Source: Mesobacillus subterraneus (GTDB lineage Bacteria > Bacillota > Bacilli > Bacillales > Cytobacillaceae). Taken from it: 33,775 nt of DNA. A program made the translations under genes and the position numbers. Where the stretch lies: the NCBI RefSeq assembly GCF_000934845.1, contig NZ_JXIQ01000064.1:1-33775 (forward strand), given 5' to 3'. Below, one piece after another: positions 1 through 33,775 of the stretch. Within the stretch, counting starts at the first letter, position 1, and each line of letters opens with the position of its first letter. Below the pieces are notes generated by a model. That model made no database searches and was not told the DNA's origin. It was given only the letters and a program-made list of their open reading frames with translations.

Positions 1-29
1 ATAAATTACGGGAATGCAGGTTACATGAA

Positions 30-60
30 TAAAAAGAAAAAGCCCGTACAATCGGGCTTC
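30..60 (-). terminator. Intrinsic terminator of ytpQ
   Basis: On the minus strand a GC-rich hairpin (AAGCCCG at 40-46 pairing with CGGGCTT at 53-59) is followed by a T-rich run (TTTTTCTTTTT). It lies 13 bases past the ytpQ stop codon and ends the ytpP-ytpQ transcript. Confidence 0.8.
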
Positions 61-72
61 CTCTGCTGCATC

Positions 73-864
73 TTATTTTTTTGTTTTACCCAAAATAAAA
101 ATTGGTTCTAATTTTCCATCTTCATATAAAAAACTTAAGGCAGTGATCGGTACCCTTCCACTTGCAAAAAAGCTCATGGTCATCTCGGCGAGGATATCAT
201 AGCCGGTATTATTTTCTACATCAGCGATGATCAGCACATCCTGGTGGGGAACGGCTACAGCCATGGTCCCCTTCGCTTTTTTCTTCATTTCATTCAACAA
301 GCTTGTATTCAAAATTCTGCTCGCATCATAGCCATCATTTGTATTGAGGAAATAAAAACTGTTGTCCGCCACACGATCCTCCTTCAGCTTGACGGTAAGG
401 GAACGGACATTGAACAAAGCTGTTTCGCGCACTTGCTCCGCAGACCAGTCTTCTTTCTTCAGCAGTTTTGAATCAATCAGCCTGTAAGTAGTTCCTAAAT
501 CTAAAGCATAATAGATCCTTGTTTCAGCTGTATGATCATCGTACAGGAAGGGCGTGCCCTCCTCCGCTTCCGATGGAAAGGACGTCGAACGGATGACAGG
601 GAAGATGTTTTTTTCCTTGCCAGACAGCTCAAGTTGACTTTCCATCGCATTTAAGCCTTCGGAAACATAGTAGACAACTTCATCAATCGCCTTTTCTTTC
701 TGATCCTGCCACTTGGCGACAATCCCGGACAAGGAAATCGTAATGCCGCGCCCCGTGTTTTTATTTTCAATCCTCAACTGATCCATTTCTCGGTCATAGG
801 ATATTGTCCTGTCCGAACGCTGCAAACGGTTTTCAAGCTCATTACGCATTTTTCTGCTGTCCAT
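73..864 (-). CDS. ytpQ: YtpQ, DUF1444 family protein
   Basis: 263-residue soluble protein of the DUF1444/YtpQ family, close to the usual length (about 265-270). No signal peptide or membrane segment is visible, and the biochemical role is unknown. The C-terminal half carries the typical family segment with a run of hydrophobic strands ([15 protein letters not shown]). A GGGAGGG ribosome site lies just upstream of the ATG; a second ATG at codon 6 is possible but badly spaced. It follows ytpP by 79 bases on the same strand, as in B. subtilis, and a terminator follows it, so it is probably the last gene of a ytpP-ytpQ unit. Confidence 0.85.
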
Positions 865-943
865 TTGTATCCCTCCCCTTCCTCAGGAGTTTCTGAATCT
901 AACATAAAATTTCCCACCAACTCAGGAAAAGTGGGGGAAAGGA

Positions 944-1258
944 TTAAGCAAGGCCTTCAATAAAGTTTTCGATTTCAGCCTGTGTTTTTCTGTTCTTGCT
1001 GACAAATCGCCCAAGTTCTTTGCCGTTATCAAACGCGATAAAACTTGGAATGCCAAAAACATCCAGCTGAATGCATAAATCGATGAAATCATCGCGGTCA
1101 ACAGTAACAAATTCATAGTCGCTGTACTTGCTTTCAATTTCAGGCATGACTGGTTCAATCATGCGGCAGTCTGGGCACCAGACTGCCGTAAATAAAAATA
1201 TATGTTTTCCCTCGTTTTTCATTGTTTCAAATTGTTCCATTGACTCCAAAGTTTTCAT
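944..1258 (-). CDS. ytpP: YtpP, thioredoxin-like protein
   Basis: 104-residue single-domain thioredoxin-fold protein, presumably cytosolic since it has no signal peptide. The redox motif near residues 27-32 reads WCPDC rather than WCGPC; this C-P-D-C variant is normal for YtpP. The cis-Pro loop (FGIPSF) is present. The family is taken to act in thiol redox or thiol transfer, but its partner is not shown by sequence. The start has a GGAGG site seven bases upstream. It lies directly before ytpQ on the same strand. Confidence 0.9.
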   Translation of the reverse strand: MKTLESMEQFETMKNEGKHIFLFTAVWCPDCRMIEPVMPEIESKYSDYEFVTVDRDDFIDLCIQLDVFGIPSFIAFDNGKELGRFVSKNRKTQAEIENFIEGLA

Positions 1259-1348
1259 TTTGTTTCCTCCTGTTTAATCTAGGTTTACTTTTCCTATTGT
1301 ACCCATGCATGTTAAAAAAAGAAACAAATCTGATTATGAAGAGCAAGT

Positions 1349-1386
1349 AAAAAAAGCTGCCTGAGCTTATACTAGCTTCAGACAGC
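1349..1386 (-). terminator. Intrinsic terminator of the lipoprotein gene
   Basis: Minus strand: a long stem (GCTGTCTGAAGCT against AGCTCAGGCAGC, with one wobble and one bulge) followed by seven Ts. It lies 12 bases after the stop of the 1399-1902 gene and isolates it from ytpP. Confidence 0.85.
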
Positions 1387-1398
1387 GCCGAGATTGAG

Positions 1399-1902
1399 CT
1401 ATTTGACGTTCACGGAATTTGCGATGGACATCATCGTCTCTGCATCTTCTTTTACATTTTCGGTTTCTGTAGTAAGCTTGACCCCGCCAATGCCGACAAT
1501 TACTTGATACTGATTTTCTTTCAGCTGTTTGACCATCATATAGCCAAATTTTCCATTTTCACTGAATGTCTCATTAGCATCCCATTCCTTCTGCTGCTTC
1601 GCAGTGGAATCATAGACCACTTTGCTATCGTCTTTTTCATGTTGGTTATAAAATAAAATATACGTTTTAGACCCATTCTTAAATAGAATATTATTTGGCT
1701 TTTCCTCTTCCACCTTAAAATTGGATGGCAAGTAAAAATCTATATCTTTTGTACTATGATTCGTTTTTTCAGGCTGTGCTTCAAATGTAGTCAAAACGTC
1801 TTTTTTTATTTCAGCCTTTTGCTCTGAAAACTGGGCAGAACAACCGCTCAGCAGAAATAATCCTACTATAACAAGCCCAAATGCCCTTCTGAACTCTATC
1901 AT
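1399..1902 (-). CDS. Putative lipoprotein of unknown function
   Basis: 167 residues with a lipoprotein signal: positively charged start (EFRR), hydrophobic core, then lipobox L-S-G-C with Cys21 as the expected lipidated residue. The remainder is a small soluble domain of alternating strands with a conserved-looking segment around FYLPSNFKVEEE and a C-terminal helix with MMSIANSV. It should be anchored outside the membrane. I do not recognise the family beyond Bacillus-type lipoproteins. An AGGGGG ribosome site precedes the ATG, a good promoter lies at 1944-1973 and a terminator follows, so the gene is monocistronic. Confidence 0.75.
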   Translation of the reverse strand: MIEFRRAFGLVIVGLFLLSGCSAQFSEQKAEIKKDVLTTFEAQPEKTNHSTKDIDFYLPSNFKVEEEKPNNILFKNGSKTYILFYNQHEKDDSKVVYDSTAKQQKEWDANETFSENGKFGYMMVKQLKENQYQVIVGIGGVKLTTETENVKEDAETMMSIANSVNVK

Positions 1903-1943
1903 ACTTTTTTCCCCCTAGCTAAGGACTTTGCCACTCCATTTCT

Positions 1944-1973
1944 ATCATACCTTGCCTGTTTGATTGATGACAA
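1944..1973 (-). promoter_or_regulatory. SigmaA-type promoter for the lipoprotein gene
   Basis: Minus strand TTGTCA (1968-1973), an 18-base spacer, then TATGAT (1944-1949). Each hexamer differs from consensus at one position. It lies about 40 bases before the start codon at 1902. Confidence 0.6.
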
Positions 1974-2033
1974 GGCTTCCTTAGCATTTTTTGTTGGAAA
2001 TTAAGTTATTTTTAGAAATTTGTCGATAAATCT

Positions 2034-2564
2034 TTATAATTTTTCCTGTTTCGTTTGATTCCTATCATATTCAAATTGTCCGGCGAGCAGCTTCATGACG
2101 TGGGTAAACATTTCACTGCGATTGATTTGGCCATTTGTAAAAATCCCGATCGCCCCTTCCTTTTCACGGACGTTCTGTTTTTTTACATACTCATCCATCA
2201 CAGGACCCAATTCGAAGCCAGCCAACAATTGCCGGGCGACTTCATCAGGAAGCGGAATTCTCGCTCCACCAGCAATAAACGGCTCCTTCCCATTCACTGC
2301 CAGAGCCCCCCAATTGCAAAGCAGCAGTCCATATGGAGTTTGCTGGACACCACCTTCAAGGCCAATGCCAATTTCCGCTTCTCCTTTTTTTGCAGCCTCA
2401 ATGGCTCTGTTAACAGCCCCTTTGATGGTTTCCTCATCTGACATTGGCTGGTCGCTCACCCCCGATTCAGCATCAATGGCGAAAATCTCATAATCTGCCC
2501 CTATAAAAGCTGCCTTTGCCGCCCTGATTTTTACCAGATTCTTTGAGCCTACTGCCACTTTCAT
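2034..2564 (-). CDS. DUF84 family inosine/xanthosine triphosphatase-like protein
   Basis: 176 residues of the NTPase_I-T (DUF84, YjjX-like) family. Members studied in other bacteria hydrolyse non-canonical purine triphosphates (ITP, XTP) and so cleanse the nucleotide pool; for the Bacillus branch this is inferred by family only. The N-terminus MKVAVGSKNLVKIRAA is the typical nucleotide-binding start. SDQPMSDEET and IGIGLEGGVQ match the conserved acidic and glycine motifs. An AAGGAGG site lies eight bases before the ATG. A consensus TTGACA upstream hints at its own promoter, and ytoP upstream ends in a terminator, so it is probably transcribed alone. Confidence 0.8.
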   Translation of the reverse strand: MKVAVGSKNLVKIRAAKAAFIGADYEIFAIDAESGVSDQPMSDEETIKGAVNRAIEAAKKGEAEIGIGLEGGVQQTPYGLLLCNWGALAVNGKEPFIAGGARIPLPDEVARQLLAGFELGPVMDEYVKKQNVREKEGAIGIFTNGQINRSEMFTHVMKLLAGQFEYDRNQTKQEKL

Positions 2565-2652
2565 CTATATTTCCTCCTTATCTTCGTCCAGTTATTCACC
2601 GAATGACGTCTCTGTCAAATACAGAAATAACCAGGTGACCCCTATGTGACAC

Positions 2653-2677
2653 AAAAAAGGGCAGTGATTAGCTGCCC
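2653..2677 (-). terminator. Intrinsic terminator of ytoP
   Basis: Minus strand stem GGGCAG/CTGCCC with a seven-base loop followed by TTTTTT, 17 bases past the ytoP stop codon. Confidence 0.85.
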
Positions 2678-2693
2678 GTTCTATCTGAGTTGA

Positions 2694-3767
2694 TTAACTA
2701 TTCTTTTTGATGGTTTCGACGGTTGTCTTATCAGCTGCTTTGACAAGTTTTACGAGCAGTTCCTTCGCTGCCGCATAGTCATCAACATGGATCATGGATG
2801 CCGCTGTGTGGATGTACCGTGAGCAGATTCCGATAACCGCACTAGGGATTCCCTGATTCGAAGTGTGGACTCTTCCTGCATCCGTTCCACCTTGGGAAAC
2901 GAAGTATTGGTATGGTATGTCATGGGTTTCTGCCATATCAAGAACAAATTCCCTCATGCCCCGATGCGTGACCATCGAGCGGTCGAGAATTCTTAGCAAT
3001 GTTCCCTTCCCAAGCTGGCCAAATTCATTTTTATCACCTGACATATCATTCGCCGGGCTTGCATCCAATGCAAAGAAAATGTCCGGGTCGATCATATTGG
3101 CAGCCGTCTGAGCTCCTCGTAAGCCGACCTCCTCCTGGACAGTAGCGCCGGAGTACAAAGTGTTTGGCAACTGAATGTCTTTTGTTTCCCTTAGCAATTC
3201 GATAGCCAATCCGCAGCCATAGCGGTTATCCCAGGCTTTCGCGAGAATCTTCTTTTCGTTTGCCATTGTCGTGAACGGACAGATCGGCACGATTTGCTGT
3301 CCTGGTTTGATGCCAATCTTGATCGCATCTTCCTTATCATCTGCACCGATATCAATCAGCATATTGTTGATTTCCATCGGTTTATTGCGTTTGGACTCAT
3401 CCAAAAGATGAGGGGGGATCGAGCCAACCACACCAGTAACTGGACCGTTGTTCGTAATGATCTGGACGCGCTGAGCAAGTAGGACCTGGCTCCACCAGCC
3501 GCCAAGCGTCTGGAATCGGATCATCCCGTTTTTCGTGATTGAAGTTACCATGAAACCGACTTCATCCATATGGCCGGCAACCATGATTTTCGGGCCATCC
3601 GGGTTCCCCTTTTTCACGCCGAACACACTTCCCAATTTATCCTGGATCAATTCATCAGCATACTGTTCCAGCTGCTCACGCATGAATTTGCGCACAGCAT
3701 GTTCATTTCCCGGCGCTCCAGGCAATTCTGTCAACGTTTTAAACAGACTTAATGTTTGCTCGTTCAT
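2694..3767 (-). CDS. ytoP: M42 family metallopeptidase (glutamyl aminopeptidase type)
   Basis: 357 residues, the full length of B. subtilis YtoP. M42 enzymes are cytosolic, cobalt- or zinc-dependent aminopeptidases, often tetrahedral dodecamers. The dinuclear metal site and catalytic residues are all visible: H66 and D68 in [10 protein letters not shown]180 in AWDNRYG, the E212-E213 pair in [10 protein letters not shown]235 in LDASPA and H320 near the C-terminus. AAGGAG lies nine bases before the ATG. The gene ends in a terminator and is divergent from ytzB. Confidence 0.93.
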
Positions 3768-3893
3768 TAATTTGCTCCTTTTCCAAAAAAAATTTAGGTT
3801 TGCTAACCATTATGTATATCATCTATTTTACAGAACATTCCCTCTGCTTGCCAGTCTTATTCCTGACAAACAATGATTATCATCGCTAATCCT

Positions 3894-3921
3894 TTGCTCC
3901 AGCTTATGGATTTGGTATGAT
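3894..3921 (+). promoter_or_regulatory. Extended -10 promoter for ytzB
   Basis: TTGCTC (3894-3899), 16-base spacer, TATGAT (3916-3921) preceded by TGG, giving an extended -10. It lies 37 bases before the ytzB start. A palindrome ATGAT-T-ATCAT lies just upstream. Confidence 0.55.
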
Positions 3922-3957
3922 GAAGCTATCCTATCTAACTTTGGAGGTACTAAGACT

Positions 3958-4272
3958 ATGAACTGGAAAGCCTTTGTCTTCGGCGTTGGTGCCGGTCTTG
4001 TATGTGCATACACGGTAAAGGAACTGGCCTCGCAAAAAGAAACAGTCTCTGCAGATAAAGTATTGAATGATGCAAAGGCCGCTTTTAAAAAATCCGGGCC
4101 CATCAGCGGTTCATGGATCAATATGACGATTGAACCCTACTCCATTCCGCCAATCGAGTACCAGGTGTATAAAGGCGGGATTACAAGAGATGTTGACGGA
4201 AAGGTCGAACAATATGAGTTCATCGCAGATGCTTCAACCGGAGTCATCCTGCACACCTACCCATTGCATTAA
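3958..4272 (+). CDS. ytzB: YtzB, membrane-anchored PepSY-like protein
   Basis: 104 residues, equal in length to B. subtilis YtzB. Residues 4-22 form one hydrophobic segment (AFVFGVGAGLVCAY), likely an N-terminal membrane anchor. The rest resembles a PepSY domain, ending in a typical strand pair (EFIADASTGVILHTYPL). PepSY domains are often linked to inhibition of proteases or export control; no substrate can be named here. A GGAGG site lies ten bases before the ATG. It faces ytnP tail to tail. Confidence 0.85.
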   Translation: MNWKAFVFGVGAGLVCAYTVKELASQKETVSADKVLNDAKAAFKKSGPISGSWINMTIEPYSIPPIEYQVYKGGITRDVDGKVEQYEFIADASTGVILHTYPLH

Positions 4273-4277
4273 GCAAT

Positions 4278-4311
4278 GAAGAATAGACTAGCCGCAGCAG
4301 GTCTATTCTTC
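4278..4311. terminator. Convergent hairpin between ytzB and ytnP
   Basis: A perfect 11-bp stem (GAAGAATAGAC at 4278-4288 with GTCTATTCTTC at 4301-4311). The ytnP stop codon (4303-4305) lies inside the right arm. Neither strand has a clear U-tract, so termination strength is uncertain. Confidence 0.5.
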
Positions 4312-5142
4312 TCTCGAGATGCTGTCCCTTATTTTTCCATCCTCGTTGAATTGGACGGCCCTGTACACCGAATCATGGTAAAAAGTGAACCATGCATTTC
4401 TGCTTATTCCAAATTCAAGCCACTTCTGCTTTGCATAAATGGAATCCATCGGGTAGTCATCATATGCCATCACCCAAAGCGGATTTTGGTGGGCATGGGT
4501 CGGCATGATATCAGCCATATGGACCACGGTAGCATTTCCATCCTCCACGATCAGGATGGAATGTCCATCACTGTGTCCTCCAGTGTGAATCATCTTGAGC
4601 GGTCCAAAACTCCATTCTTTTTCAAACGTCTCAACCTGCTGTTCGATTCCAAGCCAATTTTCTTTCCAGTATGTACTCCTGGAACGGATATTCGGATTGC
4701 GCATTTCATCCCACTCAATCTGTGATGTGATGATTTTCGCGTTGACGAAAACAGATTCCAGTTCCCCATTGACTTCTTTCGTTAATCCGCATGCATGATC
4801 AAAATGCATATGTGTCATCAAAACATAGTCGATGTCAGCGACAGTCAGTCCTAGCAGATCCAGTTCGGCATCAAGGTTTGATTCTTCCATTACCCCATAA
4901 TTTCGTTTCTGCTTCTCATTTAGCTTTCCATTTCCCATTCCGCTTTCCACTAAAAAATTCTTTCCTTCCGCTTGAATGAGAATCGGATCTGTCCTCAGCT
5001 TGATCTGATTTTTATCATTTACTGCATACTTCCTCGTCCAAAGCGGTTTCGGCACGACTCCGAACATCGCACCGCCATCCAGATGCGTTTCCCCGCCACT
5101 CATCCATCTTAGCTTAACAGTTTCAAGCTCCAGATTTTCCAT
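4303..5142 (-). CDS. ytnP: YtnP, metallo-beta-lactamase-fold quorum-quenching lactonase
   Basis: 279 residues, metallo-beta-lactamase fold. The zinc motif HMHFDH lies at 111-116 (HxHxDH), followed by [10 protein letters not shown] and the bridging acidic residue in [12 protein letters not shown]. subtilis YtnP is known as a lactonase-like protein that degrades N-acyl homoserine lactones and interferes with Streptomyces development. The same role is inferred here from family and synteny. No signal peptide is visible. AAGGAGG lies seven bases before the ATG, and an extended -10 promoter lies at 5166-5194. Confidence 0.88.
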
Positions 5143-5165
5143 TGCCCAACCTCCTTTTTCTTATG

Positions 5166-5194
5166 ATTGTATCACTGAAATTTAAATCTTTAAA
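5166..5194 (-). promoter_or_regulatory. Extended -10 promoter for ytnP
   Basis: Minus strand TTTAAA (5189-5194), 17-base spacer, TACAAT (5166-5171) preceded by TGA. The -10 is strong and the -35 weak. It lies 24 bases from the ytnP start, between that gene and the TATTGGCGA array. Confidence 0.55.
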
Positions 5195-5248
5195 TAATTC
5201 AGCTTCTATTTTGATTTTTAACTAGAATGTTTTCTTAGGAATTCTTTT

Positions 5249-5359
5249 TATTGGCGGAGTTCACAATTTTATTGGCGATTTTCAGATTTTATTGGCGAAA
5301 ATACATTTTTATTGGCGATTTCCCCTACTTTATTGGCGAAAATAAAATTTTATTGGCGA
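5249..5359. repeat. Phased array of six TATTGGCGA words
   Basis: TATTGGCGA (first copy TATTGGCGG) begins at 5249, 5270, 5290, 5310, 5331 and 5351, a period of 20-21 bases, about two DNA turns. Most copies follow a T-run, and the spacers are AT-rich and 11-12 bases long. From copy 2 the base context after the word alternates between GATTT(C) and GAAAAT, so neighbouring spacers could pair. The array fills the gap between the trmB terminator and the ytnP promoter. Confidence 0.9.
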
Positions 5360-5388
5360 ACTGGAAATTATCAAGCTTTTTTTCCAGT
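5360..5388. repeat. 8-bp inverted repeat after the array
   Basis: ACTGGAAA (5360-5367) and TTTCCAGT (5381-5388) form a perfect stem with a 13-base AT-rich loop. It abuts the last TATTGGCGA copy and the trmB terminator tract. Confidence 0.6.
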
Positions 5389-5420
5389 AAAAAAAACCGG
5401 TCGATGCAAAATCGCCGGTT
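5389..5420 (-). terminator. Intrinsic terminator of trmB
   Basis: Minus strand stem AACCGGCGAT/ATCG-A-CCGGTT with one bulge, followed by eight Ts, 12 bases after the trmB stop. Confidence 0.85.
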
Positions 5421-5431
5421 CGATCGTCACG

Positions 5432-6076
5432 CTATTTAGACATAAATTGCACTTCACAGCGAAAAATTCGGCTGCCTCGCAATGAAAATTTTTCTTCGTA
5501 TTCGGTCATAATATTGCCTTCATAATCGCTATTATGGAGGTCGAGGCTGAGGTAATTCAACTTCATGCCATAATGCGAAAAGCTTATAAGAGAGTATTCA
5601 AACAAACCCTGATTATCTGTTTTAAAGTGAATTTCACCATTTTTCACAAGGATGGATTCATAAACCTTCAGGAATGATGCAAACGTAAGTCTACGTTTTT
5701 CATGGCGTGTTTTTGGCCATGGGTCAGAAAAATTCAAATAAATCCGGCTTACGTCCCCACTGGTAAAATACTTCGCAAGCTCAGCACCATTTACGTTCAT
5801 CAGCTTGCAGTTTGGCAAATTTTCTTCAATCAGCCTGTCCAGCGCACTGACAATCACGCTTTCCTGCAGTTCAATGCCGATATAATTCATGTCTGGATTG
5901 GCTTTGGCCATCCCTGTGATGAATTGGCCTTTCCCGGTACCGATTTCTATGTGGAGCGGCTGGTCCTTTGTAAAAACCTCTCCCCATTTCCCCCGGTGCT
6001 GCTCCGGTTCCTGGATCACAAAATCCGCGTATTCCTTCAATTTAGCTTTAGCCCAAGGCTTGTTTCGTAGTCTCAT
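5432..6076 (-). CDS. trmB: tRNA (guanine-N7-)-methyltransferase TrmB
   Basis: Adds a methyl group from SAM to N7 of guanine 46 in the tRNA variable loop. 214 residues, the normal length (YtmQ in B. subtilis). The SAM-binding loop EIGTGKG lies at 44-50, the acidic ribose-binding motif YIGIEL near 65-70, and the family signature [13 protein letters not shown] at 118-130. Two ATGs are adjacent. I chose the second (6076) because AGAGGTG is too close to the first, and because the protein then starts MRLRNKPWA like its relatives. Confidence 0.93.
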
Positions 6077-6169
6077 CATGACACCTCTGTACTATTTTCA
6101 TTCGTTTCAAACAATATCATGCAACCACGCTGTTTTCAAGGTGAAATTTCTGTTGGCTGCATAAATGCA

Positions 6170-6204
6170 AAAAGGAATCCACAATCTATATGTGAATTCC
6201 TTTT
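6170..6204. repeat. Long hairpin in the ytzH leader
   Basis: AAAAGGAATCCACA (6170-6183) pairs with TGTGAATTCCTTTT (6191-6204) with one mismatch in 14 and a seven-base loop. It ends in four Ts on the plus strand and lies five bases before the ytzH ribosome site. It could be a terminator-like leader element or a barrier between trmB and ytzH. Confidence 0.6.
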
Positions 6205-6223
6205 AAAAGAAAGGGTGATCATT

Positions 6224-6502
6224 GTGCCATTAAGCCACCATGACCAGGTAAATTTATTAAAGGATATATTAACCAACCAGCAAACGGATTGCTGCGGATC
6301 GGTTGCCGAGTATCAACAGTTGGAACGATTAATCAAATCATTGATGGTCAACACGAATGTAGACGGTGCCATCAAAACCATTCTCGAGGATGTTTATCAG
6401 TACAGCCAAAACGGCGTTAACGCATCCGACCTGGAACAGCATATTGAGGCGAATCGGAATCAGCTATCTCAATGGGTGAATGATATCGGTCCATTCTCAT
6501 AA
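6224..6502 (+). CDS. ytzH: YtzH-like protein
   Basis: 92 residues from a GTG start, the same length as B. subtilis YtzH. I chose GTG 6224 because AAGGGTG lies six bases upstream and the sequence from there (PLSHHDQVNLLKDIL) matches the family start. The longer open frame upstream runs through a hairpin and is not coding. The protein is small and mostly helical with no membrane segment; residues 18-21 contain a CC pair (TDCCGS). Function unknown. Confidence 0.85.
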   Translation: MPLSHHDQVNLLKDILTNQQTDCCGSVAEYQQLERLIKSLMVNTNVDGAIKTILEDVYQYSQNGVNASDLEQHIEANRNQLSQWVNDIGPFS

Positions 6503-6533
6503 TTACCAACGACCGTTCACAAACTAGCTATTC

Positions 6534-7307
6534 TTAAAAAAGGGACTTTAAAAATTCAATCCATTTATCCATTTCAGGAATGCGCTTTTGATTTTTGTGC
6601 CATTGAATCGATGTTAATGACTGAGCGACAACATACCATTTCATGCGCAGTCGGAGGTTATCGGTCAAGTGTATCCCATACTTTTCCAGCCAACCTTCCC
6701 ATTCCTCTACTGGTATATAGGAATAGAGGAGGAGGCCAAGATCAATCGCAGGATCAGCGATCATCGCACCGTCCCAATCAATTAAATACAACTGGTTGTC
6801 TTCGGTGAGCAGCCAGTTGTTATGATTGACATCGCAATGACAAACTACTTTTTCAGCGCAGTCAACATCGCCGACAAATTCAGTCAGAAACTTCAACGCA
6901 TCACTGACTGCAGGATTCCTACTCCATTCCTCATCTAAATCTTCCTGTAAGGCTTGAAGGAACATCTCGGGTTTCAGCGGACTTTTTCCCAGCCTGGTCA
7001 GCATTCCAAGAAGCGGATCGGAAGCATGAATTTTCTTCAGCAGCCTGGCAACTCGATCATTGTTCATATCCCCGGGCTTCAGCTCACTTCCGTTCATCCA
7101 TTGCTGCGCCGTTATCACATCTCCGTTTTCTAACCTTTTCGTCCAAACAAGCTTAGGTACGATTCCTTCTGCGGAGAGTACAGCAAGGAAAGGGGATGAA
7201 TTTCGTTTTAAAAACAGCCTTTGTTCCTCATGCTGTGCAAAAAAGGCTGCACCTGTTGCGCCGCCAGCAGGAATAATCTCCCAATCCTGTCCAAATAAAT
7301 GTTCCAA
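6534..7307 (-). CDS. ytmP: YtmP, aminoglycoside phosphotransferase-like kinase family
   Basis: 257 residues with the choline/aminoglycoside kinase fold. The catalytic loop HCDVNHNN lies at 157-164 with base D159, and the metal-binding LIDWD at 175-179. The substrate is unknown; the family includes choline, homoserine and antibiotic kinases, and there is no basis for calling this a resistance gene. The start is TTG (7305-7307) with GAAGGTGA five bases upstream, and no ATG competes. It is convergent with ytzH and follows amyX, as in B. subtilis, after a 291-base gap. Confidence 0.85.
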   Translation of the reverse strand: MEHLFGQDWEIIPAGGATGAAFFAQHEEQRLFLKRNSSPFLAVLSAEGIVPKLVWTKRLENGDVITAQQWMNGSELKPGDMNNDRVARLLKKIHASDPLLGMLTRLGKSPLKPEMFLQALQEDLDEEWSRNPAVSDALKFLTEFVGDVDCAEKVVCHCDVNHNNWLLTEDNQLYLIDWDGAMIADPAIDLGLLLYSYIPVEEWEGWLEKYGIHLTDNLRLRMKWYVVAQSLTSIQWHKNQKRIPEMDKWIEFLKSLF

Positions 7308-7432
7308 AGTTAGTCACCTTCATTTATCACAATTTCCCCTATGCTGAAAACTGGAAATGGATTCTGTAAAATCTAAATCTAAATTCGCTGTTGATTTGAA
7401 TAGAAAGCGCATTCCGCCCGGAAAACTGGAAC

Positions 7433-7459
7433 AGTGAAGTTGGCGCTTTTGACTTCACT
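7433..7459. repeat. Inverted repeat in the amyX-ytmP gap
   Basis: AGTGAAGT (7433-7440) and ACTTCACT (7452-7459) form a perfect 8-bp stem with an 11-base loop. The rest of 7308-7598 holds no recognised gene; no promoter is convincing. Confidence 0.5.
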
Positions 7460-7598
7460 CGCTTTACAAGCGTCTCCTGCTACTTTGTTAAATAATAGTT
7501 GAAATACACAAAATGGCTTATCTAATAAATTTTATCCTCGACGGCTCGGTACGTCAACCCCAACGGCACGAATTTAACATTGGCAAAAAGTTATCCAT

Positions 7599-9737
7599 CT
7601 ATTTTGCTGCTATGAAAAGAGAGCACGGCTCGAGCAGAACGTTATTTCCTTCCAGTTGTCGAGATGGCTGGGCCGAGGCATTTTGATGGTCAGCAAGAAC
7701 CAGCCATTTTGCCTGTTCCGGCAGTTCTGCTGTCTGCTGGTCCAAGGAAGGGTTGAACAGCACGACGATTTTATCCCAGCCTGCTTCTGCCTGCAATTCA
7801 AAGCCGATCAACGGAGTCTGAAGTGGCAAAAACGTTAATCGCCGGCGGACTTCTTCACTGTCATCCATTCTGAAAGCTTCGTTCGCTGTTCGAATCTCGA
7901 TCATTCCCTTGATGTAGCTAACATGATTCAGGTTATGATCCCGAAGGTCCCAATCCAGCCAGTTGATGTCATCAGGAGATCCATAACTGTTGGCAACCCC
8001 CTTCTTTGTCCGGAAAAATTCTTGGCCGCTGTGTAAAAATGGAATGCCCTGCGCCAGCAAAACCATCGATGTTGCCAGCTTGTGCTGCCTTTTTAAAATC
8101 GCTTCTTCTTCCTCAGGATTGGCTATTTTCAGCTTATCCCATAACGTATGGTTATCATGTGACTCAATGTAGTTCACCGACTGCGTCGGCTGGAGGAATA
8201 AGCTCTTCCACTTGCCCATTCCAATGCTGCCTGCCAGTACCTGTTTTGCGGCTTCCAAATACCGCTCATTGCCCAAGGCATACCCTTTATCATAAATATT
8301 AAAAGTACTGCCCTTGATGGAATCCCGAAACCAGTCATTAAACTGACCAATTTTTGGCAGCTTTGCCTGGTTGGCAATATTGGCTTTCCGGTCATCCGGC
8401 AGCGGAGTATTCAAATCCCACCCCTCACCAATGATCAAAACATCAGGCCTTGCATCGTCCACTGCCTTTCTGACGGCAGTCATCGTCTCCACATCAAGGA
8501 TTCCCATCAGGTCAAAGCGAAAACCGTCTACCTGATACTCCTTCAGCCAGTACAGGACAGAATCAACGATGTATTTTCTCCCCATCAGCCTTTCAGAGGC
8601 GATATCGTTCCCGACTCCGGTCCCGTTGGAAGGAAGACCATTTTGATCATGCCGAAAAAAATAACCGGGGACGATTTTTTCAAAAGAGGAATCTTCCCGA
8701 ATATAGACATGATTAAAAACAACATCCATGATGACACCCATACCCATTTTATGGATCGCAGAAATCAGCTGCTTCAGCTCGGTGATCCGATTGTATGGAT
8801 CTTCTGGATCTGTCGCATAGCTGCCATCTGGCACATTATAATGGACAGGATTATACCCCCAGTTATAAGACCGTAAAGGGGCCCGTTCGTCTATCCCTTC
8901 AAAATCATGAAAAGGAAGAAACTCAATATGGGTGACACCTAGCTGCTGTATATAAGAAAGGCCGGTACTCTCCCCTTTTGGAGTCGCGGTATTCATCTCC
9001 GCAGCGCCCAGATAGGTTCCTTTTTTCGAAGCACCACTGTTCGGATGCATAGTCAAATCCCTGATATGGGCTTCATAAATGATCGCATCAACCGGACTCC
9101 TCATAGGTGGGCAACTGGTTATTGCTACGCTAGCTTTGGCGCGATCGATCACCACTCCATATTCGCCATTCACCGTTGCTGCGGTTGCATATGGATCAAC
9201 CGCCTCTCGCCATTCAAGATTGACACACACTAGGAAGGAATAGCGATAAAGCTCTAGGTCTCGTTCAACAGTAATACTCCACACGCCTTTATCTGCCCTT
9301 CTCATATGGATGAATTCGGGATGTTGCTGATCATCCGTAAGCAGCTTCAACCTGACTTTCCCGGCAGTAGGAGCCCAGAGCTTGAACGTGCTCTTTTCAG
9401 GTGTATAGCTGACCCCAAGATCCATTCCCTCGTAAAAAAAGCATCTGTCAAATTCCTCTGTACGGATGACTGCTCCGATTTGCAGGTCTGTTTTCCCACC
9501 ATGATCCGTTACTATTTCATATGGCTTGCCGATATCCGGCTGGATACTGGCCAGGCAACTATATTTAACCATTTCCTCAAGATTTCTCTTTTCCTGGATT
9601 TCCAAAGGCAAATCAATGCCCTCTCCTTTGAGCCGGAATTCTTTGGATTCACCATGAAAATAAGAATAAGGCAGCAAAACTGTTATCAAGTCTACTTGAT
9701 CAAGATAGGCATAAAACTCCCTTTCAATGGCAATCAT
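7599..9737 (-). CDS. amyX: Type I pullulanase
   Basis: Hydrolyses alpha-1,6 branch links in pullulan, limit dextrin and glycogen-like glucans. 712 residues, close to AmyX of B. subtilis (718), with no signal peptide, so cytosolic. An N-terminal beta-sandwich (CBM48 type, about 110-200) precedes the GH13 barrel. The type I signature YNWGYNP is present, with Asn in place of the usual Asp. The four GH13 regions are visible: DVVFNH, DGFRFDLMG with nucleophile D409, IIGEGWD with acid/base E438, and ESHDN with D528. GAGGAG lies 11 bases before the ATG. ytlP and ytlQ lie upstream on the same strand. Confidence 0.95.
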   Translation of the reverse strand: MIAIEREFYAYLDQVDLITVLLPYSYFHGESKEFRLKGEGIDLPLEIQEKRNLEEMVKYSCLASIQPDIGKPYEIVTDHGGKTDLQIGAVIRTEEFDRCFFYEGMDLGVSYTPEKSTFKLWAPTAGKVRLKLLTDDQQHPEFIHMRRADKGVWSITVERDLELYRYSFLVCVNLEWREAVDPYATAATVNGEYGVVIDRAKASVAITSCPPMRSPVDAIIYEAHIRDLTMHPNSGASKKGTYLGAAEMNTATPKGESTGLSYIQQLGVTHIEFLPFHDFEGIDERAPLRSYNWGYNPVHYNVPDGSYATDPEDPYNRITELKQLISAIHKMGMGVIMDVVFNHVYIREDSSFEKIVPGYFFRHDQNGLPSNGTGVGNDIASERLMGRKYIVDSVLYWLKEYQVDGFRFDLMGILDVETMTAVRKAVDDARPDVLIIGEGWDLNTPLPDDRKANIANQAKLPKIGQFNDWFRDSIKGSTFNIYDKGYALGNERYLEAAKQVLAGSIGMGKWKSLFLQPTQSVNYIESHDNHTLWDKLKIANPEEEEAILKRQHKLATSMVLLAQGIPFLHSGQEFFRTKKGVANSYGSPDDINWLDWDLRDHNLNHVSYIKGMIEIRTANEAFRMDDSEEVRRRLTFLPLQTPLIGFELQAEAGWDKIVVLFNPSLDQQTAELPEQAKWLVLADHQNASAQPSRQLEGNNVLLEPCSLFIAAK

Positions 9738-9809
9738 TTCGTTTTCACTCCTCGAGCTGCTTGATTGTTCGTTCTGACAGGATCCCTAATGCCATTCTTG
9801 TTGGCATCC

Positions 9810-10778
9810 TTATTCACCATCTCCTGGCTGATTCTCCCATTCAAGTCTCCTGACCGATGTCGTCTGGCAAAATTGCAGCAGCACCTGAGCTGCTTTTAAT
9901 TGGATATGCTTTAATGGTGATTTCATTCCTCGCTGAACGATAAACCAGTCCGCAAAATCCCGTTTATCAATGAACTGAACTCCGTACGGCGGCAACGGAT
10001 AATCGAAGTAGCCATTTCGCGACAGCAGCAATTTTTGCACTGGCAGATCCACTTCGTATAAATCAAAAAGAGCTTTGACAATTTTTTCTGTCCTGTTCAA
10101 GGGAATCAGTGGATTAAGGATTTTGGTTTCCGTATTTCTTGTTTTTTTGATCCAGAATCGGTCCTTTGAGCCGATAAAAGCAGCATCCTCCTCTGCTTCC
10201 ATAAAAGAAATACACATCGCGGCGACGGGAGTGATCAGGACCAGTTCCGCTTCGACCGGCGCTTTTTTCAGTAAAAAGATAGGTTTATATAAAACGAGGA
10301 AGGTATCAGGAAAACGCTGAAGCAAAAACTTCAGGGTCGGGTCATGCAAAAAGTCTTTTGCAAGAAAGGATCTCTCCGTCAATGTGGAACTCGCCCATTT
10401 TAGCTGGAACGGCAGCAAATTATCAAGGAAATGCTGCTTTAGCCCCTCTTCCGTGTGGATGCTGTGGAGAGAATCGAATGCACCGGAACCGAACAGAATG
10501 TCCTGTTCTTCGCTGTGTCGCTGGCCTTCTGGGATCATTTCCGCTTCTACTCCTGATCCATGTAGCCGAATTCTACTCTTGATTTTTTCAATAAAGGACT
10601 CAGGTAGTGGTGGAGAGGATTCCTTCATAAAATCGATTGGCTGGTCCGATCCGTGTTCCCACTTCTCCTTCCATCCTTCCCACTGCTTTTTTTTCAGCCG
10701 GACATACCTCGAAGGATATAGATAAATATCTTGAGCATAGCGCGATACATAATCTTGAAGTTTGATTAATTGTGCCAT
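9810..10778 (-). CDS. ytlQ: YtlQ family protein, NERD-like
   Basis: 322 residues. The order of genes (ytlP, this gene, amyX) identifies it as the YtlQ equivalent. Residues about 160-240 look like a diverged NERD/restriction-like core (DTFLVLYKP, AELVLITPVAAMCISF, then LNPLIPLNRTEKIV), and QFIDKRDFADWF near 275 resembles the end of that domain. The usual D-(x)n-ExK catalytic pattern is not clear, so it may be inactive. There is no signal or membrane segment. AGGTCA precedes the ATG. The 35-base gap to ytlP suggests co-transcription. Function unknown. Confidence 0.7.
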   Translation of the reverse strand: MAQLIKLQDYVSRYAQDIYLYPSRYVRLKKKQWEGWKEKWEHGSDQPIDFMKESSPPLPESFIEKIKSRIRLHGSGVEAEMIPEGQRHSEEQDILFGSGAFDSLHSIHTEEGLKQHFLDNLLPFQLKWASSTLTERSFLAKDFLHDPTLKFLLQRFPDTFLVLYKPIFLLKKAPVEAELVLITPVAAMCISFMEAEEDAAFIGSKDRFWIKKTRNTETKILNPLIPLNRTEKIVKALFDLYEVDLPVQKLLLSRNGYFDYPLPPYGVQFIDKRDFADWFIVQRGMKSPLKHIQLKAAQVLLQFCQTTSVRRLEWENQPGDGE

Positions 10779-10813
10779 TGATTGACCTGCCTTCGTTCCT
10801 GCTTCCCTTAGCC

Positions 10814-11389
10814 TTATTCATTGGGAGCAAGCGGGAATTGTTCGATCGGTTCATACTTAGGGCTTTTCCCCAAATGGGTCTTGTACAAAACAACCCTTCT
10901 AGCCTGAAAGGAAATTGGGTCCTTTTTAAAAGGACTCACTGCCCCGAGTGCTGCCTTAGAAAAAGGGGCTTCCCCCAGCCATTTTCTCGCGATGGTAATA
11001 TGCGGACTGAAGGGACGTTTTTCAAGTTGGAATCCTGCAGCAAGGCAAGCTGCAAACACATCCTGCCTGACTTCTGTCAACTTATGTGAGTCTTTAAGCC
11101 CCGCCCAAAACACTCGAGGCGCATCGTTGCGACCAAAAATGTCCAAGCGGTCGACTATCAATTCAAAGGAAGTTTGCAGCTTTATTGCTGCTTCCACTCG
11201 TTCATTGGCAGCTTCGATCTTCTCATTAGGAGCATTACCGAGAAACGCCAGTGTAATATGTAGATCCTTAGGATGAACCCAAGATTGAAATGGGAATTCT
11301 TTTTTCAAATGTTCGATTCTGCTCTGGATCTCTGCTTTCGCCTCTTCAGGAAGCTCGAGCGCATAGAAAAAATGAGCATGCTGGTCCAA
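10814..11389 (-). CDS. thpR: RNA 2',3'-cyclic phosphodiesterase (2H family)
   Basis: YtlP/ThpR: opens 2',3'-cyclic phosphate ends of RNA; older annotation calls it 2'-5' RNA ligase. 191 residues. The two 2H catalytic motifs are present: HIT at 44-46 (DLHITLAFLG) and HIT at 130-132 (SPHITIARK). The start is TTG (11387-11389) with AAAGGATG about ten bases upstream; no in-frame ATG lies close. It is the first gene of a likely ytlP-ytlQ-amyX unit. Confidence 0.9.
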   Translation of the reverse strand: MDQHAHFFYALELPEEAKAEIQSRIEHLKKEFPFQSWVHPKDLHITLAFLGNAPNEKIEAANERVEAAIKLQTSFELIVDRLDIFGRNDAPRVFWAGLKDSHKLTEVRQDVFAACLAAGFQLEKRPFSPHITIARKWLGEAPFSKAALGAVSPFKKDPISFQARRVVLYKTHLGKSPKYEPIEQFPLAPNE

Positions 11390-11476
11390 TTGTGATCAAC
11401 ATCCTTTCTCGTCTTATTGTAGCAAATGGCATGTGAAATTGGCAGATATTCCTTCAGAACTTTTATTCCTTACAAG

Positions 11477-11505
11477 TTGATCGGAATAGTATTTTTTTAT
11501 ATGAT
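11477..11505 (+). promoter_or_regulatory. SigmaA-type promoter for ytkP
   Basis: TTGATC (11477-11482), 17-base spacer, TATGAT (11500-11505), 72 bases before the chosen ytkP start. Confidence 0.6.
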
Positions 11506-11577
11506 AAAGAGAAGATATGATTATCTTTTCGATTGCTTCCCTTAGAAACAATCGAACATATTAAAGGAGGATACCCA

Positions 11578-12513
11578 ATGAGAGTCGTTCCTACTATTAC
11601 TGCATTAATCGGTGAAACACCGTTAGTAAAATTAAACCGCCTGGCACCTGAGGGCGGGGCATCGGTTTACTTGAAGCTTGAATACTTCAATCCGAGCAAG
11701 AGCGTCAAAGACAGAGCGGCCTTCAACATGATCGAGGCAGCTGAAAAGGAAGGGAAGCTGAAGCCCGGCTCAACGATCATCGAGCCAACAAGCGGCAATA
11801 CGGGAATCGGACTGGCGATGAATGCAGCGGCAAGAGGCTATAAAGCAATCCTCGTCATGCCCGATACGATGACAATGGAAAGAATCAACCTGTTAAAAGC
11901 CTACGGAGCTAAAGTCGTGCTCACACCGGGAGACGAAAAGATGCCGGGTGCAATCAAAAAAGCAGAAGAATTACGAAAGGAAATACCCGACAGCTATATG
12001 CCAATGCAATTTGAAAATGCCGCAAATCCTGATGCCCACCGGAAATCAACCGCAAAGGAAATCATCGACGCAATGAAAGTACTGAAAAAACCGTTGAGCG
12101 CGTTTGTAGCTACAGCAGGAACCGGAGGAACGATCACCGGAACGGGCGAAGCATTAAAAGAAGCATTTCGGAACATGAGCGTACACGTCGTCGAACCAGC
12201 TGGGTCGCCTGTCCTGTCAGGAGGCAAACCCGGAAAGCATAAACTGGTTGGCACAAGTCCTGGCTTTATTCCCAAAATCCTCAATCAGGATGTGTACGAA
12301 AAAATCCATAAAATTGAAGATGAGGACGCCTACGAAACTGCAAGAAGGCTCGCCAGGGAGGAAGGCATCCTTGTCGGCCCATCCTCAGGCGCTGCGTGCT
12401 TCGCAGCCATCGATGTTGCAAAGCAGTTAAAACCAGATGAAGTCGTCATTTGCATTGCTTGTGATACCGGGGAAAGATACCTTTCCAGTGATTTATTCCA
12501 ATTTGAAAATTAA
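11578..12513 (+). CDS. ytkP: Cysteine synthase family PLP protein YtkP
   Basis: 311 residues, fold-type II PLP enzyme related to O-acetylserine sulfhydrylase, the same length as B. subtilis YtkP. PLP lysine K44 lies in SKSVKDRAA; the substrate loop EPTSGNTGIGLA, the phosphate-binding TAGTGGTITGTGE and the C-terminal SSGAA are all present. Whether it makes cysteine in vivo is not settled by sequence, as Bacillus has CysK as well. I chose ATG 11578 because AAAGGAGG lies seven bases upstream; the frame upstream of it is leader. Own promoter and terminator: monocistronic. Confidence 0.9.
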   Translation: MRVVPTITALIGETPLVKLNRLAPEGGASVYLKLEYFNPSKSVKDRAAFNMIEAAEKEGKLKPGSTIIEPTSGNTGIGLAMNAAARGYKAILVMPDTMTMERINLLKAYGAKVVLTPGDEKMPGAIKKAEELRKEIPDSYMPMQFENAANPDAHRKSTAKEIIDAMKVLKKPLSAFVATAGTGGTITGTGEALKEAFRNMSVHVVEPAGSPVLSGGKPGKHKLVGTSPGFIPKILNQDVYEKIHKIEDEDAYETARRLAREEGILVGPSSGAACFAAIDVAKQLKPDEVVICIACDTGERYLSSDLFQFEN

Positions 12514-12521
12514 CCGTTAAG

Positions 12522-12548
12522 ACTCGTTAGCAATAGCGAGTTTTTTTC
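12522..12548 (+). terminator. Intrinsic terminator of ytkP
   Basis: ACTCGTTA/TAGCGAGT stem (one G-U pair) with a GCAA tetraloop followed by seven Ts, eight bases after the ytkP stop. Confidence 0.9.
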
Positions 12549-12608
12549 TTATTTCAAAATCTCTTGTCTATCGACCTTTCTTCCATGCCGGATTTCTATA
12601 CCATCCCG

Positions 12609-13457
12609 CTAGTTGTCCAACTCTTCGTCGTCCTCTTCAAAAATGGTCCCAGAGTGAAGCGTCACTCCGGAAACGATTTCTTCCATCTCGGCTTGAATCC
12701 TTTCAGAGATTTCTTCCCGTTCTTCGGGGGACAATGAATCTTTCGTATAGCCGAAAAGATAATTATCAAGATCAAATTCTCTTAGCTTGCATTTAGTATG
12801 AAAAATATTTTCTTGATAAACATTGATATCAACCATATCGAATTGATCTTTTACATTTTCTGGAATGTAGTTTTGAATCGAGCTTATGTCATGGTCGATG
12901 AACAGCTTGTTTCCTTCCTTATCCCTAGTGAAGCCTCTTACTTTATAATCAATCGTCATTACATCGGTTTCAAAGGAATGGATGAGATAATTAAGCGCTT
13001 TTAACGGCGTAATCTCCCCACAAGTGGAGACATCAATATCCGCCCGGAATGTACTGATCCCTTCATCAGGATGGAACTCCGGGTAAGTATGAACAGTAAT
13101 ATGGCTTTTATCTAGCTGCAATACCACATTGTCTGGCAATGGTCCGGGCGATTCATCATACGCTCCATTCGGAATCTCCACAACCGGACCTTCGGATACG
13201 AGGATCGTCACACTGGCACCCTGGGGCACGTAATCTTGCTTCGCGACATTAAGGACATGCGCTCCAATGATATCCGCCACATGAGTGAGTATTTTGGTAA
13301 GTCGTTCTGCACTATACTGTTCATCAATATATTCAATATACGCTTCCCGCTCTTCCTTCGTTCTCGTATAACAGATATCAAACATATTAAAACTTAATGA
13401 TTTCGTAAGATTATTGAATCCATGCAATTCGATATGCTGTTCAGGTGTGAATTTCAT
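12609..13457 (-). CDS. speD: S-adenosylmethionine decarboxylase proenzyme, E. coli (class 1A) type
   Basis: Makes decarboxylated SAM, the aminopropyl donor for spermidine. 282 residues. The sequence follows E. coli SpeD almost motif for motif ([67 protein letters not shown]). Self-cleavage is expected at K117-S118 in LDKSH, with S118 becoming the pyruvoyl group; C146 matches the E. coli proton donor. It is not the 126-residue SpeD of B. subtilis. It adds an acidic tail (EEDDEELDN). AGGGGGG lies six bases before the ATG. No speE is in view. Confidence 0.95.
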
Positions 13458-13603
13458 TTTTATTCCCCCCTGTTCGGTTTTCCAAATAAGAAAAGTCCTG
13501 ACAGGCTTTCTTATACGGAAACAAAAGCAGTCCTGTTTTTTTAAATATTTTTATGATACCCATTCCTGTCAAGAAAAAACAAAGCAAGCGATTGCTGATC
13601 TAG

Positions 13604-13636
13604 AAAAAGAACCTGCAGCTTTACTGCTGCAGGTTC
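13604..13636 (-). terminator. Intrinsic terminator of the pepV-dat unit
   Basis: Minus strand: a perfect 11-bp stem GAACCTGCAGC/GCTGCAGGTTC with a six-base loop followed by TTTTT, five bases after the dat stop. Confidence 0.92.
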
Positions 13637-13640
13637 ATAG

Positions 13641-14495
13641 TCAGATTTGTCCGCATTGTCGTTCGATTTCTGCTTTGAAAAGAGCTTGGAGCTGCCTCGT
13701 AACCGAACCTGGCCGCCCGTTTCCGACTGGTTTTCCAGCGACCTCGACAACTGGCATGACTTCGACGGTTGTACCAGATGAGAAAACTTCATCGGCTGAG
13801 GATAATTCATCCAGCGAAAATGCTCGCTCCTCAAATGGAATGCTCTCATTTCGACAGATTTCCAACATCTTTTGTCTTGTGATTCCATTCAGAATATGGT
13901 TGTCTGCCTGGTGGGTAATGATCACCCCATCTTTGACAATTGATATATTGGAATGGCTGCCTTCCGTAACCGTTTCTCCGCGATGGAGAATGGCCTCGAA
14001 GCAGTTTGCTTCTGCCGCTCTTTGTTTGGAGAGCAGGTTTCCTAGTAAGTTCAGGCTTTTAATGTCACAGCGGAGCCAGCGAATATCCTCATCAAGGATG
14101 GCACATACCCCTTTTTCCATCGGTTCCACAGGGCGAGGTACTTTGCGCGTATAAGCAACAAAAGTAGTCGCGACATTTTCTCCCGGAAAAACATGATTTC
14201 GGGGAGAAATTCCCCTTGTAAACTGCATATATACCGTTCCGGTGTCCACTTCGTTTTTCAAAATGAGTTCTTCCATTCTGGCTAAAAGTTCTTCAGGACT
14301 GTACGGTAGCTTCATCTGGATCTTTTCGGCACTCTCCTTGAGCCGCTTTAGGTGCTCCATCCCGGTGAACATTTTCCCGTTGTACACGCGGATGACCTCG
14401 TATACGCCATCACCAAACTGGTAACCCCTATCCTCTATGTCCACCTTCGCTGCTGACCTGTCCAGCGTCCTACCATCGACCATTACATATTCCAT
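13641..14495 (-). CDS. dat: D-alanine (D-amino acid) aminotransferase
   Basis: PLP fold-type IV transaminase that interconverts D-alanine and 2-oxoglutarate with pyruvate and D-glutamate, feeding cell-wall precursors. 284 residues, as in the family. PLP lysine K146 in CDIKSLNLL; the D-specific carboxylate trap R99-x-H101 in SPRNH; EGSHSNI later in the chain binds PLP phosphate. AAGGAGG lies nine bases before the ATG. It lies 30 bases after pepV and shares its transcript and the downstream terminator. Confidence 0.95.
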   Translation of the reverse strand: MEYVMVDGRTLDRSAAKVDIEDRGYQFGDGVYEVIRVYNGKMFTGMEHLKRLKESAEKIQMKLPYSPEELLARMEELILKNEVDTGTVYMQFTRGISPRNHVFPGENVATTFVAYTRKVPRPVEPMEKGVCAILDEDIRWLRCDIKSLNLLGNLLSKQRAAEANCFEAILHRGETVTEGSHSNISIVKDGVIITHQADNHILNGITRQKMLEICRNESIPFEERAFSLDELSSADEVFSSGTTVEVMPVVEVAGKPVGNGRPGSVTRQLQALFKAEIERQCGQI

Positions 14496-14525
14496 TTTCT
14501 TCCCCTCCTTGGTTTACTAAAATCT

Positions 14526-15941
14526 CTATTTTGCCAATTCATAAATAGCCTGAGCGTAGATCGCCGTTGCCCGCAAAAGATCTTCGATGATTATATATTC
14601 ATCCTTCTGGTGTGCGATATCGGGTCTGCCAGGGAACAGCGGGCCAAATGCCACCCCAGATTCAAGTGACCTTGCATAAGTACCGCCGCCAATGGAGAGC
14701 AGTTCTGCCTTTTCGCCAACCTGTTCTTCATAAACTTTTTTCAACGTTTGGACAAGGAAATTATTTTCATCAACATGATGCGGATGAGAATTCGAGAAAT
14801 TCTCGATCGTCAACTCTTCCGTTTCTATAAGCTGATACAGGATTTTTTTTGTCTTTTCCAGATCCGTCGTAACCGGATAACGCATATTCAATCCTGCACG
14901 GCCGCCAGTCTCGCGGGAATACGATAGTTTCCCGACATTGATGGTCAAGTCTCCAGTGATATCATCGGAAAAAGCAATGCCCAGCTCCTTACCCCGAGAA
15001 TCCTTTCCCAAGTAGTTGGCGGTAAATCGGAAGAATTTTCCACTATTTCCATCCAGATTTAATTCAGAAAGGAAGTCGGCCATTAAAAGTCCTGCATTTT
15101 TTCCATTGTCCGGTTCCATGCCATGGGCAGAAACTCCTTCCAGTTCAAGGACAAGCTTGCCACTCTCGACGGTCACCTTTCCTGCTAGTTCCTTTTTCCG
15201 TTTGAATTCGTCAAAGCGCTGAACAATATCTGTCTGGCCCTGCAAAACGGCAAGCTCCGCTTTTGCGTAATCCGGCACCATATTATATCGGCGACCGGAT
15301 GAAAATTCGATTACTTCGGAATCAAAGCCTTCTTTTTCGATAACAGCTGGTTTATAAACTAAATCATAATCAGCAATTCCTTTTTCGGCAAAAATGATTG
15401 GAAAATCAGCGTCCGGCGCAAAACCGATCGCAGGCATTTCTTCCTGTTCAAAATAATGGTCGACACAGCGCCATTCACTTTCCTCATCCGTGCCAATGAT
15501 CATCCTGACACGTTTATTAACGGGCAAGCCTGATTCTTTGACAATTTTCATCGCATAATATGCGGCCATGGTTGGACCTTTGTCATCAATTGCTCCTCGA
15601 GCATAGATTTTTCCGTCGCGAATGTCAGCGCCATACGGGTCGCTTGACCAGCCATCCCCTTCTGGCACGACATCAACATGGCAGAGAACACCGACGATTT
15701 CTTCTCCCTGTCCGAATTCCAGGTGTCCAGCAAGATTTCCAACGTTTTTCGCAGTGAAGCCATCCTGTTCCCCTAATTGAAGCATAAATTCTAATGCTTT
15801 CTTTACCCCTTCCCCAAGCGGCGCGTCCAAGGTGCTGTTTTCATCATCGAGAACACTCTTGATTCTCAAGAGCTGCTGAGCATCTTTGATCAAGTCCGAT
15901 TCTCTTTTTTTTACTTCTTCCATCCAGTTGATCGAAGTCAA
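14526..15941 (-). CDS. pepV: Dipeptidase PepV (M20 family)
   Basis: YtjP/PepV: a di-zinc cytosolic dipeptidase that cleaves dipeptides with broad range. 471 residues from TTG 15939-15941. I chose this start because GGAGG lies eight bases before it; the longer frame begins inside that ribosome site. Metal and catalytic residues (this numbering): H88 and D90 in CHVDVVPEGDGW, D119 in GAIDDKGP, E153-E154 in TDEESEW, D177 in APDADFP, and a late His in DIAHQKDEY. It is followed closely by dat, as in B. subtilis. Confidence 0.93.
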   Translation of the reverse strand: MTSINWMEEVKKRESDLIKDAQQLLRIKSVLDDENSTLDAPLGEGVKKALEFMLQLGEQDGFTAKNVGNLAGHLEFGQGEEIVGVLCHVDVVPEGDGWSSDPYGADIRDGKIYARGAIDDKGPTMAAYYAMKIVKESGLPVNKRVRMIIGTDEESEWRCVDHYFEQEEMPAIGFAPDADFPIIFAEKGIADYDLVYKPAVIEKEGFDSEVIEFSSGRRYNMVPDYAKAELAVLQGQTDIVQRFDEFKRKKELAGKVTVESGKLVLELEGVSAHGMEPDNGKNAGLLMADFLSELNLDGNSGKFFRFTANYLGKDSRGKELGIAFSDDITGDLTINVGKLSYSRETGGRAGLNMRYPVTTDLEKTKKILYQLIETEELTIENFSNSHPHHVDENNFLVQTLKKVYEEQVGEKAELLSIGGGTYARSLESGVAFGPLFPGRPDIAHQKDEYIIIEDLLRATAIYAQAIYELAK

Positions 15942-16400
15942 GGTGAATACCTCCAATTAAGCGTTATATGTAGCTTTATAGGATCGGGAACATCAAGATG
16001 TATTTAGTACCGCAAATCCCATTTGAAAACTTGAATATTATTTTACTCCTTTTTAGCTCGATCCGTAAACAGTGGACAGCCTATTGCTATTTAAATTTTC
16101 TAATAACAATCATATTTACGGTGTTTCACAACATATCGTAAAGTATCTATATTGTAAAGAAAGGGAACGTAAGCAAGCGAATTGTTAAATTTTCATAAAA
16201 AACCGTGAATAATCTGGAATTTTGAGTTGGTAAAGTGTAAAATAGTCAAAAAAGGTAGGACATCATATAACTTCCTTTTTAAAATGGACGCAAAAGGAGC
16301 TGTCTGTATAGAAGAAACTACATACTTGAGGATTCGTCATCAATCAATGTCGGTTGCAGGAATATGACAAAGGGTTTAAAAAAGGATAGGGAGTGGTTGT
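15942..16400. other. 459-base intergenic region between pepV and ytzE
   Basis: Divergent AT-rich spacer. It must hold promoters for pepV (leftward) and ytzE (rightward), but no -35/-10 pair is convincing: a TATAAA near 15977 and a TAAAAT near 16238 have poor -35 partners. No coding region, RNA gene or repeat recognised. Confidence 0.5.
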
Positions 16401-16622
16401 TTGAAACCTTCGACTAACCGGATGATAAACCGCATCAAATCCATCTACATGTATATATGTCAGAATGGAACTGTCACAACTCAAGATCTTGTAGAGGAAT
16501 TCGGAATTACTCCTCGAACCATCCAGAGGGATTTGAATGTCCTGGCTTATAACGACTTAGTAAAAAGTCCGAGCAGAGGTAAATGGACAACGACCCAAAA
16601 AAAAGTGAAAATGTCGTCTTAG
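16401..16622 (+). CDS. ytzE: YtzE, small DeoR-type helix-turn-helix protein
   Basis: 73 residues, equal in length to YtzE of B. subtilis. It is only a winged-helix DNA-binding domain: helix pair TTQDLVEEFGITPRTIQRDLNVLA at about 26-49 with a basic wing (SPSRGKWTTTQKK). There is no effector domain, so if it regulates, it does so without the usual sugar-phosphate sensor. TTG start with GGGAG seven bases upstream. Targets unknown. Confidence 0.85.
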   Translation: MKPSTNRMINRIKSIYMYICQNGTVTTQDLVEEFGITPRTIQRDLNVLAYNDLVKSPSRGKWTTTQKKVKMSS

Positions 16623-16660
16623 GAACATAACGAAACGTATACCAAACAAATTGAATACAC

Positions 16661-16694
16661 AAAAATCGCCGAGGGAGTTCCAAGGCGATTTTTT
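16661..16694. terminator. Bidirectional terminator between ytzE and ytzG
   Basis: AAAAATCGCC (16661-16670) pairs perfectly with GGCGATTTTT (16684-16693). Both strands read into a T-run, so it can end ytzE (plus) and ytzG (minus). Confidence 0.88.
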
Positions 16695-16699
16695 ATCTT

Positions 16700-17410
16700 T
16701 CATAAGTTTTGCAGCAGGTCGATTTCTTCGTCTGTCAGCTCTCTGTACTCTCCTAGCTCAAGCGTTTCATCCAGCTGCAGTGGGCCCATCGAGATTCTCT
16801 TCAAGTAAACGACCCTCTTCCCTACCGCAAGGAACATTCGCTTCACCTGATGAAACTTCCCTTCGATGATCGTCAACTCGATGTCCGAAGTCAAGCCTGA
16901 TTTTACGATGACAAGCTTTCCAGGTTTCGTCTTATACCCGTCATCAAGAGTGACTCCCTGCTTGAAGGACACTATATCCTGTTCCGTTACTTCTCCCTCA
17001 ATCACTGCAAAATACGTTTTTGGCACATGCTGTTTCGGTGACAACAGCCGATGGGACAGCTGTCCATCATTCGTGAGTAATAAAAGGCCTTCCGTATCCT
17101 TATCAAGCCTACCGACTGGAAAAGGCTCAAACACCAAATCCTCCGCTTCAAGCAGGTTGATGACCGTCTCCTCATGGCTGTCTTCCGTAGCGGAAATGAC
17201 GCCAGGCGGCTTATTCATCATCAAATAGATAAATTCGCGATATTGAATCTCCTCTCCATTGAAAGTAATCAAGTCCTTTTTAGGATTCACATGCTGTTTG
17301 GCATCCTTAATGAATTCACCATTCACTTTAACAGCACCATCTTTTAAAAGCTTCTTCACCTCTTTCCTGCTCCCGTATCCAAGGTTGGCAAGCACCTTAT
17401 CTATTCTCAT
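16700..17410 (-). CDS. ytzG: Pseudouridine synthase, RsuA family
   Basis: 236 residues. An S4 RNA-binding domain (about 1-60: MRIDKVLANLGYGSRKEVK) precedes a TruA/RsuA-type catalytic domain with GRLDKDTEGLLLLTNDG, whose catalytic aspartate is D103. RsuA enzymes isomerise a uridine in small-subunit rRNA; the exact target here is not shown. I chose ATG 17410 over the longer frame (start 17446) because GGGAGGG lies six bases before it and the S4 domain begins there. Confidence 0.9.
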   Translation of the reverse strand: MRIDKVLANLGYGSRKEVKKLLKDGAVKVNGEFIKDAKQHVNPKKDLITFNGEEIQYREFIYLMMNKPPGVISATEDSHEETVINLLEAEDLVFEPFPVGRLDKDTEGLLLLTNDGQLSHRLLSPKQHVPKTYFAVIEGEVTEQDIVSFKQGVTLDDGYKTKPGKLVIVKSGLTSDIELTIIEGKFHQVKRMFLAVGKRVVYLKRISMGPLQLDETLELGEYRELTDEEIDLLQNL

Positions 17411-17430
17411 CGTATCCCTCCCGTTTTCAC

Positions 17431-17446
17431 ATGGGCATAGGCCCAT
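17431..17446. repeat. Short palindrome between ytgP and ytzG
   Basis: ATGGGC-ATAG-GCCCAT, a 6-bp stem with a four-base loop, no U-tract. With the ATG-rich arm CCCATTTcaattAAATGGG over the ytgP stop (17489-17507) it may form processing or pause hairpins in a ytgP-ytzG transcript. Confidence 0.4.
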
Positions 17447-17496
17447 TCCAATTTCTTGTTCGCTTTCCTATAAGGATGCAGCGAAGCCCATTTCAA

Positions 17497-19125
17497 TTAA
17501 ATGGGAAGCCTTAATTTTCGCTTGATTTGCGCAACGCGCTCCCCGAACAGCCTGTCCAGCAGTTTTGTTCGGAATCCCAGATAAAAGTACACAGCAGCAC
17601 CTACAATAGCAGAAATAAGAATGAGCAAAATCGAATGGAACTTGCTGGCCGGTGACATAAACTGAACAAGCACACGATAAAAAGCGGCTGTTGCCCCTGC
17701 CATCAATCCCGAAAACACAAGGATTAGGACAATTCTCCTCGTTACAAAACCCATTGGATATTTTGCGAATTTTTTAATAACTAGCATATTGATGATGATT
17801 GCGACCAAATAGCCTAGTGCAGTCGAAATCACAGCCCCCTGCGTTTCAAACAGCTTGATCAATGGAATGTTCAGGCTCAGCTTCACCAACAATCCCGTCA
17901 GCAGGCTTAAAATCGTAAAGCGCTGCTCATTGATCCCTTGCAGGATTGCTGCAGTTACGGAAAATAGTGCAAACAGAATCGCAACTGGCGCGTACGTTGC
18001 CAATACTTCTGTTCCTAGATCATTATGCGCATAGAAAACAGTGTACATTGGTTCCGCTAGCAGGGCAATGCCAACTGCAGCTGGGACTGTCAGATACATC
18101 AGTACCTGGAAGGTTTGATCAAGCTGCCTCCTCATTCCCTTACGGTCGTTTGCTGTAAAAGCTGTCGTGATGCTTGGAACAAGTGTCAATGAAAAGGCCG
18201 TGGCCAATGAGACAGGAATAATCACCAATTTATGGGATTGGAAATTCAGCACAGAAAACGCAGTATTCGCTTCATTCTGGCTATTGCCAATTGCAATCAT
18301 TGCTCGGTTGAATGTCATCATATCAACAAATTGGAAAAGCGGATTAGCAATGCCCACAAAGACAAACGGCGCTGCATAAACAAGTATTTCCTTATAGATT
18401 TTCTTTAAAGGCACATCCAATGTTTTTTTGTCTTCTGCCAGTAATTGATCCAAATGCGGTTTCCTTTTGACCCAATACCAGCCTAGCACCCCTAGACTGC
18501 CAAGTGCACCAATGAACGCTGCAAACGTAGCTACACTGACAGCGGTCACCATATCCCCATCCATTACGTTCAGCACAAAAAAAGCACCTGCAAGCACGAA
18601 GGCAATCCTGACAATTTGCTCCACCACTTGAGAGACAGCTGAAGGACCCATCGATTGATGACCCTGAAAGAATCCGCGGATCAAACTCATAAATGGAACA
18701 ACGATCAGCGCAAAACTGACTGCCCGGATAACGGTTGTCACATCCTCAGCCGTTATTTTCGCCTGATCTTCCCCACTCGTGTTCATGACAATCTCCGCCA
18801 GACCCGGGGCCGTTCCATACATGATCAAGAACGAGAAAACACCTGTCGCCAGCATGACAGCGACTCCTGATTTAAACAACTTCCTGCCGACAGCATACTC
18901 TTCAAGTGCATTATATTTTGCTATGAACTTTGAAACAGCCAACGGCACACCAGCCGTTGCAATACTTATAAAAATGGTATACGGAATATAAGAGAAAGAA
19001 TATAAGGCGGTCCCATAATCTCCGACGATGGCAAAAAAGGGAATAACATAAAACAACCCAATCACCTTGGATAAAATGGTGCCAACCGTCAGTATGAACG
19101 TCCCACGCAATAGCTTAGATGACAT
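17497..19125 (-). CDS. ytgP: YtgP, MurJ/Wzx-like polysaccharide flippase family membrane protein
   Basis: 542 residues with about 14 membrane helices, MOP superfamily (polysaccharide biosynthesis/MurJ-like). B. subtilis YtgP (544 residues) can act as a lipid II flippase in peptidoglycan synthesis, overlapping with Amj; the same role is likely here. Start: the frame is open to 19215, but the added 30 residues are not family-like and cover an operator-like palindrome. ATG 19125 (MSSKLLRGTFILTVG) has a TAGGGAT site and gives the family length. Charged loop and helix pattern are intact. Confidence 0.9.
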   Translation of the reverse strand: MSSKLLRGTFILTVGTILSKVIGLFYVIPFFAIVGDYGTALYSFSYIPYTIFISIATAGVPLAVSKFIAKYNALEEYAVGRKLFKSGVAVMLATGVFSFLIMYGTAPGLAEIVMNTSGEDQAKITAEDVTTVIRAVSFALIVVPFMSLIRGFFQGHQSMGPSAVSQVVEQIVRIAFVLAGAFFVLNVMDGDMVTAVSVATFAAFIGALGSLGVLGWYWVKRKPHLDQLLAEDKKTLDVPLKKIYKEILVYAAPFVFVGIANPLFQFVDMMTFNRAMIAIGNSQNEANTAFSVLNFQSHKLVIIPVSLATAFSLTLVPSITTAFTANDRKGMRRQLDQTFQVLMYLTVPAAVGIALLAEPMYTVFYAHNDLGTEVLATYAPVAILFALFSVTAAILQGINEQRFTILSLLTGLLVKLSLNIPLIKLFETQGAVISTALGYLVAIIINMLVIKKFAKYPMGFVTRRIVLILVFSGLMAGATAAFYRVLVQFMSPASKFHSILLILISAIVGAAVYFYLGFRTKLLDRLFGERVAQIKRKLRLPI

Positions 19126-19202
19126 ATAATCCCTACTTTTCAATCTATAAAATAAAATCGGTTTACAAACTTTTATATTACCATAAACATGAGCCGATAC
19201 AG

Positions 19203-19214
19203 TGATAATTATCA
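19203..19214. promoter_or_regulatory. TGATAATTATCA palindrome in the ytgP-ytfP gap
   Basis: A perfect 12-bp palindrome built of GATAAT half-sites, similar to Fur/PerR-family operator cores. It lies upstream of an extended -10 candidate for ytgP (TGG-TAATAT on the minus strand) and about 140 bases before ytfP. The match to a full 19-bp box is incomplete. Confidence 0.35.
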
Positions 19215-19353
19215 ATTTCTTGCCTTCCTAGTTTACTCTTTCTTCAGCCCGACTGCCAGTTTTCAGGGTGAAGAACAGAAAGGGAAATGTTTTTAAAGAA
19301 GATGTATTATAATAAGAAAAGCGCAAACAGAAATTTTATAAGTTGGTGAAGCG

Positions 19354-20622
19354 ATGAAATACGATGTAATTGTCCTAGGCGGAGGTCCGTCTGGGTTGAT
19401 GGCTGCAATTGCTGCTGGCGAGCAGAATGCAAAAGTGATGCTCATCGATAAAGGGGACAAGCTCGGCCGCAAGCTGGCGATTTCCGGGGGCGGACGCTGC
19501 AATGTGACCAACCGCCTTCCAGTCGACGAAATCATTAAACATATACCCGGAAATGGGCGGTTCTTATACAGTGCGTTCTCCATTTTCAGCAATGAAGACA
19601 TCATTTCCTTTTTCGAAGGCCTAGGGATTAAGCTTAAGGAAGAAGATCATGGCAGGATGTTCCCTGTCTCCAATAAAGCTCAATCCGTTGTTGATGCGCT
19701 TTTATCTAAGCTTAAAGATTTAAAAGTGGAAATTAAGACGAACACCCCCGTGGCAGACGTACATTACAGAGAAGGAAGCGTACAATCAGTTGAACTAAAG
19801 AATGGAGAAAGGATTTCTGCAGACAGCATCATTATTGCCGTCGGCGGAAAATCTGTCCCCCATACCGGTTCGACTGGCGATGGATATGCATGGGCCGAGA
19901 AAGCCGGTCATACCATTACTACCCTATTCCCAACAGAAGTCCCTGTAACCTCTTCTGAACCTTTTATAAAGGAGAAAGTTTTGCAAGGACTTTCGCTAAG
20001 GGGAATCGCACTTAGCGTCCTTAATCCAAAAGGGAAACCACTGATTACTCACAAAATGGATATGATTTTCACCCACTTCGGCGTCAGCGGTCCAGCGGTC
20101 CTCCGCTGCAGCCAGTTTGTCGTCAAAGCGATGCAAAAATGGAATCTAAAAGAGGTTGTCCTGTCTCTGGATGCCCTGCCCGAGATGAAAGAAGAAGAAG
20201 TTTTCCAAGAAATTACTAAATTGATACAAGCCGAGCCAAAAAAAGCGATGAAAAATTTACTTAAAGGACTATTGCCTGAACGTTATCTATTGTTCCTGCT
20301 GGAGCGCAATGAAATCGATCCTGCAGTCCAGGGCGGTCAACTTGGCCGTGAAAAAATCAGGAGTTTTGCGAAAACAATCAAGCAATTCGAATTCAAAGTC
20401 AACGGTACCTTGCCGCTTGATAAAGCCTTCGTCACCGGAGGCGGCGTCTCCATCAAAGAAATCGAACCGCAAACCATGGCATCTAAGAAAGCAGCTGGCC
20501 TGTACTTCTGCGGTGAAATCCTCGATATCCACGGATATACGGGCGGTTACAATATTACCTCAGCACTTGTCACCGGAAGACTTGCCGGGACAAACGCAGT
20601 CCAGTTTGCACTGCAAAAATAG
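19354..20622 (+). CDS. ytfP: YtfP, HI0933-like NAD(P)/FAD-dependent oxidoreductase
   Basis: 422 residues of the HI0933/BaiN-like flavoprotein family. The dinucleotide-binding loop GGGPSG lies at 9-14, the family signature [16 protein letters not shown] at about 43-58, a second glycine-rich segment [19 protein letters not shown] near 160-178, and the C-terminal FAD contact [14 protein letters not shown]. The substrate is not known. A GGTGA site lies four bases before the ATG. A TATAAT at 19308-19313 is a possible -10. Confidence 0.9.
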
Positions 20623-20664
20623 AGTTGGAAAACTTAGTGTCCGTCATGGCCTTACTTTTTCACA

Positions 20665-20699
20665 TAAAAAACAGAGCCTGAGTAATTTTCAGGCTCTGT
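20665..20699 (-). terminator. Intrinsic terminator overlapping the cse60 stop
   Basis: Minus strand ACAGAGCCTGA/TCAGGCTCTGT, a perfect 11-bp stem with a seven-base loop followed by TTTTTT. The cse60 stop codon TGA (20689-20691) is itself part of the stem. Confidence 0.9.
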
Positions 20700-20874
20700 A
20701 CACAACCATGGCGGAAAAGCAGTAGATCTGCTCTTCTTCCTCTTCTTCCGGGATGACGGCGACATTGTATTTAATGTCCACTAGTTTTTTTTCATCTAGC
20801 TTTTCAAGAAATACGTTCATGTCCTGTTCTAGATCTTTTTCATGCTCATGATCAAACACTCTGACCTGGATCAA
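20689..20874 (-). CDS. cse60: Sporulation protein Cse60
   Basis: 61 residues matching the Cse60 (YteV) family of small proteins made in the mother cell under sigma-E in B. subtilis. Recognised from FDHEHEKDLEQDMNVFL, VDIKYNVAV, an acidic run of six Glu at 43-48 and the IYCFSAMVVYR ending. The start is TTG with GGAAGGAA about eight bases upstream. No sigma-E promoter is clear in the 55 bases before it, so control by sigma-E is inferred from the family only. Confidence 0.85.
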   Translation of the reverse strand: MIQVRVFDHEHEKDLEQDMNVFLEKLDEKKLVDIKYNVAVIPEEEEEEQIYCFSAMVVYRA

Positions 20875-20929
20875 GGGAATCTTCCTTCCTTTTTACCACC
20901 ATCTTTGCCAGAATGTCAGAATTTTATAA

Positions 20930-21241
20930 TTAAGGACGTTTTGTTTCTCCGCTCCAGCTCATCATGCCGCCAATCATATTGCGGACTTTGAATCCTTGCT
21001 GGTTCATGAAGTGGCAGACATTGCCGCTGCGTGCGCTTGATCGGCAAATGAAAATGTATTCTTTGTCCTTATCGAATTCGTTCAGTCTTTCCGGTATTTC
21101 GCCCATCGGGATATGCTTTGCTCCCGGTATCATACCGAATGCTACCTCGTCATGTTCCCGTACGTCTACCATTTCAAGCTTTTCGCCTGCTTCCAATTTC
21201 TTTTGAAGTTCTTGAGGTGAAATTGTTTCGATTTTATTCAT
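20930..21241 (-). CDS. ytwF: YtwF, single-domain rhodanese
   Basis: 103 residues, one rhodanese domain; the catalytic cysteine C66 lies in the active-site loop ICRSSARS, with VDVREHDE and GAKHIPMGEIPERL as the usual flanking motifs. These proteins carry persulfide sulfur on the cysteine for transfer or detoxification; the partner is unknown. GGAGG lies nine bases before the ATG. A strong promoter lies at 21296-21324, so it is transcribed apart from leuS. Confidence 0.92.
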   Translation of the reverse strand: MNKIETISPQELQKKLEAGEKLEMVDVREHDEVAFGMIPGAKHIPMGEIPERLNEFDKDKEYIFICRSSARSGNVCHFMNQQGFKVRNMIGGMMSWSGETKRP

Positions 21242-21295
21242 AAATTATTTCCTCCATTTTTAAAAAAATTGATGTTAAAGTATTTTCCCCTATTT

Positions 21296-21324
21296 ATTAT
21301 ATAAAAACTCTTTTTATATTACAA
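21296..21324 (-). promoter_or_regulatory. SigmaA promoter for ytwF
   Basis: Minus strand TTGTAA (21319-21324), 17-base spacer, TATAAT (21296-21301), 55 bases before the ytwF start. Confidence 0.72.
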
Positions 21325-21358
21325 AGAAAAAACCTCATGGGGTATTTATTTTTCTGTA

Positions 21359-21386
21359 ACAAAGGATCGCCATGGCGATCCTTTGT
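21359..21386. terminator. Strong hairpin after leuS
   Basis: ACAAAGGATCGC-CATG-GCGATCCTTTGT: a perfect 12-bp stem with a four-base loop, seven bases past the leuS stop. It lacks a U-tract on either strand, so it may be a weak terminator or a 3'-end stabiliser. Confidence 0.6.
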
Positions 21387-21393
21387 AAACGAA

Positions 21394-23808
21394 TTAGTTA
21401 GCAACAATGTTGACAAGCTTCCCTGGGACTGCAATTACCTTGCGGACTGTCTTGCCATTGATTTGTTCTTTAACGGTATTATCGCCCATCGCGATTTGCT
21501 CAAGCGTTTCTCTGTTGGCATCGGCGGGTACCATCATTTTTGCTTTGATCTTGCCGTTCACCTGGACTACGATTTCGACTTCGTCTTCGACTAGCTTGGC
21601 TTCATCATATGCAGGCCATGCTGCATAAGTGATCGACTCGCTATGTCCTAGCTTTTCCCAAAGTTCTTCCGTGATATGCGGTGCGATTGGCGCAAGCATT
21701 TTCACGAATCCTTCGACATAAGGCTTAGGAAGCTCCTCAGCCTTATACGCTTCGTTTATAAAAATCATCATTTGGGAGATTGCAGTATTGAACCGAAGTC
21801 CTTCATAAGCTTCCGTTACCTTTTTAACCGTCTGGTGGTAGACTCTTTCAAGATTCGGGTTTTCCGCGTCCTTGATTTTCAAGCTCAGGTTGCCATTGTC
21901 TTCAACGAATAGGCGCCAGATGCGGTCAAGGAACCGACGCGAACCGTCAAGCCCATTGGCTGACCATGCAATTGAAGCATCAAGCGGTCCCATGAACATT
22001 TCATAAAGGCGTAGTGTATCGGCACCATGGCTTCCGACGATTTCATCCGGGTTGACTACATTGCCTTTTGATTTGCTCATTTTTTCATTGTTTTCGCCAA
22101 GGATCATCCCTTGGTTGAAAAGCTTCTGAAATGGCTCTTTTGTATGAACAACGCCTAAATCGTACAGGACCTTGTGCCAGAAACGAGCGTAAAGCAAGTG
22201 CAGAACTGCATGTTCTGCTCCTCCAATATAAATATCAACAGGCAGCCATTGCTTTAATTTTTCTTCATCTGCAAGTGCCTGATCATTTTTCGGATCAATG
22301 TAGCGCAGGTAGTACCAGCAGCTGCCAGCCCATTGCGGCATCGTATTCGTTTCCCTGCGCCCTTTTTTGCCCGTTTTAGAATCGATGACATTCACCCAGC
22401 CATCAATATTGGCAAGCGGGGACTCACCTGTACCGGATGGCTTTATTTCCGTTGTTTTTGGAAGGACAAGCGGCAGCTGATCTTCTGGAACAGCTGTCAT
22501 GGTGCCATCTTCCCAGTGGATGATTGGAATCGGCTCGCCCCAATAACGCTGGCGGCTGAACAACCAGTCGCGAAGGCGGTAAGTAACCTTCTTGTTGCCA
22601 ATGCCTTTTTCTTCAAGCCAGGCAATCATCTTGCTGATGGCATCTTCCTTGTTCATGCCGTTAAGGAATTCAGAGTTTACGTGATCACCGTCGCCAGTAT
22701 ACGCTTCTTCCTGGACGTTTCCGCCGGCCACGACTTCCTTGATTTCTAAATTGAATTTTTTAGCAAACTCGTAGTCACGCTCATCATGCGCAGGAACTGC
22801 CATGATCGCGCCTGTTCCGTATGATACAAGAACATAGTCTGCGATCCAGACTGGCATTTTTTCGCCATTGGCTGGATTGATCGCGAACGCACCGGTGAAC
22901 ACACCAGTTTTGTCTTTGGCTAGATCGGTGCGCTCTAAGTCACTCTTGCTCTTGATTTCATCGATATATTTTTCGACAGCAGCCTTTTGCTCAGCTGTTG
23001 TAATTTTATCCACCAGCTGGTGTTCGGGTGCAAGCACTGCATAAGTTGCACCGAATAGTGTATCCGGACGAGTTGTGAACACCGTAAATGTATCCTGATT
23101 GCCTTCGATATGGAAGGTGATTTCTGCCCCTTCTGAACGGCCAATCCAGTTGCGTTGCATATCCTTTAGGCTTTCCGGCCAATCAAGTAAATCTAGATCC
23201 TCCAGCAGCCGATCTGCGTAGGCAGTGATTTTAAGCATCCACTGTCTCATCGGACGGCGCTCGACCGGATGTCCACCGCGCTCACTTTTTCCATCGATTA
23301 CTTCTTCGTTCGCTAAAACGGTTCCAAGTGCTGGACACCAGTTAACAGCGACTTCGTCAATATAAGCAAGCCCCTTTTCATAAAGCTTCAGGAAAATCCA
23401 CTGAGTCCACTTATAGTATTCAGGGTCCGTTGTGTTGACTTCGCGGTCCCAGTCGTATGAAAACCCTAATGCCTTGATTTGGCGGCGAAAAGTGTTGATG
23501 TTTTTCTCTGTGAACTCGGCCGGGTCATTCCCAGTGTCCAGTGCATATTGCTCTGCCGGCAGTCCAAACGCATCCCAGCCCATTGGATGGAGAACGTTGA
23601 ATCCTTGCATCCTTTTCATCCGGGAAAGGATATCCGTCGCTGTGTACCCTTCCGGATGGCCTACGTGCAGGCCGGCTCCAGATGGATACGGGAACATATC
23701 CAGCGCATAGAACTTCTCTTTGCCTTTATCTTCCGTTGTTTTAAACGTTTTGTTCTGTTCCCAATGCGATTGCCATTTTTTTTCGATTTCCTGGTGGTTA
23801 AAACTCAT
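21394..23808 (-). CDS. leuS: Leucyl-tRNA synthetase
   Basis: Charges tRNA-Leu with leucine. 804 residues, identical in length to B. subtilis LeuS. Class I signatures: HVGH at 48-51 (the HIGH motif) and KMSKS at 576-580. A large CP1 editing domain lies between them (about 220-420, with [12 protein letters not shown] and [15 protein letters not shown]). The anticodon-binding domain and a C-terminal domain ending [15 protein letters not shown] are intact. AGGAGG lies ten bases before the ATG. Expression is controlled by the T-box leader upstream. Confidence 0.98.
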
Positions 23809-23861
23809 CGTAACTGTCCTCCTGTTTGGTTTCGATTTATTTTAGCGAATGAATTTTCTTC

Positions 23862-24119
23862 AAAAAAAATAAAAAACTCCCGCCCCTGTAAAGGGACGAG
23901 AGATAATGTATGATCTCCCGCGGTACCACCCAAATTAGTGTGCAACACTCGCTTCATTCACCCTTAACGCGGAAAAACGGCAAACGCTACTTGTTGGTTC
24001 ACGTCTGCAACTCAAAGGCGAGTTCATGATGGATCCTGTCTGGCTTGCAGCGACCGCCAGCTCTCTACATCAGGCTTTGCACCATTACTACTCCTTGTCG
24101 AAGTCTTTCATTATGAATA
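23862..24119 (-). promoter_or_regulatory. T-box leader (leucine) of leuS
   Basis: An RNA switch that senses uncharged tRNA-Leu and permits readthrough into leuS. Minus strand, in order: Stem I with AGAGAG and a GCTGGC/GCCAG arm; GAA-CTC in the specifier loop, with the CUC leucine codon at 24020-24022; the T-box sequence GGGTGGTACCGCGGG at about 23917-23931; then the terminator hairpin CTCTCGTCCC/GGGGCGGGAG (23877-23902) and a T-run. The antiterminator would use the T-box 5' part against the left terminator arm. The start of transcription is inferred from the promoter at 24127-24155. Confidence 0.95.
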
Positions 24120-24126
24120 TAGAGTT

Positions 24127-24155
24127 ATTGTAATAAAATTTCCCTGCGGATGCAA
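24127..24155 (-). promoter_or_regulatory. SigmaA promoter of the leuS T-box transcript
   Basis: Minus strand TTGCAT (24150-24155), 17-base spacer, TACAAT (24127-24132). The expected start near 24119 fits the beginning of Stem I. Confidence 0.7.
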
Positions 24156-24245
24156 GCAGGGGTGGAAATAAATGATTACGAAAGATAGTTTATGAATGGT
24201 GGATAGGATTTGTGTAGGAATGGTCTCTTGTTTTGGAAAAAATCG

Positions 24246-24353
24246 CGCGGAATTTCCAGTTCGCGGAATCATGGGGGATTTTCGCGGAATCCACTGACAC
24301 TTTCGCGGAATTATGAGTAGTTTTCGAGGAATAAACCTACTATATCGCGGGAT
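24246..24353. repeat. Phased array of six CGCGGAAT words
   Basis: CGCGGAAT begins at 24246, 24262, 24283 and 24304, with variants CGAGGAAT at 24325 and CGCGGGAT at 24346. The last five are exactly 21 bases apart; the first step is 16. Words are usually preceded by T-rich spacer. The array sits in the divergent gap between the leuS promoter and the NERD gene. On the minus strand the 21-base period yields an artefactual open frame repeating I-P-R-K. Confidence 0.9.
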
Positions 24354-24434
24354 TCCCCTTTTCCTTGTAAAAATAAAGGAATTTAAGATGCGATAACGAA
24401 TGTATTTAGTAATACTTAATATGGAGTGATGCAA

Positions 24435-25403
24435 GTGATTGCAAAATATCGTACGATACCCATGGAAATCCTCATTTATGAAGCCATTACCCGCCGTTTG
24501 CCTGACCACCACCCTCGAAAACCAGAATTCCTCTCCAAACTAAACCGCTGGAAAGCTGGTTATAAAGGGGAAAAAGAAGTAGATTACTTTTTATCTCTGT
24601 TTCCCGACGATGACTTAACGATTTTTCAGTATCTCAGGCTCCCTCACCAAAACGGTCACTTCCAAATTGATACTTTGATCATCAGCAACTGGTTTATAGC
24701 AATCATTGAATCTAAGAATTTGGCAGGCACAATTGAAGTGGATCCTGAATTGGATCAATTGCTCCAAAACTTCGATGGTTCAGAAAAGGCTTATAGCAAC
24801 CCAATTTTACAAGCTGAAATTCAAAGGTCTCACCTCGCCAAGTGGCTTCTCAAACATCAACTTCCACTGCCTCCAATAGAAATTTTTGTTACAATCAGCA
24901 ATCCCCAGACGATCATCAAAAATCCTGCCCATCACAAAGAAGTAGCCCATAGAATATGCCGTGCAGCAAGAATTCCTTTCAGGATATCCACTTTAAAGTT
25001 AAAACACACTACAGAAAAACTAACTAAGAAGGATGTAAAAAAAGTCACCAGGTTGCTGCTAAAACATCATGAACCATTCATCCCAGATCCCCCATCCTTC
25101 CATATCCCCCTGGATCTTATCACTGGTGTCCAATGCCCTCATTGCCAAACTTTCAGAATGGAGCGCATCCACGGGACCTGGTTATGCCAAAAATGTGGGA
25201 AGACAGCACGGGAAGCACATAAGACTGCTGTGAAAGATTATTTTCTTTTATATAGTCCTATTTTATCCAATATCCACTTGAGGAACTTCCTCCATATTAA
25301 TTCAGAGGATACTGCCACACGAATCCTCCATTCAATGAATCTTCTTATAAATGGCACCACCAAAAACAGAACCTATTCTCCTCCAAAAGATTTTTTTAGC
25401 TGA
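24435..25403 (+). CDS. NERD domain protein with zinc ribbon
   Basis: 322 residues. An N-terminal NERD (nuclease-related, restriction-endonuclease fold) domain, about 35-140, keeps the nuclease-type residues: E46/E48 in YKGEKEVDY, D79 in FQIDTLII and E92-x-K94 in IIESKN. A C-terminal zinc-ribbon with C234/C237 (CPHC) and C251/C254 (CQKC) follows. The family is widespread in Bacillus and its role is unproven; DNA processing is an inference. I chose GTG 24435 over GTG/ATG at 24426-24431 because GGAGTG is correctly spaced only for it, and MIAKYRTIPMEIL matches the family start. No signal or membrane segment. Confidence 0.88.
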   Translation: MIAKYRTIPMEILIYEAITRRLPDHHPRKPEFLSKLNRWKAGYKGEKEVDYFLSLFPDDDLTIFQYLRLPHQNGHFQIDTLIISNWFIAIIESKNLAGTIEVDPELDQLLQNFDGSEKAYSNPILQAEIQRSHLAKWLLKHQLPLPPIEIFVTISNPQTIIKNPAHHKEVAHRICRAARIPFRISTLKLKHTTEKLTKKDVKKVTRLLLKHHEPFIPDPPSFHIPLDLITGVQCPHCQTFRMERIHGTWLCQKCGKTAREAHKTAVKDYFLLYSPILSNIHLRNFLHINSEDTATRILHSMNLLINGTTKNRTYSPPKDFFS

Positions 25404-25460
25404 TCATCGCCCATCTGCTCGGAGATTTGCACCATTTTTACCGAATTAATAGAATCATAT

Positions 25461-25490
25461 AACAAGCAGCCGCTTAATGGGCTGCTCGTT
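25461..25490. terminator. Convergent terminator between the NERD gene and the hydroxybutyrate operon
   Basis: AACAAGCAGCC (25461-25471) pairs with GGCTGCTCGTT (25480-25490), one G-U pair on the minus strand. T-tracts are short (TTGTTAT on minus), so it is moderately convincing. Confidence 0.55.
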
Positions 25491-25564
25491 ATAAAGGCGA
25501 TATGGAAATTCCATTTCGGTTACTGATGGATTTTTCTATGATGCGCTCTTCCTACTGGATTTTT

Positions 25565-26341
25565 TCATTGAATCGTATATCCGCCATCAATGACCGCAGC
25601 CTGGCCGGTGATTCCTTTCGCAGAATCACTAGCAAGGAACAGCACATAATTGGCGATTTCTTCGACAGCCAGCAGGCGTTTCTGCGGAACTAGCGGGAAA
25701 ATTACTTCTTCAAGAACTTTTTCCAGTGGGACGTTCCTTGTTTCCGCAAGACTGGATAGCTGATTGAGGACTAACGGAGTATCGACATACCCCGGGCAGA
25801 CTGCGTTTACTGTTATCCCGTGCTGTGCTGTTTCAAGGGCGGCCACCTTTGTCAGCCCGATTACCCCATGCTTGGCACTGTTGTAAGCTGCTTTACCTGC
25901 AAAACCGACAAGCCCATTAATGGATGCGATGTTGATCACCCGGCCAAAACCTTGCTTTTTCATGACTGGCAGGACATGCTTTAATGTCACAAAAGATGCA
26001 GTCAACATGACCTTGATCAACAGCTCGAATTTTTCGGTCGGAAAGTCTTCAATCATCGATACATATTGCAGGCCTGCGTTATTAATGAGAACATCGACAC
26101 TGCCAAAGTGCTCAACACATTTCACCACTGCGATTTCGATGTCTTTTTCATTGGTAACATCACATTTTAGACCATAAGCTTCGTACCCTGATTCCCGCAG
26201 GCTCTTGGCTGCTTTTTTTACAGCGTCTTCTTGTAAATCTGTCAAAAAAACTTTCCCGCCATGTTCAGCAAAACTCTTTCCAATCTCAAACCCAATCCCC
26301 TGGGCGGCCCCGGTGATCAGAACTACTTTGTTTTTTACCAT
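25565..26341 (-). CDS. 3-Hydroxybutyrate dehydrogenase (SDR family)
   Basis: Oxidises (R)-3-hydroxybutyrate to acetoacetate with NAD+. 258 residues, like YxjF of B. subtilis. Classical short-chain dehydrogenase: TGAAQGIG at 10-17, NNAG at 87-90, catalytic S140, Y153 and K157 (YNSAK). The LQYVSMIEDFP stretch after NNAG (with Q92), H158 and K150 suits the hydroxybutyrate branch rather than a generic SDR. AAAGGGG lies seven bases before the ATG. It follows the permease gene by 15 bases and shares its sigma-54 promoter. Confidence 0.88.
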   Translation of the reverse strand: MVKNKVVLITGAAQGIGFEIGKSFAEHGGKVFLTDLQEDAVKKAAKSLRESGYEAYGLKCDVTNEKDIEIAVVKCVEHFGSVDVLINNAGLQYVSMIEDFPTEKFELLIKVMLTASFVTLKHVLPVMKKQGFGRVINIASINGLVGFAGKAAYNSAKHGVIGLTKVAALETAQHGITVNAVCPGYVDTPLVLNQLSSLAETRNVPLEKVLEEVIFPLVPQKRLLAVEEIANYVLFLASDSAKGITGQAAVIDGGYTIQ

Positions 26342-26356
26342 TGGGGAACCCCTTTC

Positions 26357-27676
26357 TTATATGCCTAATCCAAGTGAGAAAAGAACGATCGCAATTGCCA
26401 CACCAATTACCGGCACAATGACGGTTACTGCAGCCACCGGATTATACGCGTCCTGATGGGACTCGCCACAGATGGCCCGGACAGTTGTAACAACATAGCC
26501 ATTATGCGGAAGTGAATCGAGTGCCCCGGAGGATATTGCCGCTACCCGATGCAGCGCTTCCGGGTTGACTCCCATATCCAAATAATGCGGAGCAAGCAGA
26601 GGCAGGGCAATTGCCTGGCCGCCTGACGCAGATCCTGTCATCCCGGCAATGGCGCTGACTGCAATCGCCGCACCAATCAGCGGGCTTCCAGGAATATTGG
26701 TCATCGTATCAACAGCTACCTGGAATGCAGGAACGGCTTTCGCGACTCCGCCGAAGCCTACAACAGCAGCTGTGTTGCCAATTGCGATCAAAGCACCCAT
26801 TGTTCCTTCCGATAGGGCCTCCCAAAAATTCTTGAAATACTTGCGGTTTAGCAAATAGGCTGATACCACTCCTCCAAGTAGAGCAATAATAAGCGCGGAT
26901 TGCTTCAATGAATCATGGAACACGAATGAGATGACTAATACCACAACTAAAGGAATAAGCCCCATAAGAGGATGTGGCATCTCCCGTTTTTCCATTGTTG
27001 GATCTGTCTTCCTTGCTTCAAACTTTTCTCCTCTTGCGATAGCTTTTGTGATCATTCGTTTTAGCCACCAGTAACCAAAAATCATCATAAAGACGGCAAC
27101 AATCGCACTGACCTCCCAGCCTGCAAACGGAGAAGTATGGAGGAACTCAATTGGAATCCAGTTTTGAATTTCCGGAGAACCAGCGGAAGTCATCGTAAAG
27201 GTCACCGAACCGAAGGCAAGTGCTGCCGGAATAAATCGTCTTGGCAAATTCGCCTGTCTGAACAAGCTCAAGGCCATAGGATAAACAGAAAATGCTACAA
27301 CGAACAAGCTGACTCCGCCATAAGTCAACACTGCACAGGCAATGACGATCGCAAGCACTGCATACTTCATCCCCAGCTTTTCGACGATGTATTCAGAGAC
27401 GCTGTCAGCGGCACCGCTATCTTCCATCACCTTGCCAAAAATTGCTCCAAGCAAAAACATCATGTACCAGGCAGTAACAAATCCCGAAAACCCAGCCATA
27501 TAATTGCCGACAAAGTTGGCCGCCCCCTCCTCGACCAGCTGCGGAAACAATGGCATTCCGCTAAACACAGCTACAAATAACGCAGAAATTGGTCCGACAA
27601 TTAGCAGATTCATCCCCCTCATCGTCAAATAAATCAATAACGCCAGACCGCCAATTAATCCAATCATGCTCAGCAT
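26357..27676 (-). CDS. GntP-family permease, probable 3-hydroxybutyrate transporter
   Basis: 439 residues with about 12 hydrophobic segments, GntP/SLC13-like carrier of the type found beside hydroxybutyrate or acetoacetate genes (YxjC of B. subtilis). Family glycine motifs are visible, such as GGVSLFVVAFSVYP near 120, GSPEIQNWIPIEF near 170, and GMTGSASGGQAIALPLL and ISSGALDSLPHNG late in the chain. The substrate is inferred from the co-transcribed dehydrogenase; gluconate is less likely since no gluconate genes are present. AAGGGGG lies nine bases before the ATG. Confidence 0.85.
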   Translation of the reverse strand: MLSMIGLIGGLALLIYLTMRGMNLLIVGPISALFVAVFSGMPLFPQLVEEGAANFVGNYMAGFSGFVTAWYMMFLLGAIFGKVMEDSGAADSVSEYIVEKLGMKYAVLAIVIACAVLTYGGVSLFVVAFSVYPMALSLFRQANLPRRFIPAALAFGSVTFTMTSAGSPEIQNWIPIEFLHTSPFAGWEVSAIVAVFMMIFGYWWLKRMITKAIARGEKFEARKTDPTMEKREMPHPLMGLIPLVVVLVISFVFHDSLKQSALIIALLGGVVSAYLLNRKYFKNFWEALSEGTMGALIAIGNTAAVVGFGGVAKAVPAFQVAVDTMTNIPGSPLIGAAIAVSAIAGMTGSASGGQAIALPLLAPHYLDMGVNPEALHRVAAISSGALDSLPHNGYVVTTVRAICGESHQDAYNPVAAVTVIVPVIGVAIAIVLFSLGLGI

Positions 27677-27730
27677 ACTTTTTCCCCCTTGTTTTTTAAA
27701 ATGAACATCACCTGCACTGCCCTCCTTTTT

Positions 27731-27744
27731 TGATAACGCTTACA
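27731..27744 (-). promoter_or_regulatory. cre site (CcpA operator) in the permease leader
   Basis: TGATAACGCTTACA fits the Bacillus cre consensus TGWNANCGNTNNCA at every position. It lies between the sigma-54 start point (about 27766) and the permease ribosome site, where CcpA would block elongation. Confidence 0.75.
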
Positions 27745-27777
27745 TAAATGGTGAATAAAATTGCTGTCTATCTATAA

Positions 27778-27793
27778 TGCAACTTTTGTGCCA
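27778..27793 (-). promoter_or_regulatory. Sigma-54 (-24/-12) promoter of the permease-dehydrogenase operon
   Basis: Minus strand TGGCAC-AAAAG-TTGCA, a complete match to TGGCAC-N5-TTGCA. About 100 bases before the permease start. The upstream operators and neighbouring sigma-54 activator gene support it. Confidence 0.9.
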
Positions 27794-27834
27794 ATTTTTA
27801 ACGGCTTATTTATTCTGAATTTTCAGTCGTTATA

Positions 27835-27850
27835 GTCCGGATTTCTGGAC
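27835..27850. promoter_or_regulatory. Activator operator 1, GTCC-N8-GGAC
   Basis: GTCCGGATTTCTGGAC, centred about 77 bases upstream of the inferred sigma-54 start point. Same 16-base form as the sites at 27971 and 27991, so likely an upstream activating sequence for the Fis-type activator. Confidence 0.7.
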
Positions 27851-27970
27851 TCTCGTTTATTTTTGCATTTTATATTAATAGATTCGAAATGTCCTTCCCT
27901 ATCCATAACTTGTTGGTTTTTTACCTTTTACACAGTAAATAACTTCTCTTATATACTAGAGAAAAAGAAA

Positions 27971-27986
27971 GTCCGGAAATTCGGAC
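27971..27986. promoter_or_regulatory. Activator operator 2, GTCC-N8-GGAC
   Basis: GTCCGGAAATTCGGAC, a palindrome GTCCG-N6-CGGAC, 136 bases upstream of operator 1. Confidence 0.7.
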
Positions 27987-27990
27987 GGGA

Positions 27991-28006
27991 TTCCGAACTT
28001 CCGGAC
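27991..28006. promoter_or_regulatory. Activator operator 3, overlapping the activator stop codon
   Basis: Minus strand GTCCGGAAGTTCGGAA, 20 bases from operator 2 (about two turns) and ending on the first base of the activator gene's stop codon. One base short of the GTCC-N8-GGAC form. Confidence 0.65.
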
Positions 28007-29374
28007 TACAGGAGCCCGTATTTATGAAGTTTTTCATAGAGTGTTGATCTGCTGATCCCCAGTTCCCTGCAAACTTGGACTTTATCGTCATTATTTTCCT
28101 CTAGACTTTGCCTCAGTACCCATTTTTCTGTTTCTTCCATAATGTCCTTGAGCTTCTTATTATTGAATCGATACATGGCAGTCTGTGTTTGCAGGTAATC
28201 CGGCAAAGAGTTCAGCGTAATCTGCTCCCCTTTTGTCAAATGGACCGCAGCTTCAATGACGTTTTCCAATTCGCGGATATTTCCTGGCCAACTATAAGAC
28301 ATCAAAATTCCCATGACCGTTTTTTCTATTCCGGCAATCCGCTTGCCTAACCGGTTGGTAACTTTATCAATAAAATAGGCAATCAGCAACTTTAAGTCCT
28401 CCGCTCGTTCTCTTAAAGGAGGAATATTGAATGGAACGACATTGATCCGGTAAAAAAGATCCTCTCTGAATCGCTTCTCTTCAATCATGTTTTCAAGTGG
28501 CCTGTTCGTAGCAGCGATAATTCGGACATCGACAGAAATTGATTTGGTCGACCCGATCGGTTCTATTTCCCCATCCTGCAAGGCACGCAAAAGCTTCACC
28601 TGCATACTTAGTGGCATGTCCCCAATCTCATCCAGGAAGAGGGTGCCGCCACTTGCCAGCTGGAATTTCCCCTTCTTTCCCCCTTTTTTCGCTCCTGTAA
28701 AAGCACCCTCTTCATAGCCGAACAATTCGGATTCAAGCAGGTTTTCTGGTATTGCTCCGCAGTTCACCTTGATGAAGGGCTTCTGACTTCGATTGCTTAG
28801 CTGGTGGATGCTATGAGCAAATAATTCCTTTCCTGTTCCGCTCTCTCCTCTAATCAAAATCGAAACATCACTGTTGGAAACCATTTTCACTTTTTCTTTT
28901 AAACTGACCACCAGCTGCGACTCGCCAAGGATGTCATCCAGCGTATATTTCACCCCAGAATCAATTTTTTGGATATATGGCTGCATTCTTGTAAGCAGGC
29001 TTTTTACATGACTATCCATTTTCATCCATTCCTGTGTGTCCCTGAAAAAGACCGTACCGAAAGCTGCAACTACCTCGCCATTTTTCATGATGGGTACACG
29101 ATTGGCAATCATGTAACTACCTTTGATATATTGCAAATCTGCCAGTTCTTCCCTGGCCTGTCTTTGCAACAATGTGCATCCTAGTATTCTCGATCACTTG
29201 TGTCACATGCCGGCCAATCGTTTCTTCCCGATTGACCTCAAGGAATTCACAATAATTATGGTTGATGTAGATGATCCTTCCTTCCTGATCCACCACTACA
29301 AGCCACTCAAATGCATTCTCGACAATGATTTCCATAATATCAGCCGGGATAGGCAATAGCTTTGTTTTCATCAT
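28006..29374 (-). pseudogene. Sigma-54-dependent activator (PAS-AAA+-Fis HTH), interrupted by a one-base frameshift
   Basis: When the frame is restored it encodes about 455 residues: a PAS domain (20-110), an AAA+ domain with Walker A GESGTGKE (about 175-183), the sigma-54 contact loop GAFTGA (223-228) and Walker B FLDEIGD (246-252), and a C-terminal Fis-type helix-turn-helix (CRELGISRSTLYEKLHKYG). The PAS frame (29374 down) ends soon after KTGQ, and the rest continues one frame over from EELADLQYIKG. An extra G in the run at 29151-29153 explains this. AGGGGA precedes the paired ATGs. It presumably senses hydroxybutyrate or a derivative and drives the operon downstream. Confidence 0.8.
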
Positions 29375-29422
29375 CCGTCCCCTAGTTTTTCTTTTGATTT
29401 TATCACATTTTTCTGAAAATAT

Positions 29423-29447
29423 AAAAAAGCACCTTGAAATTAGGTGC
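29423..29447 (-). terminator. Intrinsic terminator of the CueP-family gene
   Basis: Minus strand stem GCACCT/AGGTGC with a seven-base loop followed by TTTTTT, seven bases after the stop at 29454. Confidence 0.85.
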
Positions 29448-29453
29448 CTTCGT

Positions 29454-29981
29454 CTACATTAATTGCATGTTCGTGATGCAGGTCGGATCATTTCCAAAAG
29501 TGGATATTTCCGATTCAACACTTTTCCTGTCGGATTCTATCTTTATTTTGTACTTGTGATCACGCGGAAGCCATAAATCGATGAATCCATTTTGCTGGGT
29601 CATTCTCTTTTCGTCTACGACTACGTTCCCGGCCTCATCCTCGATGTACACATCAAACTCTTTTTCAACCAATTCTCCTTGACAACCTGTCAAGCTGTGG
29701 TTGCTTCAAGGATGGGTTTGATTTTCATAAGGTGCGATGGAGACGAAGAAGTCTTCTGCGGAAATATCATAAACTTGCTTGTTTCCTGCCTTGTCGGCAA
29801 TCACCAGCTCCTTAGCAGTAATGGAAGCGGTATTGCCCTCTATTTTGCCCGTGCTGTAGTCACTTACCAATTCCTTGATGTTTTGCATTTGTTTTTCAGG
29901 TTCGGCAGTATTATCGCCACTATTGCACCCAGCCAGAAAACCGGCAGCCAAAAAAACCATTCCGAGGATTTTAAATTTCAA
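29454..29981 (-). CDS. cueP: CueP-family lipoprotein with an in-frame UGA (candidate selenoprotein)
   Basis: 175 codons from TTG 29981, chosen because GAGGAGG lies eight bases upstream; the GTG at 29990 overlaps that site. The signal peptide ends in lipobox LAGC (C19), so the protein should sit outside the membrane. The body matches CueP, a copper-binding and cupric-reducing protein in Salmonella: IKELVSDYSTGKI, FFVSIAPYENQTHP, SLTGCQGELVEKEF, DLWLPRDHKYKI and PTCITNMQL. Codon 92, between HP and SNHS, is TGA (29706-29708). Frame is kept across it, so there is no frameshift. Position 92 aligns with Cys96 of Salmonella CueP; C100 and C168 align with Cys104 and Cys172 with equal spacing (8 and 68). 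Read-through as selenocysteine is an inference; a nonsense mutation is possible. Confidence 0.75.
29666..29705 (-). promoter_or_regulatory. SECIS-like stem-loop just after the in-frame UGA
   Basis: Minus strand, counting from the base after UGA: lower stem CAACCA (3-8) with TGGTTG (35-40); internal loop; upper stem CTTGACA (12-18) with TGTCAAG (22-28), all Watson-Crick; apical loop GGT (19-21). A helix starting right after UGA, about 40 nt in total and a GU-containing apical loop 16-37 nt downstream are the known features of bacterial SECIS elements such as that of E. coli fdhF. Confidence 0.6.
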
Positions 29982-30062
29982 CCCATTCACCTCCTCATTC
30001 TTATTTTAAATGGAAAATATGCATTTTTCATCGAGAAAAAAGCGGAACATTGTAGCCAGCAT

Positions 30063-31247
30063 TTACGCGCTTGCAGTGATCTTATGTGCTTCTTTCAATT
30101 TCCGATCGTATATTACGGTTGTAAAAATACCGATAAACATAATTGCGATCAGTACCGAAAATAACATGGACATTCCGTACAAATCGACTAGAATTCCGCC
30201 CATGAGCGGGCCGATCATCTTGCCGCCAGTCGCGGTACTGTTGACAATTCCTTGATAAAAACCTTCCCTGCCTTTCGGCGCCAGGTCATTTGCAATCGTC
30301 GGTACAGCCGGCCAAATCAGCATTTCTCCAATTGTCAGGATCATCATGCCTGCAATGAAACCCAAAAACACATGGGCGCCAGCAGCTACCGCATAAGAAA
30401 CCATGAAAATCACCATCCCGATGATGATCTGCAGCTTTAGCTTATTCTGGAACGGCTTGATCAGCCTGTTGACAATCGGCTGGCCTAGAACAATCAATGC
30501 CCCATTGATGCTCCAGAGAATACTGTATTGATTCAGCGAAATGTTCATTTCCCGTGTATAAGCAGCAATTGTTGTTTGCCATTGAACGTATCCAACCCAG
30601 GCAAGCAAATAACCAATAGCCAGTATCAAAAGAGCATAAAGCTTGGTATGATTTTTGACAGCGCCGTTTTCCTGAAGGACATTCGTTTGCTTCGCTGCCT
30701 TGCTGTCGATCGAGCGATAGCCAAAAAGAGCGATCATCATAAAAAGTAAATACATGGCTCCGTTTGCGATGAAAATCAGCTGAAAGGAATAAGATGCGAC
30801 AACCCCACCAAGCGCAGCTCCAATTGCGACTCCAAGGTTCTGGGCGACATAGATCGCGTTGAATGCTCTGCGGCCGCCTTCCTTCCAGACCGAACCCGCC
30901 ATTGCATACATTGCCGGAAAGACGATTCCGGAACCAAACCCAACCAATGTCATAAAGAAGATATACTGCGGCCAGCCAGGCCAGAATGTCAAGCCAAGCA
31001 GGGCTATAATGGTAATGCTGATTCCAAGAATGATAGACTTATAACCGCCAATTTTATCAAAAAGACTGCCACCAAAAAGATTGCCAATGACGCTGGCAGC
31101 AGCATTCAACATTAATACGATTCCGGCAACAGATAATGATTTGCCGAGGTGCTCATGTATATAGATGGTATTCAAAGGCCACAAAAAAGAGGAACCAGTC
31201 ACATTGACTGTCATCCCGATAATCAACAGCCACAAGGCTCTAGGCAT
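30063..31247 (-). CDS. yttB: MFS transporter, YttB-like
   Basis: 394 residues with 12 predicted membrane helices, major facilitator superfamily of the drug-efflux type. The loop 2-3 motif appears as GGSLFDKIGGYKSI (about 58-71), and the second half starts near residue 205 (TKLYALLILAIGYLLAW). Length and N-terminus (LWLLIIGMTVNVTGSSFLWPLNTIYI) resemble YttB of B. subtilis; the substrate is unknown. The ribosome site (AGAAGG) is weaker than most here. It lies 81 bases upstream of the CueP-family gene on the same strand, so co-transcription is possible. Confidence 0.8.
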   Translation of the reverse strand: MPRALWLLIIGMTVNVTGSSFLWPLNTIYIHEHLGKSLSVAGIVLMLNAAASVIGNLFGGSLFDKIGGYKSIILGISITIIALLGLTFWPGWPQYIFFMTLVGFGSGIVFPAMYAMAGSVWKEGGRRAFNAIYVAQNLGVAIGAALGGVVASYSFQLIFIANGAMYLLFMMIALFGYRSIDSKAAKQTNVLQENGAVKNHTKLYALLILAIGYLLAWVGYVQWQTTIAAYTREMNISLNQYSILWSINGALIVLGQPIVNRLIKPFQNKLKLQIIIGMVIFMVSYAVAAGAHVFLGFIAGMMILTIGEMLIWPAVPTIANDLAPKGREGFYQGIVNSTATGGKMIGPLMGGILVDLYGMSMLFSVLIAIMFIGIFTTVIYDRKLKEAHKITASA

Positions 31248-31394
31248 TATAAAACGCCTTCTTTCACTAAATTAATTTGAAAAACGGGAACAATACCAAT
31301 GTAATTGTAGTGGTTTTAACAGAGGGATGCAATAAGAATAAATCGAGTCATGTAAAGTTGAAATTTTCTATTTTTATTTACATAGGCTGTTGTT

Positions 31395-31419
31395 CCTCGC
31401 TTCCACTATGGAAGCGAGG
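31395..31419. terminator. Perfect hairpin after the small 31431 gene
   Basis: CCTCGCTTCCA-CTA-TGGAAGCGAGG: 11-bp stem, three-base loop, 12 bases past the stop. No U-tract on either strand, so it may act as a weak terminator or end protector. Confidence 0.55.
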
Positions 31420-31430
31420 GTGTAACCACT

Positions 31431-31610
31431 TTATGAAGATTGCTCTTGTTCGGGATGGAATTTTGATTTTACAGGTTGCCCGCCGCTTTGTTCATACTTC
31501 TTCTTTGATTCTTTGATTGGATCATATTCCATTCCAGCTTCAAGATCTTGGTTGTTTATTCCATTTCGGGTCTTTTGTTCCGGGTTATTTTGCTTTGAGC
31601 GTTTTTTCAA
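31431..31610 (-). CDS. Small hydrophilic protein of unknown function
   Basis: 59 residues from TTG 31608-31610, chosen because GAGGAGGGAG lies just upstream; the longer frame begins before that site. Very polar and rich in Lys, Gln, Asn and Glu, with no hydrophobic core, so probably disordered. It ends QPVKSKFHPEQEQSS. Size and composition recall small spore or stress proteins, but I do not recognise it. It lies 19 bases after ytzC on the same strand and may be co-transcribed. A strong hairpin follows. Confidence 0.55.
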   Translation of the reverse strand: MKKRSKQNNPEQKTRNGINNQDLEAGMEYDPIKESKKKYEQSGGQPVKSKFHPEQEQSS

Positions 31611-31629
31611 AGTTTCTCCCTCCTCGTTT

Positions 31630-31893
31630 TTAATGATCAAGCAATATCATATTGTTCTGAACCTGCTGTAATTGCAACCTCATCCGATGAAGCTGGTCAC
31701 GCTGCTGTGCGTTTGCACTGTAGGCAAGCTTGACAAGGTCATTATAGGCAGCTTCTATCGCTTGAAGAGCTTGTGTGAAATCACTGTCCTGATCATGCTG
31801 TTGAGACGCCGCACTCTTGTATTGCTCCTGGGCAAGATTGATTGCATCCTCGCATTCCTGAAGTAGCTGGTCAACTGAGTTTCGTGTTGCCAA
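31630..31893 (-). CDS. ytzC: YtzC family protein
   Basis: 87 residues, almost wholly helical and likely a coiled coil (LLQECEDAINLAQEQYKSA; QALQAIEAAYNDLVKLAYSA; QLHRMRLQLQQVQNNMI). Matches YtzC of B. subtilis, which also lies beside ytqA. Function unknown. TTG start with AAGGAGG seven bases upstream. Divergent from ytqA. Confidence 0.85.
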   Translation of the reverse strand: MATRNSVDQLLQECEDAINLAQEQYKSAASQQHDQDSDFTQALQAIEAAYNDLVKLAYSANAQQRDQLHRMRLQLQQVQNNMILLDH

Positions 31894-32055
31894 TTTTAGC
31901 CCTCCTTTTTCTAGTGCTGAAGCAAGTCTGCTTCTTCTTTATTTTGTTCACAATCGTTTTTCCTATCACGTTTTCCTATTGTATAATATTGGGAATCACT
32001 AAGTGAAACTTTTTGTGAAGCGGTCCGTTCATTTTCTTTTGTAATCTTTTTGCAA

Positions 32056-32084
32056 TTGGATTCACCTATTCTAAGTGGTACAAT
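32056..32084 (+). promoter_or_regulatory. Promoter of the ytqA-ytqB operon
   Basis: TTGGAT (32056-32061), 17-base spacer, TACAAT (32079-32084) preceded by TGG (extended -10), 38 bases before the ytqA start. Confidence 0.7.
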
Positions 32085-32122
32085 GCTTATTATTACTGAC
32101 AGTTTATAAGGAGGTTGCTGGC

Positions 32123-33091
32123 ATGAAACAAGCCAACCCTTTTCCATACGCAACTGATGATAAACGATACCATACATGGAATTACCATTTGCGGAACCAA
32201 TTTGGTCATAAGGTTTTCAAGGTCGCGCTTGATGGCGGCTTTGACTGCCCGAACCGTGACGGTACGGTAGCTTACGGCGGATGCAGCTTTTGCAGCGCTG
32301 CTGGCTCAGGCGATTTTGCCGGGGACCGTGTGGAAGATCTCGGCACACAATTCAAGAAGATAAAAGAAAAAATGCATACAAAATGGAAAGATGGCAAGTA
32401 TATGGCTTATTTTCAAGCTTTCACCAATACCCACGCACCTGTTGAGATTTTGCGTGAAAAATACGAAACCATTTTGAAGGAGGAAGGGGTCGTTGGCCTT
32501 TCGATTGCGACCAGGCCTGATTGCCTGCCAGACGATGTGGTGGAATACCTTGCTGAACTGAATGAACGTACATATTTATGGGTGGAGCTTGGTCTTCAGA
32601 CTGTTCATGAAAAAACAGCCAATTTAATCAACCGGGCTCATGATTATCAGACATACAAAGAAGGAGTGGCCAAGCTCCGCAAGCACGATATCAACGTCTG
32701 TTCTCATATCATTAACGGATTGCCTCTGGAAACACCGGAAATGATGATGGAAACTGCCCAAGAAGTCGCCAAGCTTGATGTCCAAGGCATCAAAATCCAT
32801 CTTCTCCATTTGCTGAAGGGTACCCCAATGGTCAAGCAGTATGAAAAAGGGATGCTTGAATTCCTTAGCTTTGAGAATTATGTAAAATTAGTCTGTGACC
32901 AGCTAGAAATCCTCCCTCCGGAAATGATCATCCACAGAATCACAGGAGACGGCCCAATTGAATTGATGGTCGGCCCAATGTGGAGCGTCAACAAATGGGA
33001 AGTGCTAAATGCGATAGACAAGGAAATGAAACGCCGCAACAGTTGGCAAGGAAAATTCTATACTGGAAACAAAGTGGTGGTCGAAAAATGA
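32123..33091 (+). CDS. ytqA: Radical SAM protein YtqA
   Basis: 322 residues, the same length as B. subtilis YtqA (TIGR01212, YhcC/Elp3-like radical SAM). The iron-sulfur cysteines are C42, C54 and C57 (DCPNRD...GGCSFC). SIATRPDCLPDDVVEYL, LWVELGLQT and HIINGLPLETPEMM are the later core motifs. The substrate is not known; linkage with a methyltransferase suggests RNA modification. I chose ATG 32123 because AAGGAGG lies nine bases upstream. Its stop overlaps the ytqB start (ATGA). Confidence 0.92.
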   Translation: MKQANPFPYATDDKRYHTWNYHLRNQFGHKVFKVALDGGFDCPNRDGTVAYGGCSFCSAAGSGDFAGDRVEDLGTQFKKIKEKMHTKWKDGKYMAYFQAFTNTHAPVEILREKYETILKEEGVVGLSIATRPDCLPDDVVEYLAELNERTYLWVELGLQTVHEKTANLINRAHDYQTYKEGVAKLRKHDINVCSHIINGLPLETPEMMMETAQEVAKLDVQGIKIHLLHLLKGTPMVKQYEKGMLEFLSFENYVKLVCDQLEILPPEMIIHRITGDGPIELMVGPMWSVNKWEVLNAIDKEMKRRNSWQGKFYTGNKVVVEK

Positions 33092-33660
33092 AGCTTGAGA
33101 AGGTTCTTCCTTTTGCACGAAAGCTCCTTGAACTTGCGGTTAAACCAGGGGATATCGCTGTGGATGCAACTGTCGGAAATGGAAATGATACAATATTTTC
33201 AGCAAATCTCGCAGGTCCTTCCGGTCGTATTTACGGCTTTGACATTCAGGACCAAGCACTTATGACCAGCAAAACAAAGCTCCGGGAGCACAAACTGCAG
33301 GATCAGGTTACCCTGTTCCACACTGGACATGAGAATATCTCAGAATACATTCCTCCCCTTCATTTTGGCAAAATAACCGCTGCAGTTTTCAATCTTGGTT
33401 ATTTGCCAGGAGGAGACAAAAACATTGTCACCGTACACGAAAAAACCATAATGGCCATTGATCAGCTGCTTGAAATCATGGCACCAGAGGGCATCATCGT
33501 GATCGTGGTTTACCATGGACACCCGGAAGGCAAAGTAGAACGGGAATATTTATTGCGTTATGTAAAATCACTGGATCAAAACACCGCCCACGTTTTAGAG
33601 TATAAATTCCTGAACCAAAAGAACAATCCGCCATTTATTATTGCGATAGAGAAGATATAA
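33088..33660 (+). CDS. ytqB: YtqB, class I SAM-dependent methyltransferase
   Basis: 190 residues, Rossmann-fold methyltransferase of the rRNA-methylase-like YtqB family. SAM loop DATVGNGND at 26-34, acidic residue in YGFDIQDQAL, and the later FNLGYLPGGDK motif. ATG 33088 overlaps the ytqA stop by four bases, so translation is probably coupled; GGTGG lies seven bases upstream. Related enzymes have been reported to methylate the tRNA wobble base; for this protein that is inference. Confidence 0.92.
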   Translation: MKLEKVLPFARKLLELAVKPGDIAVDATVGNGNDTIFSANLAGPSGRIYGFDIQDQALMTSKTKLREHKLQDQVTLFHTGHENISEYIPPLHFGKITAAVFNLGYLPGGDKNIVTVHEKTIMAIDQLLEIMAPEGIIVIVVYHGHPEGKVEREYLLRYVKSLDQNTAHVLEYKFLNQKNNPPFIIAIEKI

Positions 33661-33663
33661 GCG

Positions 33664-33690
33664 AAGTTCCCTGAAATGGGAGCTTTTTTT
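33664..33690 (+). terminator. Intrinsic terminator of ytqA-ytqB
   Basis: AAGTTCCC/GGGAGCTT stem (one G-U pair) with a six-base loop followed by seven Ts, three bases after the ytqB stop. Confidence 0.88.
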
Positions 33691-33705
33691 ATTCGGTTGA
33701 CAGTG

Positions 33706-33775
33706 CACGGGCACATAATTGCCTTTTATGTGACCGTTAATCGGGCTTTCTCCTGTTCACGGGCACATAATTGCC
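33706..33775. repeat. Direct and inverted copies of CACGGGCACATAATTGCC
   Basis: Exact 18-base copies at 33706-33723 and 33758-33775, the second cut by the window edge. Between them TTATGTGACCGT (33726-33737) is an inverted copy of ACGGGCACATAA (33707-33718) with one mismatch and can form a 12-bp hairpin with it. The set probably continues beyond the window. Confidence 0.85.

Follow-up and report, generated by a model that had tools for sequence, protein, structure and literature searches.

The cueP frame carries a single in-frame TGA

Does the in-frame TGA of this gene end the protein, or does it encode selenocysteine (Sec)? The question concerns positions 29454–29981 of the window, as we call the whole 33,775-nt stretch of DNA analysed here, in which a sequence-only reading had proposed a Sec-containing form of the lipoprotein CueP. 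The gene lies at exactly these coordinates on the minus strand; the plus-strand frame over the same interval is not the gene. The predicted product of 175 aa runs from a TTG start (29981–29979) to a TAG stop (29456–29454), and the TTG is the likely start because a Shine-Dalgarno motif, AGGAGG (29990–29995, minus strand, read directly), lies 8 nt 5′ of it. Counted from this TTG, the TGA (29706–29708, minus strand) is codon 92, in agreement with the earlier numbering. When the minus strand from 29990 to 29454 was translated with TGA as U, the resulting 178 residues contained only this TGA, within the stretch NQTHP-U-SNHSLTGCQGEL.

The first codons of the frame (29925–29981, minus strand) show the motif of a lipoprotein signal peptide, with the lipobox LAGC and its Cys19 at 29925–29927; from signal peptide and lipobox motif alone, the product is predicted to be an extracytoplasmic, membrane-anchored lipoprotein. 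Directly 3′ of the TAG, at the end of the full frame and not at the TGA, stands a terminator-like hairpin (29425–29451, minus strand), a feature weak by itself, since one was found against 0.7 expected in shuffled sequences. A promoter scan gave results at chance level.

The CueP match continues across the TGA

We compared the translated frame with protein families and with Salmonella CueP. The Pfam model of CueP (PF21172) matched in a single frame on both sides of the TGA, with scores of 138.9 bits (genome search) and 145.2 bits (cut-off 27), and the NCBIfam model NF038094 likewise matched across it (182.2 bits, cut-off 60). The frame was intact but for this one TGA, as the sequence-only reading had held. 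Against NF038095, which describes the periplasmic metallochaperone CueP in the narrow sense, it scored 132.5 bits, under the cut-off of 195, and thus lies outside that family. In an alignment with Salmonella CueP (4GQZ; E 5e-27 over query residues 52–177), the TGA fell on the Cys of THPC, the first conserved Cys, and no gap occurred from there to the alignment end; because of this gapless course, the spacings of 8 and 68 residues claimed for the other two cysteines are confirmed together with the position of the TGA. All three Cys positions of CueP are kept, the first coded by TGA and the other two by Cys codons (Cys100, 29682–29684; Cys168, 29478–29480), with histidines nearby (His90, 29712–29714; His95, 29697–29699; all on the minus strand). 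We take the corresponding Salmonella residues to be Cys96, Cys104 and Cys172, so that Cys104, the second CueP Cys, is presumably Cys100 here.

An AlphaFold2 model was built from an alignment of 68 sequences (the window copy and 67 of the 80 named-genome loci described below), with TGA entered as Cys, and reached a mean pLDDT of 83.7. Its best PDB match in Foldseek was CueP itself (4gqz_A, E 8.5e-14, TM 0.74/0.82), and by this model Sec-CueP has the CueP fold. His90, position 92, His95, Cys100 and Cys168 were invariant in the 68-sequence alignment. A review (PMC7558416) places the CueP copper site in the C-terminal domain, where conserved Cys and His residues cluster on a single face, and states that CueP delivers copper to Cu/Zn superoxide dismutase. 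According to PMC13201067, Cys104 of Salmonella CueP forms a metal-thiolate complex, the C104S variant loses the copper-resistance effect, and ScsB and ScsC are reported to hand Cu(I) to CueP.

Codon 92 is TGA or a cysteine codon among homologues

The search of 151 genomes, including the window's own, returned matches in 71, of which 69 genomes with 75 loci were kept; weak partial hits in G041 and G099 and a partial second hit in G080 were left out, and the frameshifted cueP of G004 (L049) was counted as one locus. The results revealed TGA at codon 92 in 57 loci, TGT or TGC in 18 and no other codon, a pattern far beyond chance that speaks against decay. All 20 of the other same-genus genomes searched had a CueP copy, with TGA at this codon in each. 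Among named genomes, 48 copies had TGA and 32 had Cys, in a set that leans to close relatives because the best 80 of 417 were kept. Merging both sets by distinct gene end gave 127 copies (83 TGA, 44 Cys, no TAA or TAG); this number replaces an earlier count of 130, for which duplicates had been removed only between the two sets.

TGA copies occurred in records named Mesobacillus, Cytobacillus, Neobacillus, Robertmurraya and Litchfieldia, among others, and also in records named Schinkia, Metabacillus, Salipaludibacillus and Sporosarcina globispora; the names of some further records (Chryseobacterium and Pseudomonas, for example) seem to be wrong. Mesobacillus selenatarsenatis SF-1 has a TGA copy (L098). 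In a phylum sample, CueP matched in 10 of 398 genomes, two of which had TGA (the window's own and another of its genus), and a weak match below the cut-off (G451) had a TAA inside. CueP homologues were present in 22 plasmid records, all below 60% identity and none from genera with TGA copies. One genome (G046) carried three CueP copies (L035, L046 and L053), all with TGA, and two others (G067 and G122) carried one TGA copy and one Cys copy each.

A conserved SECIS-type hairpin follows the TGA

A bacterial SECIS element is a hairpin shortly after the UGA with a G in its apical loop. Behind the TGA of the window cueP we found a 7-bp hairpin (29678–29694, minus strand; nucleotides 12–28 after the TGA) with a GGU loop at 29685–29687, leaving 18 nt between the TGA and the loop, and the stretch folded with a z of −2.5. 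The hairpin has both of these features and is a predicted target of SelB. Its sequence CUUGACA-GGU-UGUCAAG was present in 63 of 69 distinct TGA sequences. All seven pairs (G-U allowed) formed in 83/83 distinct TGA copies compared to 3/44 Cys copies, and the GGT loop was present in 83/83 compared to 17/44.

Across the 69 distinct TGA sequences, 483 of 483 cells paired; four of the seven pairs never varied and two showed changes on both sides. With kinship not controlled, none of 500 shuffles attained the covariation score, whereas 132 of them did attain the number of pair types. In same-genus copies, dS was 0.048 for the seven codons of the hairpin and 0.872 for the remaining downstream codons, which indicates that the RNA, and not the protein alone, is conserved. 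Codon choice in the hairpin was near-fixed in TGA copies and varied in Cys copies; Gly99, for example, was GGT in 57/57 and 7/18, respectively.

A search of the own genome with the hairpin model scored 150 of 2205 first-look candidates and may therefore have passed over similar hairpins in other genes; it returned CueP at 67 bits and, apart from that, a single match with E 7.8. An Rfam scan of the window at the gathering threshold returned a T-box and nothing else. This T-box leader (RF00230, 131 bits; 23889–24110, minus strand) lies just upstream of a gene at 21394–23808 which, by eye, looks like leucyl-tRNA synthetase.

The host genome encodes the selenocysteine machinery

We searched the own genome for the genes that Sec insertion would need, the check that the sequence-only reading had named, and all were present: selA (556 bits), selB (368 bits), selC, the tRNA-Sec (58 bits; ARAGORN anticodon tca), and selD (394 bits), itself with one in-frame TGA. 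Judged by these genes, the host probably uses Sec. Formate dehydrogenase gave five matches over the family cut-off, two of them with one in-frame TGA each. FdhA and SelD are proteins unrelated to CueP; the likeness lies in an in-frame TGA and a hairpin behind it whose loop shows GGU; this GGU comes 18 nt after the TGA in both fdhA genes, as in cueP, but at 32 nt in selD. The two fdhA genes and selD are loci L186, L187 and L093, and a further FdhA-like stretch with one TGA lies on contig C23 of the same genome.

Of the 69 genomes, 53 have a TGA copy and 16 have none but Cys copies; selB was found in 52 and 8 of them, respectively (Fisher P = 1.2e-5, uncorrected for kinship). The one TGA genome with no selB match (G010) is 66% complete.

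Codons behind the TGA are under purifying selection

To the window copy we added 17 of the 20 other same-genus copies and calculated dN/dS on both sides of the TGA. The value was 0.091 for the codons after the TGA (0.084 when the hairpin was removed) and 0.118 for the 45 codons before it, close to the downstream value. These results indicate that the cueP codons behind the TGA are under purifying selection, and the dN/dS of these codons suggests that cueP is translated past the TGA.

TGA and cysteine codons interchange within the family

We mapped the Sec/Cys state on a single quickly built tree with 129 rows, from which the trait residue itself and L049/L165 (the same frameshifted gene) had been excluded. 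By parsimony the state changed 22 times, whereas shuffling the labels 500 times gave 37.5 changes on average and never fewer than 30. Since Sec and Cys swap 22 times on this one quick tree, Sec is not indispensable in CueP. Seven Cys copies from beyond the order, taken as the root, did not come out as a monophyletic outgroup. The numbers of gains and losses varied with the costs chosen, being 4 and 18 when costs were equal and 1 and 25, or 25 and 0, at other settings, so that the tree favours neither direction of change between Sec and Cys. Outside the order, seven CueP copies scored above the cut-off, all Cys, which is a hint that the Cys form may be the older one. Three distinct Cys copies with a full hairpin (L034, L036 and L170) look like recent Sec-to-Cys switches. 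As both forms are found in close relatives, Sec/Cys CueP offers a natural test case for why cells bear the cost of Sec.

Gene neighbourhoods of cueP

By Pfam, the neighbours of the window cueP are an MFS transporter on one side and a sigma-54 regulator on the other, and no copper gene was recognised beside cueP in the window. Relatives of the two neighbours were found within 4.5 kb of CueP at 11 (MFS) and 10 (sigma-54) of the best 80 loci, all TGA; they tell little on function because these loci are mostly the window's closest relatives, and both were rejected as CueP partners. The sigma-54-type activator itself (28006–29374, minus strand) is split into two overlapping frames with a break near 29153–29172. 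Its relatives form one frame of 454–478 aa in 9 of 10 loci and three pieces in L165, and the split in the window is probably a frameshift or a sequence error.

DsbD/CcdA-like genes (clusters 11 and 13, in which the Pfam scan covered representatives and the two DsbD_2 genes named next) lay within about 4.5 kb of CueP at 11 of 80 loci (3/48 TGA, 8/32 Cys), numbers that stand without a background count. The gene order in Sporosarcina globispora was multicopper oxidase, Sec-CueP, DsbD_2, and in Metabacillus malikii it was Sec-CueP, DsbD_2 and a metal-sensitive repressor of the CsoR type. At five loci (L149, L160, L167, L169 and L173), two of which have identical cueP, we found a P-type ATPase, a thioredoxin-like (ResA-like) protein, CcdA, Cys-CueP and DUF326, the last a small Cys-rich protein that we take to be a likely copper-storage protein. 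A thioredoxin-like (ResA-like) gene also lay about 4.6 kb upstream of CueP at three Mesobacillus loci (L100, L103 and L165). DUF1541-like proteins (representative scanned), some with lipoprotein-type N-termini, occurred within 4.5 kb of CueP at L106, L111, L144, L151 and L172.

Alternative readings of the TGA and of its function

On this evidence we are confident that UGA codon 92 of the window cueP stands for selenocysteine, inserted into the CueP protein: SelB and tRNA-Sec would read the codon, directed by the hairpin at nucleotides 12–28 after it. If the TGA were a true stop, the product would be a truncated lipoprotein of 91 residues, and this is what a reading by table 11, which ends at the TGA, and the list of open reading frames, which gives the front part alone, would yield. 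Such a stop is highly improbable in view of the purifying selection behind it (dN/dS 0.08–0.09), of the invariant Cys100 and Cys168 downstream and, as a weak point, of a terminator-like hairpin found only behind the full frame. Readthrough or a changed code that places another amino acid at the UGA, such as Trp or Cys, would likewise keep the frame open, but it is even harder to credit: Cys is the alternative residue in every one of the 44 distinct copies that lack the TGA, the hairpin in its complete form goes with TGA copies and resembles the host fdhA hairpins, TGA copies are associated with selB, and TGA terminates a same-genus CueP gene (L024). We give next to no weight to a pseudogene or a sequencing error, of which a single internal stop is the usual sign; the same codon is TGA in 83 of 127 distinct copies, which excludes sequencing error, and the other 44 have Cys codons, never TAA or TAG.

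With selenocysteine at codon 92, Sec92 would lie in the copper site together with Cys100, Cys168, His90 and His95. There it may act as a reactive selenol that binds Cu(I) or donates electrons to Cu(II). Its re-reduction could fall to a membrane thiol carrier of the CcdA/DsbD type. We hold the chances of this copper-site mechanism of Sec92 to be roughly even. A competing view concerns function and is compatible with Sec insertion: the protein may do a non-copper job outside the cytoplasm, where Sec92 and Cys100 would serve for general thiol/selenol oxidoreduction or for scavenging peroxide, and its binding of copper would be secondary or lost. Sec is usually a catalytic redox residue, DsbD/CcdA-like and thioredoxin-like (ResA-like) neighbours at some loci would fit such a job, and the window cueP has no recognised copper gene beside it. 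We nevertheless regard it as unlikely, because His90, His95, Cys100 and Cys168 of the CueP site are invariant in the alignment, and a multicopper oxidase, a P-type ATPase, DUF326 or a CsoR-type repressor lies near some Sec or Cys copies. The fullest version of the copper reading is put forward tentatively: Sec-CueP would be a surface selenium-dependent copper protein in which the Sec92 selenol directly coordinates copper or reduces Cu(II), with a CcdA/DsbD_2-type carrier to re-reduce it. The supply of selenium would thereby set how Bacillaceae and kin handle copper, with frequent switching between Sec and Cys from lineage to lineage.

Significance and comparison with known systems

The sequence-only reading knew of no described Sec form of CueP, and the sources covered here agree. 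Table 1 of an inventory published in 2026 (PMC13188914), which comprises 119 families and subfamilies of prokaryotic selenoproteins, does not include CueP, and a term search of the inventory's text returned no CueP, NF038094 or PF21172. No Sec form of CueP was among the literature matches listed, whose scope excluded most subscription papers, preprints and the original structure papers, and the NCBIfam name of the family (NF038094) does not mention selenium. The gene is apparently an undescribed Sec variant of the known CueP family in Bacillaceae and kin. With 83 distinct TGA copies in spore-forming bacteria, such genes make up a large selenoprotein family that also seems to be undescribed. 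The TGA cueP genes are probably mis-annotated, as standard gene-calling programs would break them off at the TGA. With a copper role, Sec-CueP would tie selenium supply to copper handling. Its hairpin is a short and clean putative SECIS with a strict GGU loop, suited to the study of SelB recognition in Gram-positives.

Compared with Salmonella CueP (4GQZ; PF21172; NF038094), the window protein is alike in sequence match, modelled fold, and the positions and spacing of its Cys and His residues; it differs in having the predicted Sec in place of the first Cys, in being a Bacillaceae-type lipoprotein and in scoring under the NF038095 cut-off. The proposed re-reduction of Sec92 by a CcdA/DsbD-type carrier would be comparable to the pairing of Salmonella CueP with its Scs disulfide-reductase partners. 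Among published selenoproteins, Table 1 of PMC13188914 includes metal-related families, namely CopZ-like 2Fe-2S proteins, the SO_0444 Cu/Zn efflux transporter and mercury proteins; they share with the candidate Sec-CueP a Sec residue in a metal-tied protein, but belong to families other than CueP.
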